From the NCBI GenBank assembly GCA_903916255.1, contig CAIWVW010000070.1, positions 1 to 59,717 of the forward strand: DNA of 59,717 bases. Reading direction: 5' to 3'. How positions within the stretch are numbered: the stretch's first letter is position 1; every line of letters starts with the position of its first letter. A program made the translations under genes and the position numbers. Below are positions 1-59,717 of this stretch, one piece after another. Under the pieces are notes generated by a model. The model ran no database searches. It was given only the letters and a program-made list of their open reading frames with translations, and was not told the origin of the DNA. Source of the DNA: an uncultured Bacteroidota bacterium. GTDB taxonomy: Bacteria; Bacteroidota; Bacteroidia; JABEUT01.

Positions 1-650
1 CCATATACGCCCGAATGCAAATCGCGGTTAGGGCCTGTAACTTCAATTTCCACTCCTGCAATTCCACGCAAGCCCACATTGATAGATGGAACTTTATTAT
101 CTATAATATCTGTATCGGAAATCAATATTACATCGGCGGCTAATTTCTTTTTATTCTTCTTTACAAAATCTCCCAATGAAACTGAACCCACTTCTTCTTC
201 CCCTTCAATCAGGAATTTGATGTTACAGGGCAGTTTTCCAATTTTCAAAAGCATTTCCAACGCCTTTACGTGCATATAAACCTGCCCTTTATCGTCGCAG
301 GAACCACGGGCAAATATCTTCCCGTCTTTAATAACAGGTTCGAATGGAGGCGAAGTCCATAAATTGAGCGGGTCCGGCGGTTGAACATCATAGTGTCCGT
401 ATGCCAATATGGTGGGCAACTTTTTATCCACTATTTTTTCGCCATACACAATCGGGTGCAGTTTGGTAGGGTGTATTTCCACTTTATCGGCTCCTGCTGC
501 CAGCAACGATTTTTTTACAAATTCCGCGGCGCGCTCCATGTCTTTCTTGAACTTTGAATCGGCACTTACTGAAGGGATTCTCAGAAAATCCAACAATTCA
601 TTGATAAAACGGTCTTTGTTTTTGCTGATATATGCGTCAATTTCTTTCAT
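1..650 (-). CDS. M20 family dipeptidase (partial, 3' end outside window)
   Basis: The minus strand reads an open frame from ATG at 650 to the window edge (216 complete codons, no stop). It starts MKEIDAYISKNKDRF and contains the M20 metallopeptidase signatures: LAYGHYDVQPPDP (first zinc ligand His and the following Asp), the GRGSCDDKG-like motif seen as ARGSCDDKGQ, and IEGEEEVGS with the catalytic Glu pair. It ends near the ...DLHSGVYG segment where the dimerisation (lid) domain begins. M20 dipeptidases are cytoplasmic or exported di-zinc enzymes cleaving dipeptides; members of this subfamily are about 450-470 residues, so roughly half is present. No signal peptide is visible, so a cytoplasmic location is likely. 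The exact substrate cannot be told. Confidence 0.9.
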   Translation of the reverse strand, partial: MKEIDAYISKNKDRFINELLDFLRIPSVSADSKFKKDMERAAEFVKKSLLAAGADKVEIHPTKLHPIVYGEKIVDKKLPTILAYGHYDVQPPDPLNLWTSPPFEPVIKDGKIFARGSCDDKGQVYMHVKALEMLLKIGKLPCNIKFLIEGEEEVGSVSLGDFVKKNKKKLAADVILISDTDIIDNKVPSINVGLRGIAGVEIEVTGPNRDLHSGVY

Positions 651-701
651 GGCAATCGTATTTATTTGCCTGCAAATATGCAATTAATTTAATTAACAGT
701 G

Positions 702-724
702 AATAGTGGTTACTAACCACTATT
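702..724. repeat. Perfect 23-bp palindrome in divergent intergenic region
   Basis: AATAGTGGTTA, one central C, then TAACCACTATT: 11-bp arms with a single-base centre. It sits between the divergently transcribed M20 dipeptidase (start 650) and the TPR gene (start 885). Related fragments (ACCACT, TATTCACTAA, CCACTAACCACTGACTA) recur through 730-846. It could be an operator or a degenerate intergenic repeat; no protein-binding assignment is possible. Confidence 0.6.
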
Positions 725-854
725 TATTTGGTAATGCTATAGCTAACTACTGGCCGCCAACAACTATTCACTAATAGGTAACCTCTCAGTTTTAAATTCG
801 TATTATCTTTTGTATTCACCAATTACTGACCACTAACCACTGACTACTTTTTTA

Positions 855-862
855 TAGATTTG
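855..862 (+). promoter_or_regulatory. -7 element TAGATTTG of TPR gene
   Basis: TAGATTTG fits the Bacteroidota -7 consensus TAnnTTTG and lies 22 bp before the ATG at 885. I see no convincing TTG (-33) at the usual 17-23 bp upstream. Confidence 0.5.
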
Positions 863-884
863 CAACCCCAATAAAAACCTATTA

Positions 885-1955
885 ATGAAAAAAGCTCTAC
901 TTCCCTTATTATTTGTTTCTTTCAGTTTTTGCAGCCATATTACAGCTCAGGATGATGTTAACTTCTTGTCCGGCGAAAGGGCCTATAGTGCCGGGAATTA
1001 TAAAACCGCACTCGATTATTACTCACGGTATACCAAAACCTACGAGGCCAAATTAACTGATTATTTAAGCAAGGTTCATTCGTATGACACCAGCACAGGT
1101 TTTGAAAAATCTACGTTGTTTCCGGGCTTCACCGTAAATCATGAATGGGCAGTGGGGTACTATAAGTTGGGCATGGCTAATTTAAACACGAGTGATTTTG
1201 TTCAGGCGGGAAAAGACTTTGATTTGGCCATTGAAATAGACGCGAAATATGCGGAACCTTATCTGCAAAAGGGATTGCTGATTAAAGGGAAAGGCAAAAA
1301 TGAAGCTTGTGTATACATTAGCAAGGCGCGGATATTAAGCGATACTATGAAAGCGGCTAAAGCTGCTTACCGCGATAATTTCTGCTGGATGTGCGGTATA
1401 GAATACTTTACAAAAGGAAAAACGGAAGTAGATTTGAAAGAATATAACGAAGGCCTGCAAAACCTGAATATAGCTATTACCTACTGCCATGATTCCGGCA
1501 ACTATTATGCATACCGGGGAATAGCTTATGAAGGGCTGGGAAAACTGGATTCAGCTATTGCAGATTATTCGATGGCTATAAAAATGGATTCCAATAAATA
1601 CATGGGTTATTACCGCAGGGCGTTAACATATGAACAAGCCCAAAAATATAAAGAGGCTTTTGCCGACCTTACCAAAGTGCTTTTATTAAGCCCCAAATTC
1701 GGCGATGCCTATATGCATCAGGCAGCAGATTGTGAAAACCTCGGCATGTCGGAAGCAGCATTATATGACTATCAACAATTGTTGAAATACAAACCCAGTG
1801 AAGGAATTGCGTGGTATAAAATAGGTCTGCACAGAAAACAAAACGGACAAGATGCATGTGACTATTTCCAAAAGGCGGCAGACTTGGGTAATGAAGACGC
1901 CCAGTCGTATGCTGACGAGTGCCAAAAAGCGGCGGCGAAAAAAGCCCTGAAGTAA
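885..1955 (+). CDS. Secreted/periplasmic tetratricopeptide repeat protein
   Basis: 356 residues beginning with a Sec signal peptide (MKKALLPLLFVSFSFCSHITAQ, cleavage after AQ). The remainder is alpha-helical TPR sequence: clear units near residues 30-60, 95-130 (VGYYKLGMANLNTSDFVQAG...), 185-220, 221-255 and 256-325, with the G/A-Y and A-x-x-x-Y spacing of TPRs. Such proteins act as protein-interaction scaffolds in the periplasm or outer membrane; no enzymatic domain and no T9SS sorting domain are visible. The ATG is preceded by a TAGATTTG promoter element. The gene converges on mutS, with a REP-like repeat between them. The partner is unknown. Confidence 0.8.
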   Translation: MKKALLPLLFVSFSFCSHITAQDDVNFLSGERAYSAGNYKTALDYYSRYTKTYEAKLTDYLSKVHSYDTSTGFEKSTLFPGFTVNHEWAVGYYKLGMANLNTSDFVQAGKDFDLAIEIDAKYAEPYLQKGLLIKGKGKNEACVYISKARILSDTMKAAKAAYRDNFCWMCGIEYFTKGKTEVDLKEYNEGLQNLNIAITYCHDSGNYYAYRGIAYEGLGKLDSAIADYSMAIKMDSNKYMGYYRRALTYEQAQKYKEAFADLTKVLLLSPKFGDAYMHQAADCENLGMSEAALYDYQQLLKYKPSEGIAWYKIGLHRKQNGQDACDYFQKAADLGNEDAQSYADECQKAAAKKALK

Positions 1956-1965
1956 GAAATTGACT

Positions 1966-2036
1966 TTGTCATCCTGAGGAACGAAGGATATCTTCTAGAA
2001 TACAAGATTCTTCACTTCGTTCAGAATCACAATATC
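1966..2036. repeat. REP-like imperfect inverted repeat between convergent genes
   Basis: Left arm TCATCCTGAGGAACGAAGGA is mirrored by the reverse complement of the right arm (TGATTCTGAACGAAGTGAAG); the arms match at roughly three quarters of positions. The 'TCATyCTGArnnAACGAAG' wording is a dispersed family that I recall from other Bacteroidota genomes. It fills the gap between the TPR gene (+) and mutS (-), so it may also act as a bidirectional terminator. Confidence 0.6.
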
Positions 2037-2044
2037 AAAGGATT

Positions 2045-4660
2045 TTACCCGTTCAAATGTTTCTTTATCTGATTTAATTTAACCAACGCCTCAATAGGGC
2101 TCAGGTTATCTATATCTATATTTTGGATATCCTCTTTTATCTGCTCCAGAACAGGGTCATTCAGCTGGAAGAAACTCAATTGTAAGTTATCGTCTGTTTC
2201 TGCGGGCTTAATTGCTTTGGCATTTAATGCCGGACTATGTGTATTCTCCAATTGGCCCAACACTTCGTTGGCGCGCTGTACAACTTTTATGGGCATGCCT
2301 GCCATCCTCGCGACATGGATACCAAAGCTATGTTCGCTGCCTCCCGGGGTAAGTTTTCGCAGAAAAATCACTTTGTTTTTTACTTCTTTTACGGAGACAT
2401 TAAAGTTCTTTATCCGCTTATATTGGCTCGCCATTTCATTCAACTCGTGATAATGCGTAGCAAATAAAGTTTTGGCTTTTGCTTCCGGATGTTCATGGAT
2501 GAATTCGGCTATGGCCCAGGCAATGGAGATGCCATCGTAGGTGCTGGTGCCGCGGCCAATTTCATCTAATAATATCAAACTCCGCTCCGAAATATTATTG
2601 AGTATGCTGGCGGTTTCATTCATCTCTACCATAAAGGTTGACTCACCCGATGAAATATTATCGGATGCTCCAACCCGTGTGAAAACTTTATCCACGATAC
2701 CAATCTCCGCATTTTGGGCTGGAACGAAACTACCCATTTGCGCCATTATTACAATCAATGCAACCTGCCTTAGCAATGCCGATTTACCTGACATGTTAGG
2801 ACCTGTAACCACTATTATCTGCTGTGTTTCATCATCGAGAAAAATATCATTCGATACGTAGGCTTCACCGACAGGCAACTGTTGTTCTATTACCGGATGT
2901 CTTCCGTTTTTTATATCAATTTTTTTACCATCGTTAATATGCGGGCGGACATAATTATTCTCCCTCGCAATTTTTGCGAATGACAACAGGCAATCTAATC
3001 GAGCGCACAGGGCGGCATTCAACTGGATTGGGGCCACATAATCGGCAAGGGCGAGAACCAGATTATTAAATAAGGTTTCTTCCAATACCAGGATTTTTTC
3101 TTCAGCTCCCAATATTTTTTCCTCGTATTGTTTCAGTTCTTCGGTAACGTAACGCTCGCAATTGGAAAGGGTTTGCTTGCGTATCCATTCGGGCGGCACT
3201 TTGTCTTTGTGTGTGTTGGTGACTTCTAAAAAATAGCCGAACACATTATTGAAGCCAACTTTCAAGGAAGGAATTCCGGTCCGCTCAATTTCCCGTTGTT
3301 GAATTTGCACCAAATAATCCTTGCCCGAAAAAGCGATTTTCCGCAGTTCATCCAGTTCCGCATTTACGCCGCTGCTTATTACATTCCCTTTATTTACAAG
3401 GGCCGGAGGCTCCGCTACAATTTCATTTGCAATGCGTTCCGATATGGTTTTGCAAGGATTAAACTGTTCCGATATTTTCATAAAGTGAGCCTCGCCTGTC
3501 GCGGCACATTCCTTTTGCAAAGTTTCTATGGCATGCAATGCATTTTTCAACTGCACCACTTCGCGCGGCGATATTTTACTCACCGCCACCCTTGAAATTA
3601 TTCGCTCCAAATCGCCGATGGATTTGAGTTGTTGGGTAACCTTTTCCATAAACTCATCATGGTTCAGGAAAAAATCGACCATACCCAATCGTTCATCCAC
3701 CAGCACTTTATCTTTTAACGGAAAAGTAATCCAACGCCTCAAAAGCCTTGCCCCCATGGGCGAGCAGGTCTTGTCCATTACCTCCAACAATGACTTTCCT
3801 TTTTCGTGGATAGTCTGCACCAACTCCAGATTGCGAATGGTAAATTCATCCAGCCATACAAAGTGGTCACGCTCAATCCGTGCTATTTTATTAATGTGCG
3901 CTACCTTGTCATGCTGTGTATCTGCCAAATATTTTAATACGGCTCCTGCGGCAATCACAGCCTCTTTCATGCCTTCTATCCCAAAGCCTTTCAGCGAGAG
4001 TGTATCAAAACGTTTCAGCAATAATTCCGTCGCATAATCTTCGGTAAATATCCAACCGTCGAGGGCATAGCTGTAATATTTATCGCCCCATATTTCTTCG
4101 TATTCTTTCTTATGGTCCTTGGGGTATAATACTTCTGTGGGCTGGAAACTTTGCAATAATTTTTCGATATAATCCCTGTCGCCTTGCGCGACTAAAAACT
4201 CTCCCGTAGACACATCTAAAAAAGCCACTCCCGCTACTTTGCCTTGCCAAAATACTCCCGCTAAAAAGTTGTTGGCATTATGTTGGAGTATTTTGTCATT
4301 ATAAGAAACGCCGGGTGTTACCAATTCTGTAATTCCGCGTTTTACTAATTTTTTAGCAACCTTCGGGTCCTCCAGTTGGTCGCATATCGCAACCCTATGC
4401 CCGGCACGAACCAATTTCGGCAGGTAGCTATCCATAGAATGATAAGGGAAGCCCGCCAGTTCAGTATGTGAACCATACCCAACCGATTTTTTGGTGAGTA
4501 CTATACCCAAAATATTGGCAACCAATTTAGCATCCTCACCGAAAGTCTCATAAAAATCGCCTATCCGGAACAGCAAAATAGCATCAGGGTACTTGGCTTT
4601 AATGCCCTGGTACTGCTTCATAAGGGGAGTATCCCAAACCGGTGTAGGTTCTTTAGTCAT
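2045..4660 (-). CDS. mutS: DNA mismatch repair protein MutS
   Basis: 871 residues, the usual size of MutS1. The mismatch-sensing Phe-x-Glu is seen near residue 36 (GDFYETF). Connector, lever and clamp domains follow, then the ABC-type ATPase with Walker A GPNMSGKS (about residue 616), signature segment [10 protein letters not shown], Walker [14 protein letters not shown], and ATHYHEL. MutS recognises base mismatches and small loops and recruits MutL. An in-frame upstream start at 4678 would add MYFRLS, but I prefer the ATG at 4660: the following sequence ([17 protein letters not shown]) looks like the family N-terminus, and a TATTTTTG promoter element lies 15 bp upstream, overlapping the longer version. 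Transcribed alone; convergent with the TPR gene. Confidence 0.97.
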
Positions 4661-4675
4661 TGAAAGGCGAAAATA

Positions 4676-4683
4676 CAAAAATA
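4676..4683 (-). promoter_or_regulatory. -7 element TATTTTTG of mutS
   Basis: Minus-strand TATTTTTG (TAnnTTTG consensus), 15 bp upstream of the chosen mutS ATG. It overlaps the longer alternative start and so argues for the shorter one. Confidence 0.45.
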
Positions 4684-4769
4684 GCTATGAGATATAAGCT
4701 ATAAGATATGAGCGGGTTGTTAACAACCGTAAGACATTAATGAACTTAACTTCGTACCGCAAAAAAATA

Positions 4770-4777
4770 TATATTTG
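4770..4777 (+). promoter_or_regulatory. -7 element TATATTTG
   Basis: Matches TAnnTTTG, 21 bp before the ATG at 4799. The upstream intergenic region (4681-4720) contains a short AT-rich reiteration (atAGCTATgAGATATAAGCTATAAG) typical of this window's intergenic repeats. Confidence 0.5.
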
Positions 4778-4798
4778 TAATAGTATTAAAAAGTGATT

Positions 4799-5746
4799 AT
4801 GAATAAGTATTGGTTAATGTTGATTTTTTTGGCTTTTTCTTTTTCCATCCAAGCCCAATTAAAAAAATATTTCTCATTTCCTGATTCCAATGCTACATGG
4901 TGTGAGATCGATACGTGGATAGACGATGATCCATGTGACCCAGATAAATATTTGCAGTATACAGATTACTATGACTTCTATTCAAATGGGGACACGGTGG
5001 TTAATACCAAAAAATATATTAAAATCCATTGGTCAGCTGGGGTCTTAGCAGGTGTTTGCGGTGGCTCGAGTTGGTATTCTCAAGATTCTCTTTATGCATT
5101 AATAAGAGATGACACAGTTGCCAAGAAAGTTTACGCTTCATTTGCTCCTAATTTTATTAGAGATACCTTACTCTATGATTTTTCACTGAATGTTGGAGAT
5201 ACATTACCAGCCGGTTACCTCAATTATTATCCCGGTAATGCCTATGTTTATGCAATAGATTCTATCTTAATCGGTTCTAATTATAGGAAATATTATTTTA
5301 TTGCCGATACATTTGGGAATATAATCGACTCAATTATAGAAGGGATTGGCAATAGACTTGGACTATTTACCTTATATGCTCAACAATACGTGTCGTTAAC
5401 CACTAAATATTTAATAGACTTTACCGAGCCGCCGATTTATTTTCCAACAGTAGATACCTGTCAAAGATATATTCTTTCAATTCCCCCAACTATAATCGAC
5501 AACCCCAATATAAAGGTGTATCCGAACCCAGCCAATAGTCGATTATATATTGAAATAACCAACGTGGAAGGAGCCGTAAATTTATCTCTCTATAATATTT
5601 TCAGCCAGGAAATGATAACTGAACAAGTTAATGCACAGGATAAGATAATGCTAAATGTCTCTAAATTTCCATCGGGTATATATCTCTTAAAAGTCCAGCC
5701 TGAAAATGGAACAATCGTTACGCAAAAAGTGATTATAGAACGGTAA
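4799..5746 (+). CDS. T9SS-secreted protein of unknown function with type A sorting domain
   Basis: 315 residues from the ATG at 4799; the GTG at 4793 is also in frame but adds only two residues. Signal peptide MNKYWLMLIFLAFSFSIQAQ. The middle section (about residues 25-230) is beta-rich and aromatic with no recognised domain. Residues about 235-315 form a classic T9SS type A sorting domain: NPNIKVYPNPANSRLYIEI, a central LSLYNIFSQEM strand, then FPSGIYLLKVQ and a basic VIIER end. The protein should be exported by Sec, moved across the outer membrane by T9SS and anchored or released after sorting-domain cleavage. Function otherwise unknown. Confidence 0.85.
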   Translation: MNKYWLMLIFLAFSFSIQAQLKKYFSFPDSNATWCEIDTWIDDDPCDPDKYLQYTDYYDFYSNGDTVVNTKKYIKIHWSAGVLAGVCGGSSWYSQDSLYALIRDDTVAKKVYASFAPNFIRDTLLYDFSLNVGDTLPAGYLNYYPGNAYVYAIDSILIGSNYRKYYFIADTFGNIIDSIIEGIGNRLGLFTLYAQQYVSLTTKYLIDFTEPPIYFPTVDTCQRYILSIPPTIIDNPNIKVYPNPANSRLYIEITNVEGAVNLSLYNIFSQEMITEQVNAQDKIMLNVSKFPSGIYLLKVQPENGTIVTQKVIIER

Positions 5747-5762
5747 ATTTGTACTTGCTATT

Positions 5763-5803
5763 TAGTAGTTCATAGCTCATGGTTCATAGTTTATAGTTCA
5801 TTT
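5763..5803. repeat. AT-rich reiterated intergenic repeat
   Basis: Reiterations of GTTCATAG / GCTCATGG / GTTTATAG (agttcatagctcatggttcatagtttatagttca, written in pieces here as AGTTCATAG, TTCATAG, TTATAG). It lies directly upstream of the TATCTTTG promoter of the SIS gene. One of several such intergenic repeats in the window. Confidence 0.5.
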
Positions 5804-5806
5804 CCC

Positions 5807-5814
5807 TATCTTTG
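5807..5814 (+). promoter_or_regulatory. -7 element TATCTTTG of SIS-domain gene
   Basis: Exact TAnnTTTG match, 19 bp upstream of the ATG at 5834. Confidence 0.55.
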
Positions 5815-5833
5815 CACCCTTAAAACCAAGAAT

Positions 5834-6358
5834 ATGTCTAAACACTGGTCACAATATCAAACTGATTTTGCAACTTATTTCGCATTGGAAGAAGTGAAAA
5901 GTGCTTCTGCAAAAGCGGCGGAACTTTTAAAAGCACACGACCGTATTTTCTTTATCGGTAACGGGGGCTCCAACTCCATTTGTTCGCACATGATGGAAGA
6001 TTATATGAAGATGGGCCGCAAGCATACCATGTCGTTTACAGATGCCGCTATGATAACCTGCTATGCCAACGATTACGGTTGGGAACGCGCTATGGAAGAA
6101 TGGATAATTGCTCAGTTTCTGCCGGGTGATTTGCTGGTGGCCATCAGCAGTTCCGGTGAATCGAAAAATATTTTGAATGCTACCCGTAAAGCCAAAGAAA
6201 TTGGAGGAAAGATTATTACCCTTAGCGGTTTCAATAAAGAAAATTCCTTAGGTAAATTAGGCGATGCCAATATTATTATTCCGGTTAAAAGTTTCGGAAT
6301 AGTGGAGAACTTTCATTCGATGTTACTCCACATCATTTTGGACGACCTCCACTTATAG
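5834..6358 (+). CDS. SIS-domain protein, GmhA-like sugar phosphate isomerase family
   Basis: 174 residues forming a single SIS (sugar isomerase) fold. Phosphosugar-binding loops are visible: FFIGNGGSNSICSHMMEDYMK (residues about 38-58) and VAISSSGESKNILNA (about 101-115). The C-terminal helix VENFHSMLLHIILDDL resembles the His-containing helix of sedoheptulose-7-phosphate isomerase (GmhA, about 190 residues). GmhA makes D-glycero-D-manno-heptose 7-phosphate for lipopolysaccharide core. No other heptose genes are nearby, so a different phosphosugar substrate is possible. Monocistronic, with its own TATCTTTG promoter, and convergent with pruA across a REP-like element. Confidence 0.8.
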   Translation: MSKHWSQYQTDFATYFALEEVKSASAKAAELLKAHDRIFFIGNGGSNSICSHMMEDYMKMGRKHTMSFTDAAMITCYANDYGWERAMEEWIIAQFLPGDLLVAISSSGESKNILNATRKAKEIGGKIITLSGFNKENSLGKLGDANIIIPVKSFGIVENFHSMLLHIILDDLHL

Positions 6359-6372
6359 AATTAACATCAACT

Positions 6373-6454
6373 AGCAGAGATTTCTTCGTTTCTCGCAATG
6401 ACGAATTAACGCCATGTTCATCACTGCGAGGCTTTGCGAAGCAGTCTCTTTAAA
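6373..6454. repeat. REP-like inverted repeat between convergent genes
   Basis: Left arm AGAGATTTCTTCGTTTCTCG followed by CAATGAC is the near reverse complement of the right arm TCACTGCGAGGCTTTGCGAA followed by GCAGTCTC; read from either end it is the GTCATTGCGAG...GAAGnAnTCTC family. It occupies the gap between the SIS gene (+) and pruA (-) and could fold in RNA from both sides. Confidence 0.65.
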
Positions 6455-6460
6455 TCCGAT

Positions 6461-8092
6461 TTATTTTTCTTCCATGAATGGATACCTATAATCCGTTGGT
6501 GGTACAAAATTCTCCTTAATGGTCCGTTGCGAAGTCCATCGTATGAGATTAAACATAGAACCTGCTTTATCATTCGTGCCTGATTTTCTGGCTCCGCCAA
6601 AAGGTTGTTGCCCTACTACTGCACCCGTTGGTTTATCGTTAATGTAGAAGTTGCCTGCCGCATGAGTTAGCTTGTTGGTGGCTAATTGCACAGCCTGACG
6701 GTCGTTTGCGAAAACGGCGCCTGTTAGGGCGTATGAGGAGGTTGAATCAACAATATCCAATATCTCTTCAAACTTTTTGTCATCGTAAACATACACGCTT
6801 AACACCGGCCCGAAGATTTCTTCGCACATGGTTTTGTAATCGGGCTTGAGGGCTTGAATTACGGTTGGCTGAATAAAGTATCCTTTCGATTTATCACATT
6901 TACCGCCAATAATAACCTGTGCATTTTTATCTTTTTTAGCTCCATCGATATAAGCCTTAATTTTATCAAACGATTTTTCATCGATAACAGCGTTGATGAA
7001 ATTGGTGAAGTCATCCACATCACCCATTTTAAAGGATTCTATATCATCCTGCAAAAGTTGCTTTACTTCTTTCCACATCGATTGTGGAATATAAGCGCGT
7101 GATGCAGCAGAACACTTCTGTCCCTGATATTCAAATGCTCCTCTGGAGAGCGCTGTGGCAACAGTTTTAGCATCCGCCGAAGGATGCGCCACAACAAAAT
7201 CCTTTCCGCCTGTTTCGCCCACTAAGCGAGGATAAGATTTGTATGTAGCAACGTTATCGCCAATAGTTTTCCATATTCCGTTGAACACCGAGGTAGAGCC
7301 AGTAAAGTGGATTCCGCCAAAATCTTTGTGAGAGAAAATAACATCTCCCGCTTCAGGTCCTGATGTATAAATAAGATTGATAACTCCGGGAGGCAGTCCT
7401 GCTTTTTCATAAATTTCCATAATCAGGCTTGCGGAATATATTTGGGCGTGCGATGGTTTCCAAACCACCGTATTGCCCATTAGCGCAGGAGCAGAAGGCA
7501 AATTGCCGGCAATAGAAGTAAAGTTAAAAGGTGTAAGTGCAAAAATAAATCCTTCCAGCGGACGGTGTTCCGTTCTGTTCCAAATAAGGGGAGCAGATTC
7601 TGGTTGCTGATGGTAGATTTCGGTCATGTATTGCACATTGTAACGGAAAAAGTCCGCCAGTTCACAAACGCAATCAATCTCTGCCTGAAATACATTTTTA
7701 CTCTGCCCAATCATAGTCGCAGCATTCATAGCGGCACGGTATGGCCCGGTCATTAAATCGGCAGCGCGCAGAAATACAGAAGCGCGTTGTTCCCAGGGCA
7801 TGTTTGCCCAATCGTGCTTTGCTTTCATGGCTGCATCAATGGCCATTTTTACATGCGATGCATCGCCTTTATGATATTGTCCGATAATATGTTTATGATT
7901 ATGCGGAGGCGATAAAGTTACCAATTTTTTAGTGCGTATTTGTTTGCCGCCAATGTGCATGGGGATATCTTTCTTTTCGCCCATCATCTTTTGGATGGTG
8001 CTTTTCAGAATATCCTTTTCGGGGCTTCCAGGCTTATAGCCCAATATAGGTTCATTCTTAGCAGTCGGAACTTTGAAAAATGCGTTGGTCAT
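6461..8092 (-). CDS. pruA: L-glutamate gamma-semialdehyde dehydrogenase (1-pyrroline-5-carboxylate dehydrogenase)
   Basis: 543 residues, the size of the monofunctional P5C dehydrogenase (ALDH4 type). Aldehyde dehydrogenase landmarks: the NAD-binding FTGSTSVFNGIWK segment, the general-base glutamate in LVGETGGKDFVV, catalytic Cys327 in FEYQGQKCSAASR, and EEIFGPVLSVYVY in the C-terminal half. The N-terminus (FFKVPTAKNEPILGYKPGSPEK) and the ending PFGGARKSGTND with ENFVPPTDYRYPFMEEK match the family. It oxidises glutamate semialdehyde to glutamate in proline breakdown. No proline dehydrogenase gene is adjacent, so the pathway is split. A TATTTTTG element lies 58 bp upstream (8158-8151). Confidence 0.95.
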   Translation of the reverse strand: MTNAFFKVPTAKNEPILGYKPGSPEKDILKSTIQKMMGEKKDIPMHIGGKQIRTKKLVTLSPPHNHKHIIGQYHKGDASHVKMAIDAAMKAKHDWANMPWEQRASVFLRAADLMTGPYRAAMNAATMIGQSKNVFQAEIDCVCELADFFRYNVQYMTEIYHQQPESAPLIWNRTEHRPLEGFIFALTPFNFTSIAGNLPSAPALMGNTVVWKPSHAQIYSASLIMEIYEKAGLPPGVINLIYTSGPEAGDVIFSHKDFGGIHFTGSTSVFNGIWKTIGDNVATYKSYPRLVGETGGKDFVVAHPSADAKTVATALSRGAFEYQGQKCSAASRAYIPQSMWKEVKQLLQDDIESFKMGDVDDFTNFINAVIDEKSFDKIKAYIDGAKKDKNAQVIIGGKCDKSKGYFIQPTVIQALKPDYKTMCEEIFGPVLSVYVYDDKKFEEILDIVDSTSSYALTGAVFANDRQAVQLATNKLTHAAGNFYINDKPTGAVVGQQPFGGARKSGTNDKAGSMFNLIRWTSQRTIKENFVPPTDYRYPFMEEK

Positions 8093-8093
8093 G

Positions 8094-8137
8094 TGAATGA
8101 AAAATGAAAAGTTAAAAATGAAAAATAGAGGAATCGC
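8094..8137. repeat. AT-rich reiterated intergenic repeat
   Basis: GAATGAAAAATGAAAAG followed by TTAAAAATGAAAAATAG. The reverse-complement theme (CTTTTCATTCTTCATTTTTC, 8222-8241) appears at the 3' end of the adjacent glycosyltransferase gene, so the two could pair across about 85 bp. Confidence 0.45.
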
Positions 8138-8150
8138 TTATTTAGGTCTG

Positions 8151-8158
8151 CAAAAATA
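8151..8158 (-). promoter_or_regulatory. -7 element TATTTTTG of pruA
   Basis: Minus-strand TAnnTTTG match, upstream of the pruA ATG at 8092; the reiterated repeat (8094-8137) then lies in the 5' leader. Confidence 0.45.
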
Positions 8159-8239
8159 CGAAGGAAAAGGAGTCAAAAGCTAAAAAGATGGAAAATGCCT
8201 GCCAGTGGCAAACATTTTTCGCTTTTCATTCTTCATTTT

Positions 8240-9004
8240 TCACTTGGTTTTCCGCTCCTTCCTCATTTTATAAATAGGAGACTTTGCCATCCCGATGCGA
8301 TTGAAGAAATGCACGAAAGAGGTCTTCATAACGCCTATTCCATACGTCATGCTGCGCTTGAAGTTGATGGAGGAGGCTTCGGGAAAGTATTTGGTAGGGC
8401 AGGTAACTTCGGCTATTTCGAAACCTGCCATAAATATTTGCGATATAACTTGGTTGTCAAACACAAAATCATCTGAGCATAATTCATAATTGATGGTTTC
8501 TAAAACCTCTTTGGTGTAGGCTCTGTACCCGGTATGGTATTCAGATAGTTTCTGCCCTATAAGTATGTTCTGCGACAGCGTTAACATACGGTTGAAAACA
8601 TATTTATAATAAGGCATTCCGCCATTCAATGCGCCTTTGCCAAGTATGCGCGAACCGAGCACCACCGGGTAGACTTCATCGGCAATAATGTAGGAAATTG
8701 CATGAATCAGTTTAGGAGTATATTGATAATCGGGGTGGAGCATAATCACAATATCGGCGCCTAAACCCAGCGCGGTGTTATAGCAGGTTTTCTGATTGCC
8801 GCCATAGCCACGGTTCTTTTCGTGTTTGATAATATGTTTAATACCAAGACTTTTGCCCTTTTCAATCGTGTTATCCTTACTGGCATCGTCCACCAACACT
8901 ACATCATCCACTATATCAAAAGGGATTTCTTTATAGGTCTGCTCAAGGGTTAGTTCGGCATTATATGCCGGCAACACCACTACTATTTTCTTGTTGTTTA
9001 TCAT
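8240..9004 (-). CDS. Family 2 glycosyltransferase (DPM1/polyprenyl-phosphate type)
   Basis: 254 residues with a GT-A fold. N-terminal IVVVLPAYNAELTLEQTYKEI (residues 6-26) and the nucleotide-binding DDVVLVDDASKDNT; the metal-binding acidic motif is VIMLHPDYQY around residue 90; GSRILGKGAL and SEYHTGYRAYTKEVL are the acceptor-side motifs typical of dolichyl/polyprenyl-phosphate mannose or glucose synthases. No transmembrane tail is present, as in soluble DPM1-like enzymes. Likely role: transfer of a sugar from a nucleotide donor to a lipid-phosphate carrier or glycan. Single gene on the minus strand, divergent from lptF, with a TACTTTTG promoter element 13 bp upstream. Confidence 0.85.
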   Translation of the reverse strand: MINNKKIVVVLPAYNAELTLEQTYKEIPFDIVDDVVLVDDASKDNTIEKGKSLGIKHIIKHEKNRGYGGNQKTCYNTALGLGADIVIMLHPDYQYTPKLIHAISYIIADEVYPVVLGSRILGKGALNGGMPYYKYVFNRMLTLSQNILIGQKLSEYHTGYRAYTKEVLETINYELCSDDFVFDNQVISQIFMAGFEIAEVTCPTKYFPEASSINFKRSMTYGIGVMKTSFVHFFNRIGMAKSPIYKMRKERKTK

Positions 9005-9017
9005 GAGGTAATTGCGA

Positions 9018-9025
9018 CAAAAGTA
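9018..9025 (-). promoter_or_regulatory. -7 element TACTTTTG of glycosyltransferase gene
   Basis: Minus-strand TAnnTTTG match, 13 bp upstream of the ATG at 9004. Confidence 0.5.
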
Positions 9026-9037
9026 ATAAATAGTGTT

Positions 9038-9178
9038 AAAAGTTCATAATAGTTCGTAAAGTTCTTGAAGTTTGTAAGTTTTATAAAGGGTAGCTGTTTA
9101 CTTTTGAACTCCTAAAGAAAGTGTAAAGGATAGTTCTAATACTTTATGAACTTTATAAACTTTTACCTTTACAAACTC
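9038..9178. repeat. Degenerate long inverted repeat of AGTTCATAA/AGTTTATAAA units
   Basis: The left side carries AGTTCATAATAGTTCGTAAAG and TTTGTAAGTTTTATAAAG; the right side carries ACTTTATGAACTTTATAAAC and TTTTACCTTTACAAACTC, its rough reverse complement. It fills the space between the divergent glycosyltransferase and lptF genes. The same wording recurs at 32187-32268, between another divergent pair, including TTTTACCTTTA immediately before the start region. Confidence 0.55.
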
Positions 9179-9179
9179 A

Positions 9180-10583
9180 ATGAAGGTTCTATACAGGTAT
9201 ATTATAAAATCGTTTCTTGGCCCCCTGGCGCTTACACTCGTAATTGCGCTCTTTGTTTTGTTGATGCAGTTTTTGTGGAAGTACATCGATGATTTGGTTG
9301 GCAAAGGTTTGTCCGGCCTCGTTATTACCAAGTTTATGATATGGGTAACACTCTACCTTGTTCCGTTGGCTTTGCCTATGGCTATATTGCTTGCATCTAT
9401 CATGACTTTTGGCAATCTTGCCGAAAACTATGAGTTGGTTTCATTAAAATCATCAGGACTATCGCTGCCGCGTATTATGGCTCCTTTGGCTACTCTGGTG
9501 ATGATGATTTCCATCGGGGCTTTCCTTTTTGCCAATTACGGATTGCCGGTTATCAATCTTAAAATGAATTCCCTTTTGTGGGATATACAGAATACCAAAC
9601 CTGCATTTAAGCTGGAGCCTGATGTGTTTTATAGCGAAATAACAGGATACAGTATACGAATTGGTTCAAAAGACCAAGATGGAGAAACTGTGCACAATAT
9701 TCTAATTTACGACCATACATCCAATATGGGAAATACAAAAGTGGTGATGGCCAAATCAGGGAAAATAAAAATGTCGACTGATTCGCGTTACATGATTTTT
9801 GCACTGAGTGATGGCAACTCCTACGAAGATATGATGGATAATAACCAGGAACGAATTACCCACCCAATTCTGGAAAACCATTTTGCGCAACAAACCCTGT
9901 ATCTCGATTTGTCCAGTTTCCGCTTTAGCCGCACCAAAGAGGAGTTATTTAAAAGCGACTACCAGATGATGGATATGCGCCAGCTAAGCAATTCTGCCGA
10001 CTCCATTACAAAGGGACTACAGAGAAGCAAGGACCAGTTTGGCAAACAGATTGTAACCAGTTACCTGAATGTAGACCCATATCCCCGCCGCAGTTTGCGC
10101 CCACGCGGGTTGACTAACCTGCAAGATAAAATGATGTTGCTGGATGCCGCCACTAATACCGTCCGCAGCGCAAAAGAAATGATTGGCGAAACATCTGCCC
10201 AATTCGATATGGCGCATTTAAGTGTTATACAGCGCGAACTGCAATGGCAGCGAACCTTCACCTTTCCGTTTGCCTGCCTGTTGTTGTTTTTTATAGGCGC
10301 ACCGTTGGGCGCTATCATCCGCAAAGGCGGACTGGGAATGCCCGTGGTGGTAGCGGCAGGTTTTTTTGTAGGGTATTACATTTTAACTATTGTAGGAACC
10401 AAATCGGCGCGGCAGGAAGAAATGAGTGTTTTTGCCGGTTCGTGGTTGTCGGCCATGGTGCTTACACCCATAGGTGTATTCCTTACCTACAAAGCGTCCG
10501 TCGACTCCGCTATATTTGACAGGGATGCCTATCTTAATTTCTTTAAGAAGGTGGTAAATTTATTCAGGATTGCTAAATCCTAG
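9180..10583 (+). CDS. LptF/LptG family lipopolysaccharide export permease
   Basis: 467 residues of the YjgP/YjgQ family. The N-terminus MKVLYRYIIKSFLGPLALTL carries the positively charged amphipathic start followed by three membrane helices (about residues 12-35, 52-78, 100-122). A periplasmic beta-jellyroll-type domain follows (about 130-350; FYSEITGYSIRIGSKDQDGETVHNILIYDH in pieces). Three C-terminal helices finish the protein (about 360-380, 390-410, 420-440). LptF/G form the membrane part of the LptB2FG ABC transporter that extracts LPS from the inner membrane. The periplasmic loop is longer than in E. coli, as is usual in Bacteroidota. Whether it is LptF or LptG cannot be decided. It ends 5 bp before the convergent GNAT gene. 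Confidence 0.88.
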   Translation: MKVLYRYIIKSFLGPLALTLVIALFVLLMQFLWKYIDDLVGKGLSGLVITKFMIWVTLYLVPLALPMAILLASIMTFGNLAENYELVSLKSSGLSLPRIMAPLATLVMMISIGAFLFANYGLPVINLKMNSLLWDIQNTKPAFKLEPDVFYSEITGYSIRIGSKDQDGETVHNILIYDHTSNMGNTKVVMAKSGKIKMSTDSRYMIFALSDGNSYEDMMDNNQERITHPILENHFAQQTLYLDLSSFRFSRTKEELFKSDYQMMDMRQLSNSADSITKGLQRSKDQFGKQIVTSYLNVDPYPRRSLRPRGLTNLQDKMMLLDAATNTVRSAKEMIGETSAQFDMAHLSVIQRELQWQRTFTFPFACLLLFFIGAPLGAIIRKGGLGMPVVVAAGFFVGYYILTIVGTKSARQEEMSVFAGSWLSAMVLTPIGVFLTYKASVDSAIFDRDAYLNFFKKVVNLFRIAKS

Positions 10584-10588
10584 GAATA

Positions 10589-11041
10589 TTAAATTCCCTT
10601 CCCAAAACAAACACTGTTCTCCACGCCTTCATATTGCCCGTAGTTGGGTATGATTTCGTACCCGTTTTTAGTATAAAGCCGTATGGCATCGGGTTGGCGT
10701 TTGCCGGTTTCCAGCAGGCATTTTTTATAGTTCAGTTCTTTTGCCCAGTTTTCAAGTTCTGTTAAAACAAGGGTGGCAATACCCAGTCCGCGCTTGTGCG
10801 GCGGCACATACATCCGTTTTACTTCCATCGCCTCCGGCGAATATTCCTTAATAGCGCCGCAACCCACAGGTGTGTCGTCGCTATAGGCTACAATCACATA
10901 TTTTATGGCATCTATCTTGTTGTATTGGGAGTAAAATCCGTGTTCATCGCCATCCACAATTTTTAATTCCGCGTCCAGTTCTTTCACCAAAATTTGAAAG
11001 TCAAAATCATTGGAGTCGGTTCGTCGGCAAGTAATATTCAT
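10589..11041 (-). CDS. GNAT family N-acetyltransferase
   Basis: 150 residues from the ATG at 11041 (MNITCRRTDSNDF). Longer in-frame versions would run back into gldG and add a tryptophan-rich stretch unlike the family. The GNAT fold is seen: VIVAYSDDTPVGCGAIKEY (strands 2-4), the acetyl-CoA-binding loop VKRMYVPPHKRGLGIATLVL (Q/RxxGxG/A form), and the C-terminal LETGKRQPDAIRLYTKNGYEIIPNYG. It transfers acetyl from acetyl-CoA to an unknown amine. It starts 7 bp after the gldG stop and is thus the last gene of the gldF-gldG operon; whether this linkage is functional is unknown. Confidence 0.85.
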   Translation of the reverse strand: MNITCRRTDSNDFDFQILVKELDAELKIVDGDEHGFYSQYNKIDAIKYVIVAYSDDTPVGCGAIKEYSPEAMEVKRMYVPPHKRGLGIATLVLTELENWAKELNYKKCLLETGKRQPDAIRLYTKNGYEIIPNYGQYEGVENSVCFGKGI

Positions 11042-11048
11042 ACCGTAT

Positions 11049-12779
11049 TTATTTAGCGTACTTGGCTTTCCGTATGGCGGCCAGAATAAGTCCCAGCAGT
11101 ATAATGAGGAATACCGGCACCACAAGGTTAATAATTTGCCATTGTGTTTGCTGCAATTTGGCTCGCTTGTTATCGAGCAAACGTATTTGCAATTCGCGGC
11201 CCCTTACCTGCAACAACGCGGAATCGCCGCAGAGGTAATTCATGCTGTTTAAAATAAAATCTTTATTGCTGTACATTTCTTTGGTCCATCTGTCTTGGCC
11301 CAATGGCAGGGCATTGGTGCCATTGTATTCGAGTTCATTGCGTATAACATCCCCATCTGATACTACAATCATAGCGGTTGGCTTGCTTTCCGCTTTGAAT
11401 CCATATTTCGGCGAGTTAGCCACTGCATCAGGAAGGCGGCCTTTGTATAAGGATGTGAACTTACCTTCAAGCAGCACGGCAACAGGTTGGAATTTCATTT
11501 TGAAAATATCCTGACTTAGGTGCAAATGTGTAATACCCATACTTATGCGCGCCGGTGCGCTGCGCAACATGGTCGATTTGGATGTGGCAAGTAAAATGGT
11601 TTTCTTAATTCCCGGAACCCTAATAGTATCAAGGGTGCTGGCCATATTCAGTTCTACAAGGTTCAGGTTTTTTACGATAGGGTTAGTGCCGGAAGGAGCA
11701 ATCAGCGGCTCGTAAAACCATTGTTCGAGTTTCCATTGAGGCTGTTCACCCTTCAAGGCAGTATTTACAGGAACGGCGGAACATTGGTAATCTAACACGA
11801 TGTTATTGTTCAGTCTCACGCCATATTGGAAAAGCATATCCTCCAGGTTCATGTCATTCGGGAAGCCAATCACGTTGCCATATAATGCGAGTGTATCGAG
11901 CGGAGTATACAATGGGTCCAGCAGCCAGAATACTTTTCCGCCATTCATAATATACTGGTCAAGGGCAAGCTTATCCGGTTCGCTGAAAGCAGTGTCGGGT
12001 TTGGCAATAACGACGGCTCTGTAACGCACATTGTGCATGGAATCCAATAAAGAGCCAATGGTATGGTGTATAAAAACCCTGCGTACATTATAATATTCAC
12101 TCAATGCCTGGGTAGCACTCGCCGTTTGTATGGAATCCAGTTCTCCGTGTCCTAGTATAAAGGATATGCTTGGTTTGGAATCAATTGTAAGCTTGTGAAT
12201 GGCATTATCGATATTATATTCCAACTCTTCTATAGAGTAGTTAATGGCTGCCATCGGGTTTGTATTGCCCTGGCGCTGGAGAATATCCATAGAGATTTCC
12301 CGTCCCCGGTAGGAAAGAATGGCACCCGGAACAATGGTTTGCTCGGAATTGCCCGAAGATTCTTCAACCTGCAAATCGATAGGGGAGAGGCCTTCCTTGT
12401 ATAATTGTTTGATTAACTCCAACCTTACTTTCGGGTCAGGGTTTGCTGTAGGGTCAATGAATTCATATTGCACTTTCCCGCCCGAATAGGCGCGGAATTC
12501 ATCCAGCATTTCCTTGGTTTCATCGCGCAGGCGCACCATGCCTGATGGTAATTTAGGTCCATCAAGGTAAACCTTGAAGAATGCTGTGCCTTCAATATTC
12601 TCGGCTATTTTTTTTGATTGAGGCGAAAGGGTATAACGTCCTTCCGACGTTAAATCGAAACGATGAAAAACAAATGAGCCGACATAGTTCAGAAGGAACA
12701 AGGAAAGGATACTTAATCCAAGCCTCATCAGGTCCCTTCCGGCAGATTTCTTTTTATATGTAACCGCTTCGTTTACCAT
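11049..12779 (-). CDS. gldG: Gliding motility-associated ABC transporter substrate-binding protein GldG
   Basis: 576 residues. An N-terminal cytoplasmic tail with one membrane helix (about 17-38, LGLSILSLFLLNYVGSFVF), a large extracytoplasmic ABC_transp_aux-type domain (RYTLSPQSKKIAENIEGTAFFKVYL in pieces; FILGHGELDS; AVVIAKPDTAFSEPDKLALDQY; GGKVFWLLDPLYTPLD), and a C-terminal helix (about 548-568, IINLVVPVFLIILLGLILAAI). This is the GldG architecture. GldF/GldG act with the ATPase GldA in Flavobacterium gliding; gldA is not in the window. The gene starts 7 bp inside the 3' end of gldF (ATG at 12779), so the two are probably translationally coupled. Confidence 0.92.
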   Translation of the reverse strand: MVNEAVTYKKKSAGRDLMRLGLSILSLFLLNYVGSFVFHRFDLTSEGRYTLSPQSKKIAENIEGTAFFKVYLDGPKLPSGMVRLRDETKEMLDEFRAYSGGKVQYEFIDPTANPDPKVRLELIKQLYKEGLSPIDLQVEESSGNSEQTIVPGAILSYRGREISMDILQRQGNTNPMAAINYSIEELEYNIDNAIHKLTIDSKPSISFILGHGELDSIQTASATQALSEYYNVRRVFIHHTIGSLLDSMHNVRYRAVVIAKPDTAFSEPDKLALDQYIMNGGKVFWLLDPLYTPLDTLALYGNVIGFPNDMNLEDMLFQYGVRLNNNIVLDYQCSAVPVNTALKGEQPQWKLEQWFYEPLIAPSGTNPIVKNLNLVELNMASTLDTIRVPGIKKTILLATSKSTMLRSAPARISMGITHLHLSQDIFKMKFQPVAVLLEGKFTSLYKGRLPDAVANSPKYGFKAESKPTAMIVVSDGDVIRNELEYNGTNALPLGQDRWTKEMYSNKDFILNSMNYLCGDSALLQVRGRELQIRLLDNKRAKLQQTQWQIINLVVPVFLIILLGLILAAIRKAKYAK

Positions 12780-13504
12780 TTTCTGCTTTCTAAAGAGGTG
12801 CGGGTCATTAATATAAATGCAGTGGAAATGCTGGCGAAATAAATTACATCACGGGTGTCTATTACGCCCCTGCTCATGGAGGAATAGTGCATACTGATAC
12901 CCATCAACTGGATGAAGTTACCAACCGCACCGGAAGAAACAAATTGCCCTATAAATGTAAACCCGGTGTAACAAACAAAACATAGTATCACCGCGAAAAT
13001 AAAGGATACCACCTGATTGTTGCTGATGCAGGATGCAAACACCCCGATAGATGTGAAGCCGCCTGCCAGAAATATCAATCCGAGGTAGGAGCCCCAGGTG
13101 CGGCCGTTATCGATGTTTCCGGGCGGGTCGCCTAAAACGGAGACGGAGTAATAATATACCAGTGTAGGCAGCAAAGCAAGTATTACTAGTACAATACAGG
13201 CAAAATATTTGGCCAGTATAATTTCAATATCGCTTAGCGGGCGGGTAAGGAGAAGTTCAATGGTTCCGGTTTTCTTTTCTTCGGCAAATGAACGCATGGT
13301 TACCGCCGGAATAAGAAACATGAAGACCCAGGGAGCAAGCACAAATAAAGGGTCGATACCTGCATAGCCACCGTTTAAAATATTCGATTCGAAAGGGAAT
13401 ACCCAAAGCAAAAGACCCATGGCAATAAGGAAAACACCTATTACGATGTACCCGATTAATGAACCGAGAAAGCCTGATATTTCCTTTTTTAGTAGTGCGA
13501 ACAT
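12773..13504 (-). CDS. gldF: Gliding motility-associated ABC transporter permease GldF
   Basis: 243 residues from the ATG at 13504 (MFALLKKEISGFLGS). A TTG at 13522 would add six residues and overlap the promoter element. Six hydrophobic helices are visible (starting near residues 15, 52, 97, 136, 163 and 215) and the PAVTMRSFAEEKKTGTIELLLTRPL signature of ABC-2 permeases lies after helix 2 (quoted in part: RSFAEEKKTGTIELLLT). It forms the membrane channel of the GldAFG transporter. Operon order gldF-gldG-GNAT, with TAATTTTG at 13527-13520 as promoter. Divergent from the TerB/J-domain gene. Confidence 0.92.
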   Translation of the reverse strand: MFALLKKEISGFLGSLIGYIVIGVFLIAMGLLLWVFPFESNILNGGYAGIDPLFVLAPWVFMFLIPAVTMRSFAEEKKTGTIELLLTRPLSDIEIILAKYFACIVLVILALLPTLVYYYSVSVLGDPPGNIDNGRTWGSYLGLIFLAGGFTSIGVFASCISNNQVVSFIFAVILCFVCYTGFTFIGQFVSSGAVGNFIQLMGISMHYSSMSRGVIDTRDVIYFASISTAFILMTRTSLESRKW

Positions 13505-13519
13505 GTTGATTGTGCGACC

Positions 13520-13527
13520 CAAAATTA
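13520..13527 (-). promoter_or_regulatory. -7 element TAATTTTG of gldFG operon
   Basis: Minus-strand TAnnTTTG match, 15 bp upstream of the gldF ATG at 13504. Confidence 0.5.
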
Positions 13528-13593
13528 ATAAAATAGCTAACAGCCAATAGCCGGTAGCTTACAGCTTTTTTGAACAGTGTGCTTAAAACTACC

Positions 13594-13601
13594 TATTTTT
13601 G
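13594..13601 (+). promoter_or_regulatory. -7 element TATTTTTG of TerB/J-domain gene
   Basis: TAnnTTTG match, 12 bp before the ATG at 13614. It implies a very short leader and argues against an in-frame TTG start at 13599. Confidence 0.5.
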
Positions 13602-13613
13602 CGCCTCTTACGT

Positions 13614-14396
13614 ATGATAAATATAACGGGAAAGTTTTTTGGGGCGCTTATTGGTTGGTTCCTTGGCAGGTTTGATGGCGCTATTGCAGGTTTTTTGCTG
13701 GGCGCTATTTTCGATGAGTTTATAAAATCGCAGCAAGGTGGCCCAAAAAATGCAGGCACCCATGCGGGTAATGCTTCATTCGATACTACATTTGACGGCA
13801 GTCCTATAGATTTCGATTATATACTTGTTTCGCTTTCGGCAGCGGTGATGAAAAGCGATGGTGCCGCCACACGTTCCGAACTGGATTATGTAAAAGATTT
13901 TTTTGTACGTCAGTTTGGCGTGGAAAAAACGAAGCAAGATTTACTGATTCTTCGCGAAGCATTGAAACAACCAATTCCGTTGGACAGGGTATGCAACATG
14001 GCAAGGGCTAAAATGAATTACCAGACAAGGGTTCAGCTATTGCATTACCTTTTTGGAATAGCCTATGCCGATGGCAATTTTTCATCAGCGGAACAATCTG
14101 TTTTGAACAGGATAGCAATTTATTTACGGATTAGCCCAACCGATTACAATTCCATTGCATCTATGTTTAGCGGGGTGAAAACTGCACCTGCCAATAACAG
14201 GGTTTATGAAACACTCGGTGTTGAACGTAATGCTACAGAAGAAGAAATAAAAAAAGCCTATCGGCAGATGGCCCTTAAATATCACCCGGACAGGGTTACA
14301 CATTTAGGGGAAGTTGCGAGAAAGGCGGCGGAAGAAAAGTTTAAAAAGATACAAGAGGCTTACGAGGCAATTAAAAAGGACAAGGGTTTTTCGTGA
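13614..14396 (+). CDS. TerB-like and DnaJ-domain co-chaperone (DjlA-like)
   Basis: 260 residues. The N-terminus is a glycine-zipper hydrophobic segment ([21 protein letters not shown], read in overlapping pieces) that may insert in the membrane. Residues about 62-185 form a TerB-like helical domain ([34 protein letters not shown], both with the acidic TerB motif). A C-terminal J domain covers about 200-260, with the HPD triad in LKYHPDRV near residue 223. The order TerB then J matches DjlA, a membrane-anchored DnaK co-chaperone. It stimulates Hsp70 ATPase through HPD. Monocistronic or co-transcribed with the next gene 31 bp downstream. Confidence 0.85.
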
Positions 14397-14427
14397 TAGG
14401 AAGCTTTAATTAAATTTAAAAAAATAA

Positions 14428-15750
14428 ATGAAAGATTTTATGAATAAGAAATTTACCGTAATATGTGCACTATGCCTTTCATTTATTTTTAAAATGGAAG
14501 CTCAACGTGAATGGGGTGCTTCTATGAAAAATCCACCTCTGCCAAAAGTATACACCCAAAATATTGGCAAAGAGCATTTCCCAAAACGCGCTAATCTTCC
14601 GCTATACGACAGCATTTACTATTGGACCTTTGATACTGCTGCTGCGGGATGGGATTTTAACTCGAAAGAAGTTAAGATAGTTTATAATGCCGGCAATAAA
14701 ATTGCCAGCCAGCTGATTCAGGACTGGAATGGCAGTGCATGGGTGAATTTTACGGCCGATACTTTTTATTTCAATGCCAATAATTTAGATACAACCGATA
14801 TTGAACAAGCCTGGACCGGCACCAAGTGGGAAAATGAATATTGGTACACCTACACCTATAATGCAAGCGACAGCGAAACCAGTGAAGTAGAGCAAATATG
14901 GACCGGAAGCACATGGCGGAACTATCAAAAATATGTGTATACTTATGATGCCCACAACAACAAAACAAATTTAATGGCGCTGCAATGGAGCGGCAGCAAC
15001 TGGTCATTTAGTTATCATTATGCGTACACTTATAACTCCAATAATTTAAAAATAATGGAAGTGGATAGTACCGCCGCAAGTACTGAACGATGGTTATATA
15101 GCTATAATATCAATAATTTATTGGTTGATGACAGTTCGCAATACTGGACCGGCAGCGGATGGGCAACCGATTTTAATTATATGTATACATACAATGCCAG
15201 TAACTCAGATACCAGCGAAGTGATACAGCAATGGACAGGAAGCGTGTGGGCAGGTTATGAAAAATATACCTACACCTACGATGCCTCCCAAAATATGATT
15301 GGCCAGCTATATTATACCTGGACCGGTAATGCCACCGAGAAGTTTCAGCAGTATGCCTATACCTACGATGCAAATAATAATATGTTGTCGGAAGAAATGA
15401 AACAGTTTTTTGATGCTGGAACGCGGGTAATACTCGGCGACAGCATTTATTGGTATTTTCATAAAACAACAGGAATAAATGAAGCGAAAGATAACGGAAA
15501 CCTGTTGGTTTACCCTAACCCAAGCAATGGTAAGTTTACTATCCAAATTAAAAATGGACAATGGCTAATGGCGAACGGAACAATGGAGGTTGGAGTATAT
15601 AATCAGCTTGGCCAGCAAGTTTTTTCCGAATCGGCAACTGCTAATTACCCGTCGTCAATCGATTTAAGTAATCGGCCCGATGGTATTTACTTCCTTATTC
15701 TGAAGGGTGGGCAAGGAGAAATGAAAACCAAGTTGGTTATCCAACGATAA
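14428..15750 (+). CDS. T9SS-secreted repeat protein (WTGSxW...YTYDA repeats)
   Basis: 440 residues; the ATG at 14428 (MKDFMNKK) is used, though the internal ATG at 14440 gives a more typical signal peptide (MNKKFTVICALCLSFIFKMEAQ). Residues about 85-340 are seven or eight imperfect repeats of about 32 residues with the pattern WTGSxW...YxYTYNAxNxxTSEVxQ, giving a beta-rich solenoid-like body. Residues about 350-440 are a T9SS type A sorting domain (LLVYPNPSNGKFTIQI; RPDGIYFLIL; KLVIQR). The sorting domain contains an odd insertion (KNGQWLMANGTME) whose DNA resembles the reiterated intergenic repeats. Function unknown; an adhesin or wall-associated role is guesswork. Confidence 0.82.
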   Translation: MKDFMNKKFTVICALCLSFIFKMEAQREWGASMKNPPLPKVYTQNIGKEHFPKRANLPLYDSIYYWTFDTAAAGWDFNSKEVKIVYNAGNKIASQLIQDWNGSAWVNFTADTFYFNANNLDTTDIEQAWTGTKWENEYWYTYTYNASDSETSEVEQIWTGSTWRNYQKYVYTYDAHNNKTNLMALQWSGSNWSFSYHYAYTYNSNNLKIMEVDSTAASTERWLYSYNINNLLVDDSSQYWTGSGWATDFNYMYTYNASNSDTSEVIQQWTGSVWAGYEKYTYTYDASQNMIGQLYYTWTGNATEKFQQYAYTYDANNNMLSEEMKQFFDAGTRVILGDSIYWYFHKTTGINEAKDNGNLLVYPNPSNGKFTIQIKNGQWLMANGTMEVGVYNQLGQQVFSESATANYPSSIDLSNRPDGIYFLILKGGQGEMKTKLVIQR

Positions 15751-15783
15751 ATTCAGTTTGGGTTTCGTTAAATAGCGCGTGAA

Positions 15784-16410
15784 TTATTCGGTAGGTAAGC
15801 CAAGTTCCTTGAAGCGGTAAATAATTTTTTCGAATGTTGCCAGCGGCTCGGCATTATCCCAAATGTAGCGTTGAAATGCTATTCCCGCAAAGCCTAGTTC
15901 TTTTGCTTTTTCGATACTGTCGAGGGTAGCGCCACCACGCGCAATTACCTTGCCGGGGTAGGTGGGTATTATTCTTTTTAAGGTGCCTGCATTAAAACTC
16001 GGCCTATGCCCATGCGGGTTAGTGAATACCGGTGAAATCATTATATAGTCAAAATCCTTATAGGTCGCATCGAGCGAAGAAAGGCTTTTGCAGGAGGTTC
16101 CCATAATAAACTTACCGCGACGCAAGCGTAGTTTCGCTTTTTGAAAGAAAAAACCGAGTTTTTTGTTCCGTTCCCTTTTTGATACGTGGATGCCTTTAAG
16201 CTCAAAATGCATCAATAGGTTGTGATGGGTATGAATAATAATTTTTTTTCGCTGAGCCGGGGTAAATTCATCCAGGTAGCGTTTTAAATTCTCTTCGTTT
16301 AGTTTTGGCTTGCGCACATGCAGAGATGGTAACCCCATATCAAGCATTTTGCCTAAAATCAGGTGCTCGTTTTCTATGTTTTTGGAGGCCGTAATTACAA
16401 TCAGCTTCAT
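15784..16410 (-). CDS. ThiE/TenI-like TIM-barrel protein
   Basis: 208 residues resembling thiamine-phosphate synthase. Recognisable: LHVRKPKLNEENLKRYL (matching the QLRxK strand), IIIHTHHNLLMHFELKGIHVS (matching the N-D-x...GVHLGQ region), IMGTSCKSLSSL (G-x-S), YIMISPVFTNPHG and VIARGGATLDSIEKAKELGFAGIAF (phosphate-binding loop, read in parts). The HLGQxD motif that holds magnesium and substrate in true ThiE is replaced by HVSKRER, so genuine thiamine-phosphate synthase activity is doubtful. It starts 2 bp after the preceding gene and is the last in a PPTase - GGGPS - ThiE-like operon. No other thiamine genes are nearby. Confidence 0.75.
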   Translation of the reverse strand: MKLIVITASKNIENEHLILGKMLDMGLPSLHVRKPKLNEENLKRYLDEFTPAQRKKIIIHTHHNLLMHFELKGIHVSKRERNKKLGFFFQKAKLRLRRGKFIMGTSCKSLSSLDATYKDFDYIMISPVFTNPHGHRPSFNAGTLKRIIPTYPGKVIARGGATLDSIEKAKELGFAGIAFQRYIWDNAEPLATFEKIIYRFKELGLPTE

Positions 16411-16412
16411 TT

Positions 16413-17183
16413 TTAGTCTTTTGCGGCCGCAATATACGTAGAACTTTGATGTACTGCACTTACAATTTCCGAAATCGATTCAGGTGATTGTTCAGCAATT
16501 GTTCCAATAACCAGCAAGTCGGCCCCTGCCACACAAAGGTCATAGGCTGTTTCGGCGGTTTTAATTCCCCCGCCAATAATAAGGGGTATGTTGATGTTTT
16601 TCTTCACTTCCTTAATCATCTTTTCCGAAACTGGTTTTAAAGCTCCGCTACCGGTATCCAGGTAAATTAGTTTTAATCCAAGCATTTCGCCGGCCATGGC
16701 TGTACATACTGCAATATCGCTTTTGTTGTGCGGAATAGGCAATGTGTTACTCATGTATGCTGCCGATGTACTGCTGCCACCGTCTATGAGCATATAGCCG
16801 GTAGGGATAATTTCAAGGTTGGTTTTTTTTAGTACAGGAGCGCTTAACACATGTTTTCCGATAAGGTTATCAGGGTTACGCCCCGAAATAAGCGACAAAA
16901 AAAGGATACCATCTGCATGAGGGTCTATCTGGTCGGGCGAACCGGGAAAAAGTATTAATGGAATGTCGGTAGTTTTCTTTATTGTTTCTACGCAGCGTTG
17001 CAAACTTCCTTTAGTAAGGATGCTTCCGCCCACTAAAATATAATCGACTCCCGCTTCAATTCCATTGGTAAGCGCGGCGGTCGATTTGAATTTGTCAGGG
17101 TCGATAAGCAAGGCCAGTTTTTTCTTGCGGCTTTTTACCCCTTCTTCAATAGTTTGATATATGCTTAATGGTTTCACGAACAT
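16413..17183 (-). CDS. Geranylgeranylglyceryl phosphate synthase family protein (GGGPS/PcrB)
   Basis: 256 residues from the ATG at 17183 (MFVKPLSIYQ); a TTG at 17216 would overlap the upstream gene. TIM-barrel prenyltransferase signatures: LALLIDPDKF (residues about 23-32), VDYILVGGSILTKG, PLILFPGSPDQIDPHADGIL, YMLIDGGSSTSA, LKLIYLDTGSGALKPVS and PLIIGGGIKTAETA with VIGTIAE. These enzymes join a polyprenyl diphosphate to sn-glycerol-1-phosphate by an ether bond, the first step of archaeal-type lipids; group II GGGPS are known in several Bacteroidota. Prenyl chain length cannot be read reliably. Second gene of a three-gene operon. Confidence 0.87.
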   Translation of the reverse strand: MFVKPLSIYQTIEEGVKSRKKKLALLIDPDKFKSTAALTNGIEAGVDYILVGGSILTKGSLQRCVETIKKTTDIPLILFPGSPDQIDPHADGILFLSLISGRNPDNLIGKHVLSAPVLKKTNLEIIPTGYMLIDGGSSTSAAYMSNTLPIPHNKSDIAVCTAMAGEMLGLKLIYLDTGSGALKPVSEKMIKEVKKNINIPLIIGGGIKTAETAYDLCVAGADLLVIGTIAEQSPESISEIVSAVHQSSTYIAAAKD

Positions 17184-17199
17184 AATTAATGCGTCAAAG

Positions 17200-17859
17200 T
17201 TAGAAATTTTTTTCAAAATCCTTATGAGAATAGTCTGTTTGAATAAGTATAAAATCGTTAATCTGCTTATAATTCATGGGAACGGTAATAGGTCTTTTCC
17301 CCTTGTATATAAACCCGTTAAGTATCCCTTCGGTAGACAATTTGAAAGGCTGCAGCATTAATTCTGTCTTAAAAGAAACTTCGCCCAAAGAATATACTTT
17401 AAACATAACTTCTTTTGCTCCCCAAACAATAGTGAGTTGTTCGATGGAAGGATTTGCCCCCAAATACTCTTTTTCTTTTTCACCTGTAAACCGGTTGGCT
17501 ATTTTTAAAATACGCGGGTGCAGCCTTTCAATATCTATTCCGGGTGTTTCCTCTGAATTTAAAGCTATGGCAACCATTTTACCTGAGTGGCTGATAGAAA
17601 TTTTGTCGGGGCAATTAGCGAAAAAAGGTTTTCCGTTATCCTTATAAATGATAGAAGGGGGGGAGGGGTAAAATTCTTTTAAAAGTACCCTGACTGCCAA
17701 CCACTCCAAACGTCTGCCGGGATTAGTGATAAGTGCGTAAGCATCTGCGTCGGCTTGGTTTAACGCGGCCATTTCAAGTAGGGCAAACTCATCTTCTTTC
17801 ACATCCCATACCGCTGAGCGTTGACCATCCTGATGCGCTATTTTTTGAATTACGGGCAT
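17200..17859 (-). CDS. 4'-phosphopantetheinyl transferase (Sfp-type)
   Basis: 219 residues. The two catalytic signatures of the superfamily are present: GIDIERLHPR (Asp and the following acidic residue bind magnesium) near residue 109 and IVWGAKEVMFKVYSLGEVSFK (WxxKE motif) near residue 144. The substrate-side SISHSGKMVAIAL (about 93-105) is also typical. It activates acyl- or peptidyl-carrier proteins by transferring phosphopantetheine from coenzyme A. First gene of the operon that continues into the GGGPS-like gene 16 bp downstream. In a genome with no synthase genes visible here it may be the general AcpS substitute (inference). Confidence 0.9.
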   Translation of the reverse strand: MPVIQKIAHQDGQRSAVWDVKEDEFALLEMAALNQADADAYALITNPGRRLEWLAVRVLLKEFYPSPPSIIYKDNGKPFFANCPDKISISHSGKMVAIALNSEETPGIDIERLHPRILKIANRFTGEKEKEYLGANPSIEQLTIVWGAKEVMFKVYSLGEVSFKTELMLQPFKLSTEGILNGFIYKGKRPITVPMNYKQINDFILIQTDYSHKDFEKNF

Positions 17860-17887
17860 AATGCTACAATATTAATACCCTTTTTCA

Positions 17888-17895
17888 TACCTTTG
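17888..17895 (+). promoter_or_regulatory. -7 element TACCTTTG of ahcY
   Basis: Exact TAnnTTTG match, 54 bp before the ahcY ATG at 17950. It lies between ahcY and the divergent PPTase operon. Confidence 0.5.
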
Positions 17896-17949
17896 CATCG
17901 CTTTTTGAAATGATTTGCATTTACCCTATAACCATCAAAATTAAATAAG

Positions 17950-19269
17950 ATGAGCACAACCGCCCAAAAAAAGAAATTAGCTTACAAAGTAAAGGATATT
18001 AGTTTGGCCGAATGGGGCCGCAAGGAAATCAGTTTGGCCGAGGCTGAAATGCCCGGTTTAATGGCATTGCGCGAAGAGTATGGCAAACAAAAACCGTTGA
18101 AGGGCGCACGTATTGCAGGTTGCCTGCACATGACCATCCAGACAGCTGTATTAATTGAAACCTTGAAGGAATTAGGCGCAGAGGTGCAATGGTCATCCTG
18201 CAACATATTCTCTACACAAGACCATGCCGCTGCAGCTATTGCCGCCGCAGGTATCCCTGTTTATGCTTGGAAAGGCCTGAACGAAGCCGATTACGAATGG
18301 TGCATTGAGCAAACCCTTTATTTTGGCGAAGACAATAAGCCTCTGAACATGATTCTGGATGATGGCGGCGACCTTACCAATATCGTATTGGATAAAAACC
18401 CTGAATTAATTAAGGGCATAAAAGGTATCAGCGAAGAAACTACAACAGGCGTTCACCGCTTGTATGAGCGCATGAAGAAAGGCACCCTTGCATTGCCTGT
18501 TATAAATGTAAATGATTCGGTTACCAAATCGAAATTCGATAATAAATATGGCTGCCGCGAATCATTGGTTGATGCTATCCGCCGTGCAACCGACCTTATG
18601 CTTGCCGGAAAGGTGGCTGTAGTTGCCGGGTATGGCGACGTAGGTAAAGGCTCTGCTGAAGCGTTGAAGAATGCACAAGTTCGTGTAATTGTTACCGAAG
18701 TTGACCCTATTTGCGCTTTGCAAGCTGCTATGGAAGGCTACGAAGTTCGCAAGATGGAAGAGGCTGTTAAGGTAGCTGACATTGTTGTTACCACCACCGG
18801 AAACCACCACGTTATTACCGACAAACACTTTTTAAGCATGAAAGACAAAGCCGTTGTTTGTAACATTGGCCACTTTGATGTGGAGTTGAACATGGCATGG
18901 TTGAATGAAAACTACGGACACACCAAAGACACCATTAAACCACAAGTGGATAAATATACCCTTAACGGAAAGGACATTATTGTGCTTGCCGAAGGCCGGT
19001 TGGTGAATTTAGGTTGCGCTATGGGTCACCCTTCCTTTGTAATGTCAACCTCGTTTACCAACCAGGTGCTGGCACAATTGGAGCTATGGCAAAACCACGA
19101 TAAATACGAAAACAAGGTATATACCCTGCCTAAAGTATTAGATGAAAAAGTAGCCCGTTTGCACCTCAAGAAAATTGGTGTGGAAATCGATGAACTTTCA
19201 TTAGAACAGGCTGCCTACATTGGTGTTCCTGTTAGCGGACCATACAAACCCGATTATTACAGGTACTAA
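17950..19269 (+). CDS. ahcY: Adenosylhomocysteinase (S-adenosyl-L-homocysteine hydrolase)
   Basis: 439 residues, normal length. Substrate-binding start [19 protein letters not shown], the [14 protein letters not shown] segment, [26 protein letters not shown], the NAD-binding glycine motif [15 protein letters not shown] (about residue 220), [11 protein letters not shown], and the C-terminal NAD-contacting tail ending KPDYYRY. It splits S-adenosylhomocysteine into adenosine and homocysteine, relieving product inhibition of methyltransferases. Single gene with a TACCTTTG promoter and a strong rho-independent terminator 22 bp after the stop. Confidence 0.98.
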
Positions 19270-19291
19270 GAGTTTTAAAAGTTTTAGATAG

Positions 19292-19331
19292 AAGCGGAGA
19301 GTTGAATTAAATTTCGATTCTCCGCTTTTTT
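19292..19331 (+). terminator. Rho-independent terminator of ahcY
   Basis: AAGCGGAGA ... TCTCCGCTT with an 18-nt loop followed by a T run. It ends at the stop codon of the convergent Rieske-like gene. Confidence 0.8.
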
Positions 19332-19770
19332 AATTCGATACCGAAACAATACTTACCCCATCGAACGAAGCAGTATATTGCTTTAGTGCAATGGTGCCCG
19401 GGCCTTTATTGCTGACAGTTCCGCTATTAAGGGAATATTGGGTGCCGCACACAGGACACACCGCAAAAATGTTATTCGACTGAACCGTAACTATAGCTTT
19501 GCTATTAGTTTCGCAATCGTAAGGGCAGCCACGGTCAAATGCCAGAAATGTGCCCGATGTAAGGCGATAAACAATTATTCCGTCATAGCCGCCGCTAACA
19601 TACAGCCAGCCACCCACAGCAGTAAGGCTCACATATTGCGGATTATTAATATCGATGGAAAAATTAACGGCCACATTAGGCACTCCCGTTACAGCAGCTG
19701 AAGAATCTTTTTTACAGCCAACCGTAATTGCAAGCAGAAAAAGGGAAAGGAACAAAGATTTTTTAATCAT
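19330..19770 (-). CDS. Rieske-fold-like lipoprotein lacking histidine ligands
   Basis: 146 residues. Lipoprotein signal peptide MIKKSLFLSLFLLAITVGCKK with lipobox TVGC. Residues about 30-146 have the layout of a small Rieske (2Fe-2S) domain: IIVYRLTSGTFLAFDRGCPYDC, a 19-residue spacer, FAVCPVCGTQYSLNSGTV, and a closing GPGTIALKQYTASFDG. In a true Rieske centre the two motifs are C-x-H and C-x-x-H. Here the histidine positions are Tyr and Cys, giving CPYDC and CPVCG. The four cysteines could hold another metal or disulfides. Redox role therefore uncertain. TATATTTG promoter on the minus strand at 19826-19819; convergent with ahcY. Confidence 0.75.
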   Translation of the reverse strand: MIKKSLFLSLFLLAITVGCKKDSSAAVTGVPNVAVNFSIDINNPQYVSLTAVGGWLYVSGGYDGIIVYRLTSGTFLAFDRGCPYDCETNSKAIVTVQSNNIFAVCPVCGTQYSLNSGTVSNKGPGTIALKQYTASFDGVSIVSVSN

Positions 19771-19810
19771 TTTGGAAAAGCAGATGGTTATTAGACGACA
19801 ACCAATAACT

Positions 19811-19818
19811 TACTTTTG
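19811..19818 (+). promoter_or_regulatory. -7 element TACTTTTG of small secreted protein gene
   Basis: TAnnTTTG match, 54 bp upstream of the ATG at 19873. It abuts, base to base, the minus-strand promoter element at 19819-19826. Confidence 0.45.
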
Positions 19819-19826
19819 CAAATATA
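19819..19826 (-). promoter_or_regulatory. -7 element TATATTTG of Rieske-like gene
   Basis: Minus-strand TAnnTTTG match, 48 bp upstream of the ATG at 19770. Back-to-back with the plus-strand element at 19811-19818. Confidence 0.5.
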
Positions 19827-19872
19827 ACGTATTTTTGACTTTTATAGAACGGGATTTATTAAAACAAACTAT

Positions 19873-20157
19873 ATGGGCCGCCTCAAAACAGCAGTAATAA
19901 CAGGAATTTTTGTGATAATAGGTATTTGCGCCATTGAAAGCAGCACAGGGCAGGATAATGTGCCAGGCAATGGCAAATCGGGTGCTAAAACGGCCGCCGA
20001 GCGCAAGAAGCAAGACTGGTGGAGGCAACGCAAGGCCAACCGCGCCCGCGATTCTGCATTGAAAGCCCACATGAAGCATCAGTCGAAATCGGTGCGCAAG
20101 CGGATGAAAAAGGATGCCAAGAAGGCTAAGATTACTAACCAGGGCGGCGACTATTAG
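19873..20157 (+). CDS. Small highly basic secreted protein, unknown function
   Basis: 94 residues. An N-terminal signal peptide or anchor (MGRLKTAVITGIFVIIGICAIESSTGQ) is followed by a strongly basic, charged stretch rich in Lys, Arg and Ala (KTAAERKKQDWWRQRKANRA, then MKHQSKSVRKRMKKDAKKAK) predicted to be helical. No known domain. The start is an ATG 54 bp after a TACTTTTG promoter element. Coding quality is supported by the biased composition and the clean upstream signals, but the gene is short and could be lineage-specific. It could bind nucleic acid or anionic surface polymer (inference). Confidence 0.65.
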   Translation: MGRLKTAVITGIFVIIGICAIESSTGQDNVPGNGKSGAKTAAERKKQDWWRQRKANRARDSALKAHMKHQSKSVRKRMKKDAKKAKITNQGGDY

Positions 20158-20160
20158 GAA

Positions 20161-20222
20161 TTGTAAATGGTGAACGCTGAATTGTAAATGAATTTCATTC
20201 ACCCTTCACAATTTTCCATTTA
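20161..20222. repeat. Imperfect intergenic palindrome
   Basis: TTGTAAATGGTGAACGCTGA and TTGTAAATGAA on the left; TTCATTCACCCTTCACAATT and TTCCATTTA on the right. Follows directly on the stop of the small basic protein gene. Confidence 0.5.
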
Positions 20223-20248
20223 AAATCAGGTGTAGTTTCTACCGTATA

Positions 20249-20290
20249 ATAAGTGAAACCCACCATTCGATAAGTGAAACCCGCCATATA
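20249..20290. repeat. Two tandem 21-bp direct repeats
   Basis: Both units begin ATAAGTGAAACCC, then ACCATTCG or GCCATATA. Position relative to the orphan promoter element (about 35 bp upstream of it) would suit a regulator-binding site, but nothing proves this. Confidence 0.55.
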
Positions 20291-20323
20291 ATAATTGTGG
20301 CCGCATAATTCATTTTTACGATA

Positions 20324-20331
20324 TACCTTTG
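20324..20331 (+). promoter_or_regulatory. Orphan -7 element TACCTTTG
   Basis: Exact TAnnTTTG match with no protein gene within 270 bp downstream on this strand. It might start a non-coding RNA or be fortuitous. Confidence 0.3.
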
Positions 20332-20534
20332 TGCCAGATAAGATGAAAGCGTAGTGTTTATGCGGAGTGCAGGGGAATGAAGCGGGAACTGGTTTATGAT
20401 TTCGAATAACAAAAAAGCATGATTTTAAACAGTTTTTCAGGAAAAAAAGTTTTTTTTATTCTTAATGAGAATAAGTTACTGATTAAAAGGTGCTTAATAG
20501 AATCAAATAAAATAGTTATGCTGTCTGTATGTTT

Positions 20535-20562
20535 TTGTTTGTCCAAATTAATTTTACATTTG
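20535..20562 (+). promoter_or_regulatory. Promoter of outer-membrane trio: TTG-N17-TACATTTG
   Basis: TTG at 20535-20537 and TACATTTG at 20555-20562 with a 17-bp spacer: a complete -33/-7 Bacteroidota promoter, 40 bp before the receptor ATG. Confidence 0.65.
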
Positions 20563-20602
20563 TGCGTTTGCTTTAACATAAATTAACAAAACACCTCGTT
20601 TT

Positions 20603-23600
20603 ATGTTCAGAAAGATACGCATTTCAGCAGTAGCATTACTAATAACCGGAGCACTGGCGGCTCAATCAAGCGGTATTAAAGTGCATATGTTCGATAAGGT
20701 AACCAACCAACCTGTACAGTTTGCCAACGTAGTTGTGGAACAAGGAACCAACCAGGTTGCCGGAACCATGACAGACGAAAAGGGGTATGCCGAGTTGAAA
20801 CCGCTCGACCCCGGAACGTATAACGTTAGAGCCGTATTTGTTGGTTATCACGATTACGTGATTGAAGGTGTTAAGGTTAACCAGGATGTTATGGCATACC
20901 TTGAAGTTCCAATGGTATCAGTAGCCGATACATCGATAAAGGTAACTATTACAAGATACAGGATTCCTCTCGTAACGCGTGATACACGTACCGGTGGAAT
21001 AGCTGATAGCGCCGATATTCACAACATGGCCGGAAATGATATTAATACAGTTATTGCCAATGTTCCCGGGGTATATGCAGCCGATGTGGGCGGAACTCCG
21101 AATATACGTGGAGCCCGTACCGATGCTACGCAATATATTGTGGACGGACAAAAGGTAACTGCTGACCAGGGATTGGGCGGTATTCCATCCAGTATGATTG
21201 AACAGATATCAGCTATTACCGGCGGAACTCCTGCAAAATATGGAGATGCTACCGGTGGTATTGTGGAGGTAAACACTTTATCGGGCGCCGACCATTATTT
21301 TGGAAGCGTACAGGGATTAAGTTCTACGCTATTCGACCCTTTCCATTATAATGATGCCAACTTTGTAGTAGGTGGTCCAATCTGGTCGAAGAAAGACAGC
21401 AACAAAAGCAAGAAAGTTATCCTCGATTTTGTTTTCGGTGGAGAATACTCGTACACCAGGGACCAGAACCCAACTTTTGGCGGCACTTATTTTGTAGACC
21501 CATCCGACCTATCGGCCATTGCAGCTAATCCGCTTACCATTAATCCGAGCGCAGGTTTTACCCGTTCGGCAGAATATATTACCTCCGATGAAATTGACCA
21601 GCAAGCATGGCACCAGAATGATGCTCAGGATATTTTGCAATTCAATGCGAAAATCAATTATCACCTTTCCGATAATGTAAAAATTACTGTTGGCGGTTCC
21701 TATAAATTCCAAACACAACACGACTGGAACGGAAATGCGGGTACTTATGTTTACCAAATGTTTAACTCTGCAGAAGACCCTCTCGATCAAACCACCATAT
21801 ATAATGGATTTATTCGTCTTCAGCAAAAATTTTATACACCTTCAAGCAAAGAAAAAAGTGCAGTTGTAAAAAACGCATTTTACAGTGTAATGGCCGAATA
21901 TTCTCACAGGTATAATTTAATAGATAACGGCAGTTTCGGTTCTAATTATTTTGATTATGGCTATGTTGGCCAATTTTATCAATACATGAACCCGGTATAC
22001 CAATTTAAAGATGGTAAGGAAGGTAATGCCTATTATATGCAATCATATTCCGATTCGCTATTAACCTTTAAACCCGGAAACCTAAACCCTATAGAAGCTA
22101 ATTATACCAGTGATGTGTATAATGGCTTGGGAGCTTCTAATATTGCAAATCAATCAGAAGTACAGGGCAATTTAGGGTTAATGAACGGCGACCGCCCCGG
22201 AAACGTATATTCTTTGTGGTATAACGTTGGACGGGCATACGGAGGATTGTACCAACAAAATGCAAATCACTTCCGTTTCTCAGCTGATTTCTCAGCTGAA
22301 ATAGCCAACAATTCTATTGAGGTAGGATTCGAGTATGAGCAAAATTCTGTCAGCACATATAATATAGATGCTGTAGGCTTATGGACTCTGATGCGCCAAT
22401 TGGCCAACTTCCAGTTGAATGCATTGGATACCGCAAACCCTATTCTTGTTAAATCCGGCACGTATGCTTATTATAATTACGATTATAAAGCTAATCCTTC
22501 CGCTCAATCTCAGTTCGACAAGAGTTTGCGTGCTGCTTTAGGTGTAGGCCCAACCGCTTGGATTCAACCCGATAATTATACCCCGAGCCAGTATCAAAGT
22601 TGGGGCGGCTTAAATATGTTCAGCGCTGCCGACCTTTTAAATAATGGAAGTTCATATGTCAGCTATTACGGGTATGATTATAAAGGTAATCTGCTTACCA
22701 CTACCCCTTCCATCGACGACTTTTTCAATCAGAAAGATGCCAATGGTAATTTAACATACACCCAAGGGGCGTATCGGCCTATATACATGGCCGGGTATAT
22801 TCAGGACCACTTTGATATTAAATCAATGGTATTTGATGTGGGTGTGCGTGTTGAACAATTTAACGCCAACCAGTATCAGCTAAAGGACCCTTATTTATTG
22901 TATCCGGCAAAAACAGCGGCTGAAATAGGAAGTGTACCCAGCCTTGAAGGAACCACGGTGCCTGCCAACATTGGAAGCAATTATGTAGTGTATGTAAATA
23001 ACTCACAGAGTCCGACTGCCGTGGTTGGTTACCGAAATGGAAACAACTGGTACGATGCAAGCGGTAACTTGGTTGCTGACCCTACCGTTATTGCAACGGC
23101 TACCACTTCGGGAAATATTCAACCATTGCTTGAAAATACTTCTCAAACTTCTATCGGTTCGAATGCCTTTACAACGTATACGCCTCAAACGGAAGTATTG
23201 CCGCGTTTGGCTTTCTCATTCCCTATTACCGATAAAGCCAATTTTTTTGCCCACTATGACATTTTATCACAAAGGCCCCCGGGTGTTGGATATAATATTT
23301 TCACCGCAACACAATATTTGTACATCCAAAGCAATATAGGTGGAACATTAAGTAACCCGGCTTTAATACCTCAGCGTACAACCGACTATGAATTAGGGTT
23401 CACTCAGGTTCTTAATGAAGCTAAGAGTATGGCGCTCACTTTTTCCGCGTTCTACCGCGAATTCAGGGATGAAATCCAACCTTACCGCTTTTTGGAAGCT
23501 TACCCGGTTACTTATATAGCCTATGACAATATTTCTTTCGGAACCGTTAAAGGCTTAGCTGTATCGTATGAGCTTAGAAGAATTGGAAACTGGAGCGACG

Positions 23601-24274
23601 TGAAGTTCAGAGCCAGTTACAACCTACAGTTTGCTAACGGAACAGGTTCGGGCCCGGATGATGGTTTTAACCTTATTTCTTCGGGAGAACCCAATTTGCA
23701 AATTCCAACGGCTTTAAATTTTGACCAACGCCATACTATCACTGCAAACCTTGATTTCCACTTTTCATCGGGAACCAACTATGACGGACCAAGCTGGACA
23801 ACCAAAAGCGGGAAAACAGTTCAGGTACTTTCCAATGCCGGGTTCAACATCAACTTTACAGCCGGTTCAGGAACGCCTTACACACAATGGGCTGCACCTG
23901 TACAACAAGGTATCGGGTTGCCAAGCCGCACGCAACTTATCGGAACAGTTAACGGAGAATATCTCCCATGGCAAAACCGTATAGATGCAAAAGCCGACAA
24001 AACATTCCATGTATCCGTTAAAAAACATCCTTGCCAATTACAGGTTTATCTGGAAGCAACCAACTTGCTGAACACAGCCAATGTGCTTAACGTATATAAC
24101 TACACCGGAAGTTCTACCGACGATGGATTCCTTGCATCGGCATTGGGAAAACAAACTATTTCCGGACAAGTATCGCCACAGTCATTCGTAGCCCAGTATT
24201 CGGTTTATGAAAAAATACCAACTTATTTTTCACTGCCTCGCCAGGCTCGCCTGGGGTTGGTATTTAACTTCTAA
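20603..24274 (+). CDS. Large TonB-dependent receptor with carboxypeptidase-regulatory-like domain
   Basis: 1223 residues. Signal peptide MFRKIRISAVALLITGALAAQ; a carboxypeptidase-regulatory-like beta-sandwich (about 24-105: VHMFDKVTNQPVQFANVVVE, GYAELKPLDPGTYNVRAVFV); a plug domain (about 130-230: VIANVPGVYAADVGG, NIRGARTDATQYIVDGQKV, AKYGDATGGIVEVNT); then an outer-membrane beta barrel ending LPRQARLGLVFNF with the terminal Phe. Such proteins import large ligands with TonB energy. No SusD partner follows; instead a giant secreted protein and a PorV/PorQ-like barrel do, so the substrate is unknown. Complete promoter at 20535-20562. Confidence 0.9.
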   Translation: MFRKIRISAVALLITGALAAQSSGIKVHMFDKVTNQPVQFANVVVEQGTNQVAGTMTDEKGYAELKPLDPGTYNVRAVFVGYHDYVIEGVKVNQDVMAYLEVPMVSVADTSIKVTITRYRIPLVTRDTRTGGIADSADIHNMAGNDINTVIANVPGVYAADVGGTPNIRGARTDATQYIVDGQKVTADQGLGGIPSSMIEQISAITGGTPAKYGDATGGIVEVNTLSGADHYFGSVQGLSSTLFDPFHYNDANFVVGGPIWSKKDSNKSKKVILDFVFGGEYSYTRDQNPTFGGTYFVDPSDLSAIAANPLTINPSAGFTRSAEYITSDEIDQQAWHQNDAQDILQFNAKINYHLSDNVKITVGGSYKFQTQHDWNGNAGTYVYQMFNSAEDPLDQTTIYNGFIRLQQKFYTPSSKEKSAVVKNAFYSVMAEYSHRYNLIDNGSFGSNYFDYGYVGQFYQYMNPVYQFKDGKEGNAYYMQSYSDSLLTFKPGNLNPIEANYTSDVYNGLGASNIANQSEVQGNLGLMNGDRPGNVYSLWYNVGRAYGGLYQQNANHFRFSADFSAEIANNSIEVGFEYEQNSVSTYNIDAVGLWTLMRQLANFQLNALDTANPILVKSGTYAYYNYDYKANPSAQSQFDKSLRAALGVGPTAWIQPDNYTPSQYQSWGGLNMFSAADLLNNGSSYVSYYGYDYKGNLLTTTPSIDDFFNQKDANGNLTYTQGAYRPIYMAGYIQDHFDIKSMVFDVGVRVEQFNANQYQLKDPYLLYPAKTAAEIGSVPSLEGTTVPANIGSNYVVYVNNSQSPTAVVGYRNGNNWYDASGNLVADPTVIATATTSGNIQPLLENTSQTSIGSNAFTTYTPQTEVLPRLAFSFPITDKANFFAHYDILSQRPPGVGYNIFTATQYLYIQSNIGGTLSNPALIPQRTTDYELGFTQVLNEAKSMALTFSAFYREFRDEIQPYRFLEAYPVTYIAYDNISFGTVKGLAVSYELRRIGNWSDVKFRASYNLQFANGTGSGPDDGFNLISSGEPNLQIPTALNFDQRHTITANLDFHFSSGTNYDGPSWTTKSGKTVQVLSNAGFNINFTAGSGTPYTQWAAPVQQGIGLPSRTQLIGTVNGEYLPWQNRIDAKADKTFHVSVKKHPCQLQVYLEATNLLNTANVLNVYNYTGSSTDDGFLASALGKQTISGQVSPQSFVAQYSVYEKIPTYFSLPRQARLGLVFNF

Positions 24275-24325
24275 CCAAAGTAATGAATAATAATAAGTTG
24301 ATATTATAACCTTAAATTTTAAATT

Positions 24326-27300
24326 ATGAACATGCATCGTAAATTATTAACGTCAGCAGCTTTCAGTATATTGCTCACCGGCTATGGTTACGCCGCTGAG
24401 AATATCGGAGGCCATACACCTGTAAAAAGTACGCACTCGGCAATGTCGAATGGATGTACACAGGACCAAGGCGCGGCATGGCTTGAAATAAACAACGTAA
24501 GAGCCCGTATTATGGACGAGGGCGATATGTGGTGGAACCCGGGAACAGGTTGCTACGATTATTTTGTACCTGCAAACGGAAACGTGGGCGCAGAGTTTGC
24601 AGCATCTTTATGGATTGGCGGCTACGATGCCGGTAATCAGCTTAAGGAAGCAGCTATGACTTACCGCCAGAACGGGGAAGATTTTTGGGCCGGGCCTATC
24701 GATACCCTCACCGGTGGCATTTTGGCTTCCGAATGTTTGGCTTGGGATAAAATGTTTTACTGTACCCGTCAGGAAGTGGAAACATTCCACGCTGACTACC
24801 CTAATGGAACCCCAAACCCTCCATCAGATATTAAAAACTGGCCCGGCAGCGGAAATGCTGCTTATGCAGAGTCAAACCACTTGGCTCCGTTTATCAGCAC
24901 TAAAGGAGATTTATATTATGACGCTACACAGGGTGACTATCCTGCTTTCGACCTGACCGGAACGGGAAATTGCCAGAACGAATTGTATGGTGATGCCTGC
25001 TTATGGTGGGTTATCAATGATGTAGGTAATATCCACACAGAAACAGGCAGTGTTCCAATCGGGCTTGAAATACGTTGCGAAGCATTTGCTTTTCAAACCA
25101 ACGATGCTATTAATAATATGACTTTTTACCACTATCAGGTAATCAACCGCTCCACATTTGGATTGTATAAAACCTACTTCGGTTTTTGGGATGACTTTGA
25201 TTTGGGTAATGGCGGCGATAACCTTACCGGTTGCGATGTAAGCAGGAATATGGGCTATGGCTATGATGGCCATGCAACCAACCCCAATGGTTCCGGGCAG
25301 TTTGCCTGCGAAAATGGGTATCTCGATGACCCTGCTGCTGTAGGAGTTGTGTTTTTCCAAGGCCCCAAAGCTGACCATGGAGATACAAACCACTATGTTA
25401 AGAACGGTTATATCGGTATGGCTCGTTTCGTATATTATAACAACGACTTTACCGTACAGGGTAATCCTACCAATGCATCCTCTTATTATAAATATTTGAC
25501 CGGTTTCTGGCAAGATGGAACCGCAATGACCTATGGCGGAAACGGCTACGGAGGAACGTTACCATGCGACTATATGTTCCCATGGACTCCGGGCGGAGCC
25601 GCTGGAGGCCCCGGAACCCCTGTAAATACTGACCCGACAGGTTATGGAACAGGCGGCGTACCACAATCAACCCCTTGGGATGAAATAGATGCCCACGATG
25701 TATCAGGCGACAGAAGGTTCCTGGAATCAGCCGGTCCGTTTACTTTGCTGCCCGGTGCTGTTAACTATGTAATTGTAGGTTGCGTTTGGGACCAACCCGG
25801 AGCCAACGGTTTGGGTAATGTTTACCCTATCGGATTGATTCAGGCGGATGCCGATTTGGCACAAGGCTTGTTCGATAACTGCTTTAGAGTGGTTAACGGG
25901 CCCGATGCTCCGGATGTGGCTGTTCAGGCCCTTAATCAGGAAGTAATTCTGACGCTTTCCAATTCTCCGACTTCAAACAACTATAAAGAGCATTATAAGG
26001 AAAGGTCACCAACTATTCAGTATCCTCTTTATAAAGATACAGATTATGTTTTCCAGGGATATGAAGTGTTCCAGTTGATTGATTCTTCCGTTACCTCATC
26101 TGAATTGCTGGATGCTACCAAAGCACGTTTGGTTGCAGAATGTGATATTCAGGATTCAGTATCACAAATTATCAATTATGTGTTCAATAGCAGTTTGAAT
26201 GCGAATATTCCTACCCTGGAAGTAAGCGGCCAGAACAAAGGTATTGTTCACTCTTTTGATATTAAGACCGACGAATTCCAACAAGATGGCCAATCGAACC
26301 TTGTAAATGACAGGCCTTACTACTATATGGTAATAGCATATGGTTATAATAACTATTTGCCATATACCAATGCTAATTCGGCAATTGCTCAAAAACTGCC
26401 ATTCCTGCAAGGCCGTAGAAATATCAAATGCTATACCGCCATTCCAGCCATTGTGAGTGCGGAAAACTATGGAACCGTTCAAAACTCTACGTATGGCGAA
26501 GGTGTTCCAATCACCCGTATTGAAGGCCATGGAAACGGTTTTAATGCCATCGAACTTAACCAGGCAAGTATAGATTATATTGTAGCTAACGATACAATGG
26601 CGCATCCTACCTACCTGGCCGGACAAGGCCCTATATCTGTAAAAGTAGTTGACCCGCTGAATGTGGTAAACGCTAATTTTATTGTGAAATTGATTCCTGA
26701 TACGTTTGGTGTTAGCAACAATACCAAATGGGAATTGATTAATCAAAATACAGGTGAAGTCGATTATTCCGATACAACCATCGGAGACCAGTATGAGCAA
26801 ATTTTCCCTCAATACGGATTAGCTATTACTGTTACCAATGTACCTTTCCCAGGTGGAACAAATAACCAGGCAATCGATTCCAGTTGCAGTTTAAGCTTTG
26901 CCAATCCATTGCAAAACTGGTTAAGCTACGTTCCATCTGCATCGCCGGGTACAACCCCATTATTCTGGATAAGGTCCGGCACGCATCCTGATATTGGAGG
27001 TTCCTCAGACCCTGATGAAGCATTTGCTTCCTATTCGTGTAAAGTAGTAAATGGTCAGAACACTTTTTATGACCCGAACCAATATTATAACCAAATTATA
27101 AATGGAAGTTGGGCTCCTTACGGATTATGTGCTACCTCCAGCCAAACGGAAGACTGTGATAACGGCCCTGCATATAGCGGATTTAATGCTACATCAACAA
27201 GCCCACAAACCAATGCGCAGGTGGCTGATTCTATCGGTAACATTGCCAGTGTGGATATTGTGTTTACATCCGATAAAACCAAATGGACCCGCTGCGTTGT

Positions 27301-28369
27301 ATTGGAAGAAGAAGATGCCGCTGCATTAGCCCAAGGCGGAGCTGCGAAGCTTAGTCCAAGAAAGGCTCCATCTATCGACCAATATGGAAACTTTGCCACA
27401 CAAACCGATACATCTACTAATCCATCCGATGCCAACTACATTTCACCAAGTGGAATGGGCTGGTTCCCCGGATATGCCATTAACATTGAAACAGGCGAAA
27501 GGCTGAATATGGCTTATGGTGAAGATTCATGGCTTAATGCTGACCATGGAAGAGATATGCAATGGAATCCTGATTCCATTATCTTCTCCAGCGGCGGAAC
27601 AGATGGTGCCGGTTCATTCTTTGGTGTAACCAGTATATTTGGCGGCAAGCATTATATTTATGTGTTTAACCATACTAATAATGTTTCAGGTTCTTATAAT
27701 ATAAGTATTCCTGCCTATGATGCCGGAAAAACCATTATAACGGATTTTGAAAAAACAGCCCCAACCTCGGCCTATTGGAAAGACCGTATTTTAAGCAACA
27801 TTATGTGGGTAAATATCCCATTATTAACGAAAGGCCATTCCTTGCTCGAATGCGATGCAACAGTAAGATTGAGGGTTGCTAAACCATACGACACTGCCTA
27901 TGGTGAAACATTCTTGAATGGAGGCTTTACCGATGCCCATAAAGGTTCCACCTGGAGGAATCCAGCTCCTGACAATAACAACTTCCCGATGTGGTCATTC
28001 ACTACCGGAGGACTGGGAGTTGTTACAAATAATACATCGGCTGCGCAAAATGCTTTAGCCTTAATAAATGTAGTTCCTAATCCTTACTACGCTTATTCAG
28101 GCTATGAAAACAGTGCTTTGGATACAAGGGTAAGAATTACCAACTTGCCTCCTACCTGTACTATTTCTATATTTACGTTAAGCGGTACGCTTATAAATGT
28201 GATTAATAAAAATAGTCCGCAAACCTATGTCGACTGGACATTGATGAACCAATACAATGTTCCGATTGCCAGTGGTTTATACCTTATTCACGTAGCCGTA
28301 CCCAATGTAGGGGAGGTTACCCTGAAATGGTTTGGAGTAATGAGGCCGATTGATTTGACAACATATTGA
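24326..28369 (+). CDS. Giant secreted protein with FlgD-like/T9SS-type C-terminal domain, unknown function
   Basis: 1347 residues. Signal peptide (MNMHRKLLTSAAFSILLTGYGYA). The body has no recognised catalytic domain but is rich in Asp, Asn, Gly and aromatic residues; it includes WLEINNVRARIMDEGDMWW near residue 52 and YYMVIAYGYNNYLPY in the middle, a pattern of large beta-sheet surface proteins. The last about 105 residues (VVPNPYYAYSGYE, VRITNLPPTCTISIFTLSG, VPIASGLYLIHV) form an Ig-like FlgD/T9SS-type C-terminal domain of non-canonical type that ends MRPIDLTTY rather than with the usual basic tail. It lies 51 bp after the receptor gene and is followed by a terminator. Probably a receptor-associated surface protein. 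Confidence 0.82.
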   Translation: MNMHRKLLTSAAFSILLTGYGYAAENIGGHTPVKSTHSAMSNGCTQDQGAAWLEINNVRARIMDEGDMWWNPGTGCYDYFVPANGNVGAEFAASLWIGGYDAGNQLKEAAMTYRQNGEDFWAGPIDTLTGGILASECLAWDKMFYCTRQEVETFHADYPNGTPNPPSDIKNWPGSGNAAYAESNHLAPFISTKGDLYYDATQGDYPAFDLTGTGNCQNELYGDACLWWVINDVGNIHTETGSVPIGLEIRCEAFAFQTNDAINNMTFYHYQVINRSTFGLYKTYFGFWDDFDLGNGGDNLTGCDVSRNMGYGYDGHATNPNGSGQFACENGYLDDPAAVGVVFFQGPKADHGDTNHYVKNGYIGMARFVYYNNDFTVQGNPTNASSYYKYLTGFWQDGTAMTYGGNGYGGTLPCDYMFPWTPGGAAGGPGTPVNTDPTGYGTGGVPQSTPWDEIDAHDVSGDRRFLESAGPFTLLPGAVNYVIVGCVWDQPGANGLGNVYPIGLIQADADLAQGLFDNCFRVVNGPDAPDVAVQALNQEVILTLSNSPTSNNYKEHYKERSPTIQYPLYKDTDYVFQGYEVFQLIDSSVTSSELLDATKARLVAECDIQDSVSQIINYVFNSSLNANIPTLEVSGQNKGIVHSFDIKTDEFQQDGQSNLVNDRPYYYMVIAYGYNNYLPYTNANSAIAQKLPFLQGRRNIKCYTAIPAIVSAENYGTVQNSTYGEGVPITRIEGHGNGFNAIELNQASIDYIVANDTMAHPTYLAGQGPISVKVVDPLNVVNANFIVKLIPDTFGVSNNTKWELINQNTGEVDYSDTTIGDQYEQIFPQYGLAITVTNVPFPGGTNNQAIDSSCSLSFANPLQNWLSYVPSASPGTTPLFWIRSGTHPDIGGSSDPDEAFASYSCKVVNGQNTFYDPNQYYNQIINGSWAPYGLCATSSQTEDCDNGPAYSGFNATSTSPQTNAQVADSIGNIASVDIVFTSDKTKWTRCVVLEEEDAAALAQGGAAKLSPRKAPSIDQYGNFATQTDTSTNPSDANYISPSGMGWFPGYAINIETGERLNMAYGEDSWLNADHGRDMQWNPDSIIFSSGGTDGAGSFFGVTSIFGGKHYIYVFNHTNNVSGSYNISIPAYDAGKTIITDFEKTAPTSAYWKDRILSNIMWVNIPLLTKGHSLLECDATVRLRVAKPYDTAYGETFLNGGFTDAHKGSTWRNPAPDNNNFPMWSFTTGGLGVVTNNTSAAQNALALINVVPNPYYAYSGYENSALDTRVRITNLPPTCTISIFTLSGTLINVINKNSPQTYVDWTLMNQYNVPIASGLYLIHVAVPNVGEVTLKWFGVMRPIDLTTY

Positions 28370-28397
28370 GAAACAGATAAAATAAAAGATACAGGAC

Positions 28398-28432
28398 ACT
28401 ACCTTTCCGCCCCTGGCGGAGAGGTAGTTTTT
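28398..28432 (+). terminator. Rho-independent terminator
   Basis: ACTACCTTTCCGCC / GGCGGAGAGGTAGT stem (two mismatched pairs) with a CCT loop and TTTT tail. It lies between the 1347-residue protein gene and the PorV/PorQ-like gene, so read-through is needed for the third gene or it has its own start. Confidence 0.8.
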
Positions 28433-28472
28433 GAAGTAAATAAAAGGAACAGTTAAAACATTAAATGTTTAT

Positions 28473-29573
28473 ATGAAAAACAAGAGTACCGTAGCAGCAA
28501 TTTTGATGAGCTTTGCAGCAAGCTACTATTGCAGTGAAATGAAAGCGGGTAATCCGGGAAGGTCGGGTCAGGCAGGGGCGCAGGAATTGCTTATCGACCC
28601 TTGGGCGGGAACTTCCGGTTGGGCAGGAGCCAACTCTTCATGTGTAACAGGCATTGAAGCTCAGTTTTTAAATGTTGCCGGTACAGCCCAGCTGAGCCGG
28701 ACAGATGTTATTTTGGCCAGTACCGACTATCTGGATGGGGCCGGAATACATATTTCTGCTGCGGGTTTAAGCCAACCTGTGGGCGAGTCTGGCGTGCTCG
28801 GACTGTCTATTATGTCTATGAATGTAGGCACTATTAATATGACAACCTATGATTATCCTGACGGAGGAATAGGATATTTCACCCCTCAGTTGATTAACAT
28901 TGGAGCTTCTTATGCAAGGCACTTCTCCGATTATATTTATGGTGGTGTAAATGTAAAGTTGATTTCTGAAGCTATTTCGAATGTGCATGCATTTGGCGCT
29001 GCTATCGATGCGGGAATTCAATATGTTGCAGGTCCTGCCAAGAATATCCACTTCGGAATTTCATTGAAAAACGTTGGCCCTGCAATGAGTTATTCCGGCG
29101 ACGGGCTTGCTTTTGAAACGCCATTGCCTCAATCTAACCCCAATGGAACAGTTGAAGCTGCCCAACAAAGAGCGCAGGCGTATGAGTTGCCTTCCCTTGT
29201 AAATATTGGCGCCGCCTATGATTTTTACCTGGCTAAAGATTCAGGAACCAAAAGCGTTCACCGTATAACAGTAGCTGCTAACTTCCAGTCTAATTCATTT
29301 AGTCAGGACGACGAAATGCTTGGTGTGGAATATGCATATAAAACATATTTCATGGTGAGGGCCGGATATGATTATCAGAATGGCATTACCAGCAGTTTAA
29401 GTTCAAACCCTACAGATGGAGGCCGCCTGACAGCATTTACCGGATTTTGCGCAGGGGCTACTTTGCAATATGCAATCGGTAAAAGAAAAACCTTGTTTGG
29501 ACTTACCTACGCTTACAGGGCAACCAATCCATACCAGGGATGCCACACCATCGGAATTAAGATGGATTTGTAA
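28473..29573 (+). CDS. PorV/PorQ family outer-membrane protein
   Basis: 366 residues. The segment GRSGQAGAQELLIDPWAGTS just after the N-terminus, then GANSSCVTGIEAQFLNVAGT, is the hallmark 'G-x-A-GA-E-L-L-I-P ... A-x-x-A' start of the PorV/PorQ (UPF0164) family. The rest is amphipathic beta strands with aromatic girdles (YARHFSDYIYGGVNVKLI; IHFGISLKNVGPAM) ending GCHTIGIKMDL, as in a FadL-type 14-strand barrel. PorV and PorQ act in T9SS as cargo shuttle or surface-release components; paralogues often accompany particular surface proteins. Placed after a receptor and a T9SS-type protein, it may serve the latter. Followed by a terminator. Confidence 0.85.
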   Translation: MKNKSTVAAILMSFAASYYCSEMKAGNPGRSGQAGAQELLIDPWAGTSGWAGANSSCVTGIEAQFLNVAGTAQLSRTDVILASTDYLDGAGIHISAAGLSQPVGESGVLGLSIMSMNVGTINMTTYDYPDGGIGYFTPQLINIGASYARHFSDYIYGGVNVKLISEAISNVHAFGAAIDAGIQYVAGPAKNIHFGISLKNVGPAMSYSGDGLAFETPLPQSNPNGTVEAAQQRAQAYELPSLVNIGAAYDFYLAKDSGTKSVHRITVAANFQSNSFSQDDEMLGVEYAYKTYFMVRAGYDYQNGITSSLSSNPTDGGRLTAFTGFCAGATLQYAIGKRKTLFGLTYAYRATNPYQGCHTIGIKMDL

Positions 29574-29591
29574 TTCTTAGGAATATATTTA

Positions 29592-29599
29592 TATATTTG
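29592..29599 (+). promoter_or_regulatory. -7 element TATATTTG upstream of greA
   Basis: Exact TAnnTTTG match, 76 bp before the greA ATG. A terminator hairpin lies immediately downstream (29605-29633), so either it starts a terminated leader or it is coincidental. Confidence 0.35.
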
Positions 29600-29604
29600 C
29601 ATAA

Positions 29605-29633
29605 GGAGAGAGTAGAGGTACTCTCTCCTTTTT
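29605..29633 (+). terminator. Rho-independent terminator
   Basis: GGAGAGAGTA, GAGG loop, TACTCTCTCC, then five T: a perfect 10-bp stem. It ends the PorV/PorQ-like transcript and sits in the region ahead of greA. Confidence 0.88.
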
Positions 29634-29675
29634 CAATAAATAGAATCATCGTATAGAATAAAAAAATACTTTCTC

Positions 29676-30149
29676 ATGGCACAAGCTGCTTATTTTACAC
29701 AGGAAGGGCTCGATAAGCTCCTGAAGGAACTGCATCAACTTAAATCAGTTGAAAGGCCCTCCATATCCAGGCAAATTGCCGAAGCACGCGATAAAGGCGA
29801 TTTATCGGAAAATGCTGAATACCATGCTGCCAAGGAAGCGCAAGGTTTATTGGAATTGAAGATTTCGAAAATGGAAGACATTGTCAGCAATGCCAAAGTT
29901 ATTGACCCATCTACGCTCGACCATACCAAGGTGTTGATTCTTTCGAAAGTGAAAATTAAAAACCAAAAAACGGGAGCTATTTTGAATTACACTATTGTAA
30001 CTGAAAACGAAGCCAACTTTAAAGAAGGCCGTATTTCTGTTAACTCTCCCGTAGCAAAAGGATTACTTGGCAAGAAGGTTGGAGACACGGTAAAAGTAAC
30101 TACTCCGGCCGGAGAAATGGGATTGGAGATTTTAGAGGTATCAATATAA
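29676..30149 (+). CDS. greA: Transcription elongation factor GreA
   Basis: 157 residues, standard length. The N-terminal coiled coil (YFTQEGLDKLLKELHQLKSVERPSI in pieces; EARDKGDLSENAEYHAAKEAQGLLE) carries the acidic tip Asp and Glu of the DLSENAEY motif that stimulate RNA cleavage by backtracked RNA polymerase. The C-terminal FKBP-like domain includes ISVNSPVAKGLLGKKVGDTVKVTTPAGE. Expression probably uses a promoter upstream of or within the 29592-29675 leader. Confidence 0.97.
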   Translation: MAQAAYFTQEGLDKLLKELHQLKSVERPSISRQIAEARDKGDLSENAEYHAAKEAQGLLELKISKMEDIVSNAKVIDPSTLDHTKVLILSKVKIKNQKTGAILNYTIVTENEANFKEGRISVNSPVAKGLLGKKVGDTVKVTTPAGEMGLEILEVSI

Positions 30150-30150
30150 A

Positions 30151-30226
30151 GAGTTATAAGTTATGAGTTATAAGTTATAACCCATAGCTAATCCGGAAAT
30201 AACTCATAACTTATAACTCATAACTG
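30151..30226. repeat. Long palindrome of GTTATAA/GTTATGA reiterations
   Basis: Left arm GAGTTATAAGTTATGAGTTA plus TAAGTTAT; right arm is its near-perfect reverse complement (ATAACTCATAACTTATAACT plus CATAACTG); loop about 20 bp. It lies between greA and the HIT gene (both plus) and would form a long AT hairpin in the transcript. Confidence 0.7.
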
Positions 30227-30231
30227 ATTTC

Positions 30232-30624
30232 GTGGCTTCCATTTTTACTAAAATAGTTAACGGAGAAATTCCCTGCTACAAAATAGCTGAGAATGAACAT
30301 TGCTTTGCATTTTTAGATATATCGCCGCTGGCAAAAGGGCACACCCTTGTTATTACTAAACAGGAAATAGATTACATCTTTAATGTGGATGATGAATTGC
30401 TGGCAGAGTTAACCGTCTTTGCAAAAAAAGTGGCTAAGGCTGTTGAAAAAGCAATTCCCTGTAAACGTATCGGAGTTGCTCTAATCGGTATTGAAGTGCC
30501 GCATACACATATCCATTTAGTTCCGTTAAACCATGTGGGCGATTTGGATTTCTCCAAACCTAAAATGAAGCCAACGCCTGAAGAACTGAAAGAAGTTCAG
30601 GAAGCAATTTGCAAATACCTATAA
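30232..30624 (+). CDS. HIT family protein (histidine triad nucleotide hydrolase)
   Basis: 130 residues starting with GTG (VASIFTKIVNGEIPCYKIAE); this start matches the usual MASIFTKIVNGEIP N-terminus, and no ATG is available. The histidine triad HTHIHLVPL lies near residue 88, with GHTLVITK upstream as part of the nucleotide pocket. HIT proteins of this type hydrolyse aminoacyl- or phosphoramidate-linked AMP. The stop codon overlaps the 3' end of the convergent ruvC by a few bases. A long AT palindrome lies immediately upstream. Confidence 0.93.
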   Translation: MASIFTKIVNGEIPCYKIAENEHCFAFLDISPLAKGHTLVITKQEIDYIFNVDDELLAELTVFAKKVAKAVEKAIPCKRIGVALIGIEVPHTHIHLVPLNHVGDLDFSKPKMKPTPEELKEVQEAICKYL

Positions 30625-31200
30625 CCCGCTTACCTTATTTTTATTTTCGGTTATAAAGGCTTCCCAGCTATTGAATTTTTTAACGGGTTGCGCGCTTCCT
30701 CCAATACGGTTTTGAAAGAAATGGCAGATAGCCACGGCCAAGGCATCTGTCGCATCTAACTTGGCAGGCATAGCTTGTATGGCTAATATGCGCTGCAGCA
30801 TTATAGCTACCTGCTCCTTGCTCGATGAGCCTTTTCCGGTGATAGATTGTTTCACTTTACGCGGCGAATATTCAAATACCGGTAAATTATGTGATAAAGC
30901 AGCCGCCATTGATATACCCTGCGCACGCCCCAGTTTCAGCATGCTCTGTATGTTTTTAGCATAGAAGGGTGCTTCCAGCGCCACCTCATCGGGTTTGTAA
31001 TGTTCAATAATACGTATTGTTTCCTCGAATATCTTTTTCAGTTTCATGAAATGGTTAGGTAGTTTATTCATGGTGATAATGTCCATGTGAATAAGCGTAG
31101 CATCTTTTCCGGTAATTTTAATAAGGCCATAACCCATAATGCTTGTGCCCGGGTCAATGCCTAAAATAACGCGGTCGGTTTTATTATCTCCCCCTCTCAT
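30619..31200 (-). CDS. ruvC: Crossover junction endodeoxyribonuclease RuvC
   Basis: 193 residues. The RNase H-like resolvase fold with catalytic acids visible: ILGIDPGTSIMGYGLI (first Asp), VALEAPFYAKNIQSMLKLGRAQG (Glu, and phenylalanine-containing loop), KQSITGKGSSSKEQVA, and LDATDALAVAICH (last Asp pair). It resolves Holliday junctions with RuvAB. The ATG at 31200 lies 17 bp inside the 3' end of the upstream SDR gene, so the two are translationally coupled. Convergent with the HIT gene, with overlapping stops. Confidence 0.95.
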   Translation of the reverse strand: MRGGDNKTDRVILGIDPGTSIMGYGLIKITGKDATLIHMDIITMNKLPNHFMKLKKIFEETIRIIEHYKPDEVALEAPFYAKNIQSMLKLGRAQGISMAAALSHNLPVFEYSPRKVKQSITGKGSSSKEQVAIMLQRILAIQAMPAKLDATDALAVAICHFFQNRIGGSAQPVKKFNSWEAFITENKNKVSGL

Positions 31201-32185
31201 TCAAATAAAATTTTGCTGTGGCTGCAATGGTTTCCCTCACCGGAATAAATGTATAATTAATAGCATCCTGCACTTTCTTAGGACTGAATTTATGCACTTC
31301 GGTAGCATGTTCCACCATCGTGCTGCTTATTTTCTGTTTACTGAAAGTATTGTTCAGTTTCTGGAATACCTTCAACGTGAAATTACTTAGTTTGGTTTTT
31401 GGCAATGGTTTGTTCAGCCCTTTAGCAATGGCTGTAAAAAAATCCTGAAAGTCCAGGTTCTCCGAATTGGCAATGAAACGTTCGTTATATGGGCCACTCT
31501 CCATTAATTTTATCATTATATTTACTACATCGAACACATCCACAAAACCCATAATTCCACCTGTGTAGTACTTGGACATTTTATCTATAAAAGTAAACAT
31601 GCTGATACTGCCATTGCTTAAATTGCCCCAAGCCCCGAGTATGATGGATGGGGAAACCACTACCACCGTCAGTCCTTCTGCCTGAGCCCGCCAAACCTGC
31701 TGTTCAGCCAAATGCTTACCAATGGCATACGGGGAGTTTTCAAAAGAAAAATCCTCGAAGTTTTCTTCTGTAATATCACCTTCTGCGGGTTTACCTAATG
31801 CCGCAACCGAGCTTACATGGCAGAACTTTTCAATCCCCTGTGCAAGTGCCGCATCAACTAAATTCGCTGTGCCTTTTTCGGCGGTAATAATAATAGGATC
31901 CGGCCTGTCATCGCGCAAATCAACTTCCGCAGCGCAGTGATAAACCACATTAGCACCCTTCATGGCTTCTGATAAAGACCATAAATCCATAATATCGCCT
32001 TCTACCCAATTAATTTTTTGAAACAGGCTTTTACCTTCCTTGCCGAATTTGTATGTAAAGAGTTTTTCAGTATTCAGGGTACTGCTTGCAACCCGCTTCA
32101 ATGCTAATACAGGCTCCGGTTGCTTTACCAATTCAGTAAGTAAGTGCGCCCCTAAAAAACCTGTGCCTCCTGTTACGAATATCAT
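31184..32185 (-). CDS. NAD-dependent epimerase/dehydratase (extended SDR)
   Basis: 333 residues. N-terminal Rossmann motif MIFVTGGTGFLGAHLLTEL, then GDIMDLWSLSEAMKGANVVYHCAA, VSSVAALGKP (catalytic Ser region) and YAIGKHLAEQQVW (YxxxK). The C-terminal part lacks signatures of a defined substrate class; it resembles dihydroflavonol-reductase-like or 3-beta-hydroxysteroid-dehydrogenase-like SDRs common in Bacteroidota. It precedes ruvC with a 17-bp overlap. Divergent from tyrS across a palindromic intergenic region. Substrate unknown. Confidence 0.88.
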   Translation of the reverse strand: MIFVTGGTGFLGAHLLTELVKQPEPVLALKRVASSTLNTEKLFTYKFGKEGKSLFQKINWVEGDIMDLWSLSEAMKGANVVYHCAAEVDLRDDRPDPIIITAEKGTANLVDAALAQGIEKFCHVSSVAALGKPAEGDITEENFEDFSFENSPYAIGKHLAEQQVWRAQAEGLTVVVVSPSIILGAWGNLSNGSISMFTFIDKMSKYYTGGIMGFVDVFDVVNIMIKLMESGPYNERFIANSENLDFQDFFTAIAKGLNKPLPKTKLSNFTLKVFQKLNNTFSKQKISSTMVEHATEVHKFSPKKVQDAINYTFIPVRETIAATAKFYLNERGR

Positions 32186-32186
32186 A

Positions 32187-32268
32187 CTAGTTTATAAAGT
32201 TCATAAAGGTAAAAGTTCATAAAGTTAGACAACTTTCCCCTTTATAAACTTTATGAACTTTATAAACT
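32187..32268. repeat. Inverted repeat of AGTTTATAAAGTTCATAAAG units
   Basis: Left: AGTTTATAAAGTTCATAAAG then GTAAAAGTTCATAAAGTT. Right: AACTTTCCCCTTTATAAACT then TTATGAACTTTATAAACTT, the reverse complement. It lies between the divergent SDR gene and tyrS. The same wording is found at 9038-9178. Confidence 0.7.
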
Positions 32269-32271
32269 TAA

Positions 32272-32279
32272 TATCTTTG
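32272..32279 (+). promoter_or_regulatory. -7 element TATCTTTG of tyrS
   Basis: Exact TAnnTTTG match only 7 bp before the ATG at 32287; the transcript would have almost no leader. Confidence 0.55.
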
Positions 32280-32286
32280 CCGCCGC

Positions 32287-33570
32287 ATGAAACCAAGTTT
32301 TACAGAAGAATTACGCTGGAGAGGCATGTTGCACGACATTATGCCGGGCACAGAGGAGTTGTTGAATAGCAGCTCCATCAGCGGCTATATCGGCTTCGAC
32401 CCGACCTCCGATTCATTGGGTGTGGGCAATTTGGCACAGATTATGACCTTGCTTCATTTTCAGAAGGCAGGGCATAAACCCATTGCATTGGTTGGCGGCG
32501 CTACCGGAATGGTTGGCGACCCATCGGGTAAATCGCAGGAACGCAATTTGCTTACCCCGGAAGTTGTGGAGTATAACATCAGTTGCCAGCGCAGGCAATT
32601 AGAGAAATTTCTGGATTTTGATTGCGGGGATAATTCGGCCGAGATTGTAAACAATTATGATTGGTTCAAGGAATTCCGCTTTTTAGATTTTATCAGGGAT
32701 GTGGGCAAGCACATTACCGTGAATTATATGCTCACCAAAGATTCGGTTAAAAACCGTATGGAGAGCGGCATTTCATTTACCGAATTCAGTTACCAGATGG
32801 TGCAGGGCTATGATTTTTACCACCTTTGGAAAAACCATAATTGCAAATTGCAAATGGGCGGATCGGACCAATGGGGCAATATTGTTACAGGTACCGAACT
32901 TATCCGCCGGATGGGTGGCGGAGAAGCTTTTGCGCTAACCACATTATTGGTTACAAAAGCCGACGGTTCCAAATTTGGGAAATCGGAAGATGGCAATGTT
33001 TGGCTCGACCCGAATAAAACATCTCCTTATAAATTCTACCAGTTTTGGCTGAATGTGTCAGATGAGGATGCTAAAAAGTACATCCGCCGGTTCACCATGT
33101 TCAATAAAGAAGAGATAGAACAACTGGAACTGGAACATACTGCTGCCCCGCATTTACGCATATTGCAAAAGGCATTGGCGAAGGATGTAACAACACGGGT
33201 GCACTCTGCCGTAGACCATGATTTTGCGGTGGAAGCCTCGGGGCTCCTCTTTGGGCAGGGTACAAGTGAAAGCCTGCAAAAGCTTTCGGAACGTGATTTG
33301 CAAGCGGTGTTTGAAGGAGTGCCGCAAATGAGTGTTCCTTGTTCGGAAATTGAAAAAGGCATTCCCGTTATTGACTTTTTAAGTGTGAATACAAACATAT
33401 TCCCATCAAAAGGGGAAGCGAAAAAGATGCTGGCAGGCGGAGGCGTATTTATCAATAAAGAAAAAGTGGAGGACCCGAATTTTAAAATTGGAAAGCATAA
33501 CCTTATTAAAGAAAAGTATATACTTGCGCAAAAAGGAAAGAAAAATTATTATCTGATAAAGATGATATAA
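32287..33570 (+). CDS. tyrS: Tyrosyl-tRNA synthetase
   Basis: 427 residues, the normal TyrRS size. The class I nucleotide-binding signatures are present: the HIGH-equivalent in [13 protein letters not shown] (about residue 45), the tyrosine-binding [13 protein letters not shown] (about 170-182), [13 protein letters not shown], and the KMSKS-equivalent [12 protein letters not shown]. The last 60 or so residues form an S4 RNA-binding domain ([20 protein letters not shown]). It charges tRNA-Tyr. The stop lies just 5 bp before tRNA-Thr, so co-transcription is possible. Confidence 0.97.
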
Positions 33571-33575
33571 GTTAA

Positions 33576-33649
33576 GCCACGTTAGCTCAGCTGGCTAGAG
33601 CAGCTGATTCGTAATCAGCAGGTCGGGGGTTCGAGTCCCCTGCGTGGCT
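33576..33649 (+). tRNA. tRNA-Thr (anticodon CGU)
   Basis: 74 nt with a full cloverleaf. Acceptor GCCACGU pairs with GCGUGGC (one G-U); D-arm GCUC...GAGC; anticodon stem GCUGA/UCAGC enclosing loop UUCGUAA, anticodon CGU reading ACG (Thr); T-arm GGGGG UUCGAGU CCCCU (terminal pair G-U). Discriminator base U; CCA is not encoded. An exact 40-bp copy of its 3' part (33611-33650) recurs at 34240-34279. Confidence 0.97.
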
Positions 33650-33650
33650 C
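33611..33650 (+). repeat. attL-like 40-bp direct repeat (3' half of tRNA-Thr)
   Basis: From the second anticodon base to one base past the tRNA. Identical at every position to 34240-34279. This is the typical extent of a tyrosine-recombinase core in a tRNA gene. Confidence 0.8.
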
Positions 33651-33672
33651 TTTGAAATGCAAAACAAATAAG

Positions 33673-34209
33673 ATGAAGTCCCTAGTTGTGTTTTTGTTTT
33701 GTTTAATTATTGTGAAGTATAGTTCTTCACAAAAACCCATCCCACATATTTACCAAATAATTGTTGCCAATGATACAGCGCCTGGTCGAATAAATTATGA
33801 AATTATTGAGAACCTAAGCGAACCAATGAAAGCTGTTCTTGCATTTTATACATTTATGGGAGCATCTTGTGATGGAGATTTATGCCACATTAGCAGAGCT
33901 ATGGGGTTTTCAGATTCTACTAGAAAAAAAGAGAGTGGGTTAATCAAAAAATATTTTCCAAACGATAGCGCAGCAAGACTTATGGTGCGTGGGGGATATT
34001 ATTTGGGCGGAGAAGGATCTTCTGCTTTTACTGATTATTCATATTTAACCATTACAGATTTTGGCAACAAGGTAAGGGTGGCCTACAATTTAATATGCTG
34101 GCGCAGAGGTCTGGCACCTTCGATAAAGGGGCCTGATGTTTACTTATTTAAAAATAATATCTTTATAACAGTAAAGCGGCATTTATTTAAGTGGACGGAT
34201 AAGAAGTAA
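33673..34209 (+). CDS. Secreted protein of unknown function in tRNA-flanked segment
   Basis: 178 residues from the ATG at 33673 (MKSLVVFLFCLIIVKYSSSQ, signal peptide with cleavage after SQ). A TTG at 33652 is in frame but would place the start against the tRNA end. Residues about 25-178 show no known domain; a CDGDLCH segment near residue 67 and a helix-rich first half are followed by beta-like FGNKVRVAYNLICWRRG and VYLFKNNIFITVKRHLF. The gene is the only one between the tRNA-Thr and the duplicated tRNA 3' end. It is AT-richer than its neighbours, consistent with transfer. No integrase is present. Confidence 0.7.
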   Translation: MKSLVVFLFCLIIVKYSSSQKPIPHIYQIIVANDTAPGRINYEIIENLSEPMKAVLAFYTFMGASCDGDLCHISRAMGFSDSTRKKESGLIKKYFPNDSAARLMVRGGYYLGGEGSSAFTDYSYLTITDFGNKVRVAYNLICWRRGLAPSIKGPDVYLFKNNIFITVKRHLFKWTDKK

Positions 34210-34239
34210 AGTATATTATATTATATGGTATTAAGCTTT

Positions 34240-34279
34240 GTAATCAGCAGGTCGGGGGTTCGAGTCCCCTGCGTGGCTC
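34240..34279 (+). repeat. attR-like 40-bp copy of the tRNA-Thr 3' half
   Basis: Exact copy of 33611-33650, starting within the anticodon and ending just past the acceptor stem, but without any 5' tRNA half. It marks the far end of a segment inserted or duplicated at tRNA-Thr. Confidence 0.85.
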
Positions 34280-34434
34280 AATAAAAATAGAAAAGCCAAT
34301 TCAGGATTATCGGCAATAATCTTTTCTCCGGTTTATTTTACTTTGAATGGTATTCGGATATTTCATAAATTGCACTACTCCGTAACCCTTGGCGGTGTTT
34401 ATTAATTAGTTAAGAACATAATAACACTAGAGTT

Positions 34435-35136
34435 ATGCCATTAAACTGTATTATTATTGATGATGATGAGGCGTGCAGGGTTTTGCTGGAGCAATTAATT
34501 TCTCAGGTTGACAGCCTGAAGCATACCGGTTCTTTTGAAAATGGGCGACAAGCTATAAATGCTTTTAAAAACAGCGACACGCACCTTATTTTTCTGGATG
34601 TGGAAATGCCTGAAATGAGCGGGCTTGATATGTTGGCAAAACTTGAAATAAAGCCCATGGTTATCCTTACCACCTCGCATAAAGAATATGCTCTGGATAG
34701 CTATGAACATGAAATTGTAGATTATTTGGTGAAACCCATTACATTGCCCAGGTTTTTAAAAGCGGTATCGAAAGCGGAAAGGCATTTCGAGAATTTGTTT
34801 CTGGGGAATGGCGGAACTGACAGGAATTATTTCTTTATACGCAAAGATTCTGTAATTCATAAAGTGCCGGTAACCGATGTACAATGGATTGAAGCCATGG
34901 GCGATTATGTTACCGTTCATACAAAGGAAAAGAAATATATCCTGCATTCCACGCTGCGCACCATTGAAAGTAAATTACCTGCCGATAAATTTGTAAGAGT
35001 TCACCGTTCCTATATCGTTCAATTGAATAATATAAATACGGTAGAAGATACCTCCATTTATATCGGCGAAAATGCAATACCGCTCGGCGCTCTATATAAA
35101 AGTAACTTTCTTAAGAGGCTGGGAATTTTAGGCTGA
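34435..35136 (+). CDS. LytTR-family response regulator
   Basis: 233 residues. Receiver domain (1-120): IIIDDDEACRVLLEQLI, phospho-acceptor Asp55 in LIFLDVEMPEMSG, Thr/Ser in ILTTSHKEYAL and the Lys in YLVKPI. LytTR DNA-binding domain (about 135-233): FFIRKDSVIHKVPVTDVQWIEAMGDYVTVHT in pieces and VRVHRSYIVQLNNI. Such regulators bind direct-repeat promoters and usually pair with 7TM or histidine-kinase sensors. Here a hybrid kinase follows 234 bp downstream on the same strand; they could form one phosphorelay (inference). Confidence 0.93.
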   Translation: MPLNCIIIDDDEACRVLLEQLISQVDSLKHTGSFENGRQAINAFKNSDTHLIFLDVEMPEMSGLDMLAKLEIKPMVILTTSHKEYALDSYEHEIVDYLVKPITLPRFLKAVSKAERHFENLFLGNGGTDRNYFFIRKDSVIHKVPVTDVQWIEAMGDYVTVHTKEKKYILHSTLRTIESKLPADKFVRVHRSYIVQLNNINTVEDTSIYIGENAIPLGALYKSNFLKRLGILG

Positions 35137-35370
35137 AAAATTTCGATTTACTAATTACTAATTTAATTTGTCAGCTATCATTTATCTATACATGATTTAT
35201 TGCTGTTATCGCTAAATTTTCGTAACTTTACTTTATCGTTTACGCTATATAATATGTCTCTCTTTGTTTGATGAGAAAGGAATGGGAGTATAAAAGTTCG
35301 CATCCTTTCAAATTGTTCTGCAATTTCCCCTGTTTTGAGTGTGTAAAGTGTGATTTAAAGCGGATGGGCT

Positions 35371-38244
35371 ATGGGAAATATTTTAACACCGGATAGTATA
35401 AAAATTCTGCTGGTTGAAGATAGCTCAGCAGGGGTTGAATGGGTAAGAAACTGCCTTAGCCGCACAAACGGTTTTGCAGTGGAGTTGGCTATTGCCGATA
35501 GTTTGCAAAAGGCTGAAGTGCTTATTAAACAAACAACGCCACATGTTATAATTGTCGACCTTAGTATCAATGATTGCAAAGGCATTGAGGCTTTTGAAGA
35601 GATATATAAAAAAGCGCCTGCTGTTCCCGTAATTGTTCTGGCAGAAGAAGAAGACGATACCTTGGGTGTTCTCGCCGTGAAAGAAGGAGCGCAGGATTTT
35701 CTTATTAAAAGCCAGATAGAAGCCAAAGAGCTGAAACACTCCATTAAACATAGCCTGGAAAGAAACAAACTGATGCTTGCCCTTTCTGCCAAGGCCCGTG
35801 AGCTGGAGGAAAAAACAACCGACCTTCAGAAAGAAAAGCAGAAACTGGCATTGGCGCATAAAATTGCGAAAATAGGAAGTTGGGAATGGGATTTGATAAC
35901 TGGAAAAGCAAGCTGGTCCGATGAACTTTTTGAACTGCATGGAATAGAACCGGCAAAAGGGGCGTTCTCGTTTCGCGATGTGCTTTCGCATATTCATCCC
36001 GATGACCGGAACAGCGTTTGGGATGTGATTACTAAAAGCATGCAGGTATTAAAGCCTGTCAGTTTTTATTACCGTGTAATACGGAATGACGGCGAAATAC
36101 GAACATTTTATTCCATTGGCGAGGTGATTGTAAATGAAGAGGGAAAGCCTGTGAAGGTGGTAGGAACCCGGCAGGATGTTACCGAGAGAATGCAGGAAGA
36201 GGAAATGCAAAAACTAGCCATGGCAGCTACCAAATCATTTAATTCGGTAATCATAACCACAAAAAATGGTTCAATCGAATGGGTGAATGAAGGCTTTACT
36301 AACCTTACCGGTTACACGTTGGAGGAGGTTATAAATACGCATGGCGAAATATTGCGCAGAGGTGAGCATACCGGCATTTCGCAGGATACGGAATACTATA
36401 GAAAAGTTATTAAAAGGAAAAAACCGGTAGCATACGAAAGCAAAAATTATTCGAAAGACGGAAAGGAATACTGGACCATTACAACACTTACTCCTGTGCT
36501 CGACCAGAATGGGAGGGTAGGAAGGATAATAGCCATCGATTCGGATATTACCCGGAGAAAGCAAATGGAAGAGGACCTGCGCAGAGCAAACACCATTGCC
36601 GATGATTTATTGGATAAAACAAACAAAGTTATTGTGGACCTTAAACAAACCAAGAAGGAACTGGAAGAAACCATGCTGGTAAAGGAACAATTCTTAGCCA
36701 ACATGAGCCATGAAATACGTACTCCTATGAATGCTATTGTGGGGTTTACGCAACTGTTACTTAAAACAAACCCCACGGCAGAACAAAAGCAATATGTGGA
36801 TATTATTAAAACATCGGGAGCTAATTTGCTGGTAATTGTAAACGACATACTTGATTTTTCCAAATTGCGGTCCGGAAAAATAAGTTTCGAGGAAATAGAA
36901 TTTAATTTGCTTGAAACTATATCGTCGCTTACGGAACTTTTATTGCCGAAAGCGCGTGAAAAAAATATTAAACTGCTTACCAACATAGACAAAACTATTT
37001 GCGATTATGTAATAGGCGACCCCACACGCCTAAGCCAGGTATTGATGAATTTGTTAAGCAATGCCATAAAGTTTACCCATACGGGTGAAATACGAATAAC
37101 CATTGATATTGTGAGGGAAGACAGTAATGAGATTGAATTGAAGTTTTCTGTAATAGATACAGGTATAGGTATACCGGAAGATATTTTGCCAACTATTTTT
37201 GAAGCATTTACACAGGCCAGTTCTGAAACTGCCCGCAAGTTTGGCGGTACAGGTCTTGGGCTTGCTATTGTAAAACAACTGGTGGAGCAACAAGGCGGAA
37301 TTATTACAGTTAACAGCAAAATAAATACAGGCTCGGTATTTAGTTTTACGCTGGCATTTAAAAAAGGGACAGGTGAAATAAAAAGCAAAAAAAATACCGA
37401 TACCGAACTTTTAAAGATGATGCCTTCTGAAGGATTGAGAATATTGCTGGTGGAAGATAATGAGTTGAATGCACTTCTGGCCACAAAAGTATTGAATGAC
37501 TGGAACTGGAAAGTGGAGGTTGCCGTTAGCGGTTACGCTGCACTGGGAGAAATTCAGCGCTATACTTTCGATTTGGTGCTGATGGACATCCAGCTTCCGG
37601 GAATGGACGGATATGAAACTACCCGGAGGATACGCATGGAAATGCAATCTCCAGTGAAAGATATTCCCATTATAGCAATGACTGCACATGCTCTTCCGGG
37701 TGAAGAAGAAAAATGCCTGGAAGCCGGAATGGATGGATATATTTCAAAACCATTCGAGCCGGAAAGGTTGTATATGAAAATACTGACGGTTTTGCGAATG
37801 CATTCGCGATTGAATGGAAAAAACGAAGTGGGTCGGCCGATTGAAATACCGGAAATAAAAAACAGCCAACCTGCCATTACAAATAATATTGATACCGGTA
37901 AGCATACAAACCTTATATACCTGAAGGGGCTCGCCAAGGGCAGTAATTCATTTATCATTCAAATGCTGAATATATTTATCGAGCAAACACCGCCTGCGCT
38001 GGAACGTATGGAAAAGGCGCTATTGAATAAAGACTGGAAATTATTGAGGCGCGTAGTGCATAAAATAAAGCCTTCAGCCACCTTTGTCGGCCTTTCAGAA
38101 ATAATAAACGATATTCCTCTTCTGGAAGATTATGCTGCAGAAGAGATAAATTTAGATGCCATACCGGAATTAGTAGGTAAAATTAAAAAAGTTTGCACCG
38201 AGGCGATTCCTGAACTACGCGAAGAAATAGAAAAACTTAAGTGA
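35371..38244 (+). CDS. Hybrid sensor histidine kinase: REC-PAS-PAS-HisKA-HATPase-REC-Hpt
   Basis: 957 residues with no membrane segment, so cytoplasmic. N-terminal receiver (about 10-125, Asp63 in VIIVDLS), coiled coil (about 130-160), two PAS domains (about 160-275 and 285-410; the second ends with WTITTLTPVLDQNG and ITRRK), HisKA with phospho-His447 in LANMSHEIRTPMNAI, ATPase (NLLSNAIKFT, DTGIGIP, GGTGLGLAIVKQL), second receiver (about 687-810, Asp739 in LVLMDIQLPGMDGYE) and Hpt domain (about 850-957, His897 in VVHKIKPSATF). All steps of a His-Asp-His-Asp relay are in one chain. The N-terminal receiver suggests it is itself an acceptor from another kinase. Confidence 0.93.
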   Translation: MGNILTPDSIKILLVEDSSAGVEWVRNCLSRTNGFAVELAIADSLQKAEVLIKQTTPHVIIVDLSINDCKGIEAFEEIYKKAPAVPVIVLAEEEDDTLGVLAVKEGAQDFLIKSQIEAKELKHSIKHSLERNKLMLALSAKARELEEKTTDLQKEKQKLALAHKIAKIGSWEWDLITGKASWSDELFELHGIEPAKGAFSFRDVLSHIHPDDRNSVWDVITKSMQVLKPVSFYYRVIRNDGEIRTFYSIGEVIVNEEGKPVKVVGTRQDVTERMQEEEMQKLAMAATKSFNSVIITTKNGSIEWVNEGFTNLTGYTLEEVINTHGEILRRGEHTGISQDTEYYRKVIKRKKPVAYESKNYSKDGKEYWTITTLTPVLDQNGRVGRIIAIDSDITRRKQMEEDLRRANTIADDLLDKTNKVIVDLKQTKKELEETMLVKEQFLANMSHEIRTPMNAIVGFTQLLLKTNPTAEQKQYVDIIKTSGANLLVIVNDILDFSKLRSGKISFEEIEFNLLETISSLTELLLPKAREKNIKLLTNIDKTICDYVIGDPTRLSQVLMNLLSNAIKFTHTGEIRITIDIVREDSNEIELKFSVIDTGIGIPEDILPTIFEAFTQASSETARKFGGTGLGLAIVKQLVEQQGGIITVNSKINTGSVFSFTLAFKKGTGEIKSKKNTDTELLKMMPSEGLRILLVEDNELNALLATKVLNDWNWKVEVAVSGYAALGEIQRYTFDLVLMDIQLPGMDGYETTRRIRMEMQSPVKDIPIIAMTAHALPGEEEKCLEAGMDGYISKPFEPERLYMKILTVLRMHSRLNGKNEVGRPIEIPEIKNSQPAITNNIDTGKHTNLIYLKGLAKGSNSFIIQMLNIFIEQTPPALERMEKALLNKDWKLLRRVVHKIKPSATFVGLSEIINDIPLLEDYAAEEINLDAIPELVGKIKKVCTEAIPELREEIEKLK

Positions 38245-38540
38245 ACGGTTTCCGTTTTAAATGTGGAATACTTTCATTCCAAAGGCCAATGCTGATAATA
38301 CTCACAAGTAAGTTTCCAAAAATGATTTTTTGTAAGAATAAGATGTAATTTATCATTTTATTTTTCCGGCTTTTTAGCCGCTGTTTTTTAATATTCACCA
38401 AGCATTTATTACTGTTCACCGAAAATGCAGGGTGAAAAACTGCAAGCACAGTAACTTGCCTCTGAACAAAAACATAGTAGAAAGAATGTAAAAAAACTCC
38501 GGTTCAATTCTAAGTTTCGTAACCCTTAATTTTTAAAATT

Positions 38541-39500
38541 ATGAAAACACAAAGGTTAAATTTGGCAAATGCTCTGGAAAATAATTTTCCGGGGGTTCCC
38601 TCCCGAAAAGCCCTGAATACATCAAATTCAGGCAGCGTATCTATCTTCAGGCGATTGAAGTGGTTTTCGCCGCTAGTTTTTGCGGCTGCATTATATTCCT
38701 GCAATAATACCGACCAGCTTGTGCAGCAGTATAAAGATTTGCATGTGCGCGATTCATTGTTGCTGGTAAAAACACAAACCGATGATTCAACCATCAAAGG
38801 GTATGTGAACAATTTGAATGAAATACAAAGCAACCTTGACGAAATTAAAGCCAGGGAGAAGATGCTCTCGGTGCAAAGCGAAGGCGGCAATAAGAATACT
38901 GCCATTGCCGACATAAAAGCGCTGGATGCCCTTATTATTAAAAGCAATAAGGAAATAGCCGATTTGCATTCCCGCATGAAAAGGATGGGAATTAAAAACG
39001 CAGGGCTTGAAACCATGGTTGCACATATGACTGCACAGTTATCGGAAAAGGACAGTGAAATTGCTGCCTTGCAGGATAACCTTACAAAGGTCAATAAGTC
39101 ATATGCTGACGTTACCCGACAATTTAACGACACCATATCCGTGTTGCAGGTGCAAAACACGCGCATTGTAAATATGACCAATACGATGAATACGGTATAT
39201 TATGCTGTTGGTACGGTGAAAGAGCTTAAGGATAATAAGGTAATTACAAAATCGGGTGGCTTTATTGGAATTGGGAAGAGTACTGCGCTTACACCGGATA
39301 AAAATACTTCGTATTTCACCAAAACCGATTTAACGAAATTAAGCGTTATTCCGCTTAATGCAAAGTTTAAAAAATTGCTTACTACGCATCCCGCAGAGTC
39401 GTACAAAATCACAGGAGATAAAAAAGCGGACTCCCTTTTAATTACAGATGCTTCAGCTTTTTGGAGTGAAGACAAGTTTTTGGTGGTGGCTGTTAAATAA
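38541..39500 (+). CDS. Cbp1-family collagen-binding-adhesin-like protein (lipoprotein-like)
   Basis: 319 residues. A long polar N-terminus (1-36) precedes a hydrophobic stretch ending LVFAAALYSCNN, where LYSC can serve as a lipobox; the protein probably is a lipoprotein or membrane-anchored. Residues about 60-205 are helical coiled coil (LVQQYKDLHVRDSLLL; IKALDALIIKSNKEIADLHS; AQLSEKDSEIAAL). The C-terminal globular part (VYYAVGTVKELKDNKVITKSGG; FIGIGKSTALTPD; FTKTDLTKLSVIPL; KLLTTHPAESYKI; ITDASAFWSEDKFLVV) matches the Cbp1 family as I remember it from Bacteroidota annotation. Its position inside a signalling cluster is unusual. Confidence 0.72.
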   Translation: MKTQRLNLANALENNFPGVPSRKALNTSNSGSVSIFRRLKWFSPLVFAAALYSCNNTDQLVQQYKDLHVRDSLLLVKTQTDDSTIKGYVNNLNEIQSNLDEIKAREKMLSVQSEGGNKNTAIADIKALDALIIKSNKEIADLHSRMKRMGIKNAGLETMVAHMTAQLSEKDSEIAALQDNLTKVNKSYADVTRQFNDTISVLQVQNTRIVNMTNTMNTVYYAVGTVKELKDNKVITKSGGFIGIGKSTALTPDKNTSYFTKTDLTKLSVIPLNAKFKKLLTTHPAESYKITGDKKADSLLITDASAFWSEDKFLVVAVK

Positions 39501-39671
39501 AATGAGGCTCTTGCAGTTCTGACAGCCCTGACATTTAATGGGCGGGGCTGTTACTTGTTTTAAGGTTTGTACCGGAGAATAAAGCGTTTCAACCCCCATT
39601 TCGACACGTTCGCCGAAAAAAATAAAAATACGCTGCAAGCCTTTACTAACTTTACTGAAAAAGAAAGGATT

Positions 39672-40190
39672 ATGGATGCTAAAGGTGAATTTTCTGTTTT
39701 TCTGGTCGATGATGATAAGATGTTTCTTGCATCGCTGAAAAACAGTTTGCAGCAACAGTTCGGTAAAGCAGTAAGGGTTTCGGAATATGCTACCGGCGAG
39801 GAATGTATCGAACATATTGATAACACTCCCGATATAGTTATTCTGGATTACTTTCTTAACGATGAAGACCACCCCGATGCGATGGATGGGTTAAAAGTAT
39901 TGCGCGAAATAAAGTCTGCATCGAAAGATATTGTTGTAATAATGCTTTCGGGCCAGGATAAATTGCAGGTGGCTATCGATTCGATAAAAAATGGGGCCTA
40001 CGAATACATTGCAAAAAGCGAAAGCGCCTATGTACGTATTCAGAATACATTGAAAAATGCCTTGGATAATATAAAATCGGAAAGGGAGAACAACAAATTC
40101 TTTAAATGGAACATGACCCTGGCCATTGTTATTGTGTCCATCATATTAATTGATGTTATTTGGTATTACAGTTCCCATTACACCTTTTAA
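39672..40190 (+). CDS. Receiver domain protein with C-terminal membrane helix
   Basis: 172 residues from the ATG at 39672 (MDAKGEFSVFLVDDDKM). A TTG at 39567 would add 35 residues not resembling receiver domains. The receiver covers 1-125: Asp-rich FLVDDDKMF, phospho-acceptor Asp59 in IVILDYFLN, Ser in VIMLSGQDK and Lys in YIAKSESAYV. After a short helical linker a hydrophobic helix (MTLAIVIVSIILIDVIWYY, about 148-167) ends the protein, so it is a membrane-tethered, DNA-binding-free regulator with the receiver on the cytoplasmic side. This is an unusual architecture. The next gene is a second lone receiver. Confidence 0.85.
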   Translation: MDAKGEFSVFLVDDDKMFLASLKNSLQQQFGKAVRVSEYATGEECIEHIDNTPDIVILDYFLNDEDHPDAMDGLKVLREIKSASKDIVVIMLSGQDKLQVAIDSIKNGAYEYIAKSESAYVRIQNTLKNALDNIKSERENNKFFKWNMTLAIVIVSIILIDVIWYYSSHYTF

Positions 40191-40343
40191 ATCTTTGGGA
40201 TACATGTCGATAAAATGGATTTTATGACCCGCTTATTCTAAAGTTCACCAATTAGTGTCAGGCCGGAAGAATCTTTGAAGATATTGACCCGAGGGGTGGA
40301 AGAGGGGTTGTTATTTGACGTATAATTCAGTTAAAAAGGAAGC

Positions 40344-40706
40344 ATGAAAATGAAAATACTTATTGTTGATGATGAAGAAATGACCGTGGTTGCGTTGGCT
40401 AAAAAGTTGCGCGAAAAGAACCATGTGGTAATTACATCCCAAGATGGGGTGGAAGCCCTCAGGTTAATTGCCGATGAAAAAATTGACCTTGTTATAAGCG
40501 ATATTATGATGCCGTGTATCTCCGGTTTTACGTTACTCACAATGCTGAAAAATTTCTATTTCAGCAAAATCCCGCTCATCCTTATGTCGAGTTACGGCGA
40601 AAAAAGTTTTATAGATAAATCGCAAAGCCTTGGGGCGCATACTTTTATTTCAAAACCTATAGACTACGAAGAACTCTACAAAAAAATTGATGAGATTTCT
40701 GCCTGA
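40344..40706 (+). CDS. Single-domain response regulator (CheY-like)
   Basis: 120 residues, receiver only. Acidic pocket ILIVDDEEMTVVAL, phospho-acceptor Asp53 in LVISDIMMPCISGF, Ser in LILMSSYGEKS and Lys in FISKPIDYEEL. Single-receiver proteins serve as phospho-shuttles or motor regulators. It follows the membrane-tethered receiver at 39672 by 153 bp and the hybrid kinase by about 2.1 kb, all on the plus strand. Partner kinase not proven. Confidence 0.92.
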   Translation: MKMKILIVDDEEMTVVALAKKLREKNHVVITSQDGVEALRLIADEKIDLVISDIMMPCISGFTLLTMLKNFYFSKIPLILMSSYGEKSFIDKSQSLGAHTFISKPIDYEELYKKIDEISA

Positions 40707-40809
40707 AGGCTAAGTCGAAGGGTAGTATTAATTTCTATAAACGCCTTTTCATATAGCTCCGCCAAAGATGGGGTAAGTAATTCGGATATCTACAGTTATG
40801 AATTCGTTT

Positions 40810-41862
40810 TTATTTCCGACCTATTGTAAATGCTGCGCGAATCACGGTTGGCTTATCATCGCGGGCGGCGGTATAATCGGTTAGGTCGTAATCACGGCCC
40901 ATGCTGGTAATGTCAATAGTTTTAGGATGAACCTTAACAACGGTGTACCCATAATACGGGCCGGTCCAGTCTTTAGGCCCGGGGGCTCCTGCATTGCCGC
41001 AAACCACTTCATAGGTTTTGCCGCGGTGCGGGCATATCGTATCCCAGAAATGGTAGTGCGAACAGAAATAAACATCGGCATTATATTTCTCCATAGCGGC
41101 CCAGGCACTGTCTCTGTTTGCCTGTACTTCATTTAAGCCTGCTTCACCTGACATGGAGGTTGGCCATGCCGGTTTATGGGCAAAAAGAAAGATATGCCTT
41201 GCCCCATCATCATGGGCAGTTTTCAAATCTTTTTCGAGCCAGTGATAGGGGATGCGGCTTTCGCGGGCAAGGCCATCGGTGTTTATTATTATAAAATGGT
41301 CGCCGCCATAATTAAATGAGTAGGTAAGCTGGTTTTGGTTCGACATAAGGCTGTCGGTGCCCGGGCGGAACCCGGTGTAGTGAGGGCCATTATCGCCTGC
41401 AATATAATCTTTCATTTCCCTTACGAAGGTTCTTTCATCAGGGTTAGAAGCTATTTTGCCCGAACCGATTTTTTCATTGGTTTCATGGTTTCCCGGAAAT
41501 GCAATCAGTTTAACGGAAGTAGCTGCAAGCGGCGATTCTTTATAAAGTTTTATCCAAGCGCGTAATTCATTGGCAAGTTTATTGGTATCGCCATCGCAAT
41601 AACCTAAAACCAAGTCGCCATTTATAATGAGCATTCTGGGCAATGGTTTCATTTCCGAAACTTCTTTAAAGAGGCGTTTTACCTGATATTCATTAATGGT
41701 ATTCCATTCCGGATGTGCCGAATCTTCTTTAGGGGCTATGCGGTCATCACCGGTAACAACAAAGGTATAATCATCAATAACGGGGTTGCGGTTACAACCC
41801 GAAAAAGTAAGCAACGCCGTAATGCCTATAACAGGGATTAATAAAAAGGAAGATATTTTCAT
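40810..41862 (-). CDS. Calcineurin-like metallophosphoesterase, lipoprotein
   Basis: 350 residues. Lipoprotein signal MKISSFLLIPVIGITALLTFSGC with lipobox. The metal-binding motifs of the calcineurin-like fold are in order: FVVTGDDRIA (variant of D-x-H), MLIINGDLVLGYCDGD (GD), IAFPGNHETN (GNH[DE]), FLFAHKPAW (second His) and CSHYHFWDT (variant of GHxH). The first motif has Asp-Arg in place of Asp-x-His. These enzymes cleave phosphomonoesters or diesters with two metal ions in the periplasm or at the outer membrane. First gene of the minus-strand phosphate-like block at the low-coordinate end; its upstream region shares a 16-nt stretch with the direct-repeat box at 47960. Confidence 0.85.
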   Translation of the reverse strand: MKISSFLLIPVIGITALLTFSGCNRNPVIDDYTFVVTGDDRIAPKEDSAHPEWNTINEYQVKRLFKEVSEMKPLPRMLIINGDLVLGYCDGDTNKLANELRAWIKLYKESPLAATSVKLIAFPGNHETNEKIGSGKIASNPDERTFVREMKDYIAGDNGPHYTGFRPGTDSLMSNQNQLTYSFNYGGDHFIIINTDGLARESRIPYHWLEKDLKTAHDDGARHIFLFAHKPAWPTSMSGEAGLNEVQANRDSAWAAMEKYNADVYFCSHYHFWDTICPHRGKTYEVVCGNAGAPGPKDWTGPYYGYTVVKVHPKTIDITSMGRDYDLTDYTAARDDKPTVIRAAFTIGRK

Positions 41863-41885
41863 GGATGTTTTTTGTTTGTCAAAGC

Positions 41886-41901
41886 ACTAAGAATATGTTA
41901 A
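41886..41901 (-). promoter_or_regulatory. Degenerate PHO-box-like site before metallophosphoesterase gene
   Basis: Minus-strand TTAAC-ATATTC-TTAGT. The stretch GGTTAACATATTCTTA is identical to that at 47958-47973, but the second half-site is degenerate (TTAGT). The ATG at 41862 follows after 23 bp. Confidence 0.4.
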
Positions 41902-41913
41902 CCGAAAAAGAAG

Positions 41914-41950
41914 TAAAAAAACCACCCTCCATAGTCAGCAGGGTGGTTTC
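41914..41950 (-). terminator. Rho-independent terminator between metallophosphoesterase and beta-helix lipoprotein genes
   Basis: On the minus strand: AAACCACCCT, 11-nt loop, AGGGTGGTTT then a seven-T run. It terminates transcription of the upstream minus-strand gene (41970-43430) before the metallophosphoesterase gene. Confidence 0.82.
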
Positions 41951-41969
41951 TCTAATAAATTAATAATAA

Positions 41970-43430
41970 TTATTGCTGGTTGCCAACTGCAGGATTTGAA
42001 TAGGGATAACAGCCGATATCATTGCAAGGAGCGGATTCATCGGGCCTGAATCCAAGTTTTGGAATGTAAACCGATGCACATGCATTAATCGGGTAACCGG
42101 AAGGGAAGCTGGTAGTGCCTGTTCCAACACATGGTGAACCGGAATTGAGCCTGAAGTTGAAACTGTTTGGCGCTTCGTAATTATTCACGTTTAGTAAAGG
42201 AACGCTATAGTTTTCAGGTAAAGGGAAGCCAACAAACTGAGGGTTATTTTCTCCACATAATGCAGAAGCATCGGAAGCATTATACGTTCCGGAACCTGTG
42301 TTAATATAGGTGTAGCCTGTTTCGGTTGGAATAGGTGCAATGTAAGCATCCAGTTTGGTAATGTTGCCTGGGTTAGGATAGAACTGGCTGGTTACAACAA
42401 CAGAATCTCCGTAGATAAAATTATTGCTGTAATAAAGATGCAATGTGTCGGCAACAGGGCTGTAAACTACCCGGAAACCAACCCTGCAATTTACAATTAG
42501 GTTATTGTATGCTGCTCCTTCGGCGCCTTGTTCATAATCGATATCGGACCCGGTGCCTGCACTTTGATTCCTCCAACCGCAATTTACATAGGTATTGTTA
42601 TACATGCACATATTGCATTGTACGGGGTTTCCGCCTTTGTTAGATGCTTTAGAGCCATTCGTAGCTTCACCAATATATAAGTTATATGCACAATCTCCCA
42701 CTCCGCCGCTCTTTACATTGTTGCAATCGCCGCCCTGGTATCCCATCTTTTCAAATACGTTCCGCATAATATCGAAATGGCCGGTTTGAACACGCACAGC
42801 ATCATCGATACCTCCATACATTTTGCAATCCTCCATGATAAAATTCCCGTTGGTATTTTGGAAAAGTATTCCATAAGAAGTGCCGTTATCTTTGGTGCCG
42901 TTAACAGGTTCCGTTCTGTGGAAAGGAGCGCCGGTAAACCAAATTTGTGTCCATTTTAAAACGAGCAATGTACATGAAGTGTCGCACTGAATGCCCGACC
43001 ACCAGCCATTGCCGCCGTTCCAGGCAGGGTCTGATAATTCAGGTTCGGTAAGGCTGTTGTTTGCTGTTACTGCACAATCGGTCATAATTACAGGATTGGA
43101 TTGTGTGCCGAGCGATATAAAAACTCCTTTTACAACAATACAACTTGTATCGGTTACGCAAATAGTTACGCCAGGCTGAACTACAATGGTATCGCCTTTC
43201 TCTACTTCAATGTCGCCAACTACTGTATACGTATTGCCGGTAAGCAATGTGCCGCTGTAAGCTGTTGGGCTGGCACTCCCTTTTACCCCCAGGGTGAGGC
43301 TGGTGATACCATTTACAGGAGGTACATATGCCTGCGAAATGTTATGGTTTTCAATTGTCTTTTTACAGGAAGACAACGAAAGTCCTGCGACTATTGCTAT
43401 TATTCCGGTAAGTAAAAAAAGCTTTTTCAT
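41970..43430 (-). CDS. Right-handed beta-helix lipoprotein, unknown function
   Basis: 486 residues. Lipoprotein signal MKKLFLLTGIIAIVAGLSLSSC with lipobox LSSC. After a linker (to about residue 60) the chain shows stacked short-strand repeats typical of a parallel right-handed beta helix: VGDIEVEKGDTIVVQPGVTI, CIVVKGVFISLGTQSNPVIM, ILFQNTNGNFIMEDCKMYGG, DAVRVQTGHFDIMRNVFEKM, AYNNLIVNCRVGFRVVY. Such proteins bind or cleave polymers, but no lyase residue can be named. It lies 68 bp downstream of the TonB-dependent receptor gene, is followed by a terminator, and is a candidate surface partner of that receptor. Confidence 0.75.
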   Translation of the reverse strand: MKKLFLLTGIIAIVAGLSLSSCKKTIENHNISQAYVPPVNGITSLTLGVKGSASPTAYSGTLLTGNTYTVVGDIEVEKGDTIVVQPGVTICVTDTSCIVVKGVFISLGTQSNPVIMTDCAVTANNSLTEPELSDPAWNGGNGWWSGIQCDTSCTLLVLKWTQIWFTGAPFHRTEPVNGTKDNGTSYGILFQNTNGNFIMEDCKMYGGIDDAVRVQTGHFDIMRNVFEKMGYQGGDCNNVKSGGVGDCAYNLYIGEATNGSKASNKGGNPVQCNMCMYNNTYVNCGWRNQSAGTGSDIDYEQGAEGAAYNNLIVNCRVGFRVVYSPVADTLHLYYSNNFIYGDSVVVTSQFYPNPGNITKLDAYIAPIPTETGYTYINTGSGTYNASDASALCGENNPQFVGFPLPENYSVPLLNVNNYEAPNSFNFRLNSGSPCVGTGTTSFPSGYPINACASVYIPKLGFRPDESAPCNDIGCYPYSNPAVGNQQ

Positions 43431-43498
43431 GTGTTGGATATTTATGGGATTGTTTTGGTTGCGATTATTTAAAAACAGATTGGTTAGTGTTGGTATGG

Positions 43499-46300
43499 TT
43501 ATAATTTATAGCGAATACCGAGCGTATAAAACTGCCCGTAGGTTTGTTTCTCAACGAGGATATTGGTTAACAATGTTCCCGAAACTTGATTGGGCAAGAA
43601 TCCGGTTTGACCTACATTGTAATAAGGGCTTGTAGGATATTGCCTTAATTCGAGCGGAGTATTCAGAATGTTGTTAACTTTTCCAAACAAGCTAATCTTT
43701 AATTTTTTAGATAATCTTTTCTGGAATGAAAGGTCTAACCTTACCTGTGGCATTTGCCATAAATCAAGGCCATAATCAGGAGAAGCAATTGCAATTAATT
43801 TACCGGTATATACGCCGGAAACATTTACATCAAGCCCCATTTTTGGGTTTTTGTAAAGCAGTGATAAGTTAGCGATATTATCTGCCTGTCCTTGCAGCGG
43901 GCGTGTTTCATCTACAAATTTGTTGGTTTGCGTAGTACCGTTTACATAATAGTAATCGTCCAGAACAGTGGTTTGTGATTTGGTGTAGGAATAATTTCCG
44001 GATACTCCGAAAACCTTGCAGAAATAATGGGTGAATACAACTTCAGCTCCATAAGCAAAAGCCTTATTGGTATCATTTATCGGCTGGAGATATTGTGTGG
44101 ATGTTTTATACCTTGTCAATGTATATTCAATCGGGTCGATTAAGTTTTTATAAAACACACCGGCTAAAAGCTGGTCGGTTGAATTAGGGAACCATTCGTA
44201 GCGCAAGTCATAGTTTTGCGCCTGCACATGCAATAAATAAGGATTGCCGATTGCAGTAAACTCATCGCCGGGAATTTGATAAGGCATCAGCTCCTCAAAG
44301 CTGGGGCGGGTAATAGAGGAGAAGTAGCTGAGACGGATGGCTTGCTTATTGGTGATTTTGAATTTAATTTCTCCGCTTGGAAGATAATCGATATAATGTA
44401 TGGTTCCATATTGCGCGTCTACATCCACAGGCAGCGGTGTTCCATATGCTAGTAAAGTATTTTCGCCTCTCAATCCGCCCATTACTTCAATTTTCTTTCC
44501 AATATTGAAATTCACCATTCCATAAACGGCTGTAATATCTTCCTGCACGGAATAATTGTTTCCGCTTTGCTGGCTGCCTGTTTCTGTGCCTGTTCCGTTA
44601 AGGGTCCATATATTATCGGTAAACGGAGTGGTAGCAACCTGTATGGTTGTAGTAAGCGGATTTAAAGAATAATCCTCATACTCATCTACCCTGTTTTTGT
44701 CGCGGTTCATGGCACCAACTTTAAACTTCACGTCCTGACCGGCAATGGTTGTTTTATAAGTGAGGTTAACATATCCAGTGTAATCTTCATCGGTGTTTTG
44801 CCACCATCTTCCACTCCATCCTGAATAATAATAAACGGAGCTGTTAGGAACAATAGTTGTTGTAGATAATGTACCCCAGTCAGGTGTATTTGAAAACCCT
44901 CTTGAATAAGCACCGGTCCAATCTAAAAGCAGGTTGTGCGCCAAGCTGTCCTGGCCTTGCAGGGTAGCATTATAAATATTCTGATAAGATACTTTTGTTT
45001 CATAATTCTTATTCACATCAAGTGCTCCTGTTCCTGTTCCTAATGTAGTATCTGTTTTAAAGTCAGACCTTAATTGGGTCATTCCAACATAAACGGTATA
45101 GAAACTGATTTTATGCTTCGGGCTGAAATCATAATCCAGCTTTAAGTGGGCAGCGTCTCTGGTTTGTTGCGTTGAGTAAACCCTGTTTTCTACATCATCG
45201 AATATAGGTGTGTTCGGCCCTTCAGAAGTTTGCGGTTGCGGGTCAGGGGTAAGGAAGAATTCATTGGTTTGCGAGTAAGAATTTTGATAAACAGCCGAAA
45301 GAATTACACCCAGTTTGTTATTTAAAAAACGGTCGCCGAAGGTAAATCCGGCTGCTGCATCGGGTACTGCTTTTACGGAATTATAGGTAAAAGGTTGAGT
45401 TGGAAAATCAGAGGGGCTTGCATTGTAAGTGGGCCCGTTAATAGCTTCCGGCGATTTGTTATTAATGGCGCTCGAACCAAAACTGTTATAGTTATTGTTA
45501 AGCAAATCCTGTGCATATCCGGTAGATGCTTCTGCACTTATGGCAAGATAATCCGGTGGGTTTTTCAGCACCAGGTTCATTACTCCGCCAATAGCATCGC
45601 CTTCCATGTCGGGGCGCAGGGTTTTAATAACTTCCAAGCGTTCCAGCATAGCTGACGGAAACAAATCCATCGGTACAAATTTATTTTCATAGTCGGGGCT
45701 TGGAAGTTTCACTCCGTTTATGGTCGTGTAATTATAGCGTTTATCCATACCGCGAATAGTAGCATATTTACCTCCGCCTGTAACCGACTTTTGTGTTACA
45801 ACGCCGGATACCCTTTGCAATACATCGCCCACAGTAATATCAGGCAGCAAAAGCATTGTTTTTGCTGAGATAATATTCATAATGTAATCGTTGTTTTTTT
45901 CAAGATTGCGTGCATACACATCCGATTCCCTGTCGTAAGAACCTACAATTTGAACCTGCTTCAACATTAAGGAGTCGGGTTGTAAAGCAAAGTCCTGAAC
46001 AATTACATCCGCAGCACTGGCAACAGTAATACTTCTTTCCTGGGTTATATAACTGAAATATTGAATCACGAGCGTGTACTTTCCCGGCTGAACATCTTTT
46101 AATGTATACGAACCATCTAACCCGGCAGCATCGTTAATTTTATTATCTTCTTTTAAATATACAGTTGCTCCGGTGAGTGCTTCGTTGCTTCTGCCGTCTT
46201 TAATACGGCCCTTTACAGTGGCTGCAAAGGCAGTTGAAAATGAAAGTATAGAGAGGGCTGCAAATAATACTTTCAAGGGTGATAAGGAGGTTTTTTTCAT
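43499..46300 (-). CDS. TonB-dependent receptor with carboxypeptidase-regulatory-like domain
   Basis: 933 residues. Signal peptide ending AFAATVKG; regulatory-like beta-sandwich (about 28-110: GRIKDGRSNEALTGATVYLK, GSYTLKDVQPGKYTLVI); plug (about 130-255: LPDITVGDVLQRVSGVVTQK, ATIRGMDKRYNYTTINGVKL, EGDAIGGVMNLVL); then the barrel with terminal YTLGIRYKL. Probably imports a phosphorylated or other large ligand. Upstream, 50 to 160 bp before the ATG, are two TTAAC-N6-TTAAC boxes and a TAGTTTTG promoter element, suggesting starvation control. Sequence order: endonuclease-fold gene, receptor, lipoprotein, metallophosphoesterase, all minus. Confidence 0.9.
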   Translation of the reverse strand: MKKTSLSPLKVLFAALSILSFSTAFAATVKGRIKDGRSNEALTGATVYLKEDNKINDAAGLDGSYTLKDVQPGKYTLVIQYFSYITQERSITVASAADVIVQDFALQPDSLMLKQVQIVGSYDRESDVYARNLEKNNDYIMNIISAKTMLLLPDITVGDVLQRVSGVVTQKSVTGGGKYATIRGMDKRYNYTTINGVKLPSPDYENKFVPMDLFPSAMLERLEVIKTLRPDMEGDAIGGVMNLVLKNPPDYLAISAEASTGYAQDLLNNNYNSFGSSAINNKSPEAINGPTYNASPSDFPTQPFTYNSVKAVPDAAAGFTFGDRFLNNKLGVILSAVYQNSYSQTNEFFLTPDPQPQTSEGPNTPIFDDVENRVYSTQQTRDAAHLKLDYDFSPKHKISFYTVYVGMTQLRSDFKTDTTLGTGTGALDVNKNYETKVSYQNIYNATLQGQDSLAHNLLLDWTGAYSRGFSNTPDWGTLSTTTIVPNSSVYYYSGWSGRWWQNTDEDYTGYVNLTYKTTIAGQDVKFKVGAMNRDKNRVDEYEDYSLNPLTTTIQVATTPFTDNIWTLNGTGTETGSQQSGNNYSVQEDITAVYGMVNFNIGKKIEVMGGLRGENTLLAYGTPLPVDVDAQYGTIHYIDYLPSGEIKFKITNKQAIRLSYFSSITRPSFEELMPYQIPGDEFTAIGNPYLLHVQAQNYDLRYEWFPNSTDQLLAGVFYKNLIDPIEYTLTRYKTSTQYLQPINDTNKAFAYGAEVVFTHYFCKVFGVSGNYSYTKSQTTVLDDYYYVNGTTQTNKFVDETRPLQGQADNIANLSLLYKNPKMGLDVNVSGVYTGKLIAIASPDYGLDLWQMPQVRLDLSFQKRLSKKLKISLFGKVNNILNTPLELRQYPTSPYYNVGQTGFLPNQVSGTLLTNILVEKQTYGQFYTLGIRYKL

Positions 46301-46323
46301 AGTGGTTTTTGATTTTTACGGCG

Positions 46324-46331
46324 CAAAACTA
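46324..46331 (-). promoter_or_regulatory. -7 element TAGTTTTG of TonB-dependent receptor gene
   Basis: Minus-strand TAnnTTTG match, 23 bp upstream of the ATG at 46300. Confidence 0.45.
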
Positions 46332-46389
46332 TTTTTATATAACATGTGTTTTCTCTGTCGAAATAGAATATAGTAATTAAATAATAGTC

Positions 46390-46405
46390 TTAACGTTTGA
46401 TTAAC
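46390..46405. promoter_or_regulatory. PHO-box-like direct repeat TTAAC-N6-TTAAC
   Basis: TTAAC at 46390-46394 and 46401-46405, 11-bp period (spacer GTTTGA). It lies 58 bp upstream of the receptor gene's -7 element. Confidence 0.6.
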
Positions 46406-46443
46406 ATTGAGCGAGAAAATGGTGCCTATTTAGATAACTTGGG

Positions 46444-46459
46444 TTAACTTTCAGTTAAC
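46444..46459. promoter_or_regulatory. PHO-box-like direct repeat TTAAC-N6-TTAAC
   Basis: TTAAC at 46444-46448 and 46455-46459 (spacer TTTCAG), again 11-bp period, 54 bp (about five helical turns) from the first box. The half-sites here are GTTAAC palindromes. Confidence 0.6.
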
Positions 46460-46498
46460 ATTATTTTAGCGGTGTTTCTCCGAAAATCCGGGTTGATT

Positions 46499-47875
46499 TT
46501 ACTCTTTCACTACTTTTATGGTAGTGCTGTATCCACCGGATGTGAAATGAACAAAGTAGACACCGGGAACAAGCGCAATGTTTTTGGTTATTGCGGAACT
46601 TGTAATGTTGATGACTGATTGATATAGGTTTCTTCCACAAACGTCATATATGGTCATAGTTGCATTCTGTCCGTTTAAATAAGAAGCAAAATGCATTACC
46701 AACCCATTTTCTACCGGGTTATTTATTTTAATGCTGCCCGGGTCCGATTGGATATTTCTAACAGAAAGTATAGGATTAACAGCCAGCGTAACCTCTACCG
46801 GATATTTATCGGAAAAATTAAACAGTGCATTTAAAACAGCAGCAGGCGCAGATGTATTCGTGCCTGCATTCACATCTATTCCGGCGCGCTTGCCGTCATT
46901 GCCAATGGTAGTATATGAATTGCGCACGTAGGTAAGGTTTTTTTCTCCGTTCACAATCCATGGCGATAATAGTATATGGTCATACCAGTCCTTTGCACCA
47001 CCTGTTGTTCCGCAGGAATTTGGAAGGGTTGTAGAGCGCGTGGTAGTTGTAAAATAAGCCTGATAGGTATTGCCGCTATTCCAGTTGCAAGGGTAGGTTA
47101 AATGTGCATCTGGATAAAATGGAGGGTCATTCAATACATAATTTGTATCTGAAATTTGAGTAAGATATTCATATCCCGCTTCGGTAGAAGTGCGGGTGTT
47201 GAAATCGCCCATGTATATAAGATTGGGTGTGTGGCTAAACATCTTTCTTACATTCAGCATAACGCAGGAATCTTCTCCGTCACGTCCTGTATCTGTTGTT
47301 CCGCTTGAAATAGTATGGCAAAGAATTACATATAAATAAGTGGTATCGGTAGAAGGTGTCATGTAAGGTGAATTATAGTAAAACTTAAACATGTCGAAAT
47401 CTTCCTGCCCGTAATACATAGGAGTGGTGGAAACATAGGTCAGTTTATTATGGTCGAAAAAAACCAGTTCGGAACTTCCTCCAATGCATCTCGATAAGTC
47501 AGTAAAAGGGCAGGAACCATATCTTCCGGGATAAACGGCATCCATGCATTCGGCAATTACGGTGTCAGGAAAATAGTAGGAAGATATTCCGTTTACATCA
47601 GATACACTGGTTTGTACGCATTGCATTTTATCCAATCCTATAATATCGGCATTGGCAAATTGAATAATTGATTTCAAATCGGCATACAGCGGCATAATTG
47701 AAGCCTGGTTAGGAGCCTGGCAATTATTATTATTCGGACTTCCAAATCCCAGAACATTATATACCATTACGCGGAGTGTGTCGTTTTGTTGAGCGTAACT
47801 TGAAGTGGCAGGAGAGAAATTTGCCGCCAAAAACAGAATAGCAGAAAATAAAATGGGTTGAAATTTTCGGTTCAT
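46499..47875 (-). CDS. Endonuclease/exonuclease/phosphatase-fold secreted protein, T9SS-sorted
   Basis: 458 residues. Signal peptide ending SSYAQQ; an EEP-fold domain (about 35-365) with RVMVYNVLGFG (Asn), IIGLDKMQ, SSELVFFDHNKLT, NLIYMGDFNTR near residue 222 (GDFN) and KDWYDHILLSPWI (DH). In most family members the second motif holds the catalytic Glu (Q-E or N-E); here the sequence is LDKMQ, so activity is uncertain. The last 85 residues are a type A sorting domain (IKINNPVENGLVMHF, VPGVYFVHF, IKVVKE). Probably a secreted nuclease or phosphatase. A TATGTTTG promoter element and a three-half-site PHO-like box lie upstream. Confidence 0.82.
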   Translation of the reverse strand: MNRKFQPILFSAILFLAANFSPATSSYAQQNDTLRVMVYNVLGFGSPNNNNCQAPNQASIMPLYADLKSIIQFANADIIGLDKMQCVQTSVSDVNGISSYYFPDTVIAECMDAVYPGRYGSCPFTDLSRCIGGSSELVFFDHNKLTYVSTTPMYYGQEDFDMFKFYYNSPYMTPSTDTTYLYVILCHTISSGTTDTGRDGEDSCVMLNVRKMFSHTPNLIYMGDFNTRTSTEAGYEYLTQISDTNYVLNDPPFYPDAHLTYPCNWNSGNTYQAYFTTTTRSTTLPNSCGTTGGAKDWYDHILLSPWIVNGEKNLTYVRNSYTTIGNDGKRAGIDVNAGTNTSAPAAVLNALFNFSDKYPVEVTLAVNPILSVRNIQSDPGSIKINNPVENGLVMHFASYLNGQNATMTIYDVCGRNLYQSVINITSSAITKNIALVPGVYFVHFTSGGYSTTIKVVKE

Positions 47876-47924
47876 AGTTGGGGTAAGTATATTTTATTTG
47901 TAGAGTTTTTTTTGTATTCGCCTG

Positions 47925-47932
47925 CAAACATA
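47925..47932 (-). promoter_or_regulatory. -7 element TATGTTTG of EEP-fold gene
   Basis: Minus-strand TAnnTTTG match, 49 bp upstream of the ATG at 47875. The PHO-like box begins 27 bp further upstream, about where an activator replacing a -33 contact would sit. Confidence 0.5.
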
Positions 47933-47959
47933 TAGCTCTTGCCACTTTTATTTATTGGG

Positions 47960-47986
47960 TTAACATATTCTTAACAAAAGGATAAC
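47960..47986. promoter_or_regulatory. Three-half-site PHO-box-like repeat
   Basis: TTAAC at 47960-47964 and 47971-47975, and ATAAC at 47982-47986: three half-sites at 11-bp steps, the third with one mismatch. Confidence 0.65.
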
Positions 47987-48083
47987 CATTACTTTCTGTT
48001 TAGAATGAAAATTGGGAATTATGTTACCCAGGTATTGCCCTATTGTTAGGTGTTTGAAGGCTGTTCTGACAAAATTGCAGGGT

Positions 48084-48099
48084 TTAACTTTCCGTTAAC
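48084..48099. promoter_or_regulatory. PHO-box-like direct repeat TTAAC-N6-TTAAC
   Basis: TTAAC at 48084-48088 and 48095-48099 (spacer TTTCCG), 11-bp period, ending 21 bp before the TACATTTG promoter element at 48121. Confidence 0.6.
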
Positions 48100-48120
48100 G
48101 AATACTTCATATTACAGAAA

Positions 48121-48128
48121 TACATTTG
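48121..48128 (+). promoter_or_regulatory. -7 element TACATTTG, probable start for glycine-rich gene
   Basis: Exact TAnnTTTG match with a PHO-like box in the -33 region. The downstream gene starts 184 bp later, so the leader would be long. Confidence 0.45.
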
Positions 48129-48312
48129 CATGTCCAAAGAAAAAATATTTAACCAAAGCACAATTTAATAAAATATAAACATCGGGCGAATAGTTGCATC
48201 GTATTAAACCCAATCATTTAATGTAAGCATAATATTAATTGCTACCGGTTGGTAACCTTGATATGAGACTTTTGCTTTGTGATTCCTGTAATAAAATTCC
48301 CCAAAATAAGCC

Positions 48313-49836
48313 ATGAATAATTCGCTGAGACAAATAGTTCTATTTTTTGCAATTTGTATTTCACCTTTTCTGCTGCATGCGCAGAATGTTGGTATCAATA
48401 CCACCGGCGCCAGCGCCGATGCATCCGCTATCCTCGACCTTAACACCGGCAATGCGGGTAATGTGGGTTTTCTTGCGCCCCAGGCTGCTTTGCAAAATGT
48501 TACTGATATTACTACTATCCCCTCTCCGGCAACAGGCCTTATGGTATATAACACCAATGCTGCCATGACAGGCGGAAACGGGGTAGGGTATTATTATTAT
48601 TCCGGAAGCCAGTGGACGTATTTCCAAAGTAGCGCGAGTTCCGGAACTGTAACTTCAGTTGGGCTAACAGGCCCCGGCGGAATTTTTGGAATTACAAATA
48701 CCAATGGCAATCCAATAACGGGTAATGGTTCATTCGGAATAACTACTGCGGGAACTTCCGGCGGCATTCCTTATTTCAACTCAAACTCAACCTTGGCAAC
48801 TTCTGCACTTTTAACTCACTATGGCATTATATATGGTGGTGGTGCAGGTGGTGCACCTGTATCTGCGGCTGCACTTACAAATGGGCAGGTTTTAATAGGT
48901 TCTACAGGAGCAGCGCCTATTCCGGCAACCATAACCGCAGGAAGCGGAATTTCCGTTACAAATGCCGCAGGAAGCATAACAATAGCTGCTACCGGAACTC
49001 CGGTAACTAATGTTACAGCCACAGCACCTGTATATTCAAGCGGAGGAACAACTCCCAATATTACATTAGGAGGAACAACCAATGGAGTAGTATATGCAAC
49101 CGGTGCAAATACGGCTGCGGTAACTCCGGCAAGTACCGCGGCCAATCAGGTTTTAATGACCAGCGCGGCAGGCGGGGCGCCCACGTTTCAGGCAATGGGC
49201 GCACTTAATAATATTAAAGTTATAACTGCTTCGGGAAATTATACACCAACCGCCGGAACAAGTGTTATTCAGGTTGAACTTATCGGTGGCGGCGGCGGCG
49301 GGGGGTCAAGTTCAGTAGCCACAAGTAATGGTTCTGCCGGCGGCGGTGGCGGTGCAGGAGGATATGTGAAGTTTTTTATTAATAATCCTGTAGGGCCATA
49401 TGCTGTTGTGATAGGGGCAGGCGGTGCCGGTGCAGGTGCTGGAGGTAATGGCAGCGCAGGAACTGCCACAACTTTTCCGGGCGGATATTCTGCCGGCGGC
49501 GGCGCAGGCGGTTTGAAAGGCACTTCACCCTGTGCGGGTGCTGGAGGTGCCGGAGGCACTGCTTCGGGTGGGCTTATAAATATTCCCGGAGCTCCGGGAT
49601 ATACAGGTGTAGGCGGTGGCAGCGGCGGTTCAGTTTCAGGTGCTGGTGGTTCTTCCTTTTTAGGCGGCGGAGCTGCTCCGGTTACAATAACTGCGGCAGG
49701 GTCCACTGCTGGTATCAATGCAAATGCTAATACAGGCGGCGGTGGCAGCGGATGTGCAACACTTCCCACTATTGCCTCTGCTGCGGCAGGCGGAAACGGC
49801 GGCAGCGGAATAATTATTATTACCGAATATAAGTAG
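48313..49836 (+). CDS. Secreted glycine-rich surface protein
   Basis: 507 residues. Signal peptide MNNSLRQIVLFFAICISPFLLHAQ followed by the NVGINTTGASADASAILDLN segment that opens many Bacteroidota surface and fibre-like proteins. Residues about 100-330 are low-complexity, Thr/Ala/Gly-rich beta sequence. From about residue 333 (VELIGGGGGGGS) to the end the chain is very glycine-rich: VIGAGGAGAGAGGNG, GYSAGGGAGGLKG, GGSGGSVSGAGGSSFLGGG. It closes GGSGIIIITEYK. No T9SS type A tail is visible. Short hydrophobic/Gly patterns are reminiscent of the glycine-rich adhesin domains of phage tail fibres (polyglycine-II sheets), so a surface-binding role is plausible but unproven. Confidence 0.75.
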   Translation: MNNSLRQIVLFFAICISPFLLHAQNVGINTTGASADASAILDLNTGNAGNVGFLAPQAALQNVTDITTIPSPATGLMVYNTNAAMTGGNGVGYYYYSGSQWTYFQSSASSGTVTSVGLTGPGGIFGITNTNGNPITGNGSFGITTAGTSGGIPYFNSNSTLATSALLTHYGIIYGGGAGGAPVSAAALTNGQVLIGSTGAAPIPATITAGSGISVTNAAGSITIAATGTPVTNVTATAPVYSSGGTTPNITLGGTTNGVVYATGANTAAVTPASTAANQVLMTSAAGGAPTFQAMGALNNIKVITASGNYTPTAGTSVIQVELIGGGGGGGSSSVATSNGSAGGGGGAGGYVKFFINNPVGPYAVVIGAGGAGAGAGGNGSAGTATTFPGGYSAGGGAGGLKGTSPCAGAGGAGGTASGGLINIPGAPGYTGVGGGSGGSVSGAGGSSFLGGGAAPVTITAAGSTAGINANANTGGGGSGCATLPTIASAAAGGNGGSGIIIITEYK

Positions 49837-49925
49837 ATTTTTTGCGCCTCACTTTAGGGTGCAGGAATATTCTTTTCCTTGTTTACAAAAACAAGCGAAC
49901 GCGACCTTTATTTATTAATGTGAGA

Positions 49926-49959
49926 TTAATAATAGAGTAATCTAATCACTTTAATCTTG
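49926..49959 (+). promoter_or_regulatory. Variant promoter TTAATAAT-N18-TAATCTTG
   Basis: TTAATAAT at 49926-49933 and TAATCTTG at 49952-49959, 33 bp before the ATG at 49993. The same pair with identical spacing precedes 51221. Confidence 0.5.
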
Positions 49960-49992
49960 CATGCAAAATAAATCCTAAAAACAAATTTGCAT

Positions 49993-51063
49993 ATGAAAAC
50001 AAAAACCAACTACTTAATTCTATTTATAGCCTTGGCTTTCTCAATTCCTAAAGCCAAGGCGCAAACACTTATTCAATTCTGGGATTTTAACCAAATTCCA
50101 GCAGCTGTTATTAGCGACAGTTTTGGTACAGCAAACAGCTACTTGCATTCACAATCTGTTGACTCTAGTATGGGCGAATGGCCGCTGACTTCCATTTTTG
50201 CAGCACCTTCACTCACACACGGACATATTGTTTACTTCCGCCCTACCAAGCATTACAATGCAGCAGGAACAGGCATCAGGGATAGTATTTTAGATGCAGA
50301 TAATACCACGGGGTCCTATATATATGATTATAGCAGCAGCAATTATCCGTACTTTACTTCCAGCGACAGCGCTTTAGGAAATGGTTTCATAAGGGCACGC
50401 AACCCTTCTGACAGTTGTGAAATGTATCTGTATATTCCAACTACCGGGTATAAAAATATCACAATGCAGTATGCCATTGCGGTTTCTGGTACAAGCAGCG
50501 CACAATTTAATATACTTTCATATAGCACAGATGGAGGAGCTAATTGGAAAAATTTAACCACCGCAATGGATACTTTTAATGTTGGCGGAGTTCGTACACC
50601 CGATACACTGCTTCTCATTAATTCTGTTACTATTGCAACCGATGTTTGGTACCCCGAACAAATAAATTTTACAAGCGACACTTCCGTTAATAACAATGCT
50701 AACTTTATTTTGAAATGGAGAATTGCCGGAAACTATTCATCAGGCCCCAGCCATAATGACAGGTATGACAATATTGCCATTTTTGGAGACCAGGTAACAG
50801 GAATCGATAACTTATCGGCACAACAAGCCGGATATACTATTTATCCTAACCCTGCACAAAACATGGTAACAATTACTTCAAAGACCACCGGCGATAAATT
50901 AATTACATTATATAATGTAGTCGGACAAGCCATTAGTGTAGCCGAAGATAATAAAATGCAAACCGCCATTAATATTTCAGGCTTGAGTTCTGGCGTTTAT
51001 TTCGTTGAAATTAAAGAAGTGGATACCGGTAAAGTATGTACAGCTAAGATTGTGAAGGAATAA
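49993..51063 (+). CDS. T9SS-secreted WDFN-module protein (paralogue 1)
   Basis: 356 residues from the ATG at 49993 (a TTG at 49987 adds only two). Signal peptide MKTKTNYLILFIALAFSIPK ending KAQ. Residues about 24-265 form one module, starting IQFWDFNQIP and including FIRARNPSDSCEMYLYIPTT, YSTDGGANWKNLTTAMDTFN, WYPEQINFTSD and NDRYDNIAIFG. Residues about 270-356 are a T9SS type A sorting domain (GYTIYPNPAQNMVTI, LSSGVYFVEI, KIVKE). A close paralogue follows, and two copies of the module recur inside the giant adhesin. The module's binding partner is unknown; a carbohydrate- or surface-binding jelly roll is a guess. Confidence 0.87.
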   Translation: MKTKTNYLILFIALAFSIPKAKAQTLIQFWDFNQIPAAVISDSFGTANSYLHSQSVDSSMGEWPLTSIFAAPSLTHGHIVYFRPTKHYNAAGTGIRDSILDADNTTGSYIYDYSSSNYPYFTSSDSALGNGFIRARNPSDSCEMYLYIPTTGYKNITMQYAIAVSGTSSAQFNILSYSTDGGANWKNLTTAMDTFNVGGVRTPDTLLLINSVTIATDVWYPEQINFTSDTSVNNNANFILKWRIAGNYSSGPSHNDRYDNIAIFGDQVTGIDNLSAQQAGYTIYPNPAQNMVTITSKTTGDKLITLYNVVGQAISVAEDNKMQTAINISGLSSGVYFVEIKEVDTGKVCTAKIVKE

Positions 51064-51081
51064 GCATATTTTGATTTTGGA

Positions 51082-51118
51082 AAGAAGTCTATCCCTCTTT
51101 GGGATGGACTTCTTTTGC
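51082..51118 (+). terminator. Rho-independent terminator
   Basis: AAGAAGTCTATCCC ... GGGATGGACTTCTT with a short loop and TTTT; one mismatch in the stem. Separates the two WDFN paralogues, so each is its own transcription unit. Confidence 0.8.
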
Positions 51119-51147
51119 TTAAATCCATAACCTTAAATAACATTAAG

Positions 51148-51181
51148 TTAATAATCAGATAAAGTAGCTTGTCTAATCTTG
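51148..51181 (+). promoter_or_regulatory. Variant promoter TTAATAAT-N18-TAATCTTG
   Basis: TTAATAAT at 51148-51155 and TAATCTTG at 51174-51181, 39 bp before the ATG at 51221. Same elements and 18-bp spacing as at 49926-49959. Confidence 0.5.
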
Positions 51182-51220
51182 CATCACAAAATCAATCCCA
51201 AAAACAAACACTTATTCAAC

Positions 51221-52297
51221 ATGAAAACAAAATTTAACTACCTATTTCTTTTAATCGGATTAGCTTTTGCCGCACCAAAGGCAAATGGTCAATCGAAAGT
51301 GGCTTCCGCATCACCAATCCTTATCCAATTCTGGGATTTTAACCAAATTCGCCCTATTACCGGTGTTGGCGGCGACAGTTTGGGTACCGCATTCAGCTAT
51401 ACCAATACTCCTGCCGTTGATTCTGCGAATTCCACATGGCCTCTTACCGCTGACTATACAGTTGGTTCCTTAACAAAAGGACGTATTCTTTATTCACGCC
51501 CTACCACGCATTATTCATCTATTGCAAGAGACAGCATTATTGATGGTGTTGGCCCGGGTGGTGCATGGATTTATGATTACAGCCAATCGAACGACAGTGC
51601 TTTTGTTGAAGGAAATGCGTATCTGAAGGTTCGTAACCCTTGCGATAGCGCTGAGGTTTACATGTCTATTCCAACTACCGGATATAAGAACATTTCTATG
51701 GAGTATGCTGTTTCTGCATCCAGTACAAAAGGAGCAAACTATAGTATCTTTTCTTACAGCACAAATGGAGGTGTAAGCTGGAATAATTTAACAACCGCTA
51801 TGGATACATTCAATATTGGCGGAGTTAGAAAACCAGATACTCTGTTAATCAATAACGATACCACCTCACTGAGCAAATGGTATCCGGTTCAAATTAACTT
51901 TACTGCCGACCCTTCAATAAACAACAATGCGCTCTTTGTTTTAAGATGGAGAATGGCCGGAGTTAATTCAGTAAACGGCAGTGGAAATGCAAGGTTCGAC
52001 AATTTTGCTGTTTGGGGAACCGTTGTATCGGGAATTGAAAACCTGCCTGCGGGTCAAGCCGGATATAACGTATATCCAAATCCTGCTAACAATGTTGTAA
52101 ATGTAACCTCCGATAATTATACCGGAAATAAAGTAATTACATTATACAATGTTGTAGGACAAGCCATCAGCACAACTGAAAATATGGACAAGCAAACTTC
52201 CATCAACACTTCATCGCTGACTTCCGGTGTATATTTTGTTGAGATAAAAGAAGTAGCTACAGGAAATAAGTATACCGTAAAGATAGTGAAAGAGTAA
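51221..52297 (+). CDS. T9SS-secreted WDFN-module protein (paralogue 2)
   Basis: 358 residues from the ATG at 51221; longer in-frame starts lie in the leader shared with the paralogue. Signal peptide MKTKFNYLFLLIGLAFAAPK ending NGQ. One WDFN module (about 36-275): ILIQFWDFNQIRPITGVGG, LKVRNPCDSAEVYMSIPTTG, YSTNGGVSWNNLTTAMDTFN, WYPVQINFTADPSINNNA, NARFDNFAVWG. Then a type A sorting domain (GYNVYPNPANNVVNV, LTSGVYFVEI, KIVKE). It is more similar to the second adhesin copy than to a generic family pattern, indicating recent duplication. Followed by a perfect terminator. Confidence 0.87.
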   Translation: MKTKFNYLFLLIGLAFAAPKANGQSKVASASPILIQFWDFNQIRPITGVGGDSLGTAFSYTNTPAVDSANSTWPLTADYTVGSLTKGRILYSRPTTHYSSIARDSIIDGVGPGGAWIYDYSQSNDSAFVEGNAYLKVRNPCDSAEVYMSIPTTGYKNISMEYAVSASSTKGANYSIFSYSTNGGVSWNNLTTAMDTFNIGGVRKPDTLLINNDTTSLSKWYPVQINFTADPSINNNALFVLRWRMAGVNSVNGSGNARFDNFAVWGTVVSGIENLPAGQAGYNVYPNPANNVVNVTSDNYTGNKVITLYNVVGQAISTTENMDKQTSINTSSLTSGVYFVEIKEVATGNKYTVKIVKE

Positions 52298-52320
52298 CTC
52301 GGATTTTGATTTAGAATAGG

Positions 52321-52352
52321 AAAGTCCGCCCCAGTACTGGGGCGGACTTTTT
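52321..52352 (+). terminator. Rho-independent terminator, perfect palindrome
   Basis: AAAGTCCGCCCCAGT and its exact complement ACTGGGGCGGACTTT (30-bp palindrome), followed by TTG and TTTT. Confidence 0.9.
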
Positions 52353-52520
52353 GTTTTACATCCGTTAAAGAATATTTCCTGAGCCGTTATAGTAAAATTC
52401 GGGACCTTATTATTATTTTCAATCAAGCCATTTTAATTTCTTGTTTCCTATTTGTTATGCAATAATGAAGCCTTAATAATTGCTTAATACTAAGTACAAA
52501 ATTTGGTAACACTATTAGCG

Positions 52521-52528
52521 TACTCTTG
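52521..52528 (+). promoter_or_regulatory. Variant -7 element TACTCTTG of giant adhesin
   Basis: TAnnCTTG form as at the WDFN paralogues, 39 bp before the adhesin ATG at 52568. A TTAATAAT lies 48 bp upstream (52473), so the upstream half differs in spacing. Confidence 0.4.
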
Positions 52529-52567
52529 TGTCCATAAAAACCTGTCCCCTATTAATCAAATTATTTC

Positions 52568-55500
52568 ATGAAAAATTTACAAGTTGTTTCTAAGCTGAAA
52601 AATCATTTTTATTCTTTAGTATTAATTTGTTTGGGAATATTAGTAAGTACCAGCAGTTTTGCCACTACATATTATTCGGTGCATAGCGGTAATTGGGCTT
52701 CCACCTCTTCTCCTTTCACATGGTCAACTACCAGCGGTGGCCCGGGAGCTTCTGCCACGCCGGGTGCAGGGGATAATGTAGTAATCGAAAGCGGGTACAT
52801 TGTTACAGTTGCTGCCAGCGCCAGTGTTACAAATATTACTGTTGGCACCACCAACGGGGCAGGAACGCTCACTGTGAATTCTGCGCTTGCATCCAGCGGT
52901 TCGGTTACATTCGGAACAACAGGCACTATTAATGGTAGCAATACTTTAACACTTAGTACCAATGCAGGGATAACCGTAAATACTGCAACAACATACACTG
53001 CAACAATAAGCTGTGCTTTATCTTTAGGTGCGGTAGAGCCAATAAATATTTACACCGGTGAAACATTGGTTGTATCCGGAAAAATTTCAGGGGCAGGAGG
53101 ATTAAACATAAACCCCACCACATCAAATACAGGGGTACTACAGCTTGGAGGTGCTACCAACAGCACATACACAGGTGCAACTACTTTAAATGCGGGGGAA
53201 TTAGTGTGGGAAGGTGCTGCAACCAATCAGCTTGGGGCCACTTCGGCATTTAATATTTACGGAGGAAGTATAGATAATCTTTCCGGTGCGGCAGTTACAG
53301 CCGGGAACTCTTATCCTATGAATTTTTATGGAAATTTTACTTGGGTTGGCAAAAATGCGCTAACCTTTCTTGGTAATGTAACATTATATGCAGATATTAC
53401 AATTTCAATGGGCTCAGCCACTGCCGCCGAGAAATCGTTTTACATGTGCGATGCGGCAAGTACAACTATTCAGGGGCCTTCCGGTAATTTGAACGGGTAT
53501 AGCTTATCATTAAATGAAAACTATACGGCCGCAGGTTCAGGTTTTGTTTGCGGTAAAAGCGGAACTAAAGCGCCGAGTGTTGTAAATCTGAAAAACCTGA
53601 CCATAGGTACAAACGCAACATTTACCGCGCCAGAATTAACTGCCGGTGCGCCTATTAATTTAACAGGCAACTTTACCAACAATGGAACTTTTGCCACTAC
53701 TTCGGTAAGTATCGTAAACATGGTTGGTACAACTCCCCAAACAATAGGAGGAAGCACTGCAACCCAATTCAATAATTTAACTATTAACAACACCTATTCT
53801 CCTGCAACAGGTGCTGTTTCGCTTAACGGTAATATTAGTATTGGAAATACCTACACACTTACGTTAACACAAGGCGATTTGAGCCTCGGTAACTATACTC
53901 TTACCATGACTCCTAATTCAATTATTACGAATTCAGCTACCAGTCCTTATACGTATATTATTACGAATGGGACAGGTTCATTAATTTGGTCGGCACAAAG
54001 TTCTCAGACAACATATCTGTTCCCCCTTGGCGATGCTGTAACTATAAATGATTATACACCTATGAGTTTCGTGTTTTCCGCAGCTCCGTCGAGCGGAACA
54101 ATGGGCGTTATTGCAGGCAATACAAAATTCACCAATAATAATAGCAATACAAATTTCCTTGACCGTTACTGGACAATTTCGCAAAGCGGATTAGGTTCAT
54201 ATACCTTAACTTCTTTAACCGGAACCTATCTTTCAGGTACACCGGCTGACATAAACGGCACAGTAGGAAATATCGATAATGCCTTATGGAATGGCGCTAA
54301 CTGGACAACATATGGAGCAGTTGGCACATCGCCTTATACCGTGTCTATAAATACGGCAACTTTGCCTACGGGAACTGTTAGCGGTATTGACAATTCGTTG
54401 CCATCCATTACAGGTTTTACGCAATCATGTACTGCTTTAACCGCAAACGTAAGCGGCGGTGAAACTCCTTACACATATTCATGGAGCCCGGGTGGAGCAA
54501 CAACAGCCACTATTACTCCAAGTGTTTCAAACTATACGGTAACTGTTACCGATGCCAACGAATTTACAACTTCCTCATCCGTTACGTTTACAGCACTTGC
54601 TCCTAATCCTACTTATACTAATATAGCCTGCGGCAATCCTACAGGTACTGCACAGGTGGCTCCTACAGGCGGTGTACCTCCATATACCTATTCATGGGCG
54701 CCGGGCTCGCAAACAACCGCAACTATTACAGGATTATCCGCAGGTACATATACCTCAACGGTAGAAGATAATGGCGGATGTATAAAAACTTCTGTAATTA
54801 CTATTACTAATACTCCAATGGGTATCAGCATTACTTCCTCCGCTAATCAGGTTGACTGCACCCCCGGAAACGCTACGGCTACTGCCATTAATGGGGTAAC
54901 TCCTTATACTTACACGTGGTCCAATGGGTATACTACTATATCGGCCGGGCCTTCTACCGCAAGCCTTTCCGGAGGAACATACACTGTAACGGCACAAGAT
55001 AATTCAGGAGGTTGCAGTGCTTCAACAACGGTTACGATATATTCTTCGCAAATGCGCGACAGTGTTCTTTTGGGTTCGGCAGGCTCACAGGTTATAGATT
55101 ATTGGGATTTTAATAATCAATTGCCAACCTCTTCTGCTTTAACCAATATTCCTGCACAATATTCATTGGTTTCGGGTGCTTCTGTTCAGTATAACCCGAA
55201 TGCAATTAACCCAACCCCGGCGGGTGGTATTCTTGAAAGCGCCAACAGCGGAACCGGTGTAAATGATTTGAGTTACTTGTATGCCATCAATAGTGTTTTA
55301 GGTAACGATTCAACAAATGCTTCCGGTAATTTATATCTCAAAGCATTAAATCCAGCTGCAAACGCACAGATGACATTGATTTTACCTACATCAGGCTACA
55401 ATAATATTGTTCTGAATTATGCGGTGGAAGTATCCTCTTCGACATCGGCTCCTCAATACAATAATATATCTTACAGTACAGATGGTGGTGTTACCTGGAA

Positions 55501-58500
55501 AACCCCAACATCAGCCATGCAAACCGTCGGCAGTTTTACTGCACCGGGCGTATTGAATTTATGGACCGCCACAACCTGGAAACCTGTTCAGATTAATTTC
55601 ACTTCCGACCCTTCTGTAAGCAATAATGCCAACTTCCAGGTAAAATGGACATTTTCGATACCTAATACTGGCTCGAGTGGTAATGACAGATATGATAATA
55701 TCTCCCTCTCTGGAACAGAAGTTAACCCGGATGGGTGCAATGGAGCGAATGCATATGCTGCTGTAAAATATGGAGTACCGCCATTTGCATATTCATGGTC
55801 GAACGGAACTTCCACAGTTTCCACCTCTAACCCTACAGGGCCAATACTTACTGCGGGAACATATACCGTAACTGTAACTGATGGCAGCAGTTGCTCCACA
55901 ACAGCAACTACTACAATTGGCAGCACACCTTCTTCCATATCAGCGAGTATTTCATCCTATACAAATGCAACATGCAATGTACCCGGAACTGCAACTGCAT
56001 CTGTAAGCGGCGGAATTACTCCCTATGCTTACTCATGGTCGAATGGCACTTCTACGGTATCTGCATCCAACCCAACCGGTAATGTGCTTATTGCAGGCAA
56101 TTACACATTAACAGCTACTGATGCCAATGGATGTACAAGCACAGCCGGTGTTACAATTACACAACCTGCGGTAGTAGCTATAAGCGTTACATCGTCTGCA
56201 AATATAGAATGTACTACCTACGGAAGCGCAACCGTGGCTGCAACAGGAGGAACACCTCCGTTCAGTTACTCGTGGAGTAATTCAGCTACGGGACAAACTG
56301 TTACTAATTTAAGTGCAGGCACCTATACAATTACCGCAACAGATGTGAATGGTTGCAATGCAACTACCACAGTATCCATTTCTCATGTTAGTCAAATAAG
56401 GGATAGTATAGTAGGAGCAACCACCGTTATTCATTATTGGGATTTTAACCAAACCCCTCCTTCCGGTGGTGCCGGTGGCGATAGCCTTGGTACAAGCACC
56501 TATCCGCTTATTGCGCCATATACAACCTTAGCATCTACACCCGGAACTATTACCTATTCTCGCCCTTCTGCTATTCAACCAGGTGCAACCATTATTGATG
56601 GCATATTGGATAATGGTAAAGCAACTGCTCCTAATTATTGCTATATAAATGACCTGAATAGTCAACCTGCCATTAAAGCGGTTCTTGGAAATGATTCGAC
56701 AAATGCAGCGGGCAATTTGTTTGTACGTTCAAGAAACCCGGATGAAAATGCATACATGTATTTGAATTTGCCAACTACGGGGTATGCAAATATTGTGTTG
56801 AATTATGCTATTTCCGCTTCCAGCACAAATGGCGCACAATACAATATTTTCTCTTACAGCACAAATGGAGGAACAAGCTGGAATAATCTTACCACTGCAA
56901 TGGATACATTTAATATTGGGGGTATATACAGACCCGATACGTTGTTGGCTATCAATCCAACCACAGCTGTCAGTGAATGGTATCCGGTTCAAATCAATTT
57001 CTCTTCCGACCCGTCTGTAAATAATAATCCAAACTTTATTGTCCGCTGGACATTTGGTGGAACAAATAATGTACTTGCTTCAGGCAACGACAGGTATGAT
57101 AATATTTCACTTTCCGGTAATCCGGAAGAAACCTGTGCAGGTGGAAGCAACGTAACGCTTGTCGCCGGAGTAAAATATGGGGCAAGTCCGTTTACGTATT
57201 CTTGGTCGCCTAATACAAATAGCACAAGTACCGCTTCAAATTTATCTGCAGGAACTTATACCGTAACTGTTTCCGATGCCAATGGATGTTCCGCATCTGC
57301 AAGCTATACGGTAACACAGCCTGTAGCGCTTGCAAGCACTATTTCTTCGGCCAATGTTTCCTGCAATGGCGGCAGTAACGGCTCTGCAACTGCTAATGCA
57401 ACGGGAGGCTCTGCACCATATACCTATAACTGGTCAACTGGAGGAACAACGTCAACCATATCTGGCCTTAGCATGAGCACCTATTCTGTAACTGTTCAGG
57501 ATAATTGCGGAAATTCTGCAACAGCATCAGTAAATATTACACAGCCTGCAGTTCTTGCATCCAATGCAAGTGTAACAGCCAATGTTTTATGTAACGGAGG
57601 CACAGGTACGGCTCAAGCTGCACCAACAGGCGGAACCTCTCCCTATACCTATAGCTGGTCCGACGGAGCAACTACTTCAAGTATCACCGAGACAGCAGGT
57701 ACCTACAACTTAACGGTAAGCGACAACAACGGATGTTCTGCAACCGGAAGTGTTACTATCACCCAACCTGCATTGGCACTTGCATCAAATGCAACTGTTA
57801 CTGCGAATGTACTCTGCAATGGTGGTAATGGAACAGCTCAATCAGCCCCAAGCGGAGGCACTTCTCCATATACCTATAGTTGGTCCGACGGAGCAACTAC
57901 TTCAAGTATCACCGAGACCGCAGGCACCTATACCTTAATGGTAAGCGACAACAACGGATGCTCTTCAACCGGAACTGTTACGATTACCCAGCCCGCATCC
58001 GCATTGGCATCCAATGCAAGTGTAACTGCAAATGTAATGTGTAACGGAGGCACGGGAACGGCACAAGCTGCTCCGACAGGCGGCACCACACCATATACCT
58101 ATAGTTGGTCCGACGGAGCAACTACTTCAAGTATCACCGAAACGGCAGGAACATACACCTTAACTGTTACCGATGCGAACTCTTGTTCAGCTACCGGAAC
58201 GATAACTATCACCCAGCCTTTAGCAATTGTGCCAATAGTTACTTCAAGTGCGGGTAATTTATTTTGCGCGTATGATTCTACTACGCTTTCTACCCAATAC
58301 CTGAGCGGTAATAACTATGGTATCCAGTTTAGTGGTTCAAGCCAATATTGCACCATTCCGGAAGCGCCGGATTTAGATTTTGGCACATCAACCGACTTTA
58401 CTGTAGAAGGATGGATTGAATGTACTACATCATCGGAACCTAATTATGCCGGTCTTTGCGTTAAGTCGGATATTGGCGGAGGCAATCCATTCTGGCAATT

Positions 58501-59717
58501 GGTTCTTGTAAATAATAATATTGCTGCTGAATTTTATTCTTCTGTAGGTTTTATTGGTGTTGGAAACGGATTAGAGGGAACTTCCAATGTGGCCGATGGC
58601 AACTGGCACCACATGGCAATGACAGTAACACGTTCAACCAATACTATTGTATTATATGTTGACGGTGTGCCACAGGCTACCGTAACTGACCCTACTATTG
58701 GCGGAGATGTTACCAGTACCGGCCCGGCATATTTAGGGGTTGAACGTACAGGCGGTATTTATTTTAATGGAACGGAAGATGAATTCCGCATTTGGAATTA
58801 TGCTAAATCACAAGCTCAAATTCAGGCTGCCATGAATAGTACAGTTCCACCTACCAGTTCGAATTTAGTTGCTTATTACCGCATGGATGATGCTTCAGGA
58901 ACAACAGCAACCGATTTAACCGGTAATGGAAATAATGCAACCCTGATAAATGGTCCAACATGGGTAACATCTACAGCTCCTATCAGCGGGTATGGCTCCC
59001 TTTATACCTATTCATGGTCTAATGGAGCAACTACTTCTGCCATTAATGTCAGGAGCAGCGGTACATATTCAGTTACTGTTTCAGAAGGAAGTTGCAGTGG
59101 CACAGCCAGTGTTTCTGTAACTGCAGAGACTGTTAGTGCTAATGCCAGTGTAACCGCCAATGTATTATGTAACGGAGGCACGGGAACGGCCCAATCTGCC
59201 CCAAGCGGAGGTACTTCCCCATATACCTATAGTTGGTCCGACGGAGCAACTACTTCAAGTATCAGCGAGACCGCAGGCACCTATACCTTAACGGTAAGCG
59301 ACAACAACGGATGTTCTTCAACCGGAAGTGTAACCATAACTCAGCCGACATCGGCACTTGCATCAAATGCAACTGTCACTGCAAACGTATTATGTAACGG
59401 AGGCACAGGTACGGCTCAATCCGCACCAACAGGCGGAACCTCTCCCTATACCTATAGCTGGTCCGACGGAGCAACTACTTCAAGTATCAGCGAGACCGCA
59501 GGAACATACACCTTAACGGTAAGCGACAACAACGGTTGTTCGGCAACCGGAAGTGTTACTATCACCCAACCAGCAGCCGCACTTGCATCAAATGCAACTG
59601 TTACTGCGAATGTACTCTGCAATGGTGGTAATGGAACAGCCCAGTCCGCCCCAAGCGGAGGCACTTCCCCATATACATATAGTTGGTCCGACGGAGCAAC
59701 TACTTCAAGTATCACCG
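52568..59717 (+). CDS. Giant SprB-repeat adhesin with WDFN and LamG modules (partial, 3' end outside window)
   Basis: At least 2383 codons, open to the window edge. Signal peptide MKNLQVVSKLKNHFYSLVLI then CLGILVSTSSFA. Order: Thr/Asn/Gly-rich beta region (about 35-610), with an autotransporter-type PATR motif (STYTGATTLNAGELVWEG) near 195; SprB/Ig-like repeats from about 615; WDFN module 1 (about 838-1053); SprB-like repeats; WDFN module 2 (about 1286-1520); tandem SprB repeats (about 1663-1887); Ig-like domain with a nested LamG (about 1916-2140); more SprB repeats to the edge. It resembles the mobile gliding adhesin SprB and is expected to be exported by T9SS; the sorting tail and the SprF partner would lie downstream. 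Confidence 0.9.
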   Translation, partial: MKNLQVVSKLKNHFYSLVLICLGILVSTSSFATTYYSVHSGNWASTSSPFTWSTTSGGPGASATPGAGDNVVIESGYIVTVAASASVTNITVGTTNGAGTLTVNSALASSGSVTFGTTGTINGSNTLTLSTNAGITVNTATTYTATISCALSLGAVEPINIYTGETLVVSGKISGAGGLNINPTTSNTGVLQLGGATNSTYTGATTLNAGELVWEGAATNQLGATSAFNIYGGSIDNLSGAAVTAGNSYPMNFYGNFTWVGKNALTFLGNVTLYADITISMGSATAAEKSFYMCDAASTTIQGPSGNLNGYSLSLNENYTAAGSGFVCGKSGTKAPSVVNLKNLTIGTNATFTAPELTAGAPINLTGNFTNNGTFATTSVSIVNMVGTTPQTIGGSTATQFNNLTINNTYSPATGAVSLNGNISIGNTYTLTLTQGDLSLGNYTLTMTPNSIITNSATSPYTYIITNGTGSLIWSAQSSQTTYLFPLGDAVTINDYTPMSFVFSAAPSSGTMGVIAGNTKFTNNNSNTNFLDRYWTISQSGLGSYTLTSLTGTYLSGTPADINGTVGNIDNALWNGANWTTYGAVGTSPYTVSINTATLPTGTVSGIDNSLPSITGFTQSCTALTANVSGGETPYTYSWSPGGATTATITPSVSNYTVTVTDANEFTTSSSVTFTALAPNPTYTNIACGNPTGTAQVAPTGGVPPYTYSWAPGSQTTATITGLSAGTYTSTVEDNGGCIKTSVITITNTPMGISITSSANQVDCTPGNATATAINGVTPYTYTWSNGYTTISAGPSTASLSGGTYTVTAQDNSGGCSASTTVTIYSSQMRDSVLLGSAGSQVIDYWDFNNQLPTSSALTNIPAQYSLVSGASVQYNPNAINPTPAGGILESANSGTGVNDLSYLYAINSVLGNDSTNASGNLYLKALNPAANAQMTLILPTSGYNNIVLNYAVEVSSSTSAPQYNNISYSTDGGVTWKTPTSAMQTVGSFTAPGVLNLWTATTWKPVQINFTSDPSVSNNANFQVKWTFSIPNTGSSGNDRYDNISLSGTEVNPDGCNGANAYAAVKYGVPPFAYSWSNGTSTVSTSNPTGPILTAGTYTVTVTDGSSCSTTATTTIGSTPSSISASISSYTNATCNVPGTATASVSGGITPYAYSWSNGTSTVSASNPTGNVLIAGNYTLTATDANGCTSTAGVTITQPAVVAISVTSSANIECTTYGSATVAATGGTPPFSYSWSNSATGQTVTNLSAGTYTITATDVNGCNATTTVSISHVSQIRDSIVGATTVIHYWDFNQTPPSGGAGGDSLGTSTYPLIAPYTTLASTPGTITYSRPSAIQPGATIIDGILDNGKATAPNYCYINDLNSQPAIKAVLGNDSTNAAGNLFVRSRNPDENAYMYLNLPTTGYANIVLNYAISASSTNGAQYNIFSYSTNGGTSWNNLTTAMDTFNIGGIYRPDTLLAINPTTAVSEWYPVQINFSSDPSVNNNPNFIVRWTFGGTNNVLASGNDRYDNISLSGNPEETCAGGSNVTLVAGVKYGASPFTYSWSPNTNSTSTASNLSAGTYTVTVSDANGCSASASYTVTQPVALASTISSANVSCNGGSNGSATANATGGSAPYTYNWSTGGTTSTISGLSMSTYSVTVQDNCGNSATASVNITQPAVLASNASVTANVLCNGGTGTAQAAPTGGTSPYTYSWSDGATTSSITETAGTYNLTVSDNNGCSATGSVTITQPALALASNATVTANVLCNGGNGTAQSAPSGGTSPYTYSWSDGATTSSITETAGTYTLMVSDNNGCSSTGTVTITQPASALASNASVTANVMCNGGTGTAQAAPTGGTTPYTYSWSDGATTSSITETAGTYTLTVTDANSCSATGTITITQPLAIVPIVTSSAGNLFCAYDSTTLSTQYLSGNNYGIQFSGSSQYCTIPEAPDLDFGTSTDFTVEGWIECTTSSEPNYAGLCVKSDIGGGNPFWQLVLVNNNIAAEFYSSVGFIGVGNGLEGTSNVADGNWHHMAMTVTRSTNTIVLYVDGVPQATVTDPTIGGDVTSTGPAYLGVERTGGIYFNGTEDEFRIWNYAKSQAQIQAAMNSTVPPTSSNLVAYYRMDDASGTTATDLTGNGNNATLINGPTWVTSTAPISGYGSLYTYSWSNGATTSAINVRSSGTYSVTVSEGSCSGTASVSVTAETVSANASVTANVLCNGGTGTAQSAPSGGTSPYTYSWSDGATTSSISETAGTYTLTVSDNNGCSSTGSVTITQPTSALASNATVTANVLCNGGTGTAQSAPTGGTSPYTYSWSDGATTSSISETAGTYTLTVSDNNGCSATGSVTITQPAAALASNATVTANVLCNGGNGTAQSAPSGGTSPYTYSWSDGATTSSIT
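55080..55728 (+). other. WDFN module, adhesin copy 1
   Basis: Protein motif order VIDYWDFNNQ, LYLKALNPAANAQMTLILPT, YSTDGGVTWK, KPVQINFTSDPSVSNNANFQ and NDRYDNISLSG. Preceded by SQMRDS. The most divergent of the four copies. Confidence 0.75.
56424..57126 (+). other. WDFN module, adhesin copy 2
   Basis: VIHYWDFNQTPP, LFVRSRNPDENAYMYLNLPT, YSTNGGTSWNNLTTAMDTFN, WYPVQINFSSDPSVNNNPNF and NDRYDNISLSG. Preceded by SQIRDS, as in copy 1. Close DNA similarity to the paralogue gene at 51221, for example in the SYSTNGG...TAMDTFN stretch. Confidence 0.8.
57554..58228 (+). repeat. Three 225-bp tandem SprB repeats
   Basis: Units start at 57554, 57779 and 58004; period exactly 225 bp (75 residues), pattern LASNASVTANVLCNGG ... 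YTYSWSDGATTSSITE ... VTITQP. Near-identical DNA between units. Confidence 0.85.
58313..58990 (+). other. LamG/concanavalin-like domain nested in an Ig-like repeat
   Basis: YGIQFSGSSQYCTIPEAPDL, FTVEGWIECTTS, NWHHMAMTVTRSTNTIVLYV and DEFRIWNYAKSQAQIQ. It interrupts an Ig-like domain: the flanking CAYDSTTLSTQYLSG and YTYSWSNGATTSAINVRSSG join into one domain when it is removed. Confidence 0.8.
59132..59717 (+). repeat. Tandem 225-bp SprB repeats continuing past the window
   Basis: Units start at 59132, 59357 and 59582 (last cut by the edge), in the same register as the first block. Unit 59582 is nearly identical in DNA to unit 57779 despite the intervening LamG segment. Confidence 0.85.

Follow-up and report, generated by a model that had tools for sequence, protein, structure and literature searches.

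This locus raises the question of whether the short TTAAC repeats scattered among its genes are operators of a single regulator and, if so, of which one. The window, as we call the whole 59,717-nt stretch of DNA analysed here, comes from an uncultured member of the Bacteroidota, and a sequence-only reading of it had proposed that a Pho-type regulator controls the block of genes beside the repeats. That proposal is supported by the occurrence of the same boxes at phosphate genes, by their conservation, by their phasing with promoters and by a search blind to gene identity. On these comparisons we consider it highly probable that the boxes are PHO boxes for the genome's own PhoB, which would activate the window cluster under phosphate starvation.

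Boxes and genes of the window

Exact copies of TTAAC-N6-TTAAC lie at 46390-46405, 46444-46459, 47960-47975 and 48084-48099, in agreement with the sequence-only reading. The second also reads on the minus strand as 46443-46458, giving five matches at four places in the window; the expectation was 0.34, and a count of five never arose in 100 dinucleotide shuffles. Two weaker elements of that reading are likewise present: ATAAC at 47982-47986, a third half-site that keeps the 11-bp phase of the 47960 box, and a degenerate copy at 41886-41901 (minus strand), TTAACATATTCTTAGT, which has the 16-mer GGTTAACATATTCTTA (41889-41904, minus strand) in common with the 47960 box. Box orientation is ambiguous because the TTAA core is nearly palindromic; the triple array, for instance, reads TTATC/TTAAG/TTAAC on the minus strand and TTAAC/TTAAC/ATAAC on the plus strand. 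The features are collected in Table 1.

Table 1. Genes, putative boxes and promoter elements of the window
Feature	Positions	Strand	Remarks
Metallophosphoesterase, lipoprotein-like signal	40810..41862	-	PF00149, 4.3e-10
Degenerate box before metallophosphoesterase	41886..41901	-	TTAACATATTCTTAGT; shared 16-mer; weakest of the set
Hairpin followed by T-run	41920..41948	-	Arms AACCACCCT/AGGGTGGTT, by inspection
Beta-helix lipoprotein	41970..43430	-	Lipoprotein-like Cys after signal
TonB-dependent receptor	43499..46300	-	PF07715, PF00593, PF13715
-7 element TAGTTTTG, receptor promoter	46325..46332	-	Conserved core ATAAAAATAnTTTTG
Putative Pho box 1, receptor promoter	46387..46410	-	TTAAC pair 46390/46401; top window score; kept in genus relatives
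Putative Pho box 2, receptor promoter	46441..46464	-	Exact repeat, readable on both strands; second-best window score
Secreted EEP-family-like protein with T9SS tail	46499..47875	-	Homologues match PF03372
-7 element TATGTTTG, EEP-like gene	47925..47932	-	Box plus -7 match 47925-47974
Triple half-site array, EEP-like gene promoter	47960..47986	-	11-bp phase; third-best motif score
Putative Pho box before glycine-rich gene	48084..48099	+	Exact repeat; 22-bp gap to -7 element
-7 element TACATTTG, serving 48313-49836	48121..48128	+	About 185 bp before start codon
Glycine-rich secreted protein	48313..49836	+	PF21722 (Gly_rich_2)

Concerning the proteins, the earlier gene calls were upheld for the metallophosphoesterase, the beta-helix lipoprotein, the TonB receptor and the glycine-rich protein. 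The metallophosphoesterase has weak similarity to purple acid phosphatases. The lipoprotein, whose structural model is confident only over about residues 60-280, has pectate-lyase and alginate-lyase folds among its best matches, none at E<=0.001; its gene has no box of its own in this genome and adjoins the receptor gene, as in the Flavobacterium-type low-phosphate TBDT/lipoprotein locus. For the glycine-rich gene, no counterpart in synteny was seen among the relatives read.

The call of an EEP-fold nuclease needs to be modified. No direct Pfam match for an EEP domain was obtained for this protein, and its likeness to the family comes through distant homologues, about 30% identical, which match PF03372. 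Two expected catalytic residues are replaced by Lys: the metal-binding Glu (GLDKMQ) and the catalytic His of SDHxPV (SDKYPV). Homologues in L172, L173, L171 and L197 were compared: the expected residues are absent from the window protein and from its genus homologues, in which both Lys are invariant, whereas Glu and His are retained in the distant ones. The predicted structure was unusable (pLDDT 35), and a sequence-based comparison of the EEP and lipoprotein profiles with solved structures gave no convincing match. This secreted protein may thus be an altered member of the family, or one without enzymatic activity.

A scan for sigma-70 promoters and terminators found nothing above shuffled sequences. 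The hairpin of Table 1 has a loop of 11 nt, beyond the limits of the terminator scan, and with its T-run it is probably a terminator between the lipoprotein and metallophosphoesterase transcripts; since it would part the two, the metallophosphoesterase would need its own, weak box.

The phosphate locus and other sites of the same genome

The bare motif was counted over the whole genome (3.74 Mb in 149 contigs), where it is not enriched: 22 sites (17+5) were found against 20 (10+10) for the reversed control. The earlier statement that the repeats are far above chance is correct for the window, to which it referred; the genome count we dropped as evidence. Because the motif is no commoner than its control, it is clustering and context that carry weight.

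After merging palindromic duplicates, 20 places remain, 4 in the window and 16 outside. Five exact places lie on contig C22, and four of these fall in two short promoter gaps, so that a quarter of the places outside the window (4/16) belong to one locus, ordered phoR-phoB / DUF47-PiT / porin-pstS-pstC-pstA-pstB-phoU by Pfam and NCBIfam. The gaps are those between phoB and DUF47 and between PiT and the porin gene, and in both of them two exact boxes stand side by side (TTAACAATTAATTAACAACTTAACATTTGGTTAAC and TTAACAATCAATTAACAAGTTAACAATTTGTTAAC). The response regulator and kinase adjoin DUF47-PiT-porin-pst, so a cognate PhoB-PhoR pair is encoded in the genome; NCBIfam PhoB models are the best matches of the regulator, at 226 bits against a curated cut-off of 270. 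The porin has no Pfam match in this genome, and its relatives adjoin pstS and phoB.

The sequence-only reading had named enrichment at pst, pho and alkaline phosphatase genes as a test of its proposal. The outcome is positive in this genome for pst and pho, since both promoter gaps of C22 carry two exact boxes. For alkaline phosphatase it is divided: an exact box stands about 37 bp before the PafA gene (L028:3491-5137, contig C43), but orthologues outside the genus have none and in Flavobacterium PafA has been called phosphate-insensitive (PMC8812569), so PafA is no more than a possible Pho target. About 12 other exact sites of the genome may be background.

Conservation and specificity of the 11-bp period

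Upstream DNA of orthologues was collected from relatives and searched for TTAAC pairs with at most one mismatch within 300 bp. At period 11, pairs precede 30/40 phoB genes, 21/30 TonB receptor genes, 8/16 porin genes and 5/7 beta-helix lipoprotein genes, against 0/28 for atpD, and at the same stringency the other periods from 8 to 14 gave only 0-6. Each type of cluster gene has promoters with boxes in several relatives' genomes. Box 1 stays at the same place upstream of the receptor in genus relatives, and its distance of 53 bp to box 2 is the same in the G007 orthologue. The EEP-like gene has a paralogue outside the cluster, on contig C6 of the window's own genome, and in the upstream DNA read for it no box (<=1 mismatch) was seen.

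An EM search that was given no seed, only 34 promoters of phoB genes from outside the genus, returned GTTAaCnnaAtaTTAA, which is the same 11-bp element. Run over the window, this motif placed receptor boxes 1 and 2 first and second, at 21.1 and 19.4 bits; the third score, 11.8 bits at the EEP box, could arise by chance, about one match of >=12 bits being expected per window.

The gene cluster itself is also conserved. G004 and G007 have the metallophosphoesterase, lipoprotein, receptor and EEP-like genes side by side as well; G003 has three of the four on a short contig, and G001 has receptor and EEP-like gene at a contig end. In this genome the cluster stands apart from phoBR, but it lies near a phoB-like gene in G006, and in G005 the receptor, lipoprotein and metallophosphoesterase genes adjoin phoB, with pstS nearby. 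In other families, several distant homologues of the receptor (22-29% identity) are encoded directly beside phoB, an arrangement also known from Fjoh_0544-0546 of Flavobacterium johnsoniae. In two genus relatives a pair of adjacent exact boxes (L172:3800-3836 and L175:2545-2581) precedes the gene of a T9SS-secreted protein of 276-278 aa, a further candidate target.

Position of the boxes relative to the -7 element

The -7 element of Bacteroides promoters is TAnnTTTG (PMC4747536). We measured the gap between the final TTAA and a -7-like element in 61 promoters that carry a good box. It is exactly 22 bp in 7 of them and exactly 33 bp in 14, where shuffling gives a mean of 0.2 for each gap, although promoters within one genus are related and so not every case counts as an independent event. 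The longer gap exceeds the shorter by one 11-bp unit.

In the window, the box before the glycine-rich gene is exactly 22 bp from TACATTTG, one of the two spacings preferred across the class. The receptor and EEP-like promoters depart from this rule, with gaps of 58 and 27 bp; five receptor promoters of the genus nevertheless keep 57-58 bp between a box and the core ATAAAAATAnTTTTG, and the EEP array and its spacing are conserved with G007.

Elsewhere in the genome (G000), a box with an exact 22-bp gap to a -7 element is found at C109:15493, C42:10816, C115:12436 and C52:47522 (L215, L204, L216 and L207), before genes for a SixA-like phosphatase, a small secreted protein, a cytochrome b561-like protein and a sugar-phosphate isomerase; these four loci are further candidate Pho targets. 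Contigs C41 and C106 (L203 and L214) carry near-identical promoter stretches of 56 bp, from TTAATAAAAGATTAAT to TACATTTG, before different secreted-protein genes, perhaps a duplicated promoter.

We also searched 198 genomes of the class with a query made of the box, 21 N and TAnnTTTG, which contains no sequence of the window and whose spacing was chosen after the geometry analysis. This gave 29 matches against 4 for the reversed control. At the 27 loci taken from other genomes no box was inside a gene, and 24 had a gene just downstream. Nine of these 24 genes are phoB, DUF47, a Na/Pi cotransporter, three phosphate porins and three PiT, two of the PiT matches coming from near-identical loci. 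A related search, likewise free of window sequence, gave 14 matches in four named Flavobacterium genomes; 6 matches precede DUF47, and every genome has one or more of these; exact boxes lie near pstS/pstC in 3 of the 4.

Lineage difference in the half-site

The TTAAC motif from outside the genus recognises GTAAC-type boxes poorly, and the half-sites were therefore compared. Exact (G/T)TAAC pairs at period 11 occur at 30 of 80 named pstC loci, a set that does not include B. fragilis itself, with 0-2 at other periods; TTAAC-only pairs account for 10 loci and GTAAC-only pairs for 12. In Bacteroidales, phoB and pst promoters (L219-L223, L243-L322) show GTAAC-N6-GTAAC in place of TTAAC-N6-TTAAC. 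Bacteroidaceae-like phoB genes combine GTAAC pairs with the recognition helix DVNITRLRKK, and in TTAAC-type genomes the PhoB helix is DVHIRKLREK, an association that is a correlation over few lineages. We are inclined to think, with some reserve, that Bacteroidota share a Pho box phase-locked to the -7 element whose half-site has switched between TTAAC with DVHIRKLREK (Flavobacteria and the lineage of the window) and GTAAC with DVNITRLRKK (Bacteroidaceae). If so, the lineages would form a natural covariation series for DNA recognition by PhoB, and the apparent switch offers a concrete test of recognition-helix specificity.

A putative PhoB regulon and its alternatives

The model that we propose is as follows. 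When phosphate is scarce, PhoR would phosphorylate PhoB, encoded on contig C22, and PhoB would bind the tandem 11-bp units head-to-tail upstream of the Bacteroidota -7 element and recruit polymerase to the promoter there. It would thereby activate its own gene, DUF47-PiT and the porin-pst operon and, in the window, the receptor with its beta-helix lipoprotein and the EEP-like protein; the glycine-rich protein and the metallophosphoesterase are probably targets too. The activated cluster would scavenge organic phosphorus. Binding by PhoB, activation as the direction of the effect and the nature of the substrate are what we infer from the sequence comparisons. Several points weigh against the model: the bare motif stands at background frequency genome-wide, PhoB scores below its model cut-off, the receptor and EEP-like spacings deviate from 22 and 33 bp, and in this genome the metallophosphoesterase box is degenerate and the lipoprotein gene lacks a box.

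A narrower form of this model, compatible with it, would leave only the receptor and EEP-like promoters under Pho control and take the boxes of the glycine-rich and metallophosphoesterase genes as fortuitous. We regard this as possible, if rather doubtful. It would fit the outside-genus motif, which scores high at no boxes but those of the receptor and moderately at the EEP box, as well as the lack of a syntenic counterpart for the glycine-rich gene in the relatives read and the degenerate state of the metallophosphoesterase's own box. However, the glycine-rich box is exact and 22 bp from a perfect -7 element, and orthologues of the metallophosphoesterase carry boxes in the same promoter, one of them exact.

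It is improbable, in our opinion, that the window boxes belong to a different regulator of the OmpR family whose 11-bp TTAA operator is similar, such as an ArcA-like redox regulator, and resemble those of the pho locus by a shared half-site preference. The PhoP motif of Riemerella has been likened to the E. coli ArcA motif (PMC9603813), the near-palindromic TTAA core is not unique, and at first look this genome offered 41 candidate places for the PhoB-like sequence. Our enrichment was examined on the phosphate side, and a box need not mean phosphate control because Riemerella PhoP has hundreds of non-phosphate peaks. Against another regulator stand the top rank of the receptor boxes for a motif derived from phoB genes of other genera, the location of distant receptor homologues beside phoB, the phosphate genes returned by the gene-blind search and the kind of genes in the cluster, low-phosphate-induced in Flavobacterium. 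Finally, chance occurrence in AT-rich intergenic DNA, which the equality of the genome-wide count with its reversed control would allow, can practically be dismissed given the four boxes of the window, the period specificity, the conservation, the ranking by the outside-genus motif and the promoter phasing.

If the boxes are PHO boxes, box and promoter spacing together would allow the Pho regulon to be predicted from sequence in thousands of uncultured genomes, and it would include many outer-membrane and secreted proteins without known function, as in this window.

Comparison with known systems

Transcriptomes have already revealed responses of Bacteroidota to low phosphate. The kind of box described here is already known, including a TTTAACA motif for Riemerella PhoP, while its present form is little described for Bacteroidota. 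In the accessible literature, to which most subscription papers do not belong, we found no operator tied to Bacteroidota pst, PiT, phoB and outer-membrane genes, nor the class-wide link of the box to phosphate genes, the spacing rule or the lineage difference.

The PHO box of E. coli PhoB consists of two 11-nt direct repeats with a CTGTCAT core (PMC4415409). The 11-bp direct units, the arrays of 2-4 units, the cognate PhoB-PhoR and the pst and phoB targets are similar, but the half-site here is TTAAC and it is placed relative to the Bacteroidota -7 TAnnTTTG instead of a -10. Closest in sequence is the cyanobacterial SphR box, with CTTAACCT units and 3-bp linkers (PMC1906773), which has the TTAAC core, the 11-bp period and three-unit arrays and differs in phylum, promoter type and downstream genes.

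Within the phylum, DAP-seq of Riemerella anatipestifer PhoP gave 583 peaks with TTTAACA as the most conserved bases, the same core as here, and EMSA showed binding at phoPR and at the promoter of a TonB receptor; the accessible part of that report stresses aerotolerance and does not define an 11-bp Pho box, a pst/PiT link or a promoter spacing (PMC9603813). PhoB of Bacteroides fragilis binds the pstC promoter by EMSA (PMC3547664), so that binding of a pst promoter by a Bacteroidota PhoB, predicted here, was shown there; however, the site is unmapped in the accessible part of that paper, and Bacteroidales relatives use GTAAC units. The most similar gene set is Fjoh_0544-0546 of Flavobacterium johnsoniae, beside phoBR, where low phosphate strongly induces the genes of a TBDT and of a lipoprotein of the beta-helix type (PMC8115612). 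That report mentions no Pho box. Both loci combine a TonB transporter with a beta-helix-type lipoprotein, Pi-repressed and together with phoB in F. johnsoniae, whereas the window cluster lies away from phoBR and adds the EEP-like and metallophosphoesterase genes.
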